From NCBI RefSeq assembly GCF_008087665.1, contig NZ_CP042912.1, forward strand, positions 2,976,001 through 3,040,000: a DNA stretch of 64,000 nucleotides. The letters are read 5' to 3'. Positions 1 through 64,000 of this stretch are shown piece by piece. Positions within the stretch are counted from its first letter, which is position 1; each line of letters starts with the position of its first letter. A program made the position numbers and the translations under genes. Source of the stretch: Mariniblastus fucicola (GTDB lineage Bacteria; Planctomycetota; Planctomycetia; Pirellulales; Pirellulaceae). A model generated the notes under the pieces. That model saw only the letters and a list, made by a program, of their open reading frames with translations, was not told the origin of the DNA and searched no databases.

Positions 1-279
1 CATGGACTCCGAAACGTCAGTCAGGATGTGCAAAACTCCTTTTCGGTCAACGCTTTCGGTCTCTAGCAACTTGCTCGGACCGAACAGGATGATGGAAACA
101 AGCAGAATCGAAAACAGGCGATTGAGCATCAGTAACAGGCTTTTGTACCGAAACTTGTCGAAGACTCGTGCGTAGGCGAAAACGGACAGTGCGACTGCCA
201 GCGCAACCAGAACCCAGATCCAGCCGGTGACGAATATCGGCCGCCAAACGACCGACAACAGTTGCATGCTATCCATCAT
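1..279 (-). CDS. BatA/VWA-like membrane protein, 5' part only
   Basis: The first 93 codons of a minus-strand gene that runs off the left edge of the window. The ATG at 279-277 overlaps the stop of the upstream gene as ATGA, so the two are very likely translationally coupled. The translation has two hydrophobic segments (about residues 16-36 and 48-62). It breaks off just after DVSESM (residues 88-93), which fits the DxSxS metal-ion-dependent adhesion site at the start of a von Willebrand A-like fold. Planctomycetes commonly place a large membrane protein with a VWA-like or glutamine-amidotransferase-like domain after BatA in MoxR clusters, and this is probably that gene. The rest cannot be judged from the window. 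Confidence 0.8.
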   Translation of the reverse strand, partial: MMDSMQLLSVVWRPIFVTGWIWVLVALAVALSVFAYARVFDKFRYKSLLLMLNRLFSILLVSIILFGPSKLLETESVDRKGVLHILTDVSESM

Positions 280-2372
280 CGCTTCCACCAACCCAACATC
301 AATGACTCCATCGACATCAAACCCAACGCTCCCAACGCAACCCATCCCCACAGCGGCGACCCTTTGTCGAAAAGGCTGATCGCAAAACCATCGCTTGTTG
401 CCGTACGTGCTTCGACAGCTGAAATGGCGTTCTGAACCTCATCAAGGTTCATGGCGGTGAGGTCACTTTCGTCACGCTCAATTTCCACGGCCGCGGATTG
501 ACTCCACGTCGTGCCGACCTTCAGTTGATACAGCCCCGGTGTGCTGGTGTTACTCACCAGAACCGAACGCCCACCGTCCGACAGGATCGGAGACAGATCG
601 GTTTCTTCCGGGCCGACGACTGACCAATCCAGTTCGCCGGAGGATGAATCTTCAGGCATCGGGAAAACAATTGGCTCTCCGACAATCTTCCGCGACGAAT
701 TTTCTGCGTCCTCATTCAAACCGCGAATTACGATTTGAACGAGGGCTGCGAATGAGCCAAATTTTCCGAACTCGCTGAACCGGATCGCCGGACTAAGGTT
801 GGCCAGCACGATGGTGCCCGTACCAAAATTGCGTACGCCCAGCGTTGGGCGACCATCTGAATACTGCAACACAATATTGGCGTCGTCTTGCTGCTTCGAT
901 GTTCCCCAAACGTTTTGAAAACGAACTTCGGCCAATGCAATTTGGCTTTGAAAGTCGAAATCTCTCAACCACCGACTACGCCACTTGCCGCTGGACACGT
1001 ACAGCGTTTCATCAAATTTCTTGAAGCGATTCAACTGCGTTAGCTGAAACGGGAAGAAGGCTTCTGTGGCCTGGGATTCGATCTGCTGAATTTGATTTGC
1101 AACGTCACCTTCGCCGCACAAGTAGAGCAGCTTTCCGCCAGTGCGAACAAACTCGATCAGAAGCTTGGCGGCATCAGGGTTCCACCGGGTGACGTAGCCT
1201 ACGACCACGATCTCCTGCCCGACGAGTCGATTTTCACGGACGTCTTTGACCGCGAGGGACTGCACCGCGTATCGATCGGCTTGGCTGTCGAACGGCAGGA
1301 TCGCTCGTTCCAAGAACCAGGTCGCTGTACCTGCTTCGTCTGGCTGATCATCGGTAATGACAGTGAGCGGGATCCTCCGCGGCGAGAACGGCGCGGTGTA
1401 TGCGACATCGTCCGCCGTGAGCCCGTCAGAACTTGTCTTCAGGGTGAACGCCTCCATCCGCTGCGAATCGAACTGCACGGGAAACGAGACGACTCTCGAT
1501 TGTCGTGGCTCCAATTTGATCAATTGTTCGCCCAATTGTACGCTGCCACTTGCCAGTCGGACGGGAACCTGGCGAACACGATCAGAAAAATTGCTGACTT
1601 CAACGGAAACCTGGATCTTCTGTCCGTCGATTGGATCTGGCGGTTGGCAACTGGCAGCCGACAACGCGACGTTCGAATTTTCGTCGATGTCCAAATCCAC
1701 AAAACTGACTTTCACATCGTCCGGGATTTCGATCGAAGATTTGCCAGACGCGTTTTGCCAATTCGTCTTCTGCCAATCCGAAACGACAACGATTGATTTT
1801 TGTCCCTGATGAGCCGCCAATTGAGCAACGGCTTCGGCGATCGCCGCTTCCATGTCGGCCTGTTCGTACGACCAGGACTCTGCTTCCAGTTGTCGTTTTA
1901 GCTCGTCGGTGTTGAGCGATAAATTCCGCAGCAGCATTTTCGGCACGCGTTTCGCCATGACGATATTTGCAAAATCGCGTCCGACTTCCAGCTCATTCAA
2001 AGCGCGATTGCCGGAGGCCTTCATCTTTTGAAACAGCTCCACGTTCCCAAGCTGCCGAGAGGTTGAAACGCTCGCATCCATCACGACAACCATCGCAACG
2101 GCGTCTTTTTTGGGAGACGGAGCGTTACCTTGCCACCAAACCGGACGCGCGAACATGGAAACGATCAAGGCGATCGCGGCGGTTCTGAGAAGAAGCAGCA
2201 ACCATCGCTTCAGGTTAATCAGCCGGTTTTGTTGGGCGTTCGATTGCTTCAGGAAGCGAATGGTCGGAACGAAATAGGTCGTTCGCGATCGGCGATTCAT
2301 CAGGTGCGCAATAACAGGCATCGCCAACAGTCCCAGCCCAAGCAGCATCAGCGGTGTTGTCCATTGGATCAT
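276..2372 (-). CDS. BatA-domain / VWA-like membrane protein
   Basis: A 698-residue protein. The N-terminus has the aerotolerance-regulator (BatA) layout: a membrane segment at residues 8-23, the NRRSRTTYFVPTIRFL stretch, and a second membrane segment at about 57-75. A VWA-like fold follows whose MIDAS-type motif reads DASVS (about residue 99). Later comes a putative Rossmann or amidotransferase-like stretch, and a last membrane segment lies just before the C-terminus (GWVALGALGLMSMESLMLGW). Such proteins work with MoxR chaperones, probably in envelope stress or maturation of membrane complexes; the substrate is unknown. It starts 3 bases after the DUF58 gene and overlaps the next gene as ATGA, so all are one operon. 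Confidence 0.85.
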   Translation of the reverse strand: MIQWTTPLMLLGLGLLAMPVIAHLMNRRSRTTYFVPTIRFLKQSNAQQNRLINLKRWLLLLLRTAAIALIVSMFARPVWWQGNAPSPKKDAVAMVVVMDASVSTSRQLGNVELFQKMKASGNRALNELEVGRDFANIVMAKRVPKMLLRNLSLNTDELKRQLEAESWSYEQADMEAAIAEAVAQLAAHQGQKSIVVVSDWQKTNWQNASGKSSIEIPDDVKVSFVDLDIDENSNVALSAASCQPPDPIDGQKIQVSVEVSNFSDRVRQVPVRLASGSVQLGEQLIKLEPRQSRVVSFPVQFDSQRMEAFTLKTSSDGLTADDVAYTAPFSPRRIPLTVITDDQPDEAGTATWFLERAILPFDSQADRYAVQSLAVKDVRENRLVGQEIVVVGYVTRWNPDAAKLLIEFVRTGGKLLYLCGEGDVANQIQQIESQATEAFFPFQLTQLNRFKKFDETLYVSSGKWRSRWLRDFDFQSQIALAEVRFQNVWGTSKQQDDANIVLQYSDGRPTLGVRNFGTGTIVLANLSPAIRFSEFGKFGSFAALVQIVIRGLNEDAENSSRKIVGEPIVFPMPEDSSSGELDWSVVGPEETDLSPILSDGGRSVLVSNTSTPGLYQLKVGTTWSQSAAVEIERDESDLTAMNLDEVQNAISAVEARTATSDGFAISLFDKGSPLWGWVALGALGLMSMESLMLGWWKR

Positions 2373-2375
2373 TCG

Positions 2376-3395
2376 CTACACCGCCTTGGATGAGTGGTCG
2401 GCGCTCGTGTTACTGCTGCGAGCCGTCAATCGATCCGCTCGCCGCGCAAAGTAACGTTGCAGAACTTTGGTGTAGTGGTCCGAAGTGCGGACCAGATTGT
2501 AGTCAAAACCCTGTTTGCTACACCGGGAACGGCAGTCCGCGATGAACTGTGACATTTGAAGGGCATACTGGTCCCGAACGCTTTTGACATCGACGCGAAC
2601 TCGTTCGGCACTCTCTGAGTCAATGAACTGACCATCCGAAAGCCCTTCTGGCAAAGTGATTTCTTCATCGTGCAGCACGTGGAACACGATTACCTCACCG
2701 CCGCGCTGTTGCCAGATTTTTAACTTTTTCAAAAACTCATCTGACATGTCCAACAAGTCAGAAAACACGCATAGCATATCTCTGGACTTCGAAAACTTGA
2801 TTAGCTCGTCAATCGCGGCAGGAAAATCAGCCATGCTGCTTGGCGAAGCCTTCTCCATCGAATCCAGCACTTTGATCAGGTACCGAATCGAGCTGCCCGG
2901 GCGTTGCAAATCCTGTAGGCCTTGAGACGCCACGCCGAACGAAAATCGATCGCGTTGTTTGGCGATCAGGAATCCTATCGCTGCGGCCAACCGGCAGCTG
3001 CAATCGTATTTTGAATCTTGCTCCTCGCGAGCATCGAATCCGTTAAACACCATCGACCGCGAACCATCGACCAGCAGATGTGCCGTCAGTTCAGCCTGGT
3101 GCTCGAACAACTTGATGAACAGCTTGTCCGTACGACCGTAGACTTTCCAGTCAACATGATTGACCGGGTCGCCCGGCAAGTACTGCCGATAGTCACGAAA
3201 CTCGATGCTCTGTCCGCGCTGAAACGTCTTGTGCTTGCCAGAGTAAAGCCCTTCGATCGCCCGCCGACTTGAAAATTCAGCGTGAGACAAACGCCGTAAA
3301 TCTTCCGGGCGAAAGTACTTGCGGTTCAAACCGTCGCGATCACGATTGCGATCAACCAGTTCAGCGTAAACGATGTCCGTTTCCATATCATCCAT
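2376..3395 (-). CDS. DUF58 domain-containing protein
   Basis: A 339-residue soluble protein. The hallmark DUF58 segment is at residues 50-95 (YSGKHKTFQRGQSIEFRDYR, then GDPVNHVDWK). A VWA-like core follows with DGSRSM at about residue 110, which resembles a degenerate MIDAS. DUF58 proteins are the usual partners of MoxR AAA+ ATPases. The gene starts 6 bases after the MoxR stop and ends 3 bases before the BatA-like gene, so co-expression is near certain. The biochemical role of the family is not settled. Confidence 0.88.
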   Translation of the reverse strand: MDDMETDIVYAELVDRNRDRDGLNRKYFRPEDLRRLSHAEFSSRRAIEGLYSGKHKTFQRGQSIEFRDYRQYLPGDPVNHVDWKVYGRTDKLFIKLFEHQAELTAHLLVDGSRSMVFNGFDAREEQDSKYDCSCRLAAAIGFLIAKQRDRFSFGVASQGLQDLQRPGSSIRYLIKVLDSMEKASPSSMADFPAAIDELIKFSKSRDMLCVFSDLLDMSDEFLKKLKIWQQRGGEVIVFHVLHDEEITLPEGLSDGQFIDSESAERVRVDVKSVRDQYALQMSQFIADCRSRCSKQGFDYNLVRTSDHYTKVLQRYFARRADRLTARSSNTSADHSSKAV

Positions 3396-3401
3396 GTTGC
3401 G

Positions 3402-4448
3402 TTACACCGAAGAAGAGCGTTCGTAGGACGGCTCACGAGTCTGCTTCAGCACGTGATCGACAATGTCCGCGTCGCGGATTCCTTCACCAGCAGCGTTATA
3501 GTTTGGCAAAATGCGATGCCTTAGAACCCACTTGGCGGCTTCACGAACATGTGCCGATGACACTGCCGGTTGGCCATCGATCACAGCGAGTGCTTTCGCG
3601 CCGAGCACCAGATTTTGGCCGGCTCGCGGGCCCGCACCCCAAGAAACATAATTGTTCACAAAGTCGTCGGCATCTTTCGATCCCGGGCGAGTCGCGCGGG
3701 CCAGGGCAACCGCATATTTGACGGCGTGTCGCGATACGGGAACTCGACGAACCAGATTTTGGAACGCCTGAATTTGCTCCAGCGTAAACACAGGTTCGAC
3801 TTTGATGTCACGTGCATCTGTCGTCGAAAACACAATTTCTTCTTCCTGCTCGGCCGTCGGATACTCGACCCACAAGCTGAACATAAATCGGTCCAACTGT
3901 GCTTCCGGCAACGGATAGGTTCCTTCCTGCTCGATCGGGTTTTGCGTTGCGAAGACAACGAAGGGTTTTTCCAGACGATGCTGACGCCCCATGCTCGTGA
4001 CGGTGTATTCCTGCATTGCTTCCAACAACGCCGACTGAGTCTTCGGTGGCGTTCGGTTGATTTCGTCAGCAAGAATCACGTTGCCGAAGATCGGCCCGCG
4101 AACAAACTTCATTTCCCGCTCGCCGGTCTCCGCGTTCTCCTGAAGTAGTTCCATGCCGATGATGTCTGACGGCATCAGGTCGGGAGTAAACTGAATTCGT
4201 TTGAACATCCAATTCAGTGATTCCGCAAGCGTTCGAACCAGCAACGTTTTCGCGAGTCCCGGCACACCGATGATCAACGTGTGCCCCTGGCAGAATACGG
4301 CCGCCAATGCCGGCCTTACAATTGAATCTTGGCCAACGATGACTTTGCCGATCTCCTGCCTTAATTTTTCATAGCCCTCACTGGCTTGCTTGAGTATTTC
4401 CAAATCGTCATCGCCCACCATAATTTTTCCGTTCGCATGATCTGACAT
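3402..4448 (-). CDS. MoxR-family AAA+ ATPase
   Basis: A 348-residue AAA+ ATPase of the MoxR group. Walker A is GVPGLAKT (61-68) and Walker B with sensor context is ILADEINR (125-132). The MoxR stretch RGPIFGNVILADEINRTPPK and the later ATQNPIEQEGTYPLPEAQLD segment are typical. MoxR proteins act as chaperone-like ATPases that insert cofactors into, or remodel, VWA-containing partners. It is the first gene of the moxR-DUF58-batA-VWA run, and a 65-base gap separates it from the gene upstream. Length and motifs are complete. Confidence 0.93.
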   Translation of the reverse strand: MSDHANGKIMVGDDDLEILKQASEGYEKLRQEIGKVIVGQDSIVRPALAAVFCQGHTLIIGVPGLAKTLLVRTLAESLNWMFKRIQFTPDLMPSDIIGMELLQENAETGEREMKFVRGPIFGNVILADEINRTPPKTQSALLEAMQEYTVTSMGRQHRLEKPFVVFATQNPIEQEGTYPLPEAQLDRFMFSLWVEYPTAEQEEEIVFSTTDARDIKVEPVFTLEQIQAFQNLVRRVPVSRHAVKYAVALARATRPGSKDADDFVNNYVSWGAGPRAGQNLVLGAKALAVIDGQPAVSSAHVREAAKWVLRHRILPNYNAAGEGIRDADIVDHVLKQTREPSYERSSSV

Positions 4449-4513
4449 TGCCTCAAAAAATCTCCACTAGGCGTTAATTTGGTTGGCTAATTTTCAGCCA
4501 AGTCGAATTGTTG

Positions 4514-5842
4514 TTACGGTTTCAGGTTGAAATCCCTGACCAGAATTTCGTGTAGCTCTTCTTCGCTTCCTGGCCGTCCGACGATAGAAGAAAACCCGGG
4601 TGACAACAGAACAGGGATCCGCTCGGCACCACTATCGGCGTAAGCGTTGACGTTTTTTTCGATTAGCTCGTCAATTGAAATGTCGGAGGCCAGAACCGAT
4701 TCCAGATTGGCCGCGTCAACCATCTGTTTGGCCTTGGCCGTTGCCTCCGCGATCGGTCGCGGCGTTTTCGTTTCGAACAGCCACTTGTCAAACTCCAGAA
4801 ATTTTTCTGGTTCGACTTTCCAGACACCCAACGCAAGACGGGCCAGTTTGCATGAATCCAGAAATCGCTTTTTCGTCTCGCCCCAATGCGGGTTGCAGTC
4901 TGAATTCAATGGCATTGGCAACATGACGACCGCGAACTGATCGGGATACTTCTCCATGCCCGAAAGCAAATAGTTGTGCGTGGCTCGGCAATGAGGGCAG
5001 CAATAATCAGCAAGTACCACAATGACGTTTTCAGAATTTGGATCGCCGATCACTGGCACTTTAGATGGAGTGACCTGAAACTTTCCGTCTAGCAGAACGA
5101 TCTTTCGCAAGTCACCTTCGCCTTCAATCGAATCGTTCTCTCCAGCCGCCATTCTTTCAGCTTCAGGGCCTGAAAACTCACCGAAGTATTGGGCACCCAC
5201 CAGGCCCACCAGCATGATGGACGCCAACATTGTCGGTAGCGCGATCTTCTTCGTGCCCACGTTTTTGATTGCTGAACCCAATAGCAGGACGCCAACGGCG
5301 CAACCCAAACCGTGTTCGGTCATGCACCATGGGCAGATGGCCTCCAAGTGAAAAACTTGCAATCCAACGAACCAGGCCGCGGACATGATCAGCACGATTC
5401 CCAGCGTAGTTACAGCCAACCACAGGGCTGAGCGTTGCGACACCGAAGCAAATGAGAAACCGGCTAGGGTTGCCAACACGCCGCCGTAAACGAGCGCGGC
5501 AGGGATGCTGACTGGAATTCCGAACACTTGAGACCAGCGACTGGTAAGTACTTCGGCGCATCCACTGTTCTCTCCACACCCAAGCGGCCGCCCGGATTCG
5601 GCTAATGAAGTTGAGTACAAATATACTGCGACACCGAGCGCGATCGTCGAGAGTAGGAGACAAGTTGTTCTGACCCACGACGCGGGGACATCAATGCTTG
5701 TATCAGAGGCAGGGCCGGATGTAGAAGTGTTCAAATTAAGTGAGCTCCATGAGTTTGCCTGATTTGAATATACTGCATTCGCTGGCGAAGCTCCACAATT
5801 GGAAACTTTATCTATGGAACTCAGGATCGATGCGCCTGTCAA
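4514..5842 (-). CDS. VKOR-DsbA fusion, disulfide-bond forming membrane protein
   Basis: A 442-residue fusion. Residues 55-220 form a vitamin K epoxide reductase-like four-helix membrane domain with the loop cysteine pair C89 and C95 and the quinone-facing CPWC motif at 170-173. Residues 245-440 form a DsbA-like thioredoxin fold with CPHC at 282-285. In bacteria VKOR reoxidises a periplasmic thioredoxin-like oxidant using quinone, replacing DsbB. Here donor and acceptor are one polypeptide, so it should introduce disulfides into exported proteins. An extra cysteine (C281) sits directly before the active site. The 54-residue polar N-terminus is of unknown function; later methionines are possible starts. 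Confidence 0.88.
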   Translation of the reverse strand: MTGASILSSIDKVSNCGASPANAVYSNQANSWSSLNLNTSTSGPASDTSIDVPASWVRTTCLLLSTIALGVAVYLYSTSLAESGRPLGCGENSGCAEVLTSRWSQVFGIPVSIPAALVYGGVLATLAGFSFASVSQRSALWLAVTTLGIVLIMSAAWFVGLQVFHLEAICPWCMTEHGLGCAVGVLLLGSAIKNVGTKKIALPTMLASIMLVGLVGAQYFGEFSGPEAERMAAGENDSIEGEGDLRKIVLLDGKFQVTPSKVPVIGDPNSENVIVVLADYCCPHCRATHNYLLSGMEKYPDQFAVVMLPMPLNSDCNPHWGETKKRFLDSCKLARLALGVWKVEPEKFLEFDKWLFETKTPRPIAEATAKAKQMVDAANLESVLASDISIDELIEKNVNAYADSGAERIPVLLSPGFSSIVGRPGSEEELHEILVRDFNLKP

Positions 5843-6126
5843 TGTTTAAGCTTTGCTGAATGTTCAAAGTGTCACGCTGCAGATATGTGCAAACCTTAAT
5901 ATGCATGCCAGGCAGTTCACGTTTTCAAAGTAGAAACCGTTCTCAAAAAAAACTGGTTCACACTGCAATAGCTTGCGCGCGGATTTTGATTGACGGTCGA
6001 TTTTCAATGCAACGCAAAGCGTGCATGGACGCGAATGTGACGGCTGATTTAGTCGCCGCACTTGGGCATTGTGGACATAGTGCGATTCCAGACGAATCAC
6101 GGGTGGCCGAAGTGGCAGCGGCCAGA
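5843..6126. other. intergenic region without recognised gene
   Basis: About 280 bases between the VKOR-DsbA gene (its upstream side) and the end of the exporter operon. It should hold the promoter of the VKOR-DsbA gene. The short open frames on both strands have no recognisable motif or good ribosome-binding site, so I call none of them. Confidence 0.5.
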
Positions 6127-6849
6127 CTATCCACTGTCTTCCACAATTCGTCCGTCTTCCAGTTTTAAAATGCGGTCAGCGAGATCCAGGATTCGGTTAT
6201 CGTGTGTGACCATCACGGTCGTCGTTCCTCGAACCTCTCCCAGACGCTTGAGCAATTGCACTGTCTTCACCCCTGAATCCTTGTCCAGTGCAGCGGTCGG
6301 TTCGTCCGCGAAGATGATTGACGGGTTCCCTACCAACGCTCGTGCAACGGCGACTCTTTGTTTCTGACCGCCAGACAGCTTCGCAGGCATGTAACTTAGC
6401 CGCTCGCCCAAACCGAGTTGAGTGAGAATGTGAGCTGATGCACGATCAAATTCTTTTCGATTCAATGCCCCGTGCACCTCAAGCCCCATTCGGACATTTT
6501 GCATCGCTGTCAGGCTTTCATGAAGATTGTGGGCTTGAAAGATAAACCCCAGTCTCCGACGCAAACCGTTGAGCTGTCTGTCGGCAGCACCTCGCAACTC
6601 CTGGCCCAACAACTGGACGTGGCCATCCTGGATCTCTCGCAAACAACCGACCAACGTCAACAACGTGGTTTTGCCGGAACCTGATGGCCCCATGAGAATC
6701 GTGAGTTGACCTCGCTTAATTTTTAAGTTGATGTCGAACAACGCCTGAAACCGAGCCTCCCCCAAGCCAAACCAATGGTTCAATCCATCGACGACAATTG
6801 CCGACGTCGTATTCGCAGATCGGGGCTCAAGTTGTGTGTTCGTTTTCAT
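6127..6849 (-). CDS. ABC transporter ATPase, DevA-like
   Basis: A 240-residue ATPase starting at the ATG at 6849; a longer frame to 6918 would run into the permease gene. Walker A is GPSGSGKT (54-61), the signature is LSGGQ (158-162) and Walker B is IIFADEP (178-184), followed by the switch histidine in MVTHD. It belongs to the MacB/LolD/DevA group, which powers FtsX-type permeases that export lipids or peptides across the envelope. It lies 22 bases after the permease gene and completes an adaptor-permease-ATPase set in the order of cyanobacterial devBCA. The substrate cannot be inferred. Confidence 0.88.
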   Translation of the reverse strand: MKTNTQLEPRSANTTSAIVVDGLNHWFGLGEARFQALFDINLKIKRGQLTILMGPSGSGKTTLLTLVGCLREIQDGHVQLLGQELRGAADRQLNGLRRRLGFIFQAHNLHESLTAMQNVRMGLEVHGALNRKEFDRASAHILTQLGLGERLSYMPAKLSGGQKQRVAVARALVGNPSIIFADEPTAALDKDSGVKTVQLLKRLGEVRGTTTVMVTHDNRILDLADRILKLEDGRIVEDSG

Positions 6850-6871
6850 TTGATCTGAACAAAGGCAATAT

Positions 6872-8044
6872 TTAAAAAAGGTCAGCCGGATCTGCGTTCG
6901 CCAGTTTTCGCATCGCAATCATTCCAGACAAAGCACAGCTGCCAACCGTGCCCACAAAAACCGCCGCGGCACGCGCGAGATTCATCGCGATCGGCAATCC
7001 CGTTGCTTCGGCCATGACGGTATAGATGCCGAGTGCGACCAGTAAAGCCGGGATAAAACCAGCGATCGCTAATATGATTGCTTCCTCGAAAATGATGCTG
7101 CGAAAGTACCGCTGGTCATAACCCATTGCCTTGAAGGTGGCATATTCTCGAAGATGATCCGCTACGTCAGTGGATAGGATCTGGTAGACGATCACAATGC
7201 CAACAATGATTCCAATGATGACTCCCATGCCAAAAATCAGCCCGACTGGCCGAACAGTTGTCTGGTATTGGACGTCTTGTTCAATTGCAGCTTCGATGGT
7301 GCGGATTTCCAGCGATTGGGCATTCAGTGCGGTGCGAATACGATCGACGACGATACCCGGATCCTCGCCCTTGCCAATTTTGAGCAGGATGTGATTCGGC
7401 GCACCGGAAAATCGGGCAGGAAAAAGACGCATGAACGTCTGGTCTGACACAACCATAAATCCATCGCCTGAAAACCCGCCGCCAAACGAAACGGTTCCTA
7501 CAACGGCCAGCTGCTGATTGTTGGCTTCTAAAACCAACGGGCTATCAAGAGTCGCTTGCGAAAGCTGCCCCGACTCCATTCCTCGGGCGCGTCGATCAAG
7601 CAACACGTTGTTGGCGAGCTTGAGAGAGTTGACATTGCCGATAGCCGTGCCAATAAATGACTGTCGGGCCGGATCAATTCCAATCGTATTGAATTCAATA
7701 TTGGTTCCGTTGTCGTTTTGCCATTTCGTCATTCCCACAAACAGTGGGCAGGCTTCAGTGACACCGGGCACTCCTAACGCCTGATACATACGACGACTCG
7801 CGACGTTGGAACCGTCCATGATTCCTGTTGCATCCGAAGCCGAAATCATGACGTCTGCTTCGAAACCACTGTAGGTAACACGAATGGCCTCGCTGAATGC
7901 CCCCATCATTCCAAGTTGAACGAAAACCAGAATCCCTGCGAACGCGACACCTGCCGCAGCAGCAGCGAATCTCAACCTGTTGGAAACAAGTTGCAACCAG
8001 CCAAGCGGCAATCGTCCCAATAGACGAGAAAGGATTCTGGTCAC
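6872..8044 (-). CDS. ABC transporter permease, DevC-like (FtsX fold)
   Basis: A 390-residue FtsX-type permease. One membrane helix is near the N-terminus (residues 25-48), then a periplasmic domain of about 200 residues, then three helices from about 270 to 385 (one begins GLIFGMGVIIGIIVGIVIVY). The ADPADLF end and LREYATFKAMGY are typical of DevC proteins. The start is GTG at 8044, overlapping the adaptor stop as GTGA, which implies translational coupling. No TolC-like outer-membrane factor is encoded nearby. Confidence 0.87.
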   Translation of the reverse strand: MTRILSRLLGRLPLGWLQLVSNRLRFAAAAAGVAFAGILVFVQLGMMGAFSEAIRVTYSGFEADVMISASDATGIMDGSNVASRRMYQALGVPGVTEACPLFVGMTKWQNDNGTNIEFNTIGIDPARQSFIGTAIGNVNSLKLANNVLLDRRARGMESGQLSQATLDSPLVLEANNQQLAVVGTVSFGGGFSGDGFMVVSDQTFMRLFPARFSGAPNHILLKIGKGEDPGIVVDRIRTALNAQSLEIRTIEAAIEQDVQYQTTVRPVGLIFGMGVIIGIIVGIVIVYQILSTDVADHLREYATFKAMGYDQRYFRSIIFEEAIILAIAGFIPALLVALGIYTVMAEATGLPIAMNLARAAAVFVGTVGSCALSGMIAMRKLANADPADLF

Positions 8045-9282
8045 TGCGCATCCTCAACAGCGATCCGACCAGTAACCTCAAGATTCGTGAGCCGTGCTGC
8101 ACGTTTCGAGGAATCGGCGTCGAGATTGACCGTTACTCTTATAACACGAGCATCAGTATTGGCTGCCGGGTCATCGCGAATGGTTGTTTGACGCTCAACC
8201 GCAAATCCAATCTCGCTAACAATTCCAAAAAGTGAAGTTGTAAGTGGATCTGCTGAGAGCTCAACGTGTTGACCGACAGCGATAACCCCAATCTCGGACT
8301 GGTAAACCTCCAGTTCAGCCGTCATCCGTTGCACATTGGCAATGTCCAAAATGCCTTTGGTTCCCGGTTTCTCACCGGGGCGAGCGTAGATGTCGAGGAT
8401 CGTTCCGGTGACCGGCGCTGTCACAATGCCTCGAGCCAAATCATGTTTGGCGCGATTCAAGTCGGCGATGGCCGCATCAAGTTTCCGCTTTGCGACGGCC
8501 ACGTCAGGTTGCGTTTCCATTTCCTGTGCTGTGAAACGTGTTACCGTTGCTTCTGCCATGGCAACATCCTTTCGCGATTGCGAAAATTCCGCAGACGCCT
8601 GATCCAGCTCTGACTGAGAGACTGCATTTTGTCCGCGCAAGTTCTTCATGCGTTTGTATTCTTGCAAGGCCAATGCTTCGCCAGCCTTGGCGCGATCAAG
8701 TGCTGCTTGCGCCTCGCCGAGCCCTGCACCAATCGTCATTCGAGTCTGGGCAAGGGCCGTTCGCTGTAGTGCGACATTGGCTTCGGCCGACGCCACAGCA
8801 GATTCGAGACTGGCGCGATTGTCGAGCAGAGCCAGTGTTTCCCCACGTTCAACCCGGCTGCCAATTTCGACTTTGATTTCGTCAATTCGTGCGTCGCCAG
8901 CACCAAATGGCGGCGAGATAGTGATTACTTTGCCCTCCGGAACTAGCCGTCCCAACGCGACGACGGTTCGAATCGTAGCCTGTTCAGGTTCCGATTCTGC
9001 ATCCTGCTCAACGGGAACTGCGATCGGATTACTTGTGCCACCGCCGGGTCGTAGTCCGGTTATTTTCAGGAAGTAACGTAGCGGTGGAGGTTGAACGTAG
9101 ATCCCAATCACTCCTCCTGTGAACAGAAATAAAGGAATGAACGCCAACCAGAAAAATCGGGGAATTCTTCTGCGTCCCTGACGCTGGTTGCTCGTTTGCA
9201 TTTCGTTGTGCTTCACTACGTCGAGAGGCAATTCACTATCCCGGATTTCGGGCTGAGAGTCAGTCTTTTTGCTTGGTTCCAT
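8041..9282 (-). CDS. HlyD-family membrane fusion protein, DevB-like
   Basis: The periplasmic adaptor of the exporter, about 413 residues from the ATG at 9282, which has GGAG six bases upstream; an in-frame ATG at 9351 lacks such a site. A polar N-terminus precedes one membrane helix (FFWLAFIPLFLFTGGVIGIY). Then come half-lipoyl, long alpha-helical hairpin (coiled coil rich in A, Q, E, R) and beta-barrel parts typical of DevB/HlyD adaptors; VVALGRLVPEGKV is the usual DevB entry. Coupled to the permease by GTGA. First gene of a three-gene operon. Confidence 0.87.
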   Translation of the reverse strand: MEPSKKTDSQPEIRDSELPLDVVKHNEMQTSNQRQGRRRIPRFFWLAFIPLFLFTGGVIGIYVQPPPLRYFLKITGLRPGGGTSNPIAVPVEQDAESEPEQATIRTVVALGRLVPEGKVITISPPFGAGDARIDEIKVEIGSRVERGETLALLDNRASLESAVASAEANVALQRTALAQTRMTIGAGLGEAQAALDRAKAGEALALQEYKRMKNLRGQNAVSQSELDQASAEFSQSRKDVAMAEATVTRFTAQEMETQPDVAVAKRKLDAAIADLNRAKHDLARGIVTAPVTGTILDIYARPGEKPGTKGILDIANVQRMTAELEVYQSEIGVIAVGQHVELSADPLTTSLFGIVSEIGFAVERQTTIRDDPAANTDARVIRVTVNLDADSSKRAARLTNLEVTGRIAVEDAQ

Positions 9283-9796
9283 TCTCAACTCCGAACTGAT
9301 TGATGCTGCAGTTCTCGCAGCAAACTTCCGACGCCCATACTTTACTACCATCCAACGCTTACCACGCCGTCAAAATTATGATGCATCGTGGTGAGTAAAT
9401 TGGCTGGAACGGACAGCGGTTTGGCGTGCGAGTTCAGATCCAACAGACAGGCATTGATTCGTTCGGAGAGCGTAAAGCATTTATGACATCAAGGATAGTT
9501 ATCTTGCCTGGTGCGAACGCCGGTTCGTATCCGTCTACAGGGCCGTCGTGGCAGTTTTCCGGGGTCGCAGCGTCCGGATCTCGAAGCGAACTGGCGAAAG
9601 CTTCACTGACCCCGGATACCCCCGGATACGCGTAGGCGAAATGCCGCGAGCGATTGGCTTTTCTGGAGCTGCTCGAAACAGGCATATTTCAATGCATACA
9701 TCTTGTTGCCACGTGCTGTGGTGATGGTGTAACGTAAATATACCGTGTTTCAAAACCGGGGCGAACGCCGATGTGTAAATTCAAGGAGACAGACAA
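9283..9796. other. gene-poor divergent region upstream of the exporter and the VOC-DUF542 gene
   Basis: About 510 bases that must carry promoters for the minus-strand exporter operon and the plus-strand gene at 9797. It contains a tandem pair of CCCCGGATAC (9610-9619 and 9620-9629) and a possible regulator remnant, listed separately. I see no RNA gene. Confidence 0.45.
9434..9700 (-). pseudogene. possible remnant of an Rrf2-family regulator
   Basis: The minus-strand frame ending at 9434 contains GYEPAFAPGKITILDVINAL, close to the GGYxLAxPxxxITLxDVIxAL segment that follows the winged helix in Rrf2 regulators (NsrR, IscR). A few codons upstream, in another frame, MYALKYA resembles an Rrf2 N-terminus. 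The reading frame is broken and the C-terminal part is missing. If right, it is a decayed iron-sulfur or nitric-oxide sensing regulator beside a DUF542 gene, a common pairing. The match is short, so it may be chance. Confidence 0.3.
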
Positions 9797-10375
9797 GTGT
9801 TGGAAGCCCGTCGCACAAATACGATCCTTTACTGCGAGCGTTGGTTGGAAACCGTTCTGTTTTATCGAGAAGCGATTGGATTGCCGGCAAGTTTCGAGAA
9901 CGACTGGTTTGTTGAATTCAAGATTGCTGATTCGTCGTTTCTCAGTATTGCCAACGCTGCCAGAGCGACAATCGAACACGTGCAAGGACAAGGCGTTACG
10001 CTCAGTTGGCAAGTCGAGAATCTGCCGCAAATCAAACGCCAGCTTGATTCGCGAGAAATCCAAACTGCCGGGATCAAGCCGAGGTGGAACAGCAATGTGC
10101 TCTATTTCCACGACCCTGAAGGTCATCGAATCGAGCTTTGGGAACCGTTTCCCGAATGTTGTAATTTGGACGCCAGCATCAACTGTGACTTGGCAACCAG
10201 CGTGCCCGATTGGTTAATCGAGTACCCGATATTGTTAGCTTTGTTTCAAAAGATGGGCATCGACTATTGCTGTGGTGGCAAGTCACTGGAGACAGCGTGT
10301 TTAAAGCAGGGGCTTGACCCAACCGATGTCCTACAACAAGCCAGCGATTCGATCAGGACGTTGCGTAAAAGTTGA
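9797..10375 (+). CDS. VOC (glyoxalase-like) domain fused to DUF542/ScdA N-terminal domain
   Basis: A 192-residue fusion with a GTG start at 9797 and AAGGAG at 9783-9788. Residues 1-118 look like a vicinal-oxygen-chelate fold, with FYREAIGLP near the start and YFHDPEGHRIELWEP at 103-117. Residues 127-190 match DUF542, the N-terminal domain of RIC/YtfE/ScdA di-iron proteins, with the hallmark DYCCGG at 156-161 followed by KSLETAC. DUF542 carries redox-active cysteines used in iron-sulfur repair or nitric-oxide response. The usual di-iron hemerythrin-like domain is absent and a VOC domain stands in front instead. It appears to be monocistronic. Confidence 0.75.
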   Translation: MLEARRTNTILYCERWLETVLFYREAIGLPASFENDWFVEFKIADSSFLSIANAARATIEHVQGQGVTLSWQVENLPQIKRQLDSREIQTAGIKPRWNSNVLYFHDPEGHRIELWEPFPECCNLDASINCDLATSVPDWLIEYPILLALFQKMGIDYCCGGKSLETACLKQGLDPTDVLQQASDSIRTLRKS

Positions 10376-11169
10376 CTTCGTCTCTCCTCGGGACACAGGC
10401 GCGAACTGCTCGCAAGTTCTAAAAACAAATTGCCTGCCCTTTCCCAAATCTCCGTGTAGTCGACTGAATTGTTGATGCCCCGTGAACTCAGAAAGTGCAA
10501 AAATTGACTGGGGTAACAAAGCAGAGCCTCGCTTAGAAACCGGGGCGAGAAGCCCACGGATGCGAGGCATTGCGTCGTTGCATTGGTCATGCGTTCTGCT
10601 GACCGTGGCAACAGGCTTTTTCAATATTCATTTCTGCAGGAAATCGAAAAGAGCGGAGTCAGGGGGAAGCCCTGTACTGAAATCCACAACCGTTTGCATG
10701 CAACGACTTAGGCGAAAGGGATGATTCGTCGAAAGCATCCTGCGAGTGTGCGGGTGACAGAACTTGCCAATCCTCGTTGCCGACTGACGCAGCTTTACAG
10801 GAGTTGGCCGGCGTGTGGCCTTTACGCACGAACGCAAGAAGCAATTCTTCGTTCGGCTCGCGACTCCAGCTGACTCGACGACAACCGCGTACACGGTTTT
10901 TGAAACATGGGAGCCAGCTTCTCCCCCGGTTCGAGGACATGAATTACGGCCAGGATCGAACCCGAGTTGCGAAAATTGCAGCCAACGGTCCGGTGGCGGT
11001 TTAGAGAAAGCCAAAATTGCCCCTTAGCATTCAGGAAGTAAGCCGGAGGCAGTGCTGCACGATTCTGTCATCCAATAACACTGACTTCGTGAACCTGATT
11101 CGCAAATGGCAGTCAATTCCAAGCACAGTTTGGGAATCGATTCTCGCGTTGACATTGATCGAAGACTGA
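10376..11169. other. long region without intact gene
   Basis: About 790 bases. Open frames on both strands overlap each other and show no domain signal. Visible structure: an inverted pair GCCTCGC...GCGAGGC near 10535-10570, and a stretch from 10598 to about 10660 that resembles the 3' flank of the tRNA-Ser gene at 15108. It probably holds decayed sequence. Confidence 0.5.
10598..10664. repeat. degenerate direct repeat of the tRNA-Ser 3' flank, copy A
   Basis: Starts GCTGACCGTGGC, then contains ATTTCTGC, an AAATCGAAAA-like run and AGCGGAG, ending in a G-run. The same blocks occur in the same order, spacing and orientation at 15053-15123, where the last part is the 3' end of tRNA-Ser. Identity is partial, judged by eye. 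Confidence 0.5.
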
Positions 11170-11365
11170 GCTGCAACATCTCGTCAACGGCGGCCCGAAT
11201 CATGTGAAAGAACGGTCCACCGATCAGCGATCCAGCTGCAAAAGCAATCAACGGCAGTACGAGTTTTTTCAGCGACGCGTCGCTAAGAATCAGCGTCATG
11301 CTTCCAACCAACGCGATATAGCTCGTCTCGATGCCAGAAACGAAAATCCAGATCAAGGTCGTCAT
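11170..11365 (-). pseudogene. truncated ZIP-family metal transporter remnant
   Basis: The first about 65 codons of the frame starting at 11365 read like the N-terminal third of a ZIP zinc/iron permease: a first helix in TTLIWIFVSGIETSYIALVG, then LPLIAFAAGSLIGGPFFHMI, matching the ZIP pattern of a small-residue helix ending in HLIPEA. The downstream sequence in frame (to the stop at 11024) is not ZIP-like and has no further membrane helices, so the other helices and the metal-binding HN motifs are lost. It is a non-functional fragment unless it has been repurposed. Confidence 0.55.
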
Positions 11366-11705
11366 GGGTTCCCATGGGACAGCCGCATTCGACTGATGTT
11401 GAGGCAGCTGATGTGACTCACTTGATGCAGATACTAAGCGAGTTCCGATTTGGCAATCCGCTCCCTTGGCTGACAGGCGAGACGGTCGAGCGGTAACGCA
11501 CTAACAAAGTGTGTCTTGCGTCGTTCTGGCACACTTTCAGTTTGCACGAGTCGTGGTTGAGCTTCCAGCGCAGCAATGATCGCTGGAACAATCATCGCTG
11601 GAGTTCACCTTTGCTATTGGCACGGCTATTGCAGTTTGAGCTTTCGCAACGCCATCATTGGCGGCCGTCTATTGCTTACTTCGAAAACAAACAGCGAGAA
11701 GAAAA
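11366..11705. other. intergenic region, no gene seen
   Basis: About 340 bases. It contains direct repeats of ATCGCTGGA (near 11580 and 11595) and a weak inverted pair CCAGCG...CGCTGG, but no convincing coding frame. The promoter of the coiled-coil gene at 11706 should lie here. Confidence 0.45.
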
Positions 11706-12119
11706 ATGACTCAAAAAGTTGAATCCCCTGCCGAACTGCATGCTGACCATCGACACTGGCAAAGCGATATTTCAATGTGGAAGTTCGACATTCAGGAATG
11801 GAGATCGGAGCACGAATCAGCGCTTGAACAAATCGAACAGATTGCCGAATTGATTCGGCTGCATCAAAAAGCACTCAACGATCATGCGGATACGGTGGAA
11901 GCGATTGAGGGCGGTTTGGAATTCCATGAGCAAAACCTCGCCGCGAGCCTTCGAGATCACGCGGACTCAGACCTGGATGACGCGTTGCTTGGTGGCCACG
12001 CCGAAGAGTCGAAAAAGTTCGAAAGCCAACGCAAAGCCCACGAGCGAATCAAGAAGCACCATCACGTCGCAATGGCTCACGTGACGGCTCTCAAACATTC
12101 GCTTGAAGCCGCGATGTAG
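11706..12119 (+). CDS. hypothetical coiled-coil protein
   Basis: A 137-residue acidic, histidine-rich, almost entirely helical protein (MTQKVESPAEL start) with no membrane segment. Heptad-like spacing runs from about residue 25 to 135 (SALEQIEQIAELIRLHQKAL and AHERIKKHHHVAMAHVTALK). The ATG at 11706 follows GAGAAGAAAA. A longer frame begins at 11658 without such a site. I do not recognise a family. It stands alone in the accessory region; histidine clusters could bind metal, but that is a guess. Confidence 0.6.
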   Translation: MTQKVESPAELHADHRHWQSDISMWKFDIQEWRSEHESALEQIEQIAELIRLHQKALNDHADTVEAIEGGLEFHEQNLAASLRDHADSDLDDALLGGHAEESKKFESQRKAHERIKKHHHVAMAHVTALKHSLEAAM

Positions 12120-12567
12120 TTCGGTATTTAGTCAGTGTAGCCATTTTCGCCTGAACTTCCCGGGTGTGGACGATAAGAACTGGCGAGCTTGGATCAATCT
12201 CGACAAGGGAGTGGATGGATCCACGCAATTGGAAAAGCGGCCGTTCGAATTATGGCCTTTAAGACGTGCACTTTGTCTGGGCGGTTACGGTAGTGGCGCG
12301 CCTCCCATCCGCACAGCGGCAACCTGTTTGCCTGTCGTTCACGCAGGAGGTGTAAGCAGAATGACAATTCAGAAAACAATATTCACTCAGTTCGCAAAAT
12401 GCTTGCGAACAAAGACTGTTGCGGTGCATTGGCCTGTTGCCTCAAGTCATAGGTTTGGGCCGGCACTTGCTCTGTTCATTCATTCAACCGGTCGATGATT
12501 CATGAAAGCATATAAATTGGCGGCCGGTATTGAAACCTAAAATTTAACTTTGTCAAAAGTGAGCACC
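12120..12567. other. intergenic region with one possible small ORF
   Basis: About 450 bases between the coiled-coil gene and the lipoprotein gene. The only point of note is a consensus AGGAGG at 12345-12350, upstream of a 45-codon frame listed separately. The remaining frames have no support. Confidence 0.45.
12361..12498 (+). CDS. possible small protein, 45 residues
   Basis: ATG at 12361, preceded by a perfect AGGAGG about 10 bases upstream, opens a 45-codon frame (MTIQKTIFTQFAKCLRTKTV...). It is basic, with no membrane segment or known motif. Codons 11-17 lie on an inverted repeat TTCGCAA-AATGC-TTGCGAA. The ribosome-binding site is the only real support, so this may be spurious. Confidence 0.25.
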   Translation: MTIQKTIFTQFAKCLRTKTVAVHWPVASSHRFGPALALFIHSTGR

Positions 12568-13344
12568 ATGTACAAATTCAAGATGATTCCAGGCCTGTTC
12601 TTGATTTCGATATTGGGACTTTCTGGTTGTGGGCCATCCACGACCGAAAGCGATCAGCAAACCGAGTCTTCACACAATCCCGACATCATTCAATATGGTT
12701 CGATGCGCGAAGCGATCGGTGATCAGCAGGACCAGGGTCGAGTCCGGTTTGCAGAACTGGTTAAACAGCCGCACTGTTATGCCGTGGCCGCACTGGAAGG
12801 ATTAAAGGGTGAAGCCGCTATTGTTGATGGCGAATTGACCGTCTCGATTGTAGATGATCAAGGTCAATTGAAATCTGTTGTCGAAGATGCTGATCAACTG
12901 CAAGCAACCATGCTGGCTGGCAGTTATGTCAACCAATGGCACGATATCGCGGTAGAACAGGATGTCGCGGCCGAAGAATTTGACAAGTTTCTGGCAGAAT
13001 CGGCGGAGGCGTCAGGTGTGAGTACTGACAAGCCATTCCTGTTTACAGTGGAAGGGGATTTCAGCGACCTGCACCTGCACGTAATTAACGGGGCGTGCCC
13101 TGTTCATGCTCGGATGCAACAACAGGTGCTGCCGGCTGAAGTGAAACCGTTCGAGCAAGCCATGCCGAAAATATCCGGAACGCTGGTAGGCATTTATGCA
13201 CGGGATGCAGTCGGAAAACTGACACAGCCTGCGACGGAAACACATCGTCATTTTGTCTATGAAGACGATTCGAACCAGAAGCAAGTTGGTCATGTTGAAA
13301 AGGGTGGAATCTTAAAAGGAGCAACGTTACGAATCGCCAATTAG
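12568..13344 (+). CDS. acetolactate decarboxylase-like lipoprotein
   Basis: A 258-residue protein from the ATG at 12568. The signal peptide ends in the lipobox LSGC (C21), so it is probably anchored in a membrane on the periplasmic side. The body resembles alpha-acetolactate decarboxylase (BudA/AlsD): AALEGLKGEAAIVDGELTVS near residues 73-92 matches the family's glycine-rich hairpin. The C-terminal part contains ISGTLVGIYA, then THRHF and GHVEKG, placed like the zinc-binding HxH...H set. Known decarboxylases are cytosolic or secreted without lipid, so lipidation is odd. The substrate may differ. No acetolactate synthase is nearby. Confidence 0.6.
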   Translation: MYKFKMIPGLFLISILGLSGCGPSTTESDQQTESSHNPDIIQYGSMREAIGDQQDQGRVRFAELVKQPHCYAVAALEGLKGEAAIVDGELTVSIVDDQGQLKSVVEDADQLQATMLAGSYVNQWHDIAVEQDVAAEEFDKFLAESAEASGVSTDKPFLFTVEGDFSDLHLHVINGACPVHARMQQQVLPAEVKPFEQAMPKISGTLVGIYARDAVGKLTQPATETHRHFVYEDDSNQKQVGHVEKGGILKGATLRIAN

Positions 13345-13356
13345 TCGCCTTCAACC

Positions 13357-13761
13357 TCAGCCAAGCTGACTTACTCGCGGAGGATGATAGAGCATTTGAA
13401 TCAAGGTTCCGTCTGGATCGCGAACAAAGAAACTTCTTGATCCGTCGCGATGCGTTTTGGGCTTTCGTTCAATAGCAATGTCTGCCTGTTTCATGAAGTC
13501 GTGCCAGCGATCGACCTCTGCAGCGTTCGAAACGAAAAATCCAATGTGGTCGAGTCGTGTTTCTGACTCATCGTTTTCGACGTCAGTTCTTCGTTGTAAC
13601 GCGAAATTGTCATCGCCGGAAGTAAGAAATACATTGTCGGCGTCCGGTTGCCATTCAACCTGCATGCCGAGCACCTCGGTATAGAAAGTCAGCGTCGCGT
13701 CGAAATTGCTAAAGTTCAGCGAGACGTGTCGCATTCCGGTTATTGTCGGTCGTTCGCTCAT
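13357..13761 (-). CDS. VOC family protein (glyoxalase/dioxygenase fold)
   Basis: A 134-residue single VOC domain pair from the ATG at 13761, with GGAGAG upstream. Conserved elements are GMRHVSLNFSNFDATLTFYT near the N-terminus, LDHIGFFV at mid-length and FFVRDPDGTLIQMLY near the end. Candidate metal ligands are the H of MRHVSL, the H of LDHIGF and later acidic residues. The reaction cannot be assigned; related proteins are called glyoxalase or lactoylglutathione lyase-like. It converges on the lipoprotein gene with only 12 bases between. Confidence 0.8.
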   Translation of the reverse strand: MSERPTITGMRHVSLNFSNFDATLTFYTEVLGMQVEWQPDADNVFLTSGDDNFALQRRTDVENDESETRLDHIGFFVSNAAEVDRWHDFMKQADIAIERKPKTHRDGSRSFFVRDPDGTLIQMLYHPPRVSQLG

Positions 13762-13901
13762 GGAATCTCTCCAAGTAAGCTGCAAATTGGTTGAGCCAGT
13801 GGTTCCGTGGCCTAAGCGGTCGAATGGGTGTCAACGACATCTTTCAAAATAGAGCACCGTGATTTCCCCCCAGCAGATTTCAACACCGTTTTGAAAGTTC
13901 T

Positions 13902-14408
13902 CTAATTCGACACAATAAAACGATGGTTGATGATCTCCGTTAGATTGGGCGGGAAGAACTCCATGTCATGCGCTTTCTCTGCTGCCGCTTGAAAAGGTTT
14001 CATTGACTTTAGCACGTCGCGGCGACTGACGATTCCAAGCAGTTGATTCTTTTCGTCGACGACGGGAACGTGACGATAGCCGTGACTGACGAACAATGAA
14101 GCGGTCGAAAAGATGTCGACGTCAGGCGTAATTGAAACGGGATGACGTTTCATACAGGCCCTGACCATTTGTTCGGGCTCGGGCAGTTGATAAAACATCT
14201 CATCAGTCAGTTGCTTGAGGGCATCCTGTTCGGAGATGAATCCAATCAGAATGTTCTTGCCGTCGCGAGTTTCAACGACTGGAGCCGACGAGATTTCATG
14301 TTTCAACAAGAATTCGATCAGTTCGCTTAAAGCCAGTTCTGGCGAAACTGTGTGGACATGCGCATTCATCAAGTCGCCAGCGCTTGGGATTTTCGTTTTC
14401 GTTTTCAT
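13902..14408 (-). CDS. tandem CBS-domain protein
   Basis: A 168-residue protein of two CBS repeats (about residues 10-70 and 85-145), with SELIEFLLKHEISSAPVV in the first and LFVSHGYRHVPVVDEKNQLLGIVSRRDVL in the second. Such pairs bind adenosyl nucleotides and act as energy or redox sensors. AAGGAAT precedes the ATG at 14408. It sits directly downstream of the P-type ATPase remnant on the same strand, so it may once have belonged to a metal or universal-stress cluster. Confidence 0.85.
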   Translation of the reverse strand: MKTKTKIPSAGDLMNAHVHTVSPELALSELIEFLLKHEISSAPVVETRDGKNILIGFISEQDALKQLTDEMFYQLPEPEQMVRACMKRHPVSITPDVDIFSTASLFVSHGYRHVPVVDEKNQLLGIVSRRDVLKSMKPFQAAAEKAHDMEFFPPNLTEIINHRFIVSN

Positions 14409-14450
14409 TGCATGATTCCTTTGGTTTGATTGCGGTGAGCGAATACCCGT

Positions 14451-14666
14451 TCACGGGAGTGGCCGCCGTGCTACTTTGTCAGTTTTCGAGTCAATAATTC
14501 GCGTCGATCGAATCGTCACGGCTAGACTGTCAACCAGTATCAACACTGCTGCAGCGACTTGATGAAGCCAGCCCATAGCAGCGGCAGTCATTCCAAACAT
14601 ATTGTATTTCGCGGCGAAGACGATATTGAATTTGATCGTGCTCGTCGTGAGATTGCAGATATTCAT
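14451..14666 (-). pseudogene. C-terminal remnant of a heavy-metal P-type ATPase
   Basis: The last about 70 codons resemble the end of P1B-type metal ATPases: TIKFNIVFAAKYNMFGMTAA, then MGWLHQVAAAVLILVDSLAVTIRSTRI. That corresponds to the helix pair with conserved N and YN residues followed by the LxSSLxVxxNSxRL end. In frame upstream, only a short stretch (GTRIVDLAEAMN) could continue the family. The phosphorylation (DKTGT) and metal (CPC) motifs are nowhere nearby. With the ZIP remnant, this points to a lost metal-transport set. Confidence 0.6.
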
Positions 14667-15107
14667 GGCTTCGGCGAGGTCGACGATCCTCGTCCCATTC
14701 CAAGCTCCGTTAGCTGTTTGAGCAGCAAGTGGCGCGCCATCGGCGACAGAAACTCCGGCAACTGAGCGATCGGTCCTGCGCAGAACTCGGCGACTGCGGC
14801 AGGCTGGTCGTTAATGGCGATGTTGACTTTCGGTAGCAGCGAAGTGGCCTCGGTTTGGCCGCTGGTGATTTCGACGTCGCGTTGCTGCTCGTGATTCCAG
14901 CCGGAATCGTTTGCATGGGGGTCGTCGGGGCTAGATCCAGGCTGAAGCAAATTGGATGCTGAATTTTCCGCAGCAACCCCGCTTTGTTGTCGTGGGCGAG
15001 GTGACGATTCCTTTGCGGAATCGATCGAGACAAGGGATTCGTGGCCTCGTCCGCTGACCGTGGCCAAAGCACTTTCAGCGTCGATTTCTGCGGTAAATAG
15101 AAAACAG
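14667..15107. other. region without intact gene beside tRNA-Ser
   Basis: About 440 bases between the ATPase remnant and tRNA-Ser. Open frames on the minus strand (to 15243) have no recognisable domain and overlap the tRNA, so I do not call them. The right part (15053-15107) is the tRNA 3' flank that has a degenerate copy near 10.6 kb. Confidence 0.45.
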
Positions 15108-15123
15108 CGGAGGACACGGGGGT
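15053..15123. repeat. direct repeat copy B, spanning the tRNA-Ser 3' end and flank
   Basis: Begins GCTGACCGTGGC, continues through ATTTCTGC and AGCGGAGGAC, and enters the acceptor and T-arm of tRNA-Ser. It pairs with copy A at 10598-10664 in the same orientation. tRNA 3' ends are common attachment sites for integrative elements, and an old island between the copies is one reading. Confidence 0.45.
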
Positions 15124-15187
15124 CGAACCCGCAACCCGTGAGGGCAACTGATTTCGAATCAGCCTGCTAGCCATTCGCTTATCCTCC
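15108..15187 (-). tRNA. tRNA-Ser (anticodon CGA)
   Basis: Read on the minus strand, the acceptor GGAGGAT pairs with GTCCTCC (last pair T-G) and the discriminator is G, as expected for serine. The anticodon arm is GCTGA-TTCGAAA-TCAGT, giving CGA. A short class II variable arm GCCC-TCAC-GGGT follows. The T-arm is GCGGG-TTCGACC-CCCGT. CCA is not encoded. It decodes UCG. The 80-base length is short for serine but has the extra arm. Confidence 0.9.
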
Positions 15188-15428
15188 AGTACTGCTGTCA
15201 AAAGCAGGAGGGCGATTTCCGAAAACGGTTCGCCTGTACGCAATCATAAATCAGAAAAGGCAATTGATACAGGCCTGAGACAACAATCGAGCGCCGAATC
15301 AGATCGAGAATGGGGTAGGGCCAGCGTGCCGGGTTATGTTACTGTCGCGGAAAATCGCAGGGCCGAACCAAATCGGCTGGGATGCGTATCGGTTTACCCG
15401 CAAAGATGCGGACTTCGAATCTCCATGG

Positions 15429-16496
15429 ATGGAAACGATGTCGCGATATTGCTTTCGTATTTGTGCCGCAGTGTTTTTCACTGCGGTTTTGGCCGCTTCA
15501 GGATTGGCTCAGCAACAGTACCGTTTTGCCACCGAGAACTTTACCGTGGTCGCTCCAGACCCTGCCTTCGCCCGGCAAGTTGGTAACGAAGCCGAACGGT
15601 TTCGCAAAGAGCTCGCGATCCAGTGGATTGGCGAAGCCCTGCCAACCTGGTCGGAAAAATGCCCGATTCAGGTGAAGCTGGCGGCTCACGCGGGTGGCGA
15701 AACCAGTTTTGCGTTCATGTACAACGGCCAGCAACGTGGCGAGCCGACTGGCTGGGATATGAAGATTTTCGGCACTCCTGAACGGCTTTTGGATTCGGTA
15801 TTGCCTCACGAAGTCACTCACACGATCTTCGCGACCCATTTCCGCCGACCCCTGCCACGCTGGGCAGACGAAGGTGCTTGCACAACGGTCGAGCACGTGG
15901 CTGAAAAGAAGAAAAACCACGGGATGCTGATTCATTTCTTGACGTCGCAGCCTTCTCGCGGCATTCCGTTTAACCGCATGTTTACGATGCGAGATTACCC
16001 GCAGGATATTCTGCCGCTTTACGCTCAGGGTTATAGCGTGGCCAAATTTCTGATCATGGAAAAAGGCCGGAGGCATTTCCTGGACTACGTTCGAGCCGGA
16101 ATGGACATGGAGCAGCCGGGCCGAGAGTTGAACGCCTGGAACCGGGCGACGAAACAGTTCTACGGATATGACAGCCTTTCAGACTTACAGGTGAAGTGGG
16201 AGCGTTGGGTTGCTGACGGGAGCATCGAGAAAGCCGTTCCTTCGAACCAAACCATGCTGGCAAGTGCAAACGTTGGCCCGCGTTCAGACTTTGGCTCCAA
16301 GCTCAATCAGCACAGCCAATTGCCTCGCGCGACAACCGCCAGTGCAGCATCCGACGTCGCGGACGATGGCCGTTTGGCTTCGCTCAATGAAGGCTGGTAC
16401 GCGAAACAGATGAAAGTCGGGCGACGCTATCGCCCGGACGCTCAGGCACAGGAAAAGGCGGCTCCGACGGCTCGCAACGAGACGATTTGGCGTTAG
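15429..16496 (+). CDS. exported HExxH metalloprotease-like protein
   Basis: About 355 residues from the ATG at 15429 (an ATG at 15438 is also possible; the frame upstream lacks signal-peptide character). A signal peptide (ICAAVFFTAVLAASGLAQ) leads to a gluzincin-type domain: HEVTH at 127-131 and WADEG at 146-150, whose glutamate would be the third zinc ligand. Hence probably a periplasmic or extracellular zinc peptidase, resembling planctomycete proteins of unknown substrate. The last 100 residues are low-complexity and polar. The gene follows tRNA-Ser, divergently. Confidence 0.75.
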   Translation: METMSRYCFRICAAVFFTAVLAASGLAQQQYRFATENFTVVAPDPAFARQVGNEAERFRKELAIQWIGEALPTWSEKCPIQVKLAAHAGGETSFAFMYNGQQRGEPTGWDMKIFGTPERLLDSVLPHEVTHTIFATHFRRPLPRWADEGACTTVEHVAEKKKNHGMLIHFLTSQPSRGIPFNRMFTMRDYPQDILPLYAQGYSVAKFLIMEKGRRHFLDYVRAGMDMEQPGRELNAWNRATKQFYGYDSLSDLQVKWERWVADGSIEKAVPSNQTMLASANVGPRSDFGSKLNQHSQLPRATTASAASDVADDGRLASLNEGWYAKQMKVGRRYRPDAQAQEKAAPTARNETIWR

Positions 16497-16655
16497 GAAT
16501 TGCCAGCATTTACCTCGCTGTGAAACTTTATCGAATATTTAGTGTGTGCCGATTAAACTTTCGCTGCCGCTGGTGCCGAAGAAATGGACAGGCAAAGCTT
16601 GATGGCTTGCCAGTCACTGGGTCGAACTTTTCAAATACATCACGGAGGATAGGAC

Positions 16656-16874
16656 ATGCGTCGATTACTTTTTGCGGCGCTGTTGGCAGTTTCACTCAGC
16701 AATAGCACAGGTTGCTTCCTTGCAGCGTACGACGCCGATCCAGCAGTTCGAGCCCGACAATTGATGTACACGTCAGAAGAATTGCGACAGCTTCGCGAGG
16801 AATGGCACCGATTCTGGTTGTTGGACCAGCCGAATCACATGTACCCGTATAACACGCATGGCGGCGTGATCTAG
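16656..16874 (+). CDS. small conserved lipoprotein
   Basis: A 72-residue protein with a strong GGAGGA ribosome site 7 bases upstream. The signal peptide ends in the lipobox-like STGC at residues 17-20. The mature part is short and charged (SEELRQLREEWHRFWLLDQP) and ends in a THGG motif. It matches from memory a widespread small planctomycete protein of unknown role; that recognition is not checked here. It has its own leader and no close partner. Confidence 0.75.
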   Translation: MRRLLFAALLAVSLSNSTGCFLAAYDADPAVRARQLMYTSEELRQLREEWHRFWLLDQPNHMYPYNTHGGVI

Positions 16875-17073
16875 TTGCGGAACAGGCTAAAGAGCAAGCG
16901 AGCCTTTGTTGCGCGAGTGGCAGGGGCTTGTTTTGTGCGCCGTGTGCAAGGGCAACGGTCTGACGACGGGCTGGGCGGATGCAATCACGGGCTGCGGCCA
17001 ATCTCGCCGTGGACGGTTGGCGTGTGCAGGGGTGCTGAACGAGCCAAAGCGTTCGTCCGTAGGTGTTCAGTCG

Positions 17074-18453
17074 TTAGACGGTTGTTTGCAACTCGGACTT
17101 CAGCACGGTTTCCATCGCGTCTTCTGCGATCGTGATCGACTCGTTCACGTTCAGGTTGCCCTTGAGAATGTACGACGAGTTCACAATGTACAGTCCGTCG
17201 ACCGAAGACTTCATCTCGGGCAAACTCTCGCTGTAACGCAGCGTCGGGATCGCCATCACGTTACGGACTCGAGAGATCTCAAATGCCAGGACATCGTCAC
17301 GCGTGAACTCCGGATACATTCGCTCCAGTGCCGACAGGAAGCTTTCTTTCACTTCCTCGTCAGACTTTTCGAACATCTCGTGTTCGGCCGGAACGTACTT
17401 CGGCAAGTAAACGACTGAATTGCCGCCCAACTCCTGCGGATCCACGATCGTAGTCATCTCGATCACAGCGGTCATCGGAACCCAGTCGTCGGTCAGGTTG
17501 GTCACGTAGTAAACCGAGAGCGGCTTTTTCAGCAGCAACGATGCACACACGATTCCAAGATAGCTGACGTTGCTAAATTTTTGCTTTTCTTCAACGCTCA
17601 GATCAACACAGACGCGATCAAGAATTGCGTTCGGAGTCGTCATGATTACGCGATCAAATTTCGCATCGGGTTCGTCGTTGGCAAACTCAATCGTGAATTG
17701 CCCGTCGGTGCCCTTTTCGACTTTCGAAGTCGGGCAACCGGCTTTGATCTTCACGCCAAGCTGCTGAAGTTGTTCTTCCATTCGCTCAATGATCGTCCGG
17801 TAGCCGCCTTCGACGTAGCCAAACATTTCTTTCTTCAGCCCCGTGCGGCGGGCTTTGTACATGCGGCTGGTGTGAGCCCAGATGAATGAAGCGGCCGTCT
17901 TTTTGTAGGCTTCACCGAGTTTGCATTTTAGCAGGGGTTCCCAGATTTTTTCAAAGACACTGTTGCCCGACCAGCGGCGCAGCCATTTCTCAACCGTGAT
18001 TCTCTCAAGACGCTTCCAGTTCTTGATCTTCGATGCGTAGAAAATGGTTCCGCCGAGCCGCAGTTTCTCGATCAGGTTCAGCGGCGGAAACGAGAGAAAC
18101 TCTTTCGTGTCCGACATCGAGTAAAACTTTCCGCCGGTGTAGAACCCGGTTTTGGTTTCGACCCATTTCATTTTGTCTTCCAGGCCGATCTCCGCGATCA
18201 AATTTCGCAACCGCGAATCCGACAGCAGCGTCACGTGATAGTGACGATCCCAAACGATGTCGCCGAGGTTCCAGACCGACGCCAATCCGCCGAGTACCGG
18301 AGCGGCTTCGATCAGCGTCACATCGTGGCCTTGTTTCGCCATCCGCATCGCCAACGTCAGGCCCAGCATTCCGCCGCCGACAATCGCCCATTTCTTGCCA
18401 TCGGAGGCTGGGGCTGGTGTTGAGTTCGGAGTTGAAAGAGTTTGAGCGTTCAT
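17074..18453 (-). CDS. FAD-dependent oxidoreductase of the amine oxidase / protoporphyrinogen oxidase type
   Basis: About 459 residues from the ATG at 18453. The Rossmann dinucleotide site is AIVGGGMLGLTLAMRMA (GGGMLG about 26-31), followed by the FAD glutamate (LIEA) and GGLASVW. NAD(P)-binding amine-oxidase-like proteins of this kind are often found with glycosyltransferases and act on polyprenyl, sugar or carotenoid substrates; HYHVTLL and the C-terminal VDGLYIVNSSYI segment fit. The substrate is unknown. A GT2 gene lies 166 bases upstream on the same strand, suggesting a shared surface-glycan or glycolipid pathway. Confidence 0.75.
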   Translation of the reverse strand: MNAQTLSTPNSTPAPASDGKKWAIVGGGMLGLTLAMRMAKQGHDVTLIEAAPVLGGLASVWNLGDIVWDRHYHVTLLSDSRLRNLIAEIGLEDKMKWVETKTGFYTGGKFYSMSDTKEFLSFPPLNLIEKLRLGGTIFYASKIKNWKRLERITVEKWLRRWSGNSVFEKIWEPLLKCKLGEAYKKTAASFIWAHTSRMYKARRTGLKKEMFGYVEGGYRTIIERMEEQLQQLGVKIKAGCPTSKVEKGTDGQFTIEFANDEPDAKFDRVIMTTPNAILDRVCVDLSVEEKQKFSNVSYLGIVCASLLLKKPLSVYYVTNLTDDWVPMTAVIEMTTIVDPQELGGNSVVYLPKYVPAEHEMFEKSDEEVKESFLSALERMYPEFTRDDVLAFEISRVRNVMAIPTLRYSESLPEMKSSVDGLYIVNSSYILKGNLNVNESITIAEDAMETVLKSELQTTV

Positions 18454-18619
18454 GGTGAGGTCGAAGGTGTGCGTGGAAGTTTGAGTTGAAAACCGCAGCC
18501 AATGCTGCTTGGCTTTCAAATTGGAGTGTAATCGCGCGATGCCGTACGTTCGCAACGCAGGCTCGCGCAAGCCTCATGCGGCAACGGTCGAAACAGTCGA
18601 TTCAACTTTTGGGCAGCTG

Positions 18620-19492
18620 TTAATATCCGCCAAATCGTCGCTTCAGCAGAAGCTTCAAGGTCAAGCTGACGGTCCGGCCCACGTTCATTTTGCTCAAGCC
18701 CTGTTTCTGGTCGTAACGCAACAGGAACGGAACTTCACCAAATACGTATTTGAATTTTCGCATCTTCAACAGCACGTCGGCCATACACGAAAATCCTTTC
18801 TCACTGACGAACTCGTCGCCATAGTGATCCATTGTTTCCTTGAGTACGTTGAATCGATACGCGCGATAGCCGCAGGTGTAGTCACGAACGCCAGAGATCG
18901 GCATGATCAGTTGGAACAGAAGTTTTGCACCATGAGTCATCAACACGCGATAGCCTGGAACTCCAACGACTCGTGAGCCATTTTGGTAACGCGATGCGGT
19001 GACCACATCGTAGCCCTCTTCGACTTTCTGCAGCAGCGGATTAATGAATGCCGGCGGATGCGTGTCGTCGCCGTCCATCGTCACGATGACGTCGCCTTCT
19101 TTCGCCAACCCGACGGCCGCAGTGAGACCGCTGCGAAGTGCGCCCGGCAAGTTCTGATTCTTGATATGCTGAACCAGCGACACCGGCATCGCCTCAGAAT
19201 ATTCGATCGCGATCTCAGGCGTGTCATCGGAACTCGCATCATCGACAACGATCACGTGATACGGTTTGCGGTTGTCAGAGAACACACGTCGAATTCGCTG
19301 CAACAGCATCGGCAGTCCGTCTGCTTCGTTGTATGCCGGAAGGACGACATAGGTCATGCCGGTATCGACCGGCGCGTAATGCAGGTTCATGTCCGCGATA
19401 CGAGTAACCACGTTCGGGTCGTGAGCGAACAGCTGGTCGTCTTCCTGCGGAGCGGCGACTTTTATTTGTGGGGCGAGAGTTGTAGATTCCAT
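18620..19492 (-). CDS. family 2 glycosyltransferase, dolichyl-phosphate mannosyltransferase-like
   Basis: About 290 residues from the ATG at 19492. The GT-A fold begins at residue 46 with YVVLPAYNEADGLPMLL. The nucleotide-binding acids are VVDDASSDDT (82-91) and the DxD-like metal site is MDGDDTHPP (139-147). No C-terminal membrane helices are present, unlike GtrB. The family transfers hexoses from nucleotide sugars to polyprenyl phosphate. Its partner downstream is the FAD oxidoreductase. Confidence 0.85.
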   Translation of the reverse strand: MESTTLAPQIKVAAPQEDDQLFAHDPNVVTRIADMNLHYAPVDTGMTYVVLPAYNEADGLPMLLQRIRRVFSDNRKPYHVIVVDDASSDDTPEIAIEYSEAMPVSLVQHIKNQNLPGALRSGLTAAVGLAKEGDVIVTMDGDDTHPPAFINPLLQKVEEGYDVVTASRYQNGSRVVGVPGYRVLMTHGAKLLFQLIMPISGVRDYTCGYRAYRFNVLKETMDHYGDEFVSEKGFSCMADVLLKMRKFKYVFGEVPFLLRYDQKQGLSKMNVGRTVSLTLKLLLKRRFGGY

Positions 19493-19671
19493 GGTGATTT
19501 TCTGTCGAATCGAGGCTGCGGTACAATGGTGGTGCGCAGATTCCACTTTTGGCTGGCCCCATGATAATCGAGGGCCATCACAGTGTTAGTGACTTAGCCG
19601 AAAAGATTGGACAATGCGATCGCAATCGTTAACCCAAAAATGCGGTTTGTGACGATTGTGCCGATCTTCAT

Positions 19672-20790
19672 ATGGGCCGCTTTTTTACGATGAATGACAC
19701 GCATTTCGATCAACTTGCCGGGCAGTGGAAAGAGCGTTCTACCGAGCTCGGTGCGTGGGTGATGCAGCACTGGGTAAACAGGCGGGACATTTGGGGCAGA
19801 TACCTCGCTGAGAAGTATCGAGGCGAGTCTCCTTCGGGGACTCCGAAGAACAAAGCGATCACGGCGCCGTTCAGTCGCGAACGAGGCAAGATCTCGCTCC
19901 AGGTGGCTTCGCTAATCAAGCATTTTAAAGCCAGAGACGGGGCCGGGATTCTAGGTGTGCACTCTCAGGCCGCCAACGGCACCAGTCGCTGGTTCGCGAT
20001 CGACATCGACTACCACACGCCAGACGATCACACCGGTTCGCGCGAGGCCAACTATCTCGCGGCGACGACCTGGTTCAAGCGTCTGCAATCCTTGGGCTTC
20101 GATCCGCTGTTGATGGACTCCAACGGCGACGGCGGCTATCACCTGTTACAGTTCTTTAGCGGTCCAATGAAAACGGAAACGGTCAGACGATTCGTCAAAG
20201 AGTTGGTCTCTGACTACGAGACCCTGGGGCTGGATGAGCCGCCTGATCTTTTTCCTGGCACGCATGGCTCAAACCATTTCGGCAGTTGGTTGCGTTTACC
20301 AGGAAGGCACCACACGCGAAAACATTTTACGCGCGTCTTCAACGACGAACCGTTTGTGGACGTCGAGTGGCTTGAAGGTCATGACGCTATCGATCGCATG
20401 TTGGCGACTCAGCCCGCGACGCAGGATCTGCTGTCACAGCATGGCATCACAACCAAACGGCTGACTCTGTGCCTGGACTTCGACGGAGTCATTCACTCCT
20501 ACCAATCCGGGTGGCAAGGAGCAGGTATCGTTGCCGATCCGCCGATCCATAAAGTCGACATTGCGATTGCAAGGCTCAGGCAGGACTATCGAATCGTCGT
20601 TCATTCAGCGAGGTGCAACACCGAAGAAGGTCGCACCGCGATCGCGAACTGGTTGGCCAAACACAATATCGCGGTCGATGAAGTCTGTGAACACAAACCA
20701 CCGGCTCATTTGTACATCGACGATCGGGCGGTCCCTTTTTCGGGGGATTGGGAGCAAACGATTGCGGATGTGAAAGCATTCAGGAAATAG
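19672..20790 (+). CDS. archaeo-eukaryotic primase-like domain fused to a HAD-like hydrolase
   Basis: A 372-residue protein of unusual make-up. Residues 35-235 resemble AEP primases of the PrimPol/TOTE type: the metal site AIDIDYH (D111, D113), then DSNGDGGYHLLQFF (H157), then LFPGTHG and GSWLRLPGRHHT (R208, R212). Residues 263-370 form a HAD-like phosphatase: motif I LCLDFDGV (D269, D271), HSAR (S312), the lysine in EHKPP (K342) and YIDDRA (D350, D351), as in phage-type polynucleotide or nucleotidase HADs. No helicase, nuclease or phage gene is adjacent. The start may instead be the ATG at 19690. The role (repair, tolerance or defence) is unknown. Confidence 0.65.
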   Translation: MGRFFTMNDTHFDQLAGQWKERSTELGAWVMQHWVNRRDIWGRYLAEKYRGESPSGTPKNKAITAPFSRERGKISLQVASLIKHFKARDGAGILGVHSQAANGTSRWFAIDIDYHTPDDHTGSREANYLAATTWFKRLQSLGFDPLLMDSNGDGGYHLLQFFSGPMKTETVRRFVKELVSDYETLGLDEPPDLFPGTHGSNHFGSWLRLPGRHHTRKHFTRVFNDEPFVDVEWLEGHDAIDRMLATQPATQDLLSQHGITTKRLTLCLDFDGVIHSYQSGWQGAGIVADPPIHKVDIAIARLRQDYRIVVHSARCNTEEGRTAIANWLAKHNIAVDEVCEHKPPAHLYIDDRAVPFSGDWEQTIADVKAFRK

Positions 20791-20982
20791 GCAGAATCTG
20801 CGAAAACTGACTCATTGTTGCGAATTGGCGACCTTGCGAGTGACCTTTGTGTGTTCAATCACAGAGCTGAACCGTTCCGCACGCAATCCGTTAACAATAC
20901 TGTGGCCCAGTCCTCACCAAGGTTAACATTGCGAAGTGGTGTGACGCTTGAGGAAACACCCTTCAACTGGCTTGAGGAAGAG

Positions 20983-21729
20983 ATGGCAGATAGTTACTGG
21001 TACATCAAGAATTGCGATTTGTTTTCGCAGGTATCCCCGGACGATGTCGCCTGGTTGGAATCCAAATCAAAAATGCGAAAACTGAAGCGGGGCGAAACTG
21101 TCTACTTGCCCGACGATTCTTCAGACGACATTTTGCTGGTTGCTTCGGGCCGAGTCAAAATTTGCCACGCGACTCCCGAAGGCAAACAGTCAATTCTGGG
21201 ATTCATTGATCCTGGCGAGATCTTTGGCGAACTCGCACTGCTGGACAGCAGTTCCGGACGCGAAGGCCAAGCCGAAGCCGCAGAAAAATCGATTGTGGTC
21301 GCCATCCCGAAAAACGAGCTTCTAGCGATCGTTCAAAAGTATCCTTCGATCGTGCTTGGCGTGACGAAGCTGATCGGATTACGGCGTCAACGTATTGAAC
21401 GGCGTTTGAGAAATCTGCTGTTTCGTTCCAACCGCGATCGGGTGATTCATCTTCTGTTGGAGCTGACGGAAAAGTACGGCCATCGCTCTTCGGTTGGAGT
21501 CGAACTTCAGATTCGGCTTTCGCATCAGGAAATGGCCAGCATTATTGGCAGCACTCGCGAGACCGTGACGGTCGTTCTGGGACAGTTGCAGTCAGAAGGC
21601 ATGCTGACCATTGCCCGCCGCCGAATCGTCCTGTTGTCCATCGATCGGCTGGCCGCCGAGGTGAACGAGCAACCACCCAAATTGAAACTGTCCGATCCAT
21701 CGCTGCCGCCGATGAAAGTCATGGCGTGA
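20983..21729 (+). CDS. Crp/Fnr-family transcriptional regulator
   Basis: A 248-residue regulator from the ATG at 20983, with GAGGAAG just upstream; an open frame to 20815 has no site. The cyclic-nucleotide-like barrel spans residues 10-130 (GEIFGELALLD at 78-88), followed by a long dimer helix and a winged helix with recognition segment SHQEMASIIGSTRETVTVVL (180-199). It lacks the N-terminal cysteine cluster of FNR, so direct oxygen sensing by an iron-sulfur cluster is unlikely. A 28-residue polar tail follows. The nearby accessory genes could be targets, but I found no clear operator. Confidence 0.9.
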   Translation: MADSYWYIKNCDLFSQVSPDDVAWLESKSKMRKLKRGETVYLPDDSSDDILLVASGRVKICHATPEGKQSILGFIDPGEIFGELALLDSSSGREGQAEAAEKSIVVAIPKNELLAIVQKYPSIVLGVTKLIGLRRQRIERRLRNLLFRSNRDRVIHLLLELTEKYGHRSSVGVELQIRLSHQEMASIIGSTRETVTVVLGQLQSEGMLTIARRRIVLLSIDRLAAEVNEQPPKLKLSDPSLPPMKVMA

Positions 21730-21893
21730 GTTGGTTAACGATCTGAGCTACAATTCGTTACCTATCCCACCATACTGATGCTTTTTCGCGAATCAGCTTT
21801 TGCCTTTGAGTCGAATTAGAGCAATATATAGCTGCGGCAGGAACGATGATTCTGTCGCAGGCTGATTGCCCACCACTTCCAAAATGTTTACAC

Positions 21894-22277
21894 ATGAATT
21901 CCAAATCTTCAAATCAAGAAAGCCATTGGCTGCCCTGCGAGGACGGAGCCATCCAGTCCGCTGCAGAATCGGTACGCGCTTTGCGGGCTGTTGAGCAACG
22001 TCGCCGGTTTTTGAAAGCCACTGTTACAGGTTCAGTCTGTCTGGCCGGCGCAGCATTCGCTGGTTGGAGCCTGTTTGCTTCCAACGACAAACGTCGGGCG
22101 GTTCGAGGCAATCGGAATTATCCGGGCGGCATTTCCTGTGCCGAGGTGATTCGTTTGATGCCAGAGTACGTTGCCCAGTCGTTGACCAATGAGAATTTGA
22201 CGAATTCGATCGCCGTGCACCTCGCTGATTGCAAGCACTGCAGAGGAATTCACCATTCGATGACGCACACGGCCTAG
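21894..22277 (+). CDS. small membrane protein with a zinc-finger-like C-terminus
   Basis: A 127-residue protein, ATG at 21894 (an upstream in-frame start at 21846 is possible). One membrane helix covers residues 42-62 (VTGSVCLAGAAFAGWSLFA). The C-terminal part has C82, H109, C113 and C116 in a CxxHxxxCxxC-like order (HLADCKHC), as in the zinc-binding anti-sigma domain of ZAS proteins. In a true anti-sigma factor the zinc domain is N-terminal and cytoplasmic, so the order here is reversed. No ECF sigma gene is adjacent. Function unknown. Confidence 0.6.
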   Translation: MNSKSSNQESHWLPCEDGAIQSAAESVRALRAVEQRRRFLKATVTGSVCLAGAAFAGWSLFASNDKRRAVRGNRNYPGGISCAEVIRLMPEYVAQSLTNENLTNSIAVHLADCKHCRGIHHSMTHTA

Positions 22278-22516
22278 TTCTCATGCACCGTTTGGTTTGT
22301 GAAAGCCAGCAAGCTCCAAATTGATGAACAACGGGGCCGGGTGTGGTCCTGTGAGTTTCGGATTTTCTCAACTTGTCGGTTAGTTCCTGTGATCTACGAA
22401 GGCGTCTGACCTCGGCTTCAATTTGCGTTGCAGTTCGCTTACGATTGGGCGATTCAAACTCCGCTCTCTCACAACGGCGTCCTCAACTGCAGGATCCGCG
22501 AACGACTGCCTGAAAC

Positions 22517-23827
22517 ATGCTCCCAACGAAATCGATCCGGCCTGTCGACGGCCCGGTAAACGGCCAAATTCGTCCGCCAGGGTCCAAGAGCATCACCAAT
22601 CGCGCACTGATTTGTGCCGCGCTCGCCAACGGAACCTCCACGCTCACCGGCGTCCTCGATAGCGACGACACACGCGTCATGTTGGATTCGCTGACCAGGC
22701 TGGGATTCTCTTTTCAACACGATCCTGATGCACATACAGTCGTGATCGAAGGGCAGGGCGGACGAATTCCGAACTCAAAGGCGGAGCTTTCGATCGGAAA
22801 CAGTGGAACCTCAGTCCGCTTTCTTACAGCGATGCTGGGCCTCGCCGGTGGCGACTATCGGCTCGATGGCGTTGAACGAATGCGGCAACGACCGATTGGT
22901 CCGTTGGTTGAAGCGTTGCAGCAATTCGGATCCAAAGTCGAAGCGATTTCTCCGGGAGGCTGTCCTCCGGTCGTGATTCAGCCTTGTGGTGAGAGCGCGA
23001 AATCGATCTCCGTCGCCGGCCACTTGTCGAGCCAATATTTGAGCGGGCTGTTGATGGCGGCGCCGCTGTTGAAGCAGGATCTCAGGATCCAGATCGAAGG
23101 CCATCTCGTGTCGCTGCCTTATGTCGCGATGACAACGGCCGTGATGAAATCGTTTGGCGTAAAAGTCGACATTGAAGAACAGGACGGAATACCGACTGCG
23201 TTTTTGATTCGCGGCGAAAGTTCCTATTCGGGCTGCGACTATGCAATCGAACCCGACGCGTCAGCCGCCAGTTACTTTTTCGCGATCCCGGCGATCATCG
23301 GTGGCGAAACAACGGTGCTGGGGTTGGGGAAGAACTCACTGCAAGGCGACGTTGGTTTCGTGCAGTGTCTTGAGCAGATGGGCTGCGAAATTCAAGTTCA
23401 GGAGGATTCGATTCGCGTTTCCGGTAAAGCGAAACATGGGATCGATGTCGACATGGCGAACATCAGCGACACGGTCCAGACACTCACTTCGGTGGCTCTT
23501 TTCGTGGACGGCCCGACCAACATTCGCAACGTGGCTCACAATCGAGTCAAAGAAACCGATCGAATCGGCAACCTCGCGATCGAGCTGCGAAAACTTGGGG
23601 TCACCGTCGACGAACGGGAAGACGGTTTGACGATTCACCCTGCGGCGATGAACGGCGCGACATTCGATACTTACGACGACCACCGGATGGCGATGAGCTT
23701 TGCACTGATCGGTTTGCGTCAGCCCGGAATCAATATTGAAAATCCGGGCTGCGTTTCCAAGACCTATCCAGAGTTTTTCGAGGATCTCGAGCGATTCGTC
23801 GCCGGCCCCGAAACGTCTGGCGTTTAG
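22517..23827 (+). CDS. aroA: 3-phosphoshikimate 1-carboxyvinyltransferase (EPSP synthase)
   Basis: A 436-residue enzyme of the shikimate pathway, joining phosphoenolpyruvate to shikimate 3-phosphate. Hallmarks are PGSKSITNRALI near the N-terminus (the catalytic lysine, with the phosphate-binding serine and arginine), GNSGTSVRFL (about residues 95-104), the RVKETDR segment and DDHRMAMSFAL near the C-terminus. Length and motif order are complete. The stop codon abuts, base to base, the stop of the convergent AAA+ gene, leaving no room for a separate terminator. Confidence 0.96.
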   Translation: MLPTKSIRPVDGPVNGQIRPPGSKSITNRALICAALANGTSTLTGVLDSDDTRVMLDSLTRLGFSFQHDPDAHTVVIEGQGGRIPNSKAELSIGNSGTSVRFLTAMLGLAGGDYRLDGVERMRQRPIGPLVEALQQFGSKVEAISPGGCPPVVIQPCGESAKSISVAGHLSSQYLSGLLMAAPLLKQDLRIQIEGHLVSLPYVAMTTAVMKSFGVKVDIEEQDGIPTAFLIRGESSYSGCDYAIEPDASAASYFFAIPAIIGGETTVLGLGKNSLQGDVGFVQCLEQMGCEIQVQEDSIRVSGKAKHGIDVDMANISDTVQTLTSVALFVDGPTNIRNVAHNRVKETDRIGNLAIELRKLGVTVDEREDGLTIHPAAMNGATFDTYDDHRMAMSFALIGLRQPGINIENPGCVSKTYPEFFEDLERFVAGPETSGV

Positions 23828-25381
23828 CTACATGATCGAGAAGTAGTTGTCGCACGCGAAATCGAGTGCTTCTTCCGATAGCTCGAACGGTCGTTTCAGG
23901 AATCGGCAGTAGTTCTTGACTTGCAACAACAGGTCACGCGGATGACAGTTTCGCAGCGGTCGATTCGTCGGCAGGTAGTGCTTCTCCAGCAGAAACTTGA
24001 CCATCTCCGGTTTGTACTGAATCTTGAACACCTTCACGCACATGATCTCGAACAGTTTGACAAAGTTCTCGATCGACGGATTGGGGACTTCGATCTTGTA
24101 CGGAATACGACGCAAGAAAGCATCGTCGACCAGGTCTTTGGGTTCGAGGTTGGTCGAGAAAACAACCAACTGATCGAAAGGCACCTGGACTTTCTTGCCG
24201 TTGCTCGTGTTGAGGAAATCGTAGCGTTTTTCCAGCGGAACGATCCAGCGATTCAACAGCTCATCAACGGTCATTTGCTGACGTCCAAAGTCATCGATCA
24301 GCAACAGCCCAGTGTTGCTTTTGATCTGAACAGGTGCTTCACTGATCCCGGTTTCTGCATTGTACTGAAGTTCCAGGTGTTCCATTTTAAGCTCGCCGCC
24401 GACCACGATCGTCGGCCGCCGAATGCGAACCCAGCGTCGGTCATAGCGGACCTGTTCCAGAATGTCTTCGCTCTTTTCGGGAGGACATTCGTCGTGATTC
24501 ATCGGGTCGAACACGCGTACAATATCGCGGTCCATGCTGATGGCTCGGGGAATCCAGACGTACTTTCCGAACGCTTCGGTGATTCGCTCTGCGATGCTCG
24601 TTTTACCGTTGCCGGGAAATCCGAACAGGAACATGCCGCGGCCGCTGTTCACGGCGGGCCCGAGTCGAATCATCATTGTCGGATCAATCAGCAAGTCTGA
24701 AAATGCTCTGTCTAGATCCTCCTGACTGGGGCTCTGGTCGTTGATTGTTTGAGCCGTGACGCTGTTGACGTAGTCGTCGAAAGATACGGGAACCGTTCCG
24801 AAGTAGGTACAAGCACCAGCATAGTCTTTCGCCAACGCGCGGCCTCGCTCAGTCAGACGGCAAACGTAGTCGTTCATCGCAGCCTGATTGATATAGCCAA
24901 GATACTGTTCGTTCTTGAGCCGTGTAACGATGGTTTCGATCACACTGAAAGGCACACCCATTTGCTCGCTGATTTGACGCATCGAGGCTTCGCCTTTTGC
25001 CAGCAGGTACTTGCAAGCGATCTCTTCGATGAGAGATTCCGAAACTCGCAAATCCAGGAGTGTCAACGGCTCTGGCGGAATGAAAGTGTTGTTGTCGTTC
25101 GATCCCGATGACCCACTCGCCGCGGCGACTTCCGCCGGTGGAGGCGGTGCCGTGACCAGTTGCGGCGTGGCGGGTGGCAATGGAGACGGCGGTGCTGCAG
25201 GAGAACCCGGATCCGCCATCGGGGCGGGTGCTGCCGCTGGTGGTCGCGTTGCTGCCGGTTCCGGAGCGGGAGGCATCGGCGGAACGGTTTCGCCTGCAGC
25301 CATTCGGTTGATTCGATCGAGCATCGCATCGATGCTTACTTCGCCAGACTGGTCGGATGGCAGGTTGGTGGCGTTACTCAT
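23828..25381 (-). CDS. AAA+ ATPase with proline/alanine-rich linker and winged-helix-like domain
   Basis: A 517-residue protein. Residues 1-30 are helical (IDAMLDRINRMA), residues 33-90 are a proline/alanine-rich linker and about 106-185 look like a winged helix (IACKYLLAKGEASMRQISEQ). An AAA+ core follows with Walker A GFPGNGKT (254-261) and Walker B LLLIDDF (359-365). The text STNLEPKDLVDDAFLRRIPYKIEV resembles sensor and arginine-finger regions. Similar ATPases recur in planctomycetes; their client is unknown, and the layout suggests a tethered regulator or secretion ATPase. Monocistronic, converging on aroA. Confidence 0.7.
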   Translation of the reverse strand: MSNATNLPSDQSGEVSIDAMLDRINRMAAGETVPPMPPAPEPAATRPPAAAPAPMADPGSPAAPPSPLPPATPQLVTAPPPPAEVAAASGSSGSNDNNTFIPPEPLTLLDLRVSESLIEEIACKYLLAKGEASMRQISEQMGVPFSVIETIVTRLKNEQYLGYINQAAMNDYVCRLTERGRALAKDYAGACTYFGTVPVSFDDYVNSVTAQTINDQSPSQEDLDRAFSDLLIDPTMMIRLGPAVNSGRGMFLFGFPGNGKTSIAERITEAFGKYVWIPRAISMDRDIVRVFDPMNHDECPPEKSEDILEQVRYDRRWVRIRRPTIVVGGELKMEHLELQYNAETGISEAPVQIKSNTGLLLIDDFGRQQMTVDELLNRWIVPLEKRYDFLNTSNGKKVQVPFDQLVVFSTNLEPKDLVDDAFLRRIPYKIEVPNPSIENFVKLFEIMCVKVFKIQYKPEMVKFLLEKHYLPTNRPLRNCHPRDLLLQVKNYCRFLKRPFELSEEALDFACDNYFSIM

Positions 25382-25579
25382 GGTACATTCGATTCGATAG
25401 TCGTTCCGGATTCCGTTCGAGCAGACGGATACAGCAAAGTCTAGCGCATAGGGACAACGGAAGCCGATTTCGAAACGAAAGTTGGCGGAAATTGCCGCAG
25501 GTTCAGGTAAATCGCGCAGTTTGATCCGGCAGCGACGCTGAGAAGAAAAACTTTAAAGTCTCGCGATCGAAGACTGGCA

Positions 25580-25623
25580 CGGACGGTTCGGCAGTGCATG
25601 ACCCGGACGGTTCGGCGGCGCAT
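25580..25623. repeat. short tandem direct repeat
   Basis: Two 20-base copies that differ at two positions, spaced 24 bases from start to start, directly beside the terminator hairpin. Purpose unknown. Confidence 0.6.
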
Positions 25624-25654
25624 AAAAAAGGCCCGGCGATTGCCCGGGCCTTTC
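25624..25654 (-). terminator. rho-independent terminator of the S46 peptidase gene
   Basis: On the minus strand: AAAGGCCCGGGCAATCGCCGGGCCTTTTTT, an 8-9 base-pair GC stem followed by a T-run. It lies 35 bases after the peptidase stop. Confidence 0.85.
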
Positions 25655-25687
25655 TGCGAACAAATTCAGTGAAGATTTAGGCGCCAG

Positions 25688-27754
25688 TTATTTACCAAGC
25701 TGATCTGCGAGGAACTCGGCATCGTAAACGTAACGCAAGGATTCACGAATCGCATTCGAGTGAACGCTTACCGATCGGCCTTGCTTGTCCGTGTAGGCGT
25801 AGTCGGCGATCAGAGACTGAATATTCCCATCGAAGATCAATCCGACCAGTTCGAGATCCTTGTTCACAACTGGAGATCCCGAGTTTCCTCCGATGATGTC
25901 CGTGGTGCAAACAAAGTTCATCCGCGTGCCGCCAGGAATCTTGTCACGAGCCGAAGTCCACGACTCTGGCAGATCGAAATCTTTCTGACCGCTGTGACTT
26001 TCTTCGTGAGCAAATGTTCCGTTGATGTCCGTGAAAGCTGGAATTGATTTCCCTTTTTCCTCGTACCCAATCACCGGACCGAACGCCAGTCGCAATGTGA
26101 AAGTCGCGTCGGGATACACTGAAGTTCCGTTGGCCGCGAACATGACTTGCGAGATCTGCGCGTAAGCCTGTTTTTCGATTTCGCCCAGTTCCTCAGAATC
26201 CTTTCGGTCTGCACGAACTTTGTCGTCAACGGCCACAGCCAACTTGATCAGCGGATCGTCCGAGTTCTTGATCGCGTCGATACCACCGGCAGCAATCTGC
26301 TGACGAACTTCCGGATCATCGAGCTTTGAATTGAAGATCAATTCGGACGCTCGATCGTTCGGGTTTTTGCCCGCAAGCACCGTTTGACAAAGCTCATCGT
26401 CGGCGCCGCGGATTTCGCACATGCGAGCAATTTCGTCTGCAAGAATCGCCTGCTGAAGTTCCTTGTAAATCGGAGCCGAAGAAAAGAGTTGCTGCTCCAG
26501 CGACTCACGCCCCGAATCCTGGAACTCGGCAAGCCGTTCGTTCGATGGCTTCAGGTCTTCGGTCGCCATCTGCACCAGTTCCTGAGCGATCGAGAACATT
26601 CGGGAATTGATCAGGACCCCCTGGCCCTGCTTTTTCGCTTTGCGTTTCTGAACGTCCGCAATCTTCTCCCACGCCGAGGCGTACTCTTTGAGCTCTTCGG
26701 TCGAGCTAACTTTCTCGAGCAATTTCTGCTCAGCCGCGACCGCGTTGGCCATCATCGCCGGATCCTGCAAGCCTTGCAGCATGCCCATGTATGCTTTGCG
26801 AGAGTTCTGGAATCCGAACAACTGGTCTTTCGCGATTCGCTCCATCTCGGGACCGCCAAGTCCAAACTGTTGCAGCAGAACTTCGCGTCGGCGAATGAAG
26901 TCCAAAATGTACGGCATGCGAACATCGCGTTGATACTTCAAAGCCGCGGTGGTGAAAATGCGACTGGTCCGGCCCGGGTTTCCGGCAACAAAAACCAGTT
27001 CGTTTTCCGCAGGACCGTCTTCCGACCATTTCAAAAAGTGCTCAATTTTCGCGGGCTTGTCGTCTTCGTAGACTCGAAAGATCGTCGCATCGAGGTTGAA
27101 GCGAGGGTATTCAAAGTTATCCGCATCACCGCCGAAGAAAGCGATGGAGGCTTCCGGCGCCCACACCAATCGAACGTCCGTGTACTTTTTGTATTGGTAA
27201 AGGTGGTACTTGCCTCCGCCGTACAAGGTTACAACATCGGAACGCAAACCGGATTCTTCTTTCGCCGCCGATTCGATCTCTCCAATCCGTGCTCGTCGAG
27301 CCTTCGCCGCATCGCCGGGCGCCATGTCGGAACTGATCGCCTCGTTGACCTTGTCGGTGACGTCCGTGATCTTGATTAGCTGATTCAGCTCAAGGTCCGG
27401 GGCTTTGAGTTCGTCTGCCATGGACTTCGCCAGAAAACCGTCTTTGGCGTAGTTGTTGTCTTTGTCGCTAAGCTTTGAAAGCGTGTCGAACGCGACGTGA
27501 TGATTGGTAAGCACCAGGCCGTTGCTGGAAACGAAAGACGCCGATCCGCCCACGTTGAAACGAACACAGGACTTCATCAGCTTGTCAGACCATTCTTCGG
27601 TCGGCTCGAATCCGTATTTGGACTTCAGGTGTTCCGTCGGCAGGTCGTTAAACAGCCACATGCCTTCGTCAGCATTGGCTTGAGAAAGAGTGCTGTTGCA
27701 CAGGCCAGCCACAAGCAGGCTGAGCAGGCAACAACGTTTGAATATTGCGAACAT
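25688..27754 (-). CDS. S46-family dipeptidyl-peptidase, DPP7-like
   Basis: A 688-residue exported serine exopeptidase from the ATG at 27754, with GGAG upstream. A signal peptide (CCLLSLLVAGLCNSTLSQANA) precedes the S46 entry GMWLFNDLP. The catalytic histidine lies in LVLTNHHVAFD (residues 81-90) and the serine in IIGGNSGSP near the C-terminus. The S46 residue that sets P1 specificity, 18 positions after the serine, is glycine in IFDGN. This points to DPP7-like hydrophobic preference rather than the acidic preference of DPP11, which has arginine there. It should release dipeptides from oligopeptides in the periplasm. Monocistronic with its own terminator. Confidence 0.9.
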   Translation of the reverse strand: MFAIFKRCCLLSLLVAGLCNSTLSQANADEGMWLFNDLPTEHLKSKYGFEPTEEWSDKLMKSCVRFNVGGSASFVSSNGLVLTNHHVAFDTLSKLSDKDNNYAKDGFLAKSMADELKAPDLELNQLIKITDVTDKVNEAISSDMAPGDAAKARRARIGEIESAAKEESGLRSDVVTLYGGGKYHLYQYKKYTDVRLVWAPEASIAFFGGDADNFEYPRFNLDATIFRVYEDDKPAKIEHFLKWSEDGPAENELVFVAGNPGRTSRIFTTAALKYQRDVRMPYILDFIRRREVLLQQFGLGGPEMERIAKDQLFGFQNSRKAYMGMLQGLQDPAMMANAVAAEQKLLEKVSSTEELKEYASAWEKIADVQKRKAKKQGQGVLINSRMFSIAQELVQMATEDLKPSNERLAEFQDSGRESLEQQLFSSAPIYKELQQAILADEIARMCEIRGADDELCQTVLAGKNPNDRASELIFNSKLDDPEVRQQIAAGGIDAIKNSDDPLIKLAVAVDDKVRADRKDSEELGEIEKQAYAQISQVMFAANGTSVYPDATFTLRLAFGPVIGYEEKGKSIPAFTDINGTFAHEESHSGQKDFDLPESWTSARDKIPGGTRMNFVCTTDIIGGNSGSPVVNKDLELVGLIFDGNIQSLIADYAYTDKQGRSVSVHSNAIRESLRYVYDAEFLADQLGK

Positions 27755-27938
27755 CTTGGTTGGCTCCGAAAGTGAACGTTTCCGATTCGGGTGAATCGGC
27801 GAGCTCACATTTTGATCGGCAGCCAGGGGTTTGTTAAGTCCCACAGGGAAACGGTCGAGATTTTCAGACCGTCCAGCCAGAGTTTTTCAAAGCGTCACGC
27901 CGTGCGGGGCAGGGCAATTTCCGTGCTAACTGCGTCGC

Positions 27939-29687
27939 CTAACCCAACCGGTCGGTAGCAACGTGGTACTGCGGATCTTCGGAAACATTGATCTCCACAA
28001 GGTCGCCAGCTTTGTCCAGCAGTTCCTGACATTCGGGGCTCAGATGCGTCAAATGCAGTCGCTTGCCTTCCGACTGATACTTTTCCGCCAGCGTGTTGAT
28101 CGCTTCGAGACCGGACTGGTCGTAAACGCGTGAGTAGTAGAAATCGATGACGACGTCATCCGGATCATCTGCGACTTTGAACATGTCCTTGAAGGACGAA
28201 ACCGAAGCGAAGAACAATGGGCCGTGCAGCTGATAGATTTTGCTGCCGTACTGGTTGTACTTGATGTCGGCCCCGATATGCGTGGCGTGTTGCCAGGCGA
28301 AAACCAACGCCGAAATAATAACGCCCAGAATTACGGCTGAGGCAAGGTCGTGCATGAAAACAGTGTACCCAGCGACAAAAATCATCACGAACACGTCGGA
28401 CATCGGCATCCGTTTGAACATCTTCAGCGATGCCCATTCAAACGTTCCAATCACAACCATGAACATCACACCCACGAGAGCCGCCATCGGAATTTGCTCG
28501 ATCCACGGGGCTAAAAACAGCACGAAAATCAACAGGCTCACAGCAGCCGTGATACCGGAAAGTCTGCCGCGTCCGCCGGAGTTCACATTGATCAGCGACT
28601 GCCCGATCATGGCACATCCGCCCATGCCTCCGAACAGTCCACAAACGACATTGGCGATACCCTGGCCAACGCATTCGCGATTTCCCTGGCCGCGGGTTTC
28701 TGTGATTTCATCGATCAGAGTCAGCGTCATCAGGGATTCAATCAGTCCAACGCCACAAAGCACGATCGCGAAAGGAAAGATGATCCTCAACGTCTCGAGG
28801 TTCAGCGGTGCCTGTTTCTCAGTGTCCAAAAAGTACAGCGTTGGAAGTCCGCCGGCGATTCCGGTGTCGGACTCTGCATCGAGAATCGCACCGATCGCGG
28901 TCGCCTGTTCGCTTTCATTCATCTTGCTCCAGGCGGAAACTTCTTCGCCTTCTTTCGCGACCATCGCGTGGCCGTGAGCATCGACGCCTTTTAATTCCTT
29001 GATTTCTTCTGCTTTGGAATTCGTCGCCAGCATGTCGCCAACGGTCGCCAACACGTTCTCTTTATTGTCTTCTGTTTGATAGCTCTGGTTGACGGCGACT
29101 GAAATCAGAGTGACCGTCAGGATCGCGGCCAGCGATGCAGGGACCGCCTGGGTTACTTTTGGCAGCAGCCAGATAATCGCCATGGTCAACGCGACCAGGC
29201 CCAGCATCCAATAAAGCGGAGGACCTTGCAGGAACGAAAGCGAACCGTCTTCGGCGAGAGCTTTGAAGCTTCCGAGTTGAGCCAATCCGATCACGATCGC
29301 CAACCCGTTGACGAAGCCGAGCATAACCGAGTGCGGCACCATTCGAATCAGCTTCCCAAGTCTCGCGACGCCGATCACAATTTGCAGGATGCCGCATAGG
29401 ATCACAGTCGGGAACAGGTATTCGACTCCATGGATCGCAACCAGCGACGCAGCGCCACCGATCACAACAGCCATCGCTCCGGTTGCTCCGGAGATCATGC
29501 CCGGGCGGCCTCCAAAGATGGCGGTCAGCAAACCGATAAAGAACGCCGAGTACAAACCGACCAGCGGCGATACTCCAGCGACAAACGCAAACGCAATCGC
29601 CTCGGGTACGAGAGCAAGGGCTACGGTAAGACCTGAAAGCAGGTCGCTTTTGAAATTGCCAGTTCGCTGGCGGAAGAAGTTAAGCAT
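27939..29687 (-). CDS. SulP-family anion transporter with STAS domain
   Basis: About 582 residues from the ATG at 29687 ([10 protein letters not shown]); the frame upstream is unlike the family. About 12 membrane helices are followed by a cytoplasmic STAS domain (about residues 480-570). Core SulP text includes [18 protein letters not shown] and the [20 protein letters not shown] / [20 protein letters not shown] block, closest to the BicA/YvdB bicarbonate-type branch rather than classical sulfate permeases. So bicarbonate or sulfate uptake is likely. An extra hydrophilic stretch of about 58 residues (219-277) splits the conserved ATVGD...GLP junction. Confidence 0.88.
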
Positions 29688-29979
29688 TCGTTCGCAGTTC
29701 GTGGTAAATTCGCGGCGCCACACAAAGCAGTGGCGAACTATACTCCGCGAACACCATTGGTCAACGGCGGTGTGGTTCACCATAAAGGCAGTTTCGCTGC
29801 ATAAAACGTCGATCAAATCGCAGCAGCGGGTGAATTCTGCCCCTTTAGGTGCTGGTTGGCTCGATATCTTAACGGTGGTCAACGATCCGGCAAAACGTGA
29901 CCGGTTATGACGGTTCATAGAAAGTTACACAACGCTGGGTGGAAAACGCAATTGTGCCGAAGCTAACGGACCGACTGGC
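29688..29979. other. intergenic region upstream of the SulP gene
   Basis: About 290 bases between the end of radC and the SulP start, both on the minus strand. It should contain the SulP promoter. No RNA or small gene is seen. Confidence 0.45.
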
Positions 29980-30939
29980 CTAACATTCCCGGATGCTGAC
30001 CGAAGTCGGTTGGCCGAGCACGATGTGGTCCAGCACATCGATCCCCAGAAGTTTGCCGGACTCCGTCAACCGATTGGTGACCTCGTGGTCTTCTCGGCTG
30101 GGCGTCGGATCCCCCGAAGGATGGTTGTGAACCAGAATCACCGATGACGCGGCGTCCTTGATCGCCACCCGAAAGACTTCGCGAGGATGAACAAGGCTGG
30201 CGTCCAACGTTCCGACGGTAACCTGATGCGTGTCGATCACCTGGTTCTTGGTATCGAGTGTCACGACATGAAATTCCTCCTGTTTGGCGTCTTCGATCAA
30301 CCGTGAAAACCTGCGTTGACAATACTCGATCGCATCGTGGCTGCCGTGAATTTTGTGCAGGACTTTATCGCCGGCGATCGATGCAATTCTGCGCCCAAGT
30401 TCTATGCCGGCCATGATTTGGCAGTAGGCTGTTTTTGAAATCGCGACGCTGATGTCCTTCAGTTCGCTGGGGCTGGCGTCTGGCAAATCGCTCAATCGCG
30501 TATTGAAAGCGCGGGCAAGTTTTTCGCCGCCCATCACGGCAGACTCACCCGGACGACCTGAGCGTATCAGGATTGCCAACAACTGCGATTCAGTCAGCGA
30601 AGAGGCCCCGCGTTCCATCAAGCGTTCTCTGGGCCGTTCCTGTTCTGGCGTCGCCTTGATCCGGGTTCCGTTAACTCGGTGGTCGATCCATTTCCTGAAA
30701 TCGAACTTGCCTCTGCCTTCGTTCCAAAGAAACTGATCCGGGTTCGTCGTCGATTTTGACGGTTCCTTTAACAACCAGCCGTCCTTGACCAGTTCGTTCA
30801 CGACGCGCGTGACAAAAAACGGTCGATCGTCGCAGCGATCTCTTGCAGACGGCAAGTCAAATGAGTCAAGGTTTGCGATGCTCTGAATGATGTTTTCGTA
30901 ACGGCCGGATCGCTCTTTTTTCGTTTTTCGCTTCGACAT
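29980..30939 (-). CDS. radC: RadC/YicR-family JAB1 (MPN) domain protein
   Basis: About 319 residues from the ATG at 30939 (MSKRKTKKERSG). The C-terminal two thirds are RadC-like: a helix-hairpin-helix-like stretch (RERLMERGASSLTESQLLAILIRSG), then the JAMM metal site in VILVHNHPSGDPTPSREDHEVT, then the DHIVLG motif. The first about 95 residues, rich in charged residues and winged-helix-like (FFVTRVVNELVKDGWLLKE), are extra compared with the usual 220-residue RadC. RadC's function is unsettled despite its name. It is divergent from a GNAT gene with about 75 bases between starts. Confidence 0.88.
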   Translation of the reverse strand: MSKRKTKKERSGRYENIIQSIANLDSFDLPSARDRCDDRPFFVTRVVNELVKDGWLLKEPSKSTTNPDQFLWNEGRGKFDFRKWIDHRVNGTRIKATPEQERPRERLMERGASSLTESQLLAILIRSGRPGESAVMGGEKLARAFNTRLSDLPDASPSELKDISVAISKTAYCQIMAGIELGRRIASIAGDKVLHKIHGSHDAIEYCQRRFSRLIEDAKQEEFHVVTLDTKNQVIDTHQVTVGTLDASLVHPREVFRVAIKDAASSVILVHNHPSGDPTPSREDHEVTNRLTESGKLLGIDVLDHIVLGQPTSVSIREC

Positions 30940-31013
30940 GATTTGCGAGTGGATTCTGATTCTGGTCAACTTCCCATTCACCACACGAAATTGTATCAGT
31001 CAGAAACCGGGAC

Positions 31014-31499
31014 ATGTCAGTAGAGATTCAAAATGTTGACTTCAACGATTCCGAGCAGTCCCAACAATTCCTGATGTTGATGGACCAGTACGCCTGTGAT
31101 CCGATGGGAGGCGGGAAACCGCTGGGCCCGGTTGTTCGTGATACGCTGGTAGAAGAATTGCAAAAGCAAAGCTCGTTCAATGCGGCGATTGCCTATGTCG
31201 ATGGCCAGCCTGCGGGGTTGGTGAACTACATCGAAGGGTTTTCAACGTTCGCGGCCAAGCCGTTGATCAACATTCATGACCTTGCCGTGCACTCAGACTT
31301 CCGCGGTCGCGGATTGTCTCATCAACTGTTGGCGTTTGTCGAAAAAGAGGCTGAAAAGCTGGGGTGCTGCAAGCTGACGCTTGAGGTCTTGGCTGAGAAT
31401 CTGATTGCCAAAAACTCTTATGGCAAGTTTGGCTTCGAGCCCTATCAGCTATCTGAAGCTGGGGGACCGGCTCAGTTTTGGCAGAAGAAGTTGAGCTGA
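31014..31499 (+). CDS. GNAT-family N-acetyltransferase
   Basis: A 161-residue single GNAT domain. The acetyl-CoA pyrophosphate loop is VHSDFRGRGLSHQLL, preceded by the beta-4 strand INIHDLAV and followed by TLEVLAENLIAKNSYGKFGF, where the ENxxAxxxYxxxGF pattern is typical. The substrate is unknown. It shares a short divergent promoter region with radC. Confidence 0.88.
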   Translation: MSVEIQNVDFNDSEQSQQFLMLMDQYACDPMGGGKPLGPVVRDTLVEELQKQSSFNAAIAYVDGQPAGLVNYIEGFSTFAAKPLINIHDLAVHSDFRGRGLSHQLLAFVEKEAEKLGCCKLTLEVLAENLIAKNSYGKFGFEPYQLSEAGGPAQFWQKKLS

Positions 31500-31580
31500 T
31501 TTTAGCGCGTAGCGCTGCTGGCATTTAAGTCGCGTCGCTGCTGATCGTTGAGTATCGGCTGGCTGACTTTTACCTGTTTG

Positions 31581-32150
31581 TTATTCGCGAAAGCGACTGC
31601 GACGTCGAATTCGGCGCTCAACCGCAGACTCGTCACGGTACGCTTGCGGCCGAATACTCATCGTTTTCGCTTCCTCTTCAGACACCAAATATTCGACGTC
31701 CGGTTTGTCGTAGGTGGCTTCTTTACTGATGGCGTTGTCGATTGCCTGAACGGCACGTTGAATCAGAATTTCGCGCGAGACCGGTTTTATCAGAACGGAT
31801 TCTGCACCGGCACTGATAATCGATTTTGAGACGTCGAAGTTTGGATCGGCCGTGATCGCGATAATTGGGACGCTATAGAGATGCGGAAAACTTCTTACCA
31901 TCTTTGTGATCATGTTGCCGTCGAGTCCCGGCATCCGAATGTCTGTAAACACGACGTCGGGGCGCGTGAACCGGATTTGCGAAATCGCTTCGGACGAGTC
32001 ACAGAAACCATGGACGTTTTCAAATCCAGCCGATCGCAGAAAGTAGGTCAGCGTATCAACAACCAGTTGCTCGTCGTCGATCACGAATATCTCGGCGGCG
32101 GCGTATTTGTTTCGTGTTGGCAGTTCTTCAGTAGCGATGTTGGTTTCCAT
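31581..32150 (-). CDS. response regulator, receiver domain only
   Basis: A 189-residue protein. The receiver domain covers residues 20-140: acidic pair D25/D26 in IDDE, phosphoacceptor D70 in VVFTDIRMPG, the conserved threonine in IIAIT (T100) and lysine in LIKPV (K122). No DNA-binding domain follows, only a basic tail ending RRIRRRSRFRE. No histidine kinase is adjacent, so it is an orphan that may act by protein contacts. Confidence 0.88.
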   Translation of the reverse strand: METNIATEELPTRNKYAAAEIFVIDDEQLVVDTLTYFLRSAGFENVHGFCDSSEAISQIRFTRPDVVFTDIRMPGLDGNMITKMVRSFPHLYSVPIIAITADPNFDVSKSIISAGAESVLIKPVSREILIQRAVQAIDNAISKEATYDKPDVEYLVSEEEAKTMSIRPQAYRDESAVERRIRRRSRFRE

Positions 32151-32636
32151 AGGGCCGTCTCGTTCGCGTGGAAGTTCAAAACAGTGCTCGGGCTACTGAG
32201 AACATAGGTCACGTCGAAAGCACAAGCGTCATCTTCGCTTTAAGGGTTTCCCCTCGTTTAAAGGCCGTCTGTAAGCTGCTTGGTGGGATTGAAAACAGTT
32301 CAATGATCGATCGAGTTATGTTTGCGAGCGTTGGCAAAATCAGTCTTTGAACCCCTGAGAGTTTCCGTTTGGGCACGAAAAAAACCTGCCGAGAGTGACA
32401 GGCTTGGAAACTCGATTCTGAATTATTCAGTCGAAGCAAAGATCTTCATGCGGAGGAAATTGACGTGCGACGATGACTCATGCGACCAGCTTTGACCATC
32501 AGCCCAGGCACTGTTTAACAAATTGACTTTCATGTCATCAACGCGGCCAAACATGAGCGGCAAGTCAGTAGCCGCCGTTAAAAATCGCAACGGAACGGCG
32601 GCTAGCGCCTTGCCGCTCACATTTACCAAACAGTGC
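32151..32636. other. region with repeat and terminator, no clear gene
   Basis: About 490 bases that hold a terminator (32378-32405) and a nested inverted repeat (32506-32638). Minus-strand frames at 32209-32439 and 32423-32629 overlap these structures. The second translates one arm of the repeat (SGKALAAVPLRFLTAATDLP), so I take both as spurious. Confidence 0.6.
32378..32405 (-). terminator. rho-independent terminator
   Basis: On the minus strand AAGCCTGTC-ACTCTC-GGCAGG followed by a run of seven T. It lies about 230 bases after the stop of the Q-rich exported protein gene, beyond the inverted repeat, and is the first good terminator for that transcript. Confidence 0.75.
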
Positions 32637-32638
32637 CT
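32506..32638. repeat. nested inverted repeat, MITE- or REP-like
   Basis: Outer arms AGGCACTGTTT (32506-32516) and AAACAGTGCCT (32628-32638) enclose inner arms of 25 bases (32555-32579 and 32594-32618) matching at 21 positions; the inner arm starts GAGCGGCAAG and ends TAGCCGCCGTT. The loop is 14 bases. GAGCGGCAAGGCGCTAGCC-type palindromes are, to my knowledge, abundant in planctomycete genomes. The right outer arm overlaps the stop codon of the gene at 32637. Confidence 0.75.
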
Positions 32639-33452
32639 AGTTGGAGCCGTCTGATTCTAGCGGCGGCAGGTCAAGATTAAGATCATCCCCTGTGATTTCC
32701 AACTCAGGCGATTCAGGATCTGGCGTCGATTCTGGAAGTTCAAGGATCGGCAGCGCCGTTTCCTGCACCGAATTCGAAGCAGCGTTCGATTCCGAGCCTG
32801 AGTCTGGCGTGCTCAAAATAGAATATTCAACGCCAGATTCATCAGCCGAAGCCGGGCTCTCGAACGATGTCGTAGCGACTTTCCCCGCGTTCAAAAGCAA
32901 TGACTCTCCAGGCGTGGAAACTCCGATTTGATTCGCAGTCGATATCGGCGTCGTTGGAGCATCTTTGTCGTTGTCAGCTTTGTTTGCCGCCAGGCTGGTC
33001 GAGTCTTCCCGATTCGCCGGCGCCTGAGGTTGTGGAACCCGATACTGCCGTTGGTACAACCGCCCGGAATACGGATCGCGATAGGTGACAACGACGACTT
33101 GCGTTTGCGAGGCAGCCTGATTGGGGTTCGCCGACGCGGTCCGCTGCTGATTCTGCTGTTGCTGTTGTTGCGCAGCCTGTTGGGCGTAAGTCGTGCCGTT
33201 TTGATTTCGGTAGCACGGAGGCGTTTGAGCCTGCATTGCGTATCGCTGCGACGGAACGTAAGTGGCTCGCGGTTGCACCTGCGTGTACCGGTAAGCGTCC
33301 GCGTCGTAACCTGACGGATATCCGTACTGAGGTTTCGCGTAGCCGCGAGCGTCATAGTTTGCGTTTGCCCGAAACCGAAACAGTTGGGCTTCGACGGAAG
33401 GCGTGACCGCGCTGGCAAAAACGAGCACGATAAAAATGCGGAAGGCGAACAT
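32637..33452 (-). CDS. exported Q-rich, low-complexity protein
   Basis: About 271 residues from the ATG at 33452 (MFAFRIFIVLVFASAVTPSVEAQ, a clear signal peptide). The mature protein is tyrosine- and glutamine-rich in the first half, with a Q-run (QQAAQQQQQQNQQ), then QVVVVTYRDPYSGRLYQRQY, and acidic with serine/proline-rich repeats at the end (LPESTPDPESPELEITGDD). No enzyme domain is visible. Probably a surface or periplasmic structural protein. Divergent from the ThuA gene. Confidence 0.65.
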   Translation of the reverse strand: MFAFRIFIVLVFASAVTPSVEAQLFRFRANANYDARGYAKPQYGYPSGYDADAYRYTQVQPRATYVPSQRYAMQAQTPPCYRNQNGTTYAQQAAQQQQQQNQQRTASANPNQAASQTQVVVVTYRDPYSGRLYQRQYRVPQPQAPANREDSTSLAANKADNDKDAPTTPISTANQIGVSTPGESLLLNAGKVATTSFESPASADESGVEYSILSTPDSGSESNAASNSVQETALPILELPESTPDPESPELEITGDDLNLDLPPLESDGSN

Positions 33453-33633
33453 CTCAACTCCAATTCCAATAATTTGTGACCAAAGTTCCGGCTCGCAAAT
33501 TGTTACATTCTTTCGCCCGGCGAAAAAGGGTGTGAGCGTTAGAATTATGATCTGTGAAAAGCCTGTTTCTGAGTCAGGCAAAGCTTATACTTGAGCGTTG
33601 CCGCATCAAACTAAATTCATTCTTGAGGTTCAA

Positions 33634-34692
33634 ATGTCGTTGACCAAACGATTCGCAGCTGGTTTCTCTTTCACGTCGCTCTGTTGCGCGTGCCTGACTC
33701 TGGCAGCTTTCGCAGTCGATTGCTCGGCTCAGCAAGCAGTTAAAACGGAAACGAAAGCTGGCCAACAGGGCGAAGCGGAAAAGATCAAGGTGTTGATCGT
33801 TGACGGCCAGAACAATCATGCTCACTGGCCCAAGACCACGATCATGATGAAGCAGTACCTGGAAGAATCCGGCAAGTTTACCGTGGACGTTGCCCGGACG
33901 GCGACGATCTGGAAAGGGAAATTGGCGCAGGAATTTCCGTTGGGTGATGGCAAGGAGTACAAGAATCTGCCAAAGCCGAAGGCGGATCCAAACTTCAAAC
34001 CTGATTTCGCATCCTACGACGTCGTGCTTTCGAATTTTGGCTACAACGCAGCGCCGTGGCCCGAGGAAACGAAAGCCAATTTCGAAAAGTATATGGCGGA
34101 AGGTGGCGGGCTGGTGGTTGTTCACGCGGCCGACAATTCCTGGGGTGACTGGAAAGAGTTTAACTTGATGATCGGGCTCGGCGGTTGGGGCGGACGAAAC
34201 GAATCCAGCGGACCCTATGTCTATCTCAATGATGATGGCGAAGAAATTCGCGACAAGAGTAAAGGCAACGGTGGCAGTCACGGACCGCAGCACCTCTTTC
34301 AAGTCGTGGCTCGAAATACGGAACATCCAATCATGAAAGGCTTGCCGACATCCTGGTTGCACGCGCAAGATGAACTCTACGACAAGCTACGTGGGCCGGC
34401 TGAAAACATGACGATTCTTGCGACGTCCTATTCAGATCCGAAGTACAAAGGCACCGGTCGTCATGAGCCAATGATCATGGTTTTGGACTATAAGAAAGGC
34501 CGCATTTTTCACACGCCGATGGGGCACGCTGACTATTCCATGGAGTGCGTTGGCTACCGTACTGTGTTGCTGCGTGGAACCGAATGGGCGGCGACAGGGC
34601 AAGTTACTTTGACTGAAGTGCCGGAAAATTTTCCCACGGACAAAGCTGAATCGAAGACTGCCTTCGAGTTGAAAACGAAAGCGGCAAAGTAG
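33634..34692 (+). CDS. exported ThuA-domain protein
   Basis: A 352-residue protein from the ATG at 33634 (TTG at 33598 is less likely). The signal peptide ends near AVDCSAQQ. The ThuA-like, class I glutamine amidotransferase-related fold starts at KIKVLIVDGQNNHAHWPKT and continues with ASYDVVLSNFGYN and GGGLVVVHAADNSWGDW. Late motifs are GRIFHTPMGHADYSMECVGY. Planctomycetes have many such proteins, probably for sugar or glycan breakdown; the exact reaction is unknown. It ends 23-30 bases before a tandem repeat. Confidence 0.85.
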   Translation: MSLTKRFAAGFSFTSLCCACLTLAAFAVDCSAQQAVKTETKAGQQGEAEKIKVLIVDGQNNHAHWPKTTIMMKQYLEESGKFTVDVARTATIWKGKLAQEFPLGDGKEYKNLPKPKADPNFKPDFASYDVVLSNFGYNAAPWPEETKANFEKYMAEGGGLVVVHAADNSWGDWKEFNLMIGLGGWGGRNESSGPYVYLNDDGEEIRDKSKGNGGSHGPQHLFQVVARNTEHPIMKGLPTSWLHAQDELYDKLRGPAENMTILATSYSDPKYKGTGRHEPMIMVLDYKKGRIFHTPMGHADYSMECVGYRTVLLRGTEWAATGQVTLTEVPENFPTDKAESKTAFELKTKAAK

Positions 34693-34714
34693 TTCGCCAG
34701 GCGTTTCGGTTTTG

Positions 34715-34791
34715 CGCATTGTTTTGTGCATTGTTCGTGCATTGTTCGTGCATTGTTCGTGCATTGTTCGTGCATTGTTCGTGCATTGTTG
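34715..34791. repeat. 11-base tandem repeat, GTGCATTGTTC
   Basis: Five exact units of GTGCATTGTTC from 34726 to 34780, a sixth differing at the last base (34781-34791), and one diverged unit before (about 34715). The unit length is not a multiple of three, so it cannot be a coding repeat in one frame. It sits between the ThuA gene and ogt, ending about 85 bases before the ogt start. Confidence 0.9.
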
Positions 34792-34877
34792 AGCGAGGCG
34801 TTGTCGCGGTGTGCAAACTGCACAGCCCATCGACGTCTGCCGTGGAAGTCAGCTGTATCGCAAAAAAGGATTCCAGC

Positions 34878-35420
34878 ATGAGTGAATCAGAGTTTCGGTT
34901 GGTCGTGTTCGAAACTGACATCGGTTGGGTTGGCGTGATGCACTGTGATCGCGTCATTCATCGCGTTCGAATCGGTTTTGCCTCGATGCTGGACGCTGCG
35001 ATGGCGTTCCGGGAGCATCGAGTTGGACCGGACGAACCGAACGGCTGGGAGAAAAAGTTGATCCGCCGAATCGCCAAAGGCCTTACTCATGGCGCGGCCA
35101 TCTCGAAATCGAAATCTGCATTTTGCTTTGACGACATCGACGTCGACGACGACGAACTGACAGACTTTCAACGTAAAGTCGTCACTGCCGTTCGGAACCT
35201 CGGGTTTGGTGAGACCGCATCGTACGGCGAACTTGCCAACCGAGTCGGGCATCCTGGAGCCGCGAGGGCTGTTGGTACGGTAATGCGAAAGAATCGTTTT
35301 CCGATCATCGTCCCCTGCCATCGAGTGCTCAGCAGCAACGGCATCGGTGGATTCACTTCCGCTCGAGGCGTCGGGACCAAACGTCTGCTTTTGCAGATTG
35401 AGGGGCATGAGATTGATTGA
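34878..35420 (+). CDS. ogt: methylated-DNA--protein-cysteine methyltransferase
   Basis: A 180-residue DNA repair protein that removes O6-alkyl groups from guanine by transfer to its own cysteine. Acceptor C147 lies in IIVPCHRV; the recognition helix YGELANRVGHPGAARAVGTVMRKN (about 116-139) with its arginine finger and the C-terminal GIGGF are typical. The ATG at 34878 is preceded by AAAGGA. A longer open frame starts inside the tandem repeat and is artificial. The end overlaps the next gene by 14 bases. Confidence 0.93.
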   Translation: MSESEFRLVVFETDIGWVGVMHCDRVIHRVRIGFASMLDAAMAFREHRVGPDEPNGWEKKLIRRIAKGLTHGAAISKSKSAFCFDDIDVDDDELTDFQRKVVTAVRNLGFGETASYGELANRVGHPGAARAVGTVMRKNRFPIIVPCHRVLSSNGIGGFTSARGVGTKRLLLQIEGHEID

Positions 35421-36252
35421 TGGTCAGGCCGATAGCGACCAAAACATCACCAGTCATCCGTCGTCGGAAAACTCGGGCGTTCATGATTTAGACGGACCTG
35501 AGGCAGAATACGTTTTGCCTCAGCTCGGCATCATTGAATTGATGCTGTTGACCGCGGCGATGGCTGGCGCTTTCGCGTTTCAAGAGCAGCTCACAAACAT
35601 GAACCGTGGGATAGATTCCGATGTCTTATGGTTCGAATTATTACAGCGGTTCGTGTATTCCACTCAAATCGGTGTTCCCTTTGCGGCTCTCTATCGGTTC
35701 GCGATTCAGAAACGAACGACGGGACGATATTTGCTTCAGCCCGGGCACTGGGTTTTGGTCAGCGTGCTAATTTCAGTCGTCGGCTATCTGATTCCAATGG
35801 CTTTGTTTCTGACCCTTTTCGGGCAGAGTTCGCTGGATGGGGACGGCGGCTTTGATCATTGGGTACTCTTGTTCTTGTCTATTTCCAGTCTCGTTTCCGC
35901 GATCGTCCTTGTTTTTGGGGCAATTAGATATCGGCGAATGTGGCGAGCCGTTTTGCTGCTGTTGGCGATACATTCGTTAGTGAATGCAGTTCTGATGGTC
36001 ACCTACATGACCTGGAACGAGTGGACGATTTACACTGGTTATACGTCGTTCGTTAGCTGGTTTGCGATTTTGGACTGGATTGAAATCGGCATAAACGGCC
36101 TGCTGGCGTTGGCCCTGATCGCCTTGGTAGCAAGCGAAATATTTGGCCGCGTTCGTCGAGACCTTTGGCACTGGTTGGGGATTCTTGCGATTTTCATTGC
36201 AGCCGTCGCCAGTCCAGCAATCAGTTTTATCTACAATTGGATAAACGCGTGA
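35407..36252 (+). CDS. multi-pass membrane protein of unknown function
   Basis: About 281 residues from the ATG at 35407, overlapping ogt by 14 bases with AGGGG just upstream, so probably co-translated. After a polar stretch of about 40 residues there are roughly seven hydrophobic segments (for example ELMLLTAAMAGAFAF, WVLVSVLISVVGYLIPMALF, VLLFLSISSLVSAIVLVF, WLGILAIFIAAVASPAISF). No known motif. It ends 7 bases before the convergent GroES-like gene. Confidence 0.7.
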   Translation: MRLIDGQADSDQNITSHPSSENSGVHDLDGPEAEYVLPQLGIIELMLLTAAMAGAFAFQEQLTNMNRGIDSDVLWFELLQRFVYSTQIGVPFAALYRFAIQKRTTGRYLLQPGHWVLVSVLISVVGYLIPMALFLTLFGQSSLDGDGGFDHWVLLFLSISSLVSAIVLVFGAIRYRRMWRAVLLLLAIHSLVNAVLMVTYMTWNEWTIYTGYTSFVSWFAILDWIEIGINGLLALALIALVASEIFGRVRRDLWHWLGILAIFIAAVASPAISFIYNWINA

Positions 36253-36259
36253 GCGCAAC

Positions 36260-36592
36260 TCACTCTTTCGTTTCCTGGCGAAAGACAGCCACGATATCTT
36301 CGGCGGGAACCACAAACAGGTGATTATCCGATTCGAAATCGACGGGAATTGCGTTGCCCGGATGAAAGAGCACCTTGTCGTACTGCTTCAGCGGCAAATC
36401 CTCGTCATGTTCGATCGCGGCGGAAATTGTGACGATTCGTCCGGTAATCGTGGGGATTTCAGCGGAATCCGGAAGAGCGATTCCTCCCTTGGTTTCCTTT
36501 TTGGGCTCGTCCTTGCGAACCAGAACGCGCAGCCCGATTGGCTCGACATACTCAAATTTCGTTCGTTTTGTTGACTTTCGCTCTTTCGCCAT
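36260..36592 (-). CDS. GroES-like co-chaperonin
   Basis: A 110-residue Cpn10 fold from the ATG at 36592, with AGGA upstream; the longer open frame has no family resemblance. The core reads VEPIGLRVLVRKDEPKKETKGGIALP, the mobile-loop region is followed by ITGRIVTIS and the KYDKVLFHPGNA-like dome strand (here QYDKVLFHPGNAIPV). No groEL gene is adjacent. The sequence is divergent from standard GroES and has an extra basic N-terminus (MAKERKSTKRTK), so it may be an alternative paralogue. Confidence 0.85.
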   Translation of the reverse strand: MAKERKSTKRTKFEYVEPIGLRVLVRKDEPKKETKGGIALPDSAEIPTITGRIVTISAAIEHDEDLPLKQYDKVLFHPGNAIPVDFESDNHLFVVPAEDIVAVFRQETKE

Positions 36593-36882
36593 GATTTCCT
36601 GCTTGGGCCGATAATGGATCGAAATATCGTAACAATTTGGGCGATTCGGAAAAGAACTGCTTCGTCTTGAGGCCGATGATTCGCTCGATTTAGAATCCTC
36701 GCAGGTTTGGGGTTGAAAACTCCTTTGTTTCTGCAAAAATCTCCCGATTACCGAACAAATCGCGGGGAATTTATGCCCCGACGCAGGCCGATTCGCCGAT
36801 GTGAACCGGAACCGTTCAAGGCAATGATTCGCCATTATCGACAACGGGGACTTCCCCACGGAAATTAGTTACAGGTTGAAAA
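36593..36882. other. divergent promoter region of the GroES-like gene and the L25 operon
   Basis: About 290 bases between the divergent starts. It must hold both promoters. No CIRCE-type inverted repeat (TTAGCACTC) is visible, nor any small gene. Confidence 0.5.
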
Positions 36883-37503
36883 GTGTCAGCAGAAGCACTG
36901 TTAGTAGAAAAGCGTGAAACGACAGGGACGTTGAGGATTCGCCGACTTCGCAAAGAAGGCAAAGTCCCAGCGGTTCTTTACGGACACGGTCAGGACAATG
37001 TCAATCTTGTAGTCGACAGCCGAGCTGTTTCCAGGATTGTCGATCACGGTCACTATGTGGTTTCACTCAGTGGCGCAGTCAACGACACCGCGATGATCAA
37101 GGAAGTTCAGTGGGACGCATTTGGTTCCCGCATTCTTCACATTGATTTGGCGCGTGTTGATGCGTCCGAGACCATTGAAGCGTCACTGCCGCTGCACATG
37201 AAGGGCGAAGCTCCTGGTGCTGGCCTTGGCGGAATGGTGACTCAGTTGGCTCATGAATTGAAAATCACATGCCCGGCCAACATGCTGCCGGACTTTTTGG
37301 AAGTCAGCATCGACGAATTGCAGCTGGATGGAAGCATCAGTGCAAGCGAGATTGCGCTTCCTGAAGGTGCTGCTTTGGTTGGAAACCCTGCAGAGACCGT
37401 TATCTCATGTCCGCCACCGAAAGGTGCAGCTGCGGATGGAGATGAGGACGCTCCGAGCGAACCAGAAGTCATCGGCGAATCCAAAGAGGATGCAGCTGAG
37501 TAG
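36883..37503 (+). CDS. rplY: 50S ribosomal protein L25, CTC (TL5) form
   Basis: A 206-residue protein with a GTG start at 36883. The N-terminal L25 domain opens LLVEKRETTGTLRIRRLRKEGKVPAVLYG, binding 5S rRNA. The longer C-terminal CTC/TL5 domain (about residues 95-185) and an acidic tail follow. CTC-type L25 is the general stress form in many bacteria. First gene of a translation operon, with pth starting 26 bases after its stop. Confidence 0.93.
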   Translation: MSAEALLVEKRETTGTLRIRRLRKEGKVPAVLYGHGQDNVNLVVDSRAVSRIVDHGHYVVSLSGAVNDTAMIKEVQWDAFGSRILHIDLARVDASETIEASLPLHMKGEAPGAGLGGMVTQLAHELKITCPANMLPDFLEVSIDELQLDGSISASEIALPEGAALVGNPAETVISCPPPKGAAADGDEDAPSEPEVIGESKEDAAE

Positions 37504-37528
37504 TTGAAACATTTGCGAGGTTAGTTGA

Positions 37529-38245
37529 GTGGCGTTTAGAAAGTTGCTCAATCTGTTTCGCAGTTCCAGGGATTCGACGACTGAATTTGATTCCATGAAG
37601 ATAGTCGTCGGTCTGGGGAACCCGGGTGCCAAGTACAACGCAACCCGGCACAATGTTGGATTTGATGTGATTGATGCTCTGGTCGAAAGGCATGCCTTTG
37701 GTGCCAGAGCGAAATCAAAATTCAACGCAAATGTAAACGAAGTGATGATTGGAATGACCAAGGTGGTCCTTCTGTCGCCACTGACTTACATGAATCTGAG
37801 CGGCCAGTCCGTTCGGGCAGCCATCGATTTTTTTAAACTCGATTTAAAAGATTTGATGGTGATCTGTGACGACCTCAACCTGGATGTTGGGCGAATTCGC
37901 ATTCGTGCGAAAGGCTCTGCCGGAGGTCAAAACGGAATCAAGGACATCATCAACCGTCTTGGCTCGCAGGAGTTTCCAAGACTCCGGTTGGGAATCGGGC
38001 GACCGCCCGCCAACTGGGATACGGCTGACTATGTGCTGGGTAAGTTTGACGAACATGATCAGGTTTTGATCGGTGATTCGGTGAGGCAGGCTGTGAAGGC
38101 TTGTGAGTTCTGGATCGAAAACGACGTGCAAGCGACGATGAACCGGTTCAATGCTGACCCTTCGGCCAAACCAAAAAAGAAACAGAAGCCGGGAAAAAAG
38201 CCGGCGGATACTCAAAGCGACACTGAAAATAAATCAACTGATTGA
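37529..38245 (+). CDS. pth: peptidyl-tRNA hydrolase
   Basis: A 238-residue enzyme that frees tRNA from stalled peptidyl-tRNA. The core begins MKIVVGLGNPGAKYNATRHN with catalytic H41 (numbered from the GTG at 37529) and N31; VVLLSPLTYMNLSGQSV, VICDDLNLDVGRIRIR and SAGGQNGIKDI follow. I chose GTG 37529 because GCGAGG lies about 9 bases upstream; the inner ATG at 37595 fits the usual family start but has no ribosome site. A lysine-rich tail of about 40 residues is extra. Confidence 0.93.
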   Translation: MAFRKLLNLFRSSRDSTTEFDSMKIVVGLGNPGAKYNATRHNVGFDVIDALVERHAFGARAKSKFNANVNEVMIGMTKVVLLSPLTYMNLSGQSVRAAIDFFKLDLKDLMVICDDLNLDVGRIRIRAKGSAGGQNGIKDIINRLGSQEFPRLRLGIGRPPANWDTADYVLGKFDEHDQVLIGDSVRQAVKACEFWIENDVQATMNRFNADPSAKPKKKQKPGKKPADTQSDTENKSTD

Positions 38246-38266
38246 CTTATAGGACCAGAGGTTACC

Positions 38267-38680
38267 GTGGCCGAAAACGTCTACGAATGCATGTTCATCT
38301 TTAATGCCAACGCTTACGCGCGCAATCCTGCAGCTGCCCAAAAGGCGGTCGAAGAATTGATCGAGTCGGTCGATGGTGAGATCCTTGCCAGTCGACTGTG
38401 GAATGAGCAAAAGCTCGCGTTCCCGATCAAGGGCCACCGCAAGGGTGCCTACTGGTTGACTTACGCTCGCATCGAAAGCACACGTTTGGCGAAACTGAAT
38501 CGCTCAACTCAGCTTAACGACTCGATTTTGCGTCACTTGTTTGTGAAGCTTGAGCCGAGATTGGTCGATCCAATGGTCGCTGTCGCCAAAGGTGAAGTTC
38601 CCGTTGAGGCTGAAGAAGAAGCAGCTCCAGCGGAAACTGCTGCGGCAAAGCCTGCCGAAACAGCCGCCGCGGCGGAGTAG
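38267..38680 (+). CDS. rpsF: 30S ribosomal protein S6
   Basis: A 137-residue protein with a GTG start at 38267 and AGAGG upstream. The S6 fold is clear: YECMFIFNANAYARNPAAAQ, SRLWNEQKLAFPIKGHRKGAYWLTY and RHLFVKLE. An alanine- and glutamate-rich tail of about 30 residues ends the protein. It precedes ssb by 101 bases, as in the widespread rpsF-ssb arrangement. Confidence 0.95.
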   Translation: MAENVYECMFIFNANAYARNPAAAQKAVEELIESVDGEILASRLWNEQKLAFPIKGHRKGAYWLTYARIESTRLAKLNRSTQLNDSILRHLFVKLEPRLVDPMVAVAKGEVPVEAEEEAAPAETAAAKPAETAAAAE

Positions 38681-38781
38681 TTGCGAAGCAGTGACCAGAC
38701 GTGTCACTGTGTGCAACAATGATGAACTCAGGATGAAATAGCTGCGGGAATGAGTCCTGCAAATCAGAAACCGGAGAAATC

Positions 38782-39240
38782 ATGGCCAGCTTCAATCGCG
38801 TCGTACTTGTCGGAAACTTGACTCGAGATGTCGAATTGCGCCGCACGCCACAAGGCACCGCTGTGACCGATATCGGTTTGGCGGTCAATGAGCGTGTCAA
38901 GAGAAACGATGAGTGGGTCGACGAAGCAAACTTTTTCGACATCACACTGTGGGGACGAACGGCAGAAGTTGCCAGTGAGTACCTTGCGAAAGGGTCTTCG
39001 GTATTGATCGAAGGCCGATTGAAATACGAGACATGGTCGCAAGAAGACGGTAGCAAGCGATCGAAAGTAAAAGTCGTCGGTGAGCGAATGCAAATGCTCG
39101 GTGGCCGATCAGGCGGCGGTGGCCAGGGAAATCCTTCCGGCTCACAAGCCTCCGGATCAGGTTCCCAAGTGGCATCGAATTCGCCGTCGTACCAACAAGC
39201 CAGTAGTACTCCGCCACCGGCGGACGATGTTCCGTTTTAG
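38782..39240 (+). CDS. ssb: single-stranded DNA-binding protein
   Basis: A 152-residue SSB. The OB fold begins [20 protein letters not shown] and holds [31 protein letters not shown] glycine/serine/glutamine-rich linker leads to the acidic tip DDVPF, which recruits partner proteins. It sits between rpsF and rplI. The rpsR gene (S18), often found after ssb, is absent here. Confidence 0.96.
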
Positions 39241-39286
39241 GAACTACTTTAATTCAGCAACCTTTTACCAAGTTTAAGTCAATCAC

Positions 39287-39826
39287 ATGCCCAGCACGAA
39301 AATGAAAAAGCAGAAGCGGAATCGTCCAGCAGGCGCTCCGCGTGTGAAAAAGTCAAACACTTCCGGCGTTGAGCTTCTGTTGATCCAGTCGATCGATCAT
39401 CTCGGAAAACAGGGCGATGTCGTGACCGTCAAGCGTGGTTATGCCAACAACTACTTGTTGCCACAAGGCCTGGCGACAGTTGCCAGCGATCACCACAAGC
39501 GTATGGTCGACAAGCACCGTGCCAAGTTGCAGGAAATTGAGCAGGCTCGCTTGAAGGATCTTCGCGATCTTGCCAAGCACGTTGCCAAGCAGAGCGTTAC
39601 GATCGAAGCCAATGCGAACGAAGAAGGCCATCTCTACGGTAGCGTCGGTGCTCCGGAGATCGTTGATTCGCTGAAGCAAAACGATGTGCTCCTCACAACA
39701 GACCAGATTCGCCTCGAAGGCGTTCTGAAAGAACTTGGGCTCTACACCGTCAAGGTTCACTTGCACCAGGAAATCGAAGCCGAACTTAAAGTTTGGGTCG
39801 TTCCTACTGTCGAAGACGAGAAGTAG
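39287..39826 (+). CDS. rplI: 50S ribosomal protein L9
   Basis: A 179-residue protein. After a basic extension of about 27 residues (MKKQKRNRPAGAPRVKKS) comes the L9 N-domain (VELLLIQSIDHLGKQGDVVTVKRGYANNYLLPQGLA), a long helix and the C-domain (GSVGAPEIVDSL, LKELGLYTVKVHLHQEIEAELKVWVVP). Last gene of the L25-Pth-S6-SSB-L9 run, followed 30 bases later by a strong terminator. Confidence 0.94.
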   Translation: MPSTKMKKQKRNRPAGAPRVKKSNTSGVELLLIQSIDHLGKQGDVVTVKRGYANNYLLPQGLATVASDHHKRMVDKHRAKLQEIEQARLKDLRDLAKHVAKQSVTIEANANEEGHLYGSVGAPEIVDSLKQNDVLLTTDQIRLEGVLKELGLYTVKVHLHQEIEAELKVWVVPTVEDEK

Positions 39827-39854
39827 TCTGGTCTCTTCGACCTGATCGAACTAT

Positions 39855-39917
39855 CAAAACGTGCTGCGTTTTCCATTGGCAATGGCCATTGGCGACGCTG
39901 CACGTTTTTTTGTGGCT
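39855..39917 (+). terminator. rho-independent terminator of the ribosomal protein operon
   Basis: AAAACGTGCTGCGT pairs with ACGCTGCACGTTTT (one mismatch), enclosing a secondary hairpin of the CCATTGGCAATGG type, and is followed by seven T. The first strong stop after rplI. Confidence 0.82.
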
Positions 39918-40095
39918 TAGCCTTTGGTTTAGCGCTAAATGTGGCCGCAGAATGGAATTCACGCCGAGTTGTGGCGACATCACTTGGCGGCACCCCGTGG
40001 TTGCTATTGAGCCCCGTTCAGTCATCGGCTTGGCAGAATCTGCCGGATGTCACGTTACGCCATCTTCAATCGACCGTCTCATTTCTGGTCGAAGC

Positions 40096-41400
40096 TTAGA
40101 ATCGCCGAATGGCACTCAGCGACAGCCAGTGAGCCTGAACTTTTGCAGTCGCGTTGTCGAAGTCGCCTCCGAGGTAGTCGCTGGTTCCGGTTTGTTGCGG
40201 ATCGCTAAACGAAAACTGATACGCAAAATCCAATTCGTGGCCCAGAGCTTTCCAGCCATAGCCCAACGCAAACGCGTGCTCCAAATTGGTTTGAACAAAC
40301 GGGCTAAGCGTACCGTCTGGAATTGGATTTCGATGATACGTATAGCCGACACGAAGGGTCTTGCCGCCGCAGAGATGCTTTTGAAGGCCCGTTCTGACCG
40401 AAACTGTATCGCGCCAATTCAGCGGCAAATTTTCCTGAAGTTGATCGCCAACGACTGCGGCATAGACCGGATTGTCCGGGTTCGAAAGGTGATTGTCGAA
40501 GGACTGAAACGCGTCGGACCAATTGAACCAGACTACGTCCAATCCAAAATCCAGATCTGAACGCAACTGGTGTTTCAAGCCAACGCCAAGTGATCGAGGC
40601 CACTTCACATCCAGCTTTGTGTCAAAGCGTGATTGTCCCAAGCCGGGAATCTCGACGACCGTATTTCCATCAAGCGTCATCTTCACCTGGTCCTGATAGT
40701 TGACGCCGATCGTGGTCCGATTCGACAAACGGTACTGCAGTCCGCTGGCCCAACTCAGACCTGCACCCGTCGCCTGAAGATCGAACTTTGTCGGTGTGCC
40801 AGCAAAGGCGTTGGGCCCTTGGAGTGTGTACGGGCCTTCAAGTTCCATGTGATTTATGGCGACGCCCAAGTTAGCCCCGACTGAAAGTCGGTCCGTCATT
40901 CGCACTGAGATGGCCGGGAGAAAGCGAGCCATTGCTCCAAACGACTTGTAGTGTTGCGGGCCCGAAAACGGAGCACGCCCTTCAAGTGTGTACTCAGCAC
41001 CAAATCCTGCCTGGGAGAACAGTCCGATCCCGACGGCAACATTTGGATTGGCCGTTTTCATCGCGTAAGAAAACTGCCCCGTCGGGATGGGATTGTCTTC
41101 GGCGCCTGTTCGTGGATTGTCAGGATCCGACCACGAAAGATCCGTCAACAGAAGGTCGATTCCAAAGTCCGTCATCCTCATGGAATCCATGTTGATCATC
41201 GCCGCCGGGTTGTCCAGCAACATCGCGCCATTGTCAGCATAGCCGAGGTTCGCACCTCCGCGGCCAGCAGTTCGGGCTCCCATCGAATCGCGAATGAAAC
41301 CGTCTGCGAACGCGGTTGAACTGTCGGAAGTGACAACGGCTCCGATCAACAAGACAGCAAGGACGTGAATTGATTGGCGAGAACTGAATCGGCGGTACAT
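40096..41400 (-). CDS. outer-membrane transport protein, FadL/OmpP1/TodX family
   Basis: A 434-residue beta-barrel protein. A signal peptide (VLAVLLIGAVVTSDSSTAFAD) is followed by the FadL N-terminal hatch text GARTAGRGGANLGYADNGAMLLDNPAAMI, then SFGAMARFLPAISVRMTDRLSVGANLG and many amphipathic strands, ending in phenylalanine (AIRRF) as outer-membrane barrels do. It takes up long-chain fatty acids or other hydrophobic molecules. AGGACG precedes the ATG. It converges on rplI and has no partner gene. Confidence 0.88.
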   Translation of the reverse strand: MYRRFSSRQSIHVLAVLLIGAVVTSDSSTAFADGFIRDSMGARTAGRGGANLGYADNGAMLLDNPAAMINMDSMRMTDFGIDLLLTDLSWSDPDNPRTGAEDNPIPTGQFSYAMKTANPNVAVGIGLFSQAGFGAEYTLEGRAPFSGPQHYKSFGAMARFLPAISVRMTDRLSVGANLGVAINHMELEGPYTLQGPNAFAGTPTKFDLQATGAGLSWASGLQYRLSNRTTIGVNYQDQVKMTLDGNTVVEIPGLGQSRFDTKLDVKWPRSLGVGLKHQLRSDLDFGLDVVWFNWSDAFQSFDNHLSNPDNPVYAAVVGDQLQENLPLNWRDTVSVRTGLQKHLCGGKTLRVGYTYHRNPIPDGTLSPFVQTNLEHAFALGYGWKALGHELDFAYQFSFSDPQQTGTSDYLGGDFDNATAKVQAHWLSLSAIRRF

Positions 41401-41635
41401 GGCGGGCGTCCTTTGACAACGGGTTCACCATGTCTATCGACAGATCCACACGGGACACTGTTTGACGAAGCGGTTTCACAGGGACAACCCGGAGCCTCCC
41501 GAACTGTTTCGCGAGCGTGCAAAGATTGAAGCTGGCTGATATTGCAGACGGTGAAAAGGCCGAAGCAAAACGCGCAGCTTTCACTCAAACTTCTACGCGG
41601 GCATGACATTGTGCGTGTCCCGCTGTCAGCGCACA

Positions 41636-41672
41636 AAAAAAACGGCCGAGAAACTCTCTCGGCCGTTCTGAT
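41636..41672 (-). terminator. rho-independent terminator of the exported-protein gene
   Basis: On the minus strand AACGGCCGAGA-GAGTT-TCTCGGCCGTT, a perfect 11-base-pair stem, followed by eight T. It lies about 25 bases after the stop of the gene at 41696. Confidence 0.9.
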
Positions 41673-41695
41673 TTCGTTGTTGGCAGTTTCCTGTA

Positions 41696-42382
41696 TTACT
41701 GGGAAACGGCACTTGATACGCCACTGGCACCGTCCGCGATCGGGATGACAGGAGCAGGAGCAGAGCTTGTGGCTTTGTCCGTGATGTCGACAGCACGCAC
41801 ACCGCTCATGGTGACAGCAGTTCGTGAAGACACCCGAACCATGCCGCCTCGTTGAGAGTACCATGTTTGGATGACGTCCTGAACTTTCGCAACGCGGCTG
41901 TTCGTCTCAGCAGAATCAGCTGTTTCCTGAACGTAGATCGTTCGGCGAGCCTCTGGCATGTTCATCATCATTCCGCTGATCTGATTTTTACCGTAGCGAG
42001 TCAGTTCGCCGTCTTGGTCGAAGTGGACTCCGGTCAGAATGTTCTGGTCTTCATAACCGGCATCGTACATTGGTCGCCAGATGTTGTGATAGACCTGGCG
42101 GCTGGCACACGCAAACGGTTTTGGCCACGCCGCGTTGCGAGCGTGAATCTTTTCATTCTGAACCTGAGTCGCTTTGAAACGGTCAGACATTTGCCCGTAG
42201 CCGAACGAACGCTGCTGGGCGGCGATGCTGGCGTCGCCACAGCCTGTACCGCAAGCCGCGCCTCCGGCCGGGTAGCCAAACGTTTCGACTTGGGCGTGAG
42301 AGGTTCCGGTAGACAGCACCAGAATAAAAGCTGCCGCGGCAGCAACGACGATCAATTGTTTCGACATGTTTACCAGCTCCAT
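41696..42382 (-). CDS. exported hypothetical protein
   Basis: About 228 residues (start at the ATG 42382 with GGAAG upstream; ATG 42367 with GGAG is equally possible). The signal peptide is IVVAAAAAFILVLSTGTSHAQ. The mature protein has CGTGCGD near its start, a central segment with conserved-looking aromatics (YHNIWRPMYDAGYEDQN) and a serine-rich end. No domain recognised. It has its own terminator and is probably well expressed. Confidence 0.65.
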   Translation of the reverse strand: MELVNMSKQLIVVAAAAAFILVLSTGTSHAQVETFGYPAGGAACGTGCGDASIAAQQRSFGYGQMSDRFKATQVQNEKIHARNAAWPKPFACASRQVYHNIWRPMYDAGYEDQNILTGVHFDQDGELTRYGKNQISGMMMNMPEARRTIYVQETADSAETNSRVAKVQDVIQTWYSQRGGMVRVSSRTAVTMSGVRAVDITDKATSSAPAPVIPIADGASGVSSAVSQ

Positions 42383-42692
42383 CAGTTTCTTCCGGACCCG
42401 GTAATCGTTCACCGGCCAGAATCGAATGCATCGACTTTGAATGTGGAAGTTTGAGGATGATTCCAGACTTCACTCTGCTTACGAATATCGGAAAGAGTCT
42501 GAAGAAAATGAGCTTCGATGTGACGGGAATTCGTTAAAATTCCTTCCAGCAGCAGGGAAATGAGAACCAGCAACTCTGGGGCAATTTGTGCGGGCTGCGC
42601 GTCGAGCAACGATCGCGCAAAAAGACACGGCCCAGCAGCGAATGAATCGTGCTGGGCCGTGTTGTTCTCTCACAGGGTGTTGTCAATCCTGA
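42383..42692. other. intergenic region with terminator
   Basis: About 310 bases upstream of the exported hypothetical gene. It contains the terminator at 42624-42666 and presumably the promoter of the exported gene. Nothing else was recognised. Confidence 0.5.
42624..42666 (-). terminator. rho-independent terminator after the FemAB-like transcript
   Basis: On the minus strand ACGGCCCAGCA-CGATTCATTCGC-TGCTGGGCCGT followed by GTCTTTTT, an 11-base-pair stem. It ends the transcript of the minus-strand genes at 42693-44219. Confidence 0.85.
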
Positions 42693-43037
42693 TCAAGCTG
42701 TTTGCCGAATGATCTGACGATCATCAATGCGAGCAAATGTCATTCTGTGGCCAGATATGACATTCGCCCACAAACTCCGGGCAAACTTCGGAGGACGTTC
42801 GAGTTCGGCCTGTAGTCCAAGCAATGGACGGGTGGGCAGGTCGATGGGGAACTCACAGAATAACAACTGGGTTGCAGCGGTCAACGGAAAGAAAAACACG
42901 CGTTTTACCGTGTAAATTGGCCAAACGGCCACGATAATCCCCCGTTTTCCCGAGGCGAAAAAGTCTCGGATTTGATCAGATTTCTCGTCCGTGACATCAA
43001 TTCGCTGCCGTAACGCGAGATAGTGCTCCCTCAGCAC
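42693..43037 (-). CDS. possible small hypothetical protein
   Basis: A 114-codon frame with GTG start at 43037, only 15 bases after the FemAB-like gene and before its terminator. The translation has one hydrophobic patch (IIVAVWPIYTVKRVFFFPL) and no known motif. No ribosome site is visible. It may be coding through operon position alone, or simply the 3' untranslated part of the transcript. Confidence 0.35.
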   Translation of the reverse strand: MLREHYLALRQRIDVTDEKSDQIRDFFASGKRGIIVAVWPIYTVKRVFFFPLTAATQLLFCEFPIDLPTRPLLGLQAELERPPKFARSLWANVISGHRMTFARIDDRQIIRQTA

Positions 43038-43052
43038 CGACGCATTCAGCTG

Positions 43053-44219
43053 CTAGCGAAAATTCCATCCCCCGAATCGGGGGTAAAGCCGTCTCAGGAT
43101 TCGCTTCACCAATGGCTTCATCGGAATCTGTTTCAGATGATTTCGGAACGTATATTGGCGCCGCGCGATTGCTCGGGAAAGAGGGTTAAAGTTCGCCATT
43201 CCAAACGCGACTGGTTCACTTGCATTGCAAAACTTGAATTTGTAAGCGTCGTCTCCGTAACCCAGGTCCAGTTTTCGAGCACCGAGCTCGCATGCGTGTT
43301 CTGCGGACTGCATCAGCATCTCAGTGCCTGGCGAGTACTTGTGAAAGCGCGGATCGTAAACAGGAAACCAGTAATGCAGGATATCATTCGTCAGCATACC
43401 GAAATGGGCCCCAACCAGTTCGTCACCGGCCCACAGGACGGAAAGAATGCCGCGAAAGTTCGGCTGTCGGACGCGATGAATTTCTCGAAGCAGGTCGGAA
43501 GCCCAGCGGACACCAAGAATGTCAAACGTGTTGGAGTTTGTATACCTCGTTCGCTTCAGTTCGATCAGTCGCTCCAGCAGCAGCGGATCTTCCGACTCGA
43601 ACTCGAAACGGACTTCGCCGACTTCGCGCCCAAGGCCACGCGTCTTTTGTCCCTGACGTTTGATCGTTGAACTGTTCTTCCGGGCCCACCTGCGATACGC
43701 TTCCCAGCCATCGGAAAGGTCCGCGTAGTGCGATTTGAATTCTCGAAAGTAGTACTTTGCCAAAGAGTCATTTGACGCGTCAATCGCGTGAAACTTGAAC
43801 GAATCAAGCTTGGCGGCTTTCAGCATCAGCTCCAGCGTCTGCGGATCCTGCTTGCCCATGATTCCGTGCCAGTCGTTGAGCAATCCGCCCACGGGAACCG
43901 CGTGGCCAGGAGTGTTCTCCTGAAACGGAAGGATACCAACGATGTTGCCATCGGTTTCAGCGATCGCGATTCGAACATCGTCGCGAACCCGACCGACTGC
44001 TTTGGTAAACTCAACGTCGAAGTAGGGACTATTGAAGACCGTGTTGGACCGTCGGATTCGATTCCAGTCTTCCAGAATCGCGCCGCTCAGGGACTGCGGT
44101 CTAACGATTTGAATGTTGCAAGGTTGAGTACGGACAATCGGGCGCGCGGCAACAGGAGATTCGGTCTGTGCGGCTTCAATTGATTCGGTCGTCGAATTCA
44201 TCAGGTAGCTGTTCATCAT
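43053..44219 (-). CDS. FemAB/CelD-like GNAT acyltransferase
   Basis: A 388-residue protein with the two-lobed GNAT layout of FemAB, CelD and PEP-CTERM-associated acyltransferases. Lobe one has VFNSPYFDVEFTKAVGRVRDDVRIAIAE; the acetyltransferase-6-type core (about residues 175-320) has WARKNSSTIKRQGQKTRGL and SVLWAGDELVGAHFGMLTNDILHYWFPVYD; the end has LGYGDDAYKFKFCN. Such proteins transfer acyl or amino-acid groups in exopolysaccharide or envelope synthesis. Its substrate is unknown. A terminator follows about 390 bases on. Confidence 0.8.
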   Translation of the reverse strand: MMNSYLMNSTTESIEAAQTESPVAARPIVRTQPCNIQIVRPQSLSGAILEDWNRIRRSNTVFNSPYFDVEFTKAVGRVRDDVRIAIAETDGNIVGILPFQENTPGHAVPVGGLLNDWHGIMGKQDPQTLELMLKAAKLDSFKFHAIDASNDSLAKYYFREFKSHYADLSDGWEAYRRWARKNSSTIKRQGQKTRGLGREVGEVRFEFESEDPLLLERLIELKRTRYTNSNTFDILGVRWASDLLREIHRVRQPNFRGILSVLWAGDELVGAHFGMLTNDILHYWFPVYDPRFHKYSPGTEMLMQSAEHACELGARKLDLGYGDDAYKFKFCNASEPVAFGMANFNPLSRAIARRQYTFRNHLKQIPMKPLVKRILRRLYPRFGGWNFR

Positions 44220-44438
44220 GTTGGGACGTTGGGGGATTGGCTCCGCCTGTACCCATTATGCTCAGGACGAAATTTGGGACCACAGTTATTGATCATTATC
44301 CGTTCCCAAATACGAGAATCGGGGGTCCAGCTGATTCAACCCGCACAAACGGCCAGTCCCTCGAACCTCAGTATCGGCAGGAACCGGGGATCAAAATCCA
44401 ACATGAAACAGCTCAAGGAAGCACGCCGTTGGCAGTCG

Positions 44439-45458
44439 CTAACGGGTCCCGCCAATGCCTCGTTGGGCGAGATTGTTCAGACGATGTGAGAGGCTGTTGA
44501 GAGCGTCCGAAATCATTTCGTCGTAAGTCCGCCCATCGGTCGTATCTACGCCATGTCCCGGCACCGCATCTCGTAACGACTGCAATGCAGGGTCTTCATG
44601 GTGAAACATTTCGGCGTAGACGTATTCGAGTTTACCCGTTCGTGCACAGGCTGATAAAAGTGCGCCGATCCAGCCGTCATCCGTCGTAATGCAGCCACGA
44701 GTTGTCTTTGCTGAAGCATGGAAGACACTTAGCCCATCGCTGGCTCCAATTTCTTCGATCAGGCCGATGTTTTCATCGAGGGACAGTTGGGAATCTCCGC
44801 AGTGCGCGGCGTCGACGAGCACTTGAAAGAATGGCCGTCCCAAGGCCTCGTTTGCTTTGTCGACGAGCTGCCATGCACGTCCAACGTCAGTGAAGGTCGC
44901 AAACTCGACGTCGCGCAAGAACTCGATGTTCCACGACTCAATCGACGAATCCGCGATGTTTGATTTTTCGTAAGCCTTGAGGTGGACTTTAATGATCTGT
45001 TCGACGGCCGCGTCAAAGTCGGCCCCTTCTTTTCTTTCCCCGCCCGTCATCCACGGTTCAAGCGACGTCGAGCCAACAGTTTTCAAACCGCGTTTGGCTG
45101 CTGATTCGAGGCACTCTACCAAACAGTCAACGACGGCGTTTTCGTCTGCAGGGTCCATCGGGTTGCCTGCGCCGCCGACCATCAGAATAACGTGGACTTC
45201 CATCCCCAGGCTCTCGAGACCTTTGACCATTTCGTCGTAGTCTGCATCCGCAACGCCCGGGAACATCGATACCTGAACGCAATCGATTTTGGCTTGAGTC
45301 ATATCGGCCAAACCTTGCATCCGCGAGACGACTTTTAGTTGTCCTTCGTCGTCACGCGGCATGTTGCCGTTGTCGTCAGGCACGAGGCCGTCCAGGAACT
45401 GAATGTGAGTTGGCACGACGCCAAGCTTGATGCTGCTTTTGGATTCAATTTTGGTCAT
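44439..45458 (-). CDS. TIM-barrel protein, sugar phosphate isomerase/epimerase type
   Basis: A 339-residue xylose-isomerase-like barrel. Candidate metal ligands in expected order are E134 (SLEPW), D216 (LVDAAHCGDS), H247 (VFHASAK) and E283 (YAEMFHH). The N-terminal IKLGVVPTHIQFLDG is the first strand. The family includes epimerases and isomerases of sugars and cyclitols; the reaction here is unassigned. It stands alone between the GNAT and the cyclase genes. Confidence 0.8.
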   Translation of the reverse strand: MTKIESKSSIKLGVVPTHIQFLDGLVPDDNGNMPRDDEGQLKVVSRMQGLADMTQAKIDCVQVSMFPGVADADYDEMVKGLESLGMEVHVILMVGGAGNPMDPADENAVVDCLVECLESAAKRGLKTVGSTSLEPWMTGGERKEGADFDAAVEQIIKVHLKAYEKSNIADSSIESWNIEFLRDVEFATFTDVGRAWQLVDKANEALGRPFFQVLVDAAHCGDSQLSLDENIGLIEEIGASDGLSVFHASAKTTRGCITTDDGWIGALLSACARTGKLEYVYAEMFHHEDPALQSLRDAVPGHGVDTTDGRTYDEMISDALNSLSHRLNNLAQRGIGGTR

Positions 45459-45560
45459 GAGATCTATTGTGCGGGATCTTTGGTTCCTGAAGTGTCAGCG
45501 TACCAATATAGCGTTTTTTCGAATCCGATTCAGTTGCGAGCTGATGATTCGAATGTCGAT

Positions 45561-46415
45561 TTACGAATCGTTCAGCAAAACGTGTGATACCTGGTTTCTG
45601 CCGCGTCCCTTGGCGAGGTAAAGTTGCTGGTCGGCGTGGGTTAGCAATGTCCGCGATTCGATTCCAGCGACCTTTGCAATCACGGCTCCGATCGATACCG
45701 TAAATTGGACTCCGTCGAGATCCGTGAGTTTGCTCAACGAGACTTTCTCTCGAAATGCGGAAAGCGCTTCGATGATTTCGTTTTTGTTGCCGGTCTCAAA
45801 CAGCACGCTAAACTCGTCGCCGCCCATGCGTGAAACCAGCAGGGCATCGCTGAACGAGTCGCGAAGCAATCGGCTGGTTAGTCGAATCAGCTCATCGCCG
45901 GCGAGGTGGCCGTGGCTGTCGTTGGCCAGCTTGAAGTGATCGATATCGATAATCGCCAGCGAAAGAGCACGGTGCTGATTGGCTTCCATCGCTCGCTGGA
46001 ACGCCCTTCGATTTGCCAGCCCACTCAGTGGATCGGTGGATGCTTCTTTCTCCAGGATCAGTTCGCGTTTACGCCTGTTTTCCGGTCGGTCAAAATAGAC
46101 AAACGTCCAACGGCAGCCGTCGAGCTGATATTTGACCAACTGGATTTCGAGAGACGGACGATCCTGGACCGCGGAAAGAAGTATCTTCTCTCCACGCGGA
46201 CCGTCGGCCTTGAAGTCGACGCCCGGAAAGATCGAGCTCGCCGCGACGCCGGAGAGATCCCGTTGGACGGCGGGATCTGGACACAACAATTCAATGGCTT
46301 TCAGATTGGCCAGTTGGATCCTGTTTTCGTCGTCACAAGCGATGATTGCACAGGGAGCCAGACGAAGGGCTTCGCTCTCAATTCGGTTCAGTTGCTGAGA
46401 CAATCGGCGGCTCAT
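45561..46415 (-). CDS. diguanylate cyclase with PAS-like sensor
   Basis: A 284-residue protein. Residues 15-110 form a PAS-like domain (APCAIIACDDENRIQLANLKA). The GGDEF domain runs from DPLSGLANRRAF (128) to the end, with the active-site MGGDEF at 197-202 intact. An inhibitory RxxD site five residues before GGDEF is not present, so product inhibition at that site is unlikely. No membrane segment. It should make cyclic di-GMP in response to a cytoplasmic signal. Its start is not close to any other gene. Confidence 0.93.
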   Translation of the reverse strand: MSRRLSQQLNRIESEALRLAPCAIIACDDENRIQLANLKAIELLCPDPAVQRDLSGVAASSIFPGVDFKADGPRGEKILLSAVQDRPSLEIQLVKYQLDGCRWTFVYFDRPENRRKRELILEKEASTDPLSGLANRRAFQRAMEANQHRALSLAIIDIDHFKLANDSHGHLAGDELIRLTSRLLRDSFSDALLVSRMGGDEFSVLFETGNKNEIIEALSAFREKVSLSKLTDLDGVQFTVSIGAVIAKVAGIESRTLLTHADQQLYLAKGRGRNQVSHVLLNDS

Positions 46416-46710
46416 GGCGTGAGGTTTTGACCAGGGCTAAAGACTCCATGTTAGTACGGCAGACCGCTGATTGGGACCAGAAGTGGGTAATGCGGCGAAT
46501 GGTTGGGTGTGGCTAAACAAACTGTCTCATCGAACTTTTTCCACTATTTCAATCGGCGGAAACGTTACAGACTGACATTCCGAGCGAACGAGCCGGAATC
46601 GCAGGTTTTCGTTTGAAAATATTGAAGCCTTTTAATACTTTATAGACGTCGCCAGATTCTCGATCGGCGGCTTTTTTCTTTCCCTGCCCTGCCGAGTGGC
46701 TGCCTCAAAA
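46416..46710. other. intergenic region with orphan terminator
   Basis: About 295 bases between divergently placed genes. Near the right end a hairpin with a T-run lies on the plus strand, just upstream of the TPR gene (listed separately). No gene seen. Confidence 0.5.
46648..46677 (+). terminator. hairpin with T-run upstream of the TPR gene
   Basis: GTCGCC (46648-46653), a 12-base loop, GGCGGC (46666-46671), then six T. It has terminator form but no plus-strand gene precedes it, so it may end a small RNA or act as a leader attenuator of the TPR gene, whose start is 34 bases on. The stem of six pairs is weak. Confidence 0.45.
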
Positions 46711-48144
46711 ATGCTTTCTCATAACTTCAAATACGCCAGTCTGCTGGCTTGCCTGATCCTTTTTGTCTTCAGCACCGTCGTAGGTGCTCAGGAAGTCGGC
46801 GACCGCGTCTGCGTGACCGCCAATTTCCCCACCAAGATCAAAGAAAAGAAAGTTGGCGAAGTTTTCGAAGGCAGTATCCACACGATTATCGCCACCAGCG
46901 GTAGCAAGTGGTGTGCACTTGAGGGCGTCAACGGTTGGTTGCCGCTGGAGTACGTCATGAACCTGGGCGATGCGGAAGATTACTATTCCGAACGCATCAA
47001 AGGCAACGAGAAAGATTACGCTGCTTACGCTCACCGCGGGATGATCCATCGCGAGAATGAAAAGCTTCAGGAAGCACTGCGAGACATCAACAATTCGCTG
47101 CGAATCAATAACGAGAACGCAGCAAGCTGGTCGAATCGCGGAGTGGTCAACAATGAGTTGGGCAATCGCCAGCAAGCGGTTAACGACATCGCTGTCGCGA
47201 TACGTTTGAACAAAAATTCTGCTCGGGCTTACTACAACCTCGGCAACGTGCTCTATGCCGCTGGTGCTCATGACGAAGCCATCAAAAACTATGACAAAGC
47301 CATTGAACTTCGTCCGGCAGAAGCCTGGTTTTACATTAACCGGGCCAGCGCGAAACACGATGCTGGCTACACCGACGATGCTCGAAAAGACTACGCAAAA
47401 TCGATCGAGATCAACAAGCGTATTTCAGACAGCCATATCGGGATGAGCAACATTTACCTTTCGGAAAACGACTTGGACAAGGCGCTCGAATCTGCAGAAC
47501 GTGCTGTCGATATTCAGCCAAAAAATGCTGTATCGCTCAATCACCGTGGTTGGGTTTTGTACAAGCTGGGCAAAGTCGAAGAGGCGATGTTCGATCTCAA
47601 CCGTGCGATCAATTACGCGCCGCGTTTGCAGTTGGCGTACAACAATCGAGCTGTCTGCAATGTTGCGTTGGGCAAACTTGATGAAGCGATTGAAGATTAC
47701 GATCGGTGCATTGAGCTTTCTGGCGGCGAAGGCACGCCAACGACTCTGAGCAACCGTGCGGTCGCGTTTGAGGCGAAGATGGAATACAAGAAAGCGATGG
47801 CGGACTTTGAGAAGGCCCTCGAACTGGGCGACTCGGTTCCGGAAGTGCTCAACGGTTTGGCGTGGTTCCTCGCAGTATGCCCGGAAGAAGACTTCCGCGA
47901 TGGCAAGAAAGCGGTCGAGTACGCGAAGAAGGCTGTCGGAATCAGCGGAGATAAAGATTGGAACTTCATCGATACGTTGGCTGCAGCGTTGGCCGAAAAT
48001 GGAGATTTCGAAGCTGCAGTTGAGAGTCAGAAAAAGGCCGTAGAGTTGGCTCCGGAAGATGAAAAGTCTGGCTATCAGGCGCGACTCGAGCTTTATCAAT
48101 CCAAGAAGCCTTATCGCAGCAACGTTGGTAAGAGCGCCGAGTGA
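46711..48144 (+). CDS. exported tetratricopeptide-repeat protein
   Basis: About 477 residues from the ATG at 46711 (a GTG at 46696 is possible). A signal peptide ([17 protein letters not shown]) precedes an SH3-like segment (residues 25-75) and then about ten TPR units (for example [22 protein letters not shown] and [20 protein letters not shown]-type repeats of 34 residues). These are protein-interaction scaffolds, here periplasmic. The C-terminal end is polar. Possible leader hairpin just upstream. Confidence 0.85.
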
Positions 48145-48243
48145 TCTGCCCGATTCACCTTCTTGATCGTGATCGTTGCGATGATGATCGAATTACAGTT
48201 TTGTCGACGTTGTCCATCCGCCTGACGAAAGGATGCTTCAGGT

Positions 48244-48810
48244 ATGCCCGAGGATTTTTCCGGTTTTGAGAATGTCTGGTTGAGATCCAGCTTTGAGGCT
48301 CATTGTCTGACGGGTAGCTATTCCAGGAACACACGTCGATTCGAGAATCAGGTCGGCCTATTGGTCGACACGCTTAACGATTGCGATTACGACCTACTGG
48401 GCAGGCAGCCTAAGATCCCAAGACTGATGGGCATGCGGCACGCAAGTCGCGAATGGACTGTGTTCATGGTCGTGGAGCACCTCTGCTTGCACACAGATTA
48501 TCTTTTCCGAGCGATGCAGGCGCTGTTGATCGGAGACGAGACGCGCGCATTGGTCCCAAACTATCGATATCTTGTGCCCGAAGATGTGGGCGCAGACTGT
48601 ATTGACCGGTTTCAGGATTCGGCTTGGCAATACATCGGATTTGCGAACAATCTCGCGGAGTCGGGACGTTACAAAGAATCGACCGGTTCCATTCGGCACG
48701 ACCTGTTCGGCAGGCTTGGTCTGAAACGACTTCACGCGTTGTCGAGCTTTCATATAAAGATCCATCGACGCCAGGTTCAGAAAGTTCTGGCAACCGAGGG
48801 CGTGGTCTAG
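48244..48810 (+). CDS. DinB-like four-helix protein
   Basis: A 188-residue protein, probably of the DinB/YfiT metal-binding helical-bundle superfamily. REWTVFMVVEHLCLH (middle) and ALSSFHIKIHRRQVQKVL (end) place histidines like the metal ligands of that fold. Function of many such proteins is thiol- or mycothiol-dependent transfer, but nothing here shows the substrate. It stands 100 bases after the TPR gene and converges on the hydroxyproline oxidase. Confidence 0.6.
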   Translation: MPEDFSGFENVWLRSSFEAHCLTGSYSRNTRRFENQVGLLVDTLNDCDYDLLGRQPKIPRLMGMRHASREWTVFMVVEHLCLHTDYLFRAMQALLIGDETRALVPNYRYLVPEDVGADCIDRFQDSAWQYIGFANNLAESGRYKESTGSIRHDLFGRLGLKRLHALSSFHIKIHRRQVQKVLATEGVV

Positions 48811-48892
48811 CCCTTGTTGGGCACGCAGAATCATGCCAACGGGAAACGTGAAACCAGTGACTCACAAGCACCTTCGTATCGCGTGGCAGAGG

Positions 48893-50146
48893 CTAAAACC
48901 TTGATGGGCTGTAAGGAGTCGCATCGATATGAGTCGGTTGCTGAGTTACGATTTCTGCGATCAGTCGTCCCGTCCCCGGTGCAAGGCTCAGTCCCAGCAT
49001 GTTGTGGCCGGTCGCCAGAAAAGCGTTTCTCAAGTTCGGAACGTGTCCGATAATTGGTAACGAATCCCAGGTCATTGGTCGCCATCCGTACCATTTCGAA
49101 CGAACTTCTCCATCCACAGAAGCGACCAAATAGGGCCTGGCGGAATCGCGAAGCTGCTGAATCCGGTAATCAGGAATTGTCGAATCATAACCAGAAAATT
49201 CCATCATCGAACCAAGTCGAAATCCATCGTCAAACGGTGACACGCCGACTTTGTGTTCGGGAAAAAGAATCGGATGCCGAGGCGAATGCTCGGGACGATC
49301 CATCGTGACCGAATAGCCTTTTCCTGGCTGAACCGGGATGGAGCAACCCAGCTCTTTTTCCCAATTGGCAGCCCAAGCGCCGAAAGCAAACACAAAATGT
49401 TCGCTCTCGAATTCACCCGTCGACGTTTCGATCGCGACAACGCGGCCAGCCTGTTTGCGAACGGAGCGAAGCTCACAGTTTTCCACAAACGTAATGTTCC
49501 GCTCTTTCAAATGCTTAATCCAGGACACGTTGAGCTTGTCCGGACGAACAGATGTATCACCGGGATAGAGGAACGCGCCTGCCAATCCCGGTTTCAGTCC
49601 AGCATCGAATTCTGGAAGATCGGCTCCTTCGATTCGCGTCGCCGGAATCCCAAAATGACGGGTCACAAGGTCATCTGTTTTCGCAAACGAATCCATGCCG
49701 CGCTGAGTTTGAAGCACGTACAGCAAGCCGTCTTCTTTCCATTCGCAATCGAAGGGATGTTTGCTCACCAGTTCGCGATACTCCTTCATCGACGCTTCGA
49801 GGATCGCTTGCAACGGCTTACCCGCGGCCAACATTTGACGATGCGTGCATCGTTTGGCGAACTGCATCAGCCACTTGTATAGTGCCAGATTCAGCGTAGG
49901 TTTTACGCGAAAGGGAGCCTTCGGATTGAACAGCGACCCAAGTGCCGCTTTGAACGCTCCGGGTTCGGTCAACGGTAAGGCATGGCTGGGACATATGTAG
50001 CCGCAATTCGATTGCGAACACGCAGACGCGGCTTGGCCTCGATCGATAATCGTCACCTTCAGTCCCGCGTCGGCCAGATAGTGAGCACACGCGATGCCGA
50101 CGATTCCGGCTCCGATGATGGTGACCGAAGAAGTTTTATCCGTCAT
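48893..50146 (-). CDS. FAD-dependent D-amino acid dehydrogenase, probably D-hydroxyproline oxidase
   Basis: A 417-residue DadA-type flavoprotein. The FAD site is TIIGAGIVGIACAHYLADAG (GAGIVG about 12-17) with IIDRG as the acidic strand end. GWRPMTWDSLPIIGHVP and ATGHNMLGLSLAPGTG near the C-terminus fit D-amino acid dehydrogenases. It overlaps the epimerase gene as ATGA (50143-50146). With the epimerase and deaminase beside it, the best substrate is cis-4-hydroxy-D-proline, giving pyrroline-4-hydroxy-2-carboxylate; this is inference from context. Confidence 0.8.
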   Translation of the reverse strand: MTDKTSSVTIIGAGIVGIACAHYLADAGLKVTIIDRGQAASACSQSNCGYICPSHALPLTEPGAFKAALGSLFNPKAPFRVKPTLNLALYKWLMQFAKRCTHRQMLAAGKPLQAILEASMKEYRELVSKHPFDCEWKEDGLLYVLQTQRGMDSFAKTDDLVTRHFGIPATRIEGADLPEFDAGLKPGLAGAFLYPGDTSVRPDKLNVSWIKHLKERNITFVENCELRSVRKQAGRVVAIETSTGEFESEHFVFAFGAWAANWEKELGCSIPVQPGKGYSVTMDRPEHSPRHPILFPEHKVGVSPFDDGFRLGSMMEFSGYDSTIPDYRIQQLRDSARPYLVASVDGEVRSKWYGWRPMTWDSLPIIGHVPNLRNAFLATGHNMLGLSLAPGTGRLIAEIVTQQPTHIDATPYSPSRF

Positions 50147-51105
50147 GCCGGCGAACTGCTTTCTGTGACAATGCCTTGAGCGAGGGGATCGCCAGGCTGG
50201 CCGATCAATTTTGTTTCGCCAATGATGAATGCGTTGCCAGTAATTCTCGCAATGATCATGGCAGGTTCCCCAACGGATTCAGCCTTCCAGTACTCCGCTG
50301 TGAATTGTCCGCCGCCAATACTTTCCTGCACGAAGGTGGCTCCCGGTTCCAGCTTTCCATCCTCGGCCAGACAGGCCAGCTTGGCACTGGTTCCCGTCCC
50401 GCAAGGCGAACGGTCGTAGACGCCTCCCGGGCAGAGTACAAAATTTCGACAGTCGACGTTTGGCGAAACCACGTCCTCCGAGAACTCGACGTGATCAATC
50501 GCGGCACCATCGGAGCCCGTGTGCCCTTGCTGCGCCAGCGACTCCATAATCTTTTTTGAGAGATACACCAACGCTTCGATGTTGTCCGTTTCCAACGGCA
50601 GCGGCGACGGGTGAACCAGAAAGAACCAGTTTCCGCCCCACGCAATCTCGCCCGAAATCATGCCGATGTTCTCGACTTCGACCATCACGTTGCTCTTATG
50701 ACGATAGCTCGGAACGTTCTCGATCGTAGCCCGATTTGGGCTGATCAAGTCAACGGTAACGACGCCAACCGGTGTTTCAATTTGATGCGTGCCCAAACCG
50801 ATCCGCCCCAAGTGATGCAACGTTACAGCCAGTCCGATCGTGCCATGGCCGCACATCCCGAGGTAACCAGCGTTGTTGAAAAAGATGACTCCAGCGGCGC
50901 AGTCAGGATCTTCTGGCTTGCAAATCAAAGCTCCAACGACGGCGTCAAAAGCACGCGGTTCGTTGATCGCGAATTGACGATATTCATCTGCGTTTTCGCG
51001 GAAACGCGCCACTCGATCGCTCAATGGGCCAGTTCCAAGATCGGGACCGCCTTCGATAATGACTCGCGTTGGTTCCCCTTCGGTGTGTGAATCGATGACT
51101 TGCAC
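50143..51105 (-). CDS. proline racemase family protein, probably 4-hydroxyproline 2-epimerase
   Basis: About 320 residues with a GTG start at 51105 (TAGGAG upstream). The family needs two cysteines; the first lies in GMCGHGT and the second in SPCGTGTSA, where Cys rather than Thr marks true racemases and epimerases and not dehydratases. The start VQVIDSHTEGEPTRV is classic. It interconverts trans-4-hydroxy-L-proline and cis-4-hydroxy-D-proline. It begins 10 bases after the deaminase gene and is translationally coupled to the oxidase gene. Confidence 0.87.
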   Translation of the reverse strand: MQVIDSHTEGEPTRVIIEGGPDLGTGPLSDRVARFRENADEYRQFAINEPRAFDAVVGALICKPEDPDCAAGVIFFNNAGYLGMCGHGTIGLAVTLHHLGRIGLGTHQIETPVGVVTVDLISPNRATIENVPSYRHKSNVMVEVENIGMISGEIAWGGNWFFLVHPSPLPLETDNIEALVYLSKKIMESLAQQGHTGSDGAAIDHVEFSEDVVSPNVDCRNFVLCPGGVYDRSPCGTGTSAKLACLAEDGKLEPGATFVQESIGGGQFTAEYWKAESVGEPAMIIARITGNAFIIGETKLIGQPGDPLAQGIVTESSSPA

Positions 51106-51115
51106 AATCAGGCTC

Positions 51116-52081
51116 CTACGCCGAAAAATCTTTGCCGGGCCAACGACTCCACCAGGCTTGAAACTGTTCAAGTTGCTTCTTCGCGTACCGAGCCTGGCTG
51201 GGTGAGAGAACGTCGGTTTTGTTGATCTGGAATTCGTAGTCTGAATCGCCAAGCAGGAATAGCAAGTACTTGTAGTACAACACCAGGTCCGGGCCTTCAT
51301 CGAACTTCGACAGCACGGTCAGAGCATTGGACAACTCCAGCGCGAACCGATCGGCTTCCGGATCGCCCTGGCTGGCGGCGACGCAAAGAGCAACGTATTT
51401 CAAGACTTCCACAGGAAGACAGTTTCCGATTCCTGTGATCGCGCCAACGGCTCCGCAGCGGACAAAGCCGTGGTAAACCTGAGTGTCGACGCCTGCCATC
51501 AACAACACGTCATCGTCAGTGTGCGTGATCTGCTCGGCCGCGTACGAAAGCGATTCCGCGCCGCCGAACTCTTTGAATCCGATCAAGCTTGGGAACTCGC
51601 GACGCAGTTCGAAAAACAGATCCGCTTTCGTTTCGAAACCGTAGTAGGGACTGTTGTAGATGACGGCGGGCAGATCAGGGGCCGCAGCCAGGATCGCAGA
51701 AAAGTGATCCCGTTGAGCGGCCGGAGACTTTCCGCGCGAGAGCACTCGTGGGATGACCATCAAGCCAGCGGCTCCGACGGAGGCCGCGTGAGCAGCGTGT
51801 TCGACAGCGATCTGTGTGTTCTGTGCGCCCGTTCCAACGACAACGGGAATTTTTGCTTCGGCAAGTTTCGCCACGCCTTCCTGACGTTGCTGGTCCGTTA
51901 GTAGCGGCCAATCGCCCATCGAGCCACAGTAGACAACGCCAGTCATACCGGCGTCCATCATCTGCGTGCCTTTTTTGACAAGGGCTTCAAAATTAATGCT
52001 GCGGTCTTCGCGACAGGGAGTCATCAAAGCCGGAATGCAGCCTTGAAAAATAGAAGAATCGATTGCCACTTGGTTTTCCAA
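51116..52081 (-). CDS. DapA-like protein, probably pyrroline-4-hydroxy-2-carboxylate deaminase
   Basis: A 321-residue member of the dihydrodipicolinate synthase / N-acetylneuraminate lyase family. The Schiff-base lysine is in LIGFKEFGG, the YNSPYYG tyrosine motif precedes it and VYCGSMGDWPLLT replaces the usual GTTGE. In hydroxyproline degraders this protein deaminates pyrroline-4-hydroxy-2-carboxylate to 2-oxoglutarate semialdehyde. The last enzyme, 2-oxoglutarate semialdehyde dehydrogenase, is not in the window. Order here: deaminase, epimerase, oxidase. Confidence 0.83.
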   Translation of the reverse strand: MENQVAIDSSIFQGCIPALMTPCREDRSINFEALVKKGTQMMDAGMTGVVYCGSMGDWPLLTDQQRQEGVAKLAEAKIPVVVGTGAQNTQIAVEHAAHAASVGAAGLMVIPRVLSRGKSPAAQRDHFSAILAAAPDLPAVIYNSPYYGFETKADLFFELRREFPSLIGFKEFGGAESLSYAAEQITHTDDDVLLMAGVDTQVYHGFVRCGAVGAITGIGNCLPVEVLKYVALCVAASQGDPEADRFALELSNALTVLSKFDEGPDLVLYYKYLLFLLGDSDYEFQINKTDVLSPSQARYAKKQLEQFQAWWSRWPGKDFSA

Positions 52082-52131
52082 TGAGTGAATGTTCCGGTGT
52101 TCCTGGTCAGTCCCACCAATCTACACCGACT

Positions 52132-53439
52132 CTATTCTCGCTGGAACCAATCTACAAGTTCACCATAGGCCACTTCGTCGCAGAAAACGGATTCCGCCAC
52201 CTCACGAGCCGACTCCCGCATGATTTGAACCTTCTCGCGGTCAAGTGACATGGCAAAAATTGCCGGGACCATTTCGTTGATCGACCGGCATGTGAACACG
52301 GCGTCGCCAACTGCTGGAGGGATCGCGTGTTCACCACAGGAAGTTACGATCGATGGGACGCCATAGGCAAACGCTTCGCACGTCTTGATTTTCAACCCCG
52401 TCCCGAATTCGACTGGATTGAGTGCGACGTCGATCTGGTTGTAGAACTCAATCGGACTATCGATCTTCCCCAACAGTTTCACGCGAGGGTCCGTGGAAAG
52501 TTCAATCCACAACGACATGGACTCCTCGCCCGAGAATCTTGATTCTTCATGGAACATCAGCCAATCACAAATGCTCCCGGCAATTACCAACTGGATATCC
52601 GCGTTCTGATCTCTTAGTGGTTGCCATACTTTGCGAACGAACTTGATCAACGCGTGTCCATTGGAATGGTTTGACGAACCAAAGTAACCGATCGACAGCA
52701 GGGCATCGTTTGGCGGACGCGAGACAGGAGCATGTGTGCTGGTGATCGTGTCGAGCGAGTGGCCGACCGTCATCACGTCCGCATCCGGAGCCATCATCTG
52801 GAAGGTCGGCCGCTCGTGATCGATGATGGCCAGAGCTGCATCAAAGCGACGAAGCTCTTTCGATTCTTCTTCCGGGCTAATGTTGATCCAGTGAGTGAAA
52901 CCAAATTGCTCGAACTGTTCCTGACGTGATGAGAGCACGTCGTGTGTGTCGACGACGCACCGAATGTCCGCTCGCTGATCCTCGGTTAACGCGTCCAGCA
53001 AATAGCTCATCGTCACGTACTGGCAAACGATCGCGTCAGGTCCAAAGGAATCGACGCATTCGGAAAATGCACTGATCGCCCACGGCCAACGGAAGTCGTG
53101 CAGTTCCATCGGTTGGTCGACTTTGGCCACGTTTTCCCGGCCTCGAAACGTTTGACGCACCAGATGAATCGTGCCATCCATGTGCCATTTGATCCGTTTG
53201 CGAACTCCGTCCGGAGCCCGATCGGAAGAGTGAAACTGGACGTCCAGCCCCAAATTGCTCGCCACAGCTTCGTCTTCGGTTGACGCAACGCCGATGAAGA
53301 AAGTCTGTACCTGGCAGGCTTTGTCGCCGAATGAATCGTTCGAGATCCCCAGCACCAGATGCAACATCCGCTGCTGAGCTCCCGTTTCGCAACGCCAGAA
53401 CGGGACGTCAGTCGCCATCAGGATTTTGGTGCGGCTCAT
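52132..53439 (-). CDS. GT4-type glycosyltransferase
   Basis: A 435-residue GT-B protein. The N-terminal lobe opens KILMATDVPFWRCETGAQQRM, which is the usual start for GT4 transferases acting near the membrane. The C-terminal lobe has GYFGSSNHSNG, then VALNPVEFGTGLKIKTCEAFAYGVPSIVT, where the E of TCEAFAYG and the G-rich GTGLK segment bind the nucleotide sugar. Product unknown, likely a surface glycan. It begins 6 bases after purQ and so is likely co-transcribed, an unusual partner for a purine gene. Confidence 0.8.
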   Translation of the reverse strand: MSRTKILMATDVPFWRCETGAQQRMLHLVLGISNDSFGDKACQVQTFFIGVASTEDEAVASNLGLDVQFHSSDRAPDGVRKRIKWHMDGTIHLVRQTFRGRENVAKVDQPMELHDFRWPWAISAFSECVDSFGPDAIVCQYVTMSYLLDALTEDQRADIRCVVDTHDVLSSRQEQFEQFGFTHWINISPEEESKELRRFDAALAIIDHERPTFQMMAPDADVMTVGHSLDTITSTHAPVSRPPNDALLSIGYFGSSNHSNGHALIKFVRKVWQPLRDQNADIQLVIAGSICDWLMFHEESRFSGEESMSLWIELSTDPRVKLLGKIDSPIEFYNQIDVALNPVEFGTGLKIKTCEAFAYGVPSIVTSCGEHAIPPAVGDAVFTCRSINEMVPAIFAMSLDREKVQIMRESAREVAESVFCDEVAYGELVDWFQRE

Positions 53440-53445
53440 TGATAT

Positions 53446-54225
53446 CTATGCAAAATAGCGGATGGCATTTTCGAAGATGGCAAGTCCATCACCTGATTCG
53501 GCAAGCCCTTCACGTGTCCAACGTGGATGATGAGTCGGATCGATGTGCCGTTCCGGGTGCGGCATCAAGCCAAAGATCCTTCCGGTGTCATCGCACAATC
53601 CGGCAAGGTCCAACGTCGAACCGTTTGGGTTCGCAGCAATCGATTCCGATTGAGATCCCTGGATGTAGCTGAGCGCGATCTGGTCGTTGGCCTGCAGCGA
53701 GTCGATCACAGCCTGGTCGCGGGCGACAAATTTCCCTTCGGCATGAGCGATTGGCAGATAGATCTGTTCGACGTCACGAAGAAAAACGCATCGGTTCGAG
53801 TTGGCTTTCAGTTCCACCCAGCGATCAATGAAACGGCCGCTGTCGTTCCAGGTCAAAGTCGCCGGCAAGCCCTGTTCGTCTTTGGGTAACAGAAATCCGG
53901 ACTTGATCAGGATTTGAAAACCGTTGCAAATTCCGAGGATCAATTTTCCCGCATCGCGAAAGCTGGAAATCGCATCGAACAGACGTGACTCCATTTGCGA
54001 CGCAAGGATTCTTCCCGCGGCGATGTCGTCGCCATAGCTGAATCCTCCAGGCAAGCACAGGATTTGATAGTCATTCATCATCGCGGGCCGTTCAACCAGT
54101 TCGTTAATGTGAACGTAGTCGCAATGACCGCCGGCGGTTTCGAATGCGAACCCGGTTTCCTGGTCGCAGTTCGTGCCTGGAGCGCGAAGAATCAGTGCTT
54201 TGACAGTAGACGTTGCTGTAGCCAT
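53446..54225 (-). CDS. purQ: phosphoribosylformylglycinamidine synthase, glutaminase subunit
   Basis: A 259-residue enzyme from the ATG at 54225, four bases after the RicT-like gene. The glutaminase triad is C100 (LGICNGFQIL) with the histidine and glutamate of GLMPHPERH. KALILRAPGTNCDQET opens the fold and PGGFSYGDDIAAG is the usual oxyanion region. It supplies ammonia to PurL for purine synthesis. purL and purS are not in the window; PurH lies 7.6 kb on. Confidence 0.95.
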   Translation of the reverse strand: MATATSTVKALILRAPGTNCDQETGFAFETAGGHCDYVHINELVERPAMMNDYQILCLPGGFSYGDDIAAGRILASQMESRLFDAISSFRDAGKLILGICNGFQILIKSGFLLPKDEQGLPATLTWNDSGRFIDRWVELKANSNRCVFLRDVEQIYLPIAHAEGKFVARDQAVIDSLQANDQIALSYIQGSQSESIAANPNGSTLDLAGLCDDTGRIFGLMPHPERHIDPTHHPRWTREGLAESGDGLAIFENAIRYFA

Positions 54226-54229
54226 GAGT

Positions 54230-55132
54230 TCAGTTTTTGGGTTTCGGTTTCGGCTTCTTCTTTTTCTTCTTCTTTGGCTTCGCAGGCGACGTTTTTTCCA
54301 GCACCGACAGCACCTCGCTGGCATCGATCAGCATGCGGCGATGGTCTTCGGTTTCGATCAACAGCTGTTCCGCAAGGATTTGCTGAGCAATGACTTTTGC
54401 TTTTCCCTGTCGCGTCACGATCCGCCATCCAACGTTCGGCATCGACTTTTGAATCTCGTCGTAGGTTTCGAACTCGTATCGCAAACAGCATTTCAGTCGC
54501 CCGCAGCGGCCGGAAATTTTCGTCGGATCCAGAGTCGCCTTTTGTAACTTGGCCATCTTCATTGAAACAGGGGGCATCTTGACCAAATGCGTGTTGCAGC
54601 AAACGGGCTTGCCACAGTCCCCATAGTCCGCCAGCAGTTTGGCCTCGTCCCGGACGCCGATCTGTCGCATCTCGATTCGCGTGCTCAGCATCGCAGCCAG
54701 CAATTTGACCAGTTCGCGAAAATCGACTCGTGCTTCGGCAAGGTAATAAATCACAACGCGTTGCCGACCAAGGATTTGCTCGACGTCGACCAGTTGCATC
54801 ACCAAGCCAAGCTTTTCGATCTGTTTCTCGACGTCTTTCATCAGCTTTGCACGACCGGCTTCGTTGGCTGCCAAATCGTCCGCGTCCTGGTCGCCGAACT
54901 CGCGGAGAATTCTTCCAGACGGAGGATCGTCGAGATGCGACAACGCGTCGTCGGAGGCTTCGCAGAGAACCTGGCCAGATTCCGTACCGCGATCGGTTTT
55001 GACGATTACTTCCTGGCCGCGGCGATACGAGTCCGTGCTGCCGGCCTGCATCACGCCAAGGTTCCGCATCGATCCGTATCTGACGATATAGCTGGGCAAA
55101 GTAGGGCTTTCAGAGAGAGTGTGCGATTTCAT
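54230..55132 (-). CDS. PSP1-domain protein, RicT (YaaT)-like
   Basis: About 300 residues from the ATG at 55132. The PSP1 domain is clear: RNLGVMQA near the start, RVDFRELVKLLAAMLSTRIEMRQIGVRDEAKLL, then the cysteine-rich CGKPVCCNTHL and SGRCGRLKCCLRYE. In Bacillus, RicT acts with RicA and RicF on RNase Y and the cysteines hold Fe-S clusters. The lysine/proline-rich C-terminus (KPKKKKKKKPKPKPK) is extra. First of a minus-strand run with purQ and the glycosyltransferase. Confidence 0.85.
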   Translation of the reverse strand: MKSHTLSESPTLPSYIVRYGSMRNLGVMQAGSTDSYRRGQEVIVKTDRGTESGQVLCEASDDALSHLDDPPSGRILREFGDQDADDLAANEAGRAKLMKDVEKQIEKLGLVMQLVDVEQILGRQRVVIYYLAEARVDFRELVKLLAAMLSTRIEMRQIGVRDEAKLLADYGDCGKPVCCNTHLVKMPPVSMKMAKLQKATLDPTKISGRCGRLKCCLRYEFETYDEIQKSMPNVGWRIVTRQGKAKVIAQQILAEQLLIETEDHRRMLIDASEVLSVLEKTSPAKPKKKKKKKPKPKPKN

Positions 55133-55251
55133 TTTAGCCGAATGTTTGCCACTTTGAATCACCGGGCGATTGCTATTCGTGCCGAGATCGCGTTTCGCTA
55201 GTATTCGCGGGCCATAGTACCGATCGAACGGGAATTCCGGGAACGAATCGA

Positions 55252-56001
55252 ATGAAAAATCTAGCTACAACGGGCGCAGTCTGCGCAATCTGCCTGCTCA
55301 CAATTTGTGCCGCCGCCACGTTGACCTCCGGGTGCGCGAAAGAAAGCGGTTCGCCGTTCTCGCGATCTCGCGTCGATCTGAAAAAGCTGACTCCATTTGC
55401 TGCTGATGCAACACCGCAGGTTTCCAATGTTCCGCCGCCGCCAGCGGTCGATCCTCAAGCTCCTGATCGTTTCTTGGTTCGCTTCAAGACCACCAAAGGA
55501 GACTTCGTCGCGGAAGTCAATCGCGAGTGGTCGCCTCGCGGCGTGGACCGGTTTCACAACATGGTCAAAGTCGGCTATTTCAATGACATCGCCATCTTCC
55601 GCGCGGTGCCGAACTTTATGTTTCAGTTTGGCATCCACGGCAATCCGGCCGTGAACAAGGACTGGGCAGAAGCTCGCTTCAAAGACGATACGCCGGTTGG
55701 GGTTTCGAATCTGCCAGGCACGCTCTGTTTTGCCAAAACTGGCCAACCGAATTCACGATCCGTGCAGATGTTCGTCAACCTTGGCCAAAATGCTCCGCTC
55801 GATATTCAGGGATTCACGCCGTTCGCGAAAGTGATCGAAGGGATGGACGTTGTACGGGCAATCAACACCGAATACGGCGAAAACCCGAGCTCCGAAGATG
55901 TTCAGGGCAAGCTAAAACGTGAAGGCAATGATTATGTCCTGAAGCGATTCCCCAGAATTGATTTGATTCGAAGCGTAGAATTGATCCAGCCCACTGGATA
56001 G
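55252..56001 (+). CDS. cyclophilin-type peptidyl-prolyl isomerase, lipoprotein
   Basis: A 249-residue protein. The signal peptide ends at TSGC (C28), so it is a lipoprotein. After a proline-rich linker, the cyclophilin fold begins near residue 75: VRFKTTKGDFVAEVNREWSPRGVDRFHNMVKVGYFNDIAIFRAVPNFMFQFG (the FRxxPxFMxQ active-site pattern, with R and F present), then GTLCFAKTGQPNSRSVQMFVNLG. It should aid folding of envelope proteins. A small membrane protein follows 50 bases on. Confidence 0.9.
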   Translation: MKNLATTGAVCAICLLTICAAATLTSGCAKESGSPFSRSRVDLKKLTPFAADATPQVSNVPPPPAVDPQAPDRFLVRFKTTKGDFVAEVNREWSPRGVDRFHNMVKVGYFNDIAIFRAVPNFMFQFGIHGNPAVNKDWAEARFKDDTPVGVSNLPGTLCFAKTGQPNSRSVQMFVNLGQNAPLDIQGFTPFAKVIEGMDVVRAINTEYGENPSSEDVQGKLKREGNDYVLKRFPRIDLIRSVELIQPTG

Positions 56002-56051
56002 AATGGGCTGAGGAAGAATTGGGCAGGCATATGCACTCTACGGAGCAGAAA

Positions 56052-56651
56052 ATGAATCAGAATCGAATTTCAAACTCTTGGTTGGCCGTTACGATCGCTG
56101 GCGTTATCGTCGCGATGGGTTGTGGGTTCTGGCTTGGCCAGTCCAGCCAACAAAACGCGATCAGCCAATCAACGCAATCCGATCTGCAGGCTCAATACGC
56201 GGAGATGCAAAAGACATTGCCGCTTCGATTGTCAGCGGATTCTGCTTCGGGCGGCAAGACGATTTCGATGGCGACTGGCACCATCACGGCAGACGTTGAC
56301 GGTCTGTTCATTCTTGACCACCTGACCGGCGGACTTCAGTGCTGGTTGCTCAACTCAAGAACTGGAAACGTCGGCGGTATCTACGTCGCTGACGTCAATC
56401 TGGCTCTCGGACTCGACAAAGGTGATCCGGATTTCGTGATGACGACCGGAGACTTCTTCATTCGCGGCAACTCTGGTTCTCTGAAAGCCGCCAACACGGT
56501 TTGCTATGTTGGCGAAGGCAAATCTGGCAAAGTCGCCGGATTCAGTTTGGCTTACGATAAAGCCGGAATTCAGGCTGGGAAAGTGCAACGCGGCGAGCTG
56601 AATTTGGTTTGCGTCGGCCCGATTCGTCAAGCTGGCGCGATCCGCGAATAA
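56052..56651 (+). CDS. membrane-anchored hypothetical protein
   Basis: A 199-residue protein from the ATG at 56052, with CGGAG upstream (an in-frame start at 56019 exists). A single N-terminal helix (VTIAGVIVAMGCGFWLG) anchors it; the periplasmic part has a coiled-coil-like stretch then a beta-rich domain (SMATGTITADVDGLFILD, GGIYVADVNLALGLDKGDPDFVM). Not recognised. Close spacing suggests an operon with the cyclophilin. A terminator follows. Confidence 0.65.
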   Translation: MNQNRISNSWLAVTIAGVIVAMGCGFWLGQSSQQNAISQSTQSDLQAQYAEMQKTLPLRLSADSASGGKTISMATGTITADVDGLFILDHLTGGLQCWLLNSRTGNVGGIYVADVNLALGLDKGDPDFVMTTGDFFIRGNSGSLKAANTVCYVGEGKSGKVAGFSLAYDKAGIQAGKVQRGELNLVCVGPIRQAGAIRE

Positions 56652-56679
56652 GCCTGCCGAAACTTGCTTACATTCAACT

Positions 56680-56707
56680 GCCGTCGGGTTTGTCCCTGCG
56701 GCTTTTT
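56680..56707 (+). terminator. rho-independent terminator
   Basis: GCCGTCGGG and CCCTGCGGC form a stem with a two-base mismatch, followed by TTTTT. It closes the cyclophilin transcript and touches the end of the convergent GH81 gene. Confidence 0.65.
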
Positions 56708-58960
56708 CTATTTGACGACCATGCCGCAGCGACTCGAAGTAAGCTTCGTGCCGTCTGAAAACGTGACCTCCAGCGGTCGGTCGTGAAAGTTGTAGATTAC
56801 GTAAGTTCTTCTGCCGTTACGGACAAACACATTGGCAAAAAGATAGTCCGCAGTGACCGAAGCGTCATTAGTGCCGATCTCATTCAACGTGTGGATCCAA
56901 TGGTACATAAACGCATGAGAGTTCCCTCCTTCGAGGTGGCAATCCGGATTCGCGTTGATGAACATAGCCGCCGGTTCCGGGTCGTAGAGAGCTCCGAACA
57001 TCACCAGCAGATCGCCCCAGCCCTTGTTTAGATCCGAACCGTTTTTTCGATCTCTCGCGACCGAATCATAGTTCTGTTTTACGTAGTCCGGGAATCGACC
57101 GAGGTAGACCGATGCCGGTGTGAACGGCAGCCAGTTGATTCCGTGAATCTTGTCCACGTCACCGGAAAACCACGTCGCAAACGCACCCTTTCCGCCCCAC
57201 ACCATGCCGATCGCCGTGTGCGGAAACGCTTTGGGAAAGTTGCTGCCGGACACGTCCAGCCAGTATTCTTCAACCGCTGTGCGTTCGGTGTTGAACAGAA
57301 ACGCGCCGAGGTCACGCGTTCTGTCGTCACCCATGGCTTCTCCCCACAGCATCATTCCGTACCATGCGTTGAGCGATTCAGACGATGACTCCTGGTTGTT
57401 CCCGTCGCCAAATCGAGCGTGTCCGGACGCCCACGAATGCCCGGCGTACAAGTCAAAGCCACGTAGCTGGGGAAACCGTTCGGTCGCGGACGGAGCAGCG
57501 ATGTCTTCGATCAACAGCTTGACCATCGGCGCCCATTTTCTGCCCCAAGCCTGATCGACGCGTGCGATTTCTGCCGCGGCTCGAATAAAGTATCCATAGT
57601 GGAAATGGTGATCGTTGAGTTCAACGTCGCTTCCGTAAGAAGGGCGGCTGCCGATCAAGGTGCCCCAGTTTTCGTCGTAGTAAAACAGCGTAGCCGTTTC
57701 ACCTTCAGAGGCGACGAACCAATTTTCAAGTCGACGTTTGAGTTCGGCGATGAGCTTCTCTTGCCGTTCCGATTCGCCGAGCGATTCACAAATGCCGCTT
57801 AGCGACGCCAGTTTGCCGAGATGTTTGCCTTCCCAATACGTGTCCTTGAACTCGAGCGTCGGTTTGGCCAATTCCGCGTCGAGATAATCCAGCATTCGTT
57901 TTCGGTCAGGAATTCCCTGCGGTGGAAGCAACGGCAGCGTTCCCTGAATCGGAACTCGCGTGCTGAACGAAGTTCCCGCCCGCAGTTTCATCTCTCCTCG
58001 AACGGACTTGTAACTCTGACCTGTCAGCTCGTCACTCGAATACTTCCACTGATGCGGGTAGAGCGCCGTCAGCGTGTCGTCAGATTTCGCAGGCTCCTTC
58101 GGATCCGTTCTCAGGCTCAATTCGGTGACCAGATAGCCGTCCTCGAACCGAAAGTCAAAACTCGATTCGGTGACGTGGTTGTGAGCACAGCTGCGAAACT
58201 GCTCCAGCGTCTTGGTGTCCCGATCGGGCAACAGCGCGATCGAAAAATAGTCTTTCGTCGAATCCAGAACCATTGTGGAATCATTCTCGATCGACCAATG
58301 ACTGCCGCGCGGTCCAAACAGGCCGTAATGATTCCCACGAACGGTGACGCCGACGGTGGCTGATTCCTCTCCGCCGTGCCAGACCTCAGGTTTGACCGCA
58401 AACTTCAGCCGAACCTTTCCTGAAACGCCGGAGCCGTAAACGAAAGGGCTGCCGTGCCCAAAGCTTGTTTTCAGATCCGCGTTTGGCGACGAAAAACGCG
58501 TCGTGATGAACCAGCCAGATGCCTTCTGCAATCGAGCGTCATCAAATGTTGCCCCAGCGATTCCGATCACGATATCGCCGTTGGGTGAAACGCCTTCGCC
58601 CATGATCGCGCTTTCGGCCGCGACGATCGCAGCTCCGGGATAGCTGATCGAAAGGCCGTCTTCGCACGCAACCATTCCCATCGGATGGGCAAACAGATTG
58701 TGTGAAAACCGTTCCCAGACCAGCGAGCTCCACCACTGATTCGTCGGTGTTGGGCCGTCGAGCGATTCGTCTTTGAAGATCTGCTGCTGCAGCGGTTTGC
58801 ACGCTTCCGGTCGCACGGTCGTGAAGCTTCCGGGGCCCAGCGTGGTCTGAGCCAGCGTCGTGGTGGGAAGTATTGAGGTGCCGCTGAATGTTAGCGCCAC
58901 GACTGTTAGCGCGAACAGAACCTTGGTTCTGAACCGCAGGAACGAAAGTTTGGAATCCAT
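56708..58960 (-). CDS. GH81 endo-1,3-beta-glucanase
   Basis: A 750-residue exported enzyme with a signal peptide (VALTFSGTSILPTTTLAQ). Family 81 hallmarks: TPTNQWWSSLVW near the start; YGSDVELNDHHFHYGYFIRAAA with the general acid aspartate (of NDHHFHYGY); and SWASGHARFGDGNNQESSSESLNAWYGMMLWG with the catalytic glutamates. It cuts beta-1,3-glucan (laminarin, callose, fungal wall). No carbohydrate-binding module is visible. Monocistronic, so laminarin use or fungal interaction is suggested but no sugar transporter is near. Confidence 0.92.
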   Translation of the reverse strand: MDSKLSFLRFRTKVLFALTVVALTFSGTSILPTTTLAQTTLGPGSFTTVRPEACKPLQQQIFKDESLDGPTPTNQWWSSLVWERFSHNLFAHPMGMVACEDGLSISYPGAAIVAAESAIMGEGVSPNGDIVIGIAGATFDDARLQKASGWFITTRFSSPNADLKTSFGHGSPFVYGSGVSGKVRLKFAVKPEVWHGGEESATVGVTVRGNHYGLFGPRGSHWSIENDSTMVLDSTKDYFSIALLPDRDTKTLEQFRSCAHNHVTESSFDFRFEDGYLVTELSLRTDPKEPAKSDDTLTALYPHQWKYSSDELTGQSYKSVRGEMKLRAGTSFSTRVPIQGTLPLLPPQGIPDRKRMLDYLDAELAKPTLEFKDTYWEGKHLGKLASLSGICESLGESERQEKLIAELKRRLENWFVASEGETATLFYYDENWGTLIGSRPSYGSDVELNDHHFHYGYFIRAAAEIARVDQAWGRKWAPMVKLLIEDIAAPSATERFPQLRGFDLYAGHSWASGHARFGDGNNQESSSESLNAWYGMMLWGEAMGDDRTRDLGAFLFNTERTAVEEYWLDVSGSNFPKAFPHTAIGMVWGGKGAFATWFSGDVDKIHGINWLPFTPASVYLGRFPDYVKQNYDSVARDRKNGSDLNKGWGDLLVMFGALYDPEPAAMFINANPDCHLEGGNSHAFMYHWIHTLNEIGTNDASVTADYLFANVFVRNGRRTYVIYNFHDRPLEVTFSDGTKLTSSRCGMVVK

Positions 58961-58993
58961 CTTGAAGCCTAAAACGGTAGCGGGAAGATGGGC

Positions 58994-59836
58994 CTAGCCT
59001 TCGATAACACGCGTACCTGGAAGCGAATCATGCCATCCCGAAGGACCGGAGCCTGTGTCGCCAAAGAAAAAGGAGAATGGCTCGAAAGGAATCATGCGAC
59101 AGAAAGTTCGCCCCACAACCTGTAAGAATGTGGCCCGGCTTCCGTCTTCGCTGACGACTTTTGTGCCAAACAGCATCTTGCCGATCGTGCGTCCGCAAGT
59201 TGCTTCCAGCAAGATGTAATAGCCCAAGAAGAAAACCATCGAAAGAAGCAACGCGATCAAGGGCGCGATTTCTGGTGGTAACACAAATCCGCATCCCATT
59301 CCAATTGGAACGCCCAGCAGCTGCATGAACAAACCGTCGATAAAGTTGGTTCCGAATCGTTTTCCCAAGCTCGCGTTTCGCAGTCGCTTTCCGGATTGAC
59401 CTTTGGGTTTCGATCCCGCGGCAGGCCCCTTGGGCAACGTTTGAATGTACGGATTGGAAACGACAGAAGCGTAGTCCGGGTCGAGGTCCGATTCTTCAGC
59501 GTTTTCATTTTCCTGACCACGCATTTGGCCGGGCATGCCGAATCCCGGATCCTGCACAACATGATTTCGTAGCGGATCGGGGCCGTTGTAAGCCGGCGCA
59601 GCGAACGGGTCTGCCTGTCGCTTGATCGCACCGATCCCCATTTTGTTCAGCTCTTGCGGATCTACCGACGCGGCTCTCTGAGCAGCCTGTGACGGAGTCG
59701 CAGCAGCGCCACTCGCGGCTCTGAAGGTGGCCGAAAACGGTTTGCCGCAGGACTTACATTTGATCTTCTTGCCTTGAAACTTCTCTGGCAAGTTGTAACG
59801 AGTTTGGCAGTTGGGACAGGCGACGATCAGCGACAT
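58994..59836 (-). CDS. RDD-family membrane protein with N-terminal zinc ribbon
   Basis: A 280-residue protein. The N-terminus is an MJ0042-type zinc ribbon with C7, C10, C27 and C30 (CPNCQTRYNLPEKF and CKSCGK). A disordered alanine- and proline-rich linker leads to an RDD domain (about residues 150-275) with GKRFGTNFIDGLFMQLL, then TCGRTIGKMLFG. RDD proteins are of unknown transport-like function. The combination is common in planctomycetes. The stop is 33 bases after the GH81 start, on the same strand. Confidence 0.85.
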   Translation of the reverse strand: MSLIVACPNCQTRYNLPEKFQGKKIKCKSCGKPFSATFRAASGAAATPSQAAQRAASVDPQELNKMGIGAIKRQADPFAAPAYNGPDPLRNHVVQDPGFGMPGQMRGQENENAEESDLDPDYASVVSNPYIQTLPKGPAAGSKPKGQSGKRLRNASLGKRFGTNFIDGLFMQLLGVPIGMGCGFVLPPEIAPLIALLLSMVFFLGYYILLEATCGRTIGKMLFGTKVVSEDGSRATFLQVVGRTFCRMIPFEPFSFFFGDTGSGPSGWHDSLPGTRVIEG

Positions 59837-60125
59837 TTCGATCTCTCGTGTGGCGTTTTAATTTTAATTCTACTCGGCGATCGAGGTCGCGTCCTGCGAA
59901 TCGCGATGTGACTGGCCGGCGGGCTCCTTCGCTCAACGATTTTGACGCTTTTGCGGGCCAGAGCAACAGGCCGGTCAGCACAATGACGCGTTCAACGGTG
60001 AATCGAATCGATTCCTCCGATTGGCGAGGAAAGTCGCGTATTTTTGCAGGAAATGTCCGATTTGCCTATTAGAATTGGGTGATTCCAAGCTCTTGCCAAC
60101 CCGTTGGACCACAGAAAGAAATTCG
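59837..60125. other. divergent promoter region
   Basis: About 290 bases between the RDD gene and the beta-propeller gene, which point away from each other. No gene or hairpin of note was seen. Confidence 0.45.
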
Positions 60126-61691
60126 ATGCACTTGCCGAGCGGACTTTCAACATCGATGACGCACCTACGAAACTTCTTTGCATTTGCTGCCTTGATCGCA
60201 GTCGTATTCGTACAAACTGAGTCTGTCGAGGCTCAGGAAGGCTTCCTGTCTGACGCCAACGCGGCTCGCGCAGGACTTAAAGTTGCCTGGTCTACCCAGG
60301 TGGAAATTTCTTCCAAAGCCAAACTTGTCGATTGGCAACTGGTCGTCGACGAAAATCAGGCCACGACTTACTACGTCATTTCCTATGGCTCTCGTAAAGA
60401 AGTCATCGCCGAAACTGATATAAGTGCGTTCGGCGTTCCGTACGGAATTGAGGGTGCGAAGCAGGCCGCGGAAGATCGCAAAGAAATCATTGAGTTCGCG
60501 CTTCGCAATGATGGCAAAGAAGACGTCAAAGTTGAAATCTCGGACTATTCGTTGCCACGTTCCACATTGTTTGCTCTGGGAGCCAGCGGACAGGTGATCT
60601 GTCTCGACGCGGATACCGGAGCGACTCGTTGGATTCAGCAGGTCGGAGATTTCCGGCTGCCCAGCATTGGCTTGGGGGCCAGCAAAACGCACGTCGCCGT
60701 CGCAAACGGCTCAACGGTCTACTGCCTGGATTTCGATACAGGCCGAATTCTCTTCAGCGGTCAATGCAAGAACGGGATCGATGCTTCGCCAGTCTGTTCG
60801 GAAGAGAACGTCTACGTTCCGCTCGTCAGCGGTCGGCTTCAGACGTTTCCAATCAAAGGCTTCGGAGTCGAAAGTTTCAACCTTGTCGCAGAAGGTGGGT
60901 CTCGTGCTCGTCCGCTGATTACCGAAAAACACGTTGTTTGGACGACCGAGAAAGGTCACATGAACGTGGCACCGCTAGGTTCACGTCGTACCGTTGAGTA
61001 TCGATTGAAGACGAGTGCTCCGATTGTTTCGCAAGCTGCGGCTTCTGGCGGACGGCTGTTTGTTGGATCGCTGGACGGATTCGTCTACGGAGTCAATGAA
61101 ACGACTGGCCAGCTCGATTGGGACGTTTCGACGGGTCAGGGAGTTCTCGGATCTCCTGTCCCGTTTGGTAACGAAGTCTATGTTGTGTCGCGAGCAAATG
61201 AGCTTTATAAGATCAACGCGGATTTGGGAACTTACCCTGAAGGCTGGCAGGTCCCAATCAGAGGCGTCAAACAGATCGCCGGCTTTGGTGTCGATACGCT
61301 GTACTGCATCAATATTCGCGGCCGCTTGATCGGAATCGATCGCAAAACGCGAGCCCTCACGAAATCGGTTGAAGGTGCGAGCGTTGAGTTGGTGATGCCC
61401 AACGGAATCACGGACCGCATGTTCTTTGCAACCAGCGGCGGTTTCATTCAATGCGTGCATGAAATTGGCAGTCTGCGTCCTCGATTCCTGGAAACGGATT
61501 TGGCTCTGGCCATGCAGGAAGACAAGACGAAGCCTCGTGAGGACGAATCGGCGATGGGCGAAGAAAATCCATTCGGTGATGATGCCGAAGACATGGATGA
61601 CGACAACCCGTTCGGAGATGATTCGAATCCGTTTGGAGATGATGATTCAAGCGATGAATCGGACGAGAGCAATCCTTTCGGGGACGGCTAA
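60126..61691 (+). CDS. exported PQQ-type beta-propeller protein with NPFGDD tail
   Basis: A 521-residue protein from the ATG at 60126. The signal peptide ends at VEAQEG. Residues 150-440 are built of PQQ-like repeats (LFALGASGQVICLDADTGATRWIQQ, RLFVGSLDGFVYGVNETTGQLDWDV), giving a beta-propeller like BamB or dehydrogenases without obvious PQQ ligands. The last 60 residues are acidic with four NPFGD-type repeats. I infer a scaffold role at the envelope; no partner is adjacent. Confidence 0.8.
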   Translation: MHLPSGLSTSMTHLRNFFAFAALIAVVFVQTESVEAQEGFLSDANAARAGLKVAWSTQVEISSKAKLVDWQLVVDENQATTYYVISYGSRKEVIAETDISAFGVPYGIEGAKQAAEDRKEIIEFALRNDGKEDVKVEISDYSLPRSTLFALGASGQVICLDADTGATRWIQQVGDFRLPSIGLGASKTHVAVANGSTVYCLDFDTGRILFSGQCKNGIDASPVCSEENVYVPLVSGRLQTFPIKGFGVESFNLVAEGGSRARPLITEKHVVWTTEKGHMNVAPLGSRRTVEYRLKTSAPIVSQAAASGGRLFVGSLDGFVYGVNETTGQLDWDVSTGQGVLGSPVPFGNEVYVVSRANELYKINADLGTYPEGWQVPIRGVKQIAGFGVDTLYCINIRGRLIGIDRKTRALTKSVEGASVELVMPNGITDRMFFATSGGFIQCVHEIGSLRPRFLETDLALAMQEDKTKPREDESAMGEENPFGDDAEDMDDDNPFGDDSNPFGDDDSSDESDESNPFGDG

Positions 61692-61807
61692 TCGCTGGCC
61701 GGAAGCATGGCATGGCGTCTGAAATCGTGGCATAAGTCCCTTGACGCGTGGCAGGCATTGGGAACAATCATCGCTTTCCCAACTTCACCCGGCCAAGCGA
61801 TCAAGAT

Positions 61808-63379
61808 ATGGATTCCCCCGAGGTCAAACGCGCTCTCATCAGCGTCAGTAATAAACTTGGCATCGTCGATTTCGCCACTGGCTTGGTTGAAAAAGGCGTC
61901 GAAATCTACAGCACAGGCGGGACGCGACGCCATCTCGAACAGGCTGGCGTTAAAGTTCTTGATGTCTCGGAATACACCAAGTTTCCGGAGATGATGGATG
62001 GCCGCGTGAAGACGTTGCATCCAAAAATCTTTGCCGGAATTCTGGCGCGTCGAAATCGTGCCGACGATATGGAGTCGATGTCGGATCACGATATCGTTCC
62101 ATTCGATATGGTTGTCGTGAATCTCTATCCGTTCGCAGCAACAATTGCCAACCCGAATGTTTTGGTTCACGAAGCCATTGAACAGATCGACATCGGCGGA
62201 CCAAGCCTCATTCGTGCCGCTGCCAAGAACAGCGATTACGTCACAGTCGTGTCGAACCCTTACCAGTACGCAGAAGTTCTGGACGAGATCAACACTTCGG
62301 GCACGACTTCGGTTGGGCTGCGTCGGCGATTGATGGCTCAGGCCTTTCAGCATACGGCCAATTACGATTTGACGATCGCGGATTACTTCTCTGGCCAGAC
62401 CGAAGGCGAGACGTTTCCTGCCACGATGACGGTCGTGCTGAACCGCCAATCGGTGCTTCGATACGGCGAGAATAGTCATCAGTCCGCGGCGTTGTACAGC
62501 AGCGAAAACAATCGCGAAGCTTCCTTGGTCAACTCGCGACAGATTCATGGCAAAGCACTTTCGTATAACAATCTGCTGGATCTCGATGCGGCGCTGAACA
62601 TCGTCCGCGGTTTTGACAAAGCGGCTTGCAGTGTGATCAAGCACAACAATCCTTGCGGTGCCGCAATCGGCGATTCTTTGAAAGAAGCTTGCCAGAAAGG
62701 TTTCGCCGGCGATCCAGTCAGTGCGTTTGGCAGCGTCGTTGGAATGAATCAAATCGTTGACGGAGATACGGCCAGCTATCTTGCGGAAGGCGATTTGTTC
62801 GTCGAAGCAATCGTGGCCCCTGGCTTTGACGACGATGCACTGGAAATTCTGGTAACCAAACCAAAATGGAAAAAGAACGTGCGACTGTTGAAAGTCGGTG
62901 AACTGGATCCTCAACGTGGCAGCTGGGAGATGCGTCAGCTGGTTGGCGGCGTGCTGGTGCAAGATGCGGATGTGTTGATCGATGATCCGGAAACGTGGAA
63001 AGTCGTTACCGATGTTGAGCCGGACGAATCGCTGATGGAAGAGCTTGCGTTTGGCTGGTCGATGGTTCGCTACGTGAAATCCAATGCGATTACGCTGTCA
63101 AAAGACTGTGCTCTGGTCGGCGTCGGCGCTGGCCAAATGAGCCGCGTCGATTCGGTGAGGATCGCGATTCGAAAAGCCGGAGAAGAACGTGCTCAGGGTT
63201 CGGTGCTTGCATCGGATGCTTTCTTCCCATTCGCAGATTCGATCCCGTTGGCTGCTGAGGCTGGTGTTTCGGCAATTATTCAACCGGGCGGAAGCATGCG
63301 AGATCAGGAAGTCATCGATGCCTGTAACGAGCACGGAATTCCAATGGTGTTCGCCGGCAAACGTCACTTCCGACACTAA
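61808..63379 (+). CDS. purH: bifunctional AICAR formyltransferase / IMP cyclohydrolase
   Basis: A 523-residue enzyme for the last two steps of IMP synthesis, from the ATG at 61808. The N-terminal cyclohydrolase half has KRALISVSNKLGIVDFA, ISTGG-like YSTGGTRRHL and MDGRVKTLHPKIFAGIL. The C-terminal transformylase half has the active-site KHNNPCGAA, DAFFPFADS and a final PMVFAGKRHFRH. Complete length. A long antisense frame over its 5' two thirds is a shadow. Confidence 0.96.
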   Translation: MDSPEVKRALISVSNKLGIVDFATGLVEKGVEIYSTGGTRRHLEQAGVKVLDVSEYTKFPEMMDGRVKTLHPKIFAGILARRNRADDMESMSDHDIVPFDMVVVNLYPFAATIANPNVLVHEAIEQIDIGGPSLIRAAAKNSDYVTVVSNPYQYAEVLDEINTSGTTSVGLRRRLMAQAFQHTANYDLTIADYFSGQTEGETFPATMTVVLNRQSVLRYGENSHQSAALYSSENNREASLVNSRQIHGKALSYNNLLDLDAALNIVRGFDKAACSVIKHNNPCGAAIGDSLKEACQKGFAGDPVSAFGSVVGMNQIVDGDTASYLAEGDLFVEAIVAPGFDDDALEILVTKPKWKKNVRLLKVGELDPQRGSWEMRQLVGGVLVQDADVLIDDPETWKVVTDVEPDESLMEELAFGWSMVRYVKSNAITLSKDCALVGVGAGQMSRVDSVRIAIRKAGEERAQGSVLASDAFFPFADSIPLAAEAGVSAIIQPGGSMRDQEVIDACNEHGIPMVFAGKRHFRH

Positions 63380-63583
63380 ATCGTCCGTCAGCTGAGGCAC
63401 GGCGGCAATTCTCACGTCCGCGGTTGCGATTCCATATTTGGCACGGTCGTTTCAATTGTGAAATGCGTTTAACTGTGCCGCATGCGTCATCGCGGCATGC
63501 GACGTTCCAACCGGTTGACGTGGATTGCCAGTCACGAGAGACTTGATTCCAAACAGCCCAAGCCATTTTTCGAATTGCACGCT

Positions 63584-64000
63584 ATGGAACTTACCGAAAT
63601 CTTTGCACAGCTTTCTCGTTGGGCACACATTATCGCAGCCATCGTGCTCACCGGCGGAACTCTTTTCATGAGATTCGCTCTGGTCCCTGCGATGTTGGAA
63701 ACTTCGGCAAGCGAAGAAGTTCAACAAGCCGTTCGCAAGCGGTGGATGAAGTGGGTTGCCGGTGCAGCGCTTTTCCTGTTAGTCAGTGGATTTTACAACG
63801 CCTACCTGAAAGCAATCGGCTTCGAACTTTCGCCAATCTACAACGGGTTTCTAGGCGCCAAAATCCTGCTGGGTTTCTTCGCGTTCTGGCTTTCGGCAAC
63901 TCTGGTCGGTCGCAGCGAACGAGCAAAACGATTCCGCGAACGGGAAATTTTCTGGCTCAATATTTTGACCTCTGTCGTGCTGGTGATCGTGTTGATGGCC
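63584..64000 (+). CDS. multi-pass membrane protein, 3' end beyond the window
   Basis: The first 139 codons of a gene cut by the window edge, starting at the ATG 63584. The translation has about four hydrophobic segments (WAHIIAAIVLTGGTLFMRF, WVAGAALFLLVSGFYNAYL, GAKILLGFFAFWLSATLVG and LNILTSVVLVIVLMA). It resembles CopD-like or DUF-type integral membrane proteins, but no decisive motif is visible. Confidence 0.7.
   Translation, partial: MELTEIFAQLSRWAHIIAAIVLTGGTLFMRFALVPAMLETSASEEVQQAVRKRWMKWVAGAALFLLVSGFYNAYLKAIGFELSPIYNGFLGAKILLGFFAFWLSATLVGRSERAKRFREREIFWLNILTSVVLVIVLMA

Follow-up and report, generated by a model that had tools for sequence, protein, structure and literature searches.

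Can a ScdA_N domain (DUF542), which Pfam still labels a domain of unknown function, work with a partner other than the di-iron domain that accompanies it in RIC/YtfE/ScdA proteins? The question is raised by a gene of Mariniblastus fucicola at positions 9797–10375 (+) of the window, the 64,000-nucleotide stretch of contig NZ_CP042912.1 that we analyzed. An earlier note on this DNA had described the product as a VOC domain followed by DUF542 with the di-iron domain missing, and had proposed that the DUF542 cysteines might serve an oxygen-chelate enzyme. A ScdA_N domain joined to a non-di-iron partner suggests a portable module and names a partner family that can be tested, and the fusion hints that a little-studied VOC family may be involved in how bacteria respond to nitric oxide (NO).

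Domain architecture of the fusion

The gene is a single open frame of 192 codons with a GTG start and a TGA stop; read directly, the sequence has a Shine-Dalgarno-like AAGGAG (9783–9788, +) 8 nt 5' of the start. Residues 1–118 (9797–10150, +) form the VOC half, residues 119–126 (10151–10174, +) a linker that includes C121-C122, and residues 127–192 (10175–10372, +) the ScdA_N half, with DYCCGG at residues 156–161 and KSLETAC at residues 162–168. In Pfam searches, ScdA_N (PF04405) matched residues 135–181 above its cut-off (44.8 versus 32.5 bits) and Glyoxalase_2 (PF12681) matched residues 9–117 below its cut-off (24.8 versus 30.1 bits). The RIC/YtfE/ScdA model TIGR03652 gave 32.4 bits against a cut-off of 204.7, and Pfam found no hemerythrin match in the frame, which ends after ScdA_N. 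Between 9300 and 11100, a promoter scan and an Rfam search at gathering scores returned no match. FNR/Dnr-type boxes (TTGA-N6-TCAA) occur three times in the window against 2.3 expected, none of them upstream of the fusion gene. A terminator-like stem at the seam (10137–10156) was set aside because 2.7 are expected by chance.

The VOC assignment rests on a structural model with block-mean pLDDT values of 73–97 across residues 1–120. Its VIA-align Z scores reached 15.3 (3ghj) and 15.2 (TnmS3, 5w27), and most of the Foldseek matches listed for it bear glyoxalase, bleomycin-resistance or FosA names. Model and structural matches thus agree on the VOC fold, a paired beta-alpha-beta-beta-beta barrel, over residues 1–118, and the 59% identical relative L003 scores above the cut-off of two glyoxalase models. 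The metal positions, which we assigned by sequence from the His/His/Glu motif of metallo-VOC enzymes and not from a bound structure, are presumably N8, T68 and E113. N8 and T68 are each present in 35 of 39 VOC family rows, E113 in 38 and a further family-conserved residue, C13, in 34; among these rows are the remote sequences L103–L105, L002, whose N-terminus is cut, and L115, which is extended by a long N-terminal segment. The His/His/Glu triad is therefore absent family-wide, also from stand-alone VOC proteins, and only the E113 position is kept. Stand-alone members (Desulfosarcina ovata Do28_1, L003, L005, Brocadia) are about 45–59% identical to the VOC half and share its N/T/E pattern, yet have no ScdA_N attached. 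VOC proteins are generally dimeric. Ligand-binding ones such as TnmS3 and the bleomycin-binding proteins, which are not known to carry a metal, share the fold of the VOC half (Z of about 13–15) at less than 20% identity. With N8 and T68 at metal positions, we infer that the VOC family resembles binding proteins more closely than classical metalloenzymes.

For linker residues 122–136 pLDDT falls below 50, and at values near 45 the model does not predict how the two domains pack. Modelled alone, ScdA_N reached a mean pLDDT of 62 and gave no PDB match below E 0.001, so that this model tells nothing about its fold; all it shows is a helix order, with the motif separating helices 2 and 3, that is consistent with the YtfE domain described in PMC9268430. 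Among 36 free-standing ScdA_N rows (four of 40 ORFs, being at least 140 aa long, were excluded), Cys occupies the position of C130 (10184–10186, +) in 32, that of C159 in all 36 and that of C168 (10298–10300, +) in 35. The fusion carries the vicinal pair C158-C159 of DYCCGG (10268–10273, +), but position 158 is Ser in 24 rows, Cys in six, His in four, Asn in one and Gly in one, so the pair is not a conserved feature of the free-standing family. Retention of C159, C168 and C130 alongside Ser-Cys at 158–159 suggests a three-Cys arrangement rather than a vicinal disulfide. The vicinal pair of YtfE, according to PMC9052748, readily forms a disulfide and under some conditions helps to deliver electrons to the di-iron site.

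The ScdA_N half is closest to free-standing proteins of 65–130 aa. In a BLAST comparison against the ORFs of the fetched loci, the closest was the free-standing L043 (70.6% identity over 51 aa), and two RIC-length ORFs in the same comparison reached 40% and 47%; in the family genomes, the best nine matches were short frames of 68–132 aa. As the nearest relatives are free-standing and RIC-length ORFs more distant, the absence of the di-iron domain does not reflect a recent loss. Hence the proposed order of VOC domain and DUF542 is borne out by the Pfam match and the modelled fold, and the di-iron domain is indeed absent from the protein, but derivation from a RIC ancestor is not supported. Judged by its sequence, the protein is a fusion of a VOC protein lacking the classical metal triad with an NsrS-type free-standing ScdA_N, two parts that are normally separate.

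Seam, history and rarity

BLAST of the fusion protein splits its relatives into two sets, with VOC relatives confined to residues 1–117 and most ScdA_N relatives starting at residues 125–131. At the seam, codons 127–128 (AGC ATC, 10175–10180, +), 35 of the 36 free-standing ScdA_N relatives have Met: at residue 128 in 25, at 127 in nine and at both in one, with neither in the last. This Met is the first ORF residue in 21 rows; the other 15 ORFs, which were listed mechanically, begin further upstream, so that there it is only possibly the start. On the other side, VOC relatives end 1–10 residues past the W115 column in 35 of 39 rows and 13–16 residues past it in four. The simplest history of the fusion would be the loss of a stop and a start between adjacent genes. 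It would have begun with a VOC gene followed immediately by the gene of a free-standing ScdA_N protein; loss of the VOC stop and the ScdA_N start would have created the read-through frame, and a few linker residues may derive from the former intergenic spacer. The planctomycete free-standing proteins L043 and L031, the nearest sequences, share the start point and C130/C159/C168 with the fusion; they differ in being unfused and in usually having Ser at position 158.

In a phylogenetic tree, the window VOC sequence groups with L002, from an Actinomycetes-titled MAG (100/80), and with L003 (99/74), apart from the f46 and f95 sequences, which belong to its own phylum. This tree was computed without L103–L105, with L115 trimmed to its last 120 aa, with L118 added and with L002 taken from its match without a start codon. 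Because the grouping lies outside its own phylum, the VOC gene was likely acquired horizontally.

Searches for other proteins with the same domain order recovered no second fusion. No frame open over both halves was found in 391 other genomes of the phylum, and none in 27 other genomes of the genus or 198 others of the family, three sets that overlap; the fusion was also absent from 350 and 345 genomes of the phyla to which L003 (a Caldilineales-titled MAG) and L005 (a Desulfobacteraceae-titled MAG), respectively, belong. At E 1e-5 the VOC half matched none of 240 other family genomes, and weak, remote VOC-type matches at E 1e-5 to 1e-3 came from three (G512, G541, G481). No stretch of the viral contigs matched the fusion. 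Six plasmid records matched, mainly to the VOC half and none over 80% of the query; these VOC relatives are annotated 'VOC family protein'. Four alignments that run across both halves but contain stop codons were rejected as fusions: G258 and G1234 have a stop after the VOC domain and no ScdA_N beyond it, in G948 a remote VOC is followed by stops and no ScdA_N, and in G194 the ScdA_N is free-standing behind a stop. That ScdA_N (L215 899–1713) adjoins an Rrf2-like ORF; the locus lies outside the neighbourhood counts given below.

ScdA_N without a di-iron domain is already known from Thermus. According to PMC5748679, NsrS, described in 2017, is a free-standing ScdA_N form of 65 aa whose gene stands between nsrR and a cupin gene in the nic denitrification cluster; it is co-encoded with NsrT, and the two have been proposed to act together in repairing the iron-sulfur centre of NsrR. 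One plasmid record shows a similar gene order. NsrS of Thermus thermophilus and the fusion both lack a hemerythrin domain, carry the CCGG motif and have a small barrel-type companion. The companion of NsrS is the separate cupin NsrT, whereas that of the fusion is a covalently joined VOC domain, and nsrS belongs to a denitrification cluster, whereas the window gene lies outside any. The ScdA_N half fits the NsrS-type short form, yet is joined to VOC. RIC/YtfE/ScdA proteins share with the fusion a ScdA_N domain with a CC pair, but in them it is N-terminal and combined with hemerythrin, while in the fusion it is C-terminal. In the open-licence literature we found no description of a VOC-ScdA_N fusion or of an NO role of this VOC family.

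Gene neighbourhoods of the two families

In other genomes, ScdA_N firmly accompanies genes that detoxify or sense NO. An NsrR-like Rrf2 gene lies within 1.5 kb of free-standing ScdA_N in 12 of 35 loci (one cut by the stretch end), several of which come from one genus or from close kin, so that the rows are not independent. Among stretches of 8–16 kb, Rrf2 occurs in 6 of 14 ScdA_N loci and in none of 20 control stretches drawn from 13 of the same 14 genomes (Fisher p 0.002). Scored against specific regulator models, the ScdA_N-adjacent Rrf2 protein matches NsrR best, at 101 bits and below the cut-off of 182. A qNOR homologue stands directly upstream in two of the 35 loci, L036, where the genes overlap, and L063, where it is a COX1-family protein. 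The arrangement of a qNOR homologue followed by free-standing ScdA_N, with an overlap or about ten bases between them, was seen in L081 (5810–8249, G266) and L063 (2–1716, G531). Cupin genes occur near ScdA_N in L047 and L075; in the latter (7802–9342, G459) two ScdA_N-type ORFs close together with a cupin gene echo Thermus nsrS-nsrT. In L068 (11941–13731, G421), a 596-aa protein with a weak, below-cut-off match to NnrS is encoded about 4 kb away from the closest relative of the window ScdA_N half. The connection of DUF542 with NO, which the earlier note had drawn from RIC/YtfE proteins, in which DUF542 is paired with hemerythrin and which relieve nitric-oxide and oxidative damage, holds without the RIC derivation.

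The VOC family also accompanies genes that detoxify or sense NO in other genomes, more weakly than ScdA_N does. On a Desulfosarcina ovata plasmid (L118 854–10946; NZ_AP021877.1, Do28_1, typed mobilizable), norR, qNOR, hemerythrin, cupin and VOC genes follow in this order; the set adjoins HicAB toxin-antitoxin genes, a Tn3-family transposase and an integrase. In L005, genes for Hcp, a flavodiiron protein and VOC stand in order, with a 2-base gap before VOC. In L142 and L148 a flavodiiron gene is no more than 0.5 kb from VOC and a cupin gene is nearby, and Hcp lies 5.5 and 3.4 kb from VOC in L137 and L143. Hcp, flavodiiron or qNOR genes occur in 6 of 42 VOC loci and in none of 40 controls (p 0.015), or in 6 of 16 against 0 of 19 for the Desulfobacterota-type subset (p 0.005), with markers that were chosen after some loci had been viewed. 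Without L005, L118 and L142, which had supplied the markers, the full set falls to 3 of 39 loci (0 of 40 controls, p 0.12) and the Desulfobacterota-type subset to 3 of 13 (0 of 19 controls, p 0.058). The rows are partly kin, the flavodiiron protein of L148 being 91% identical to that of L142, and are not independent. In 36 of the 42 loci none of the three markers is present, and none of the 18 f46 and f95 loci carries one (f46 includes Brocadia genomes).

The VOC loci span 4.7–16.8 kb each, and the 40 controls, two of which are short (3 and 8 kb), come from 26 of the genomes. The count excludes the duplicates L006–L008, L131 and L138 and the contig-end-cut L009, and the locus set leaves out weaker VOC matches from the phylum searches. 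NorR, Crp/Fnr and hemerythrin did not enter the strict count, since some controls contain them as well (two, one and one of 40, respectively); VOC, Crp/Fnr and hemerythrin genes stand in a row in the Chloroflexota-type loci L132 (by Pfam), L133 and L135 (by BLAST). Molybdopterin oxidoreductase (6 of 42 loci against 0 of 40 controls, five of them at only 24–34% identity) was not used as a marker, and the 'NnrSlike' label of one VOC-locus protein was given by eye, Pfam showing no match for it. In one f46 genome (L085 4352–8516, G122), a DMSO-reductase-family molybdopterin enzyme of 1167 aa is encoded divergently from the VOC gene. In Bradyrhizobium, PMC6710368 assigns a VOC gene to the NnrR regulon.

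In its own genome, which is 95% complete, the fusion gene is the sole ScdA_N, and PF01814 (hemerythrin) has no match. A qNOR homologue was not found by a search that gave matches in two other genomes, and an NsrR-like Rrf2 gene was not found by a search run without a positive control. Inspection, partly by eye, showed no NsrR-like regulator or NO reductase beside 9797–10375. On the opposite strand lies a set of ABC transporter genes (6127–9351; 6127–6915 by Pfam, otherwise assigned by eye), and the remaining neighbours show no evident connection with NO. With no NO gene at the window locus, the link to NO comes from the relatives.

Possible roles and competing explanations

We favor the reading that the protein is a functional fusion of two NO-response modules, acting as a cytoplasmic accessory under NO or nitrosative stress, and put its probability at roughly 0.47; the recount without L005, L118 and L142 lowered it from an even chance to slightly below. 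The ScdA_N thiols (C159, C168 and C130, with C158) would be the redox-active or NO-reacting part, comparable to Cys30/31 of YtfE. The VOC barrel, probably dimeric, would replace the di-iron domain as a binding or docking part that holds a small molecule or client instead of an iron site, and the target of the fusion would be another protein or a small-molecule pool, without the activity of a di-iron nitrite reductase. Counting against this reading, a single known fusion provides no evidence of selection. A broader proposal is more doubtful, and we make it tentatively: the VOC family marked by N-T-x-L-Y-C-x-x-W (N8, C13, W16) with T68 and E113 might be an unrecognised NO-detoxification component that partners ScdA_N-type thiol proteins, with the barrel substituting for the di-iron domain. 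If the family does belong to NO defence, entries now named only 'VOC family protein' in the genomes of Brocadia, of sulfate reducers and of the Chloroflexota type would acquire a function.

The main rival is a neutral accident in which adjacent genes lost stop and start and the halves work or decay on their own. Occurrence in one genome only and the low-confidence linker agree with it, and a change of ATG to ATC at codon 128 would be enough to remove the ScdA_N start. We nevertheless consider it rather unlikely, as N8, C13, T68, E113, C130, C159 and C168 have all been kept and relatives of both halves stand beside NO genes, as a functional fusion would predict. A sequencing or assembly artefact joining two adjacent genes would account for the lack of a second copy in the collections searched; it appears highly improbable because an error would have to hide both the VOC stop and the ScdA_N start Met (AGC ATC). 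One frame is open through both halves, whose GC contents (0.50 and 0.49) fall within the range of neighbouring genes (0.48–0.56). Neither result that the earlier note had named as refuting its view came about: residues 1–118 model as a VOC fold, and in the assembled sequence we found no sign of an artefact.

Two further readings concern what the VOC half does. In an NsrS-like iron-repair protein it would take the role proposed for the Thermus cupin NsrT, a reading favored by the co-encoded NsrS and NsrT, for which joint repair was proposed (PMC5748679), and by cupin genes near VOC in L118, L142 and L148 and near ScdA_N as noted above. It is unlikely, given a VOC half with no evident metal site, a genome in which no hemerythrin domain was found, and an NsrR-like regulator that a search run without a positive control did not find there. 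The idea that the ScdA_N cysteines complete the metal site of a metallo-VOC enzyme, close to what the earlier note had inferred, has very little chance of being right: the structural matches do include the metalloenzymes FosA and glyoxalase I, and E113 and Cys13 are widely kept, but N8 and T68 fill the other metal positions even in stand-alone VOC proteins, and drug-binding TnmS3 and bleomycin-binding proteins are among the same matches. The proposed service of the cysteines to an oxygen-chelate enzyme accordingly gained no support.

Elsewhere in the window, a second VOC (glyoxalase) gene (13357–13785, −) lies 3 kb from the fusion gene; its product is 19% identical and has His at the first metal position. 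The frame at 12550–13344 (+) encodes a 264-aa protein with an above-cut-off match to alpha-acetolactate decarboxylase (PF03306), and that at 4514–5842 (−) encodes 442 aa resembling, by eye, a fusion of a vitamin K epoxide reductase domain with a DsbA-like thioredoxin domain.
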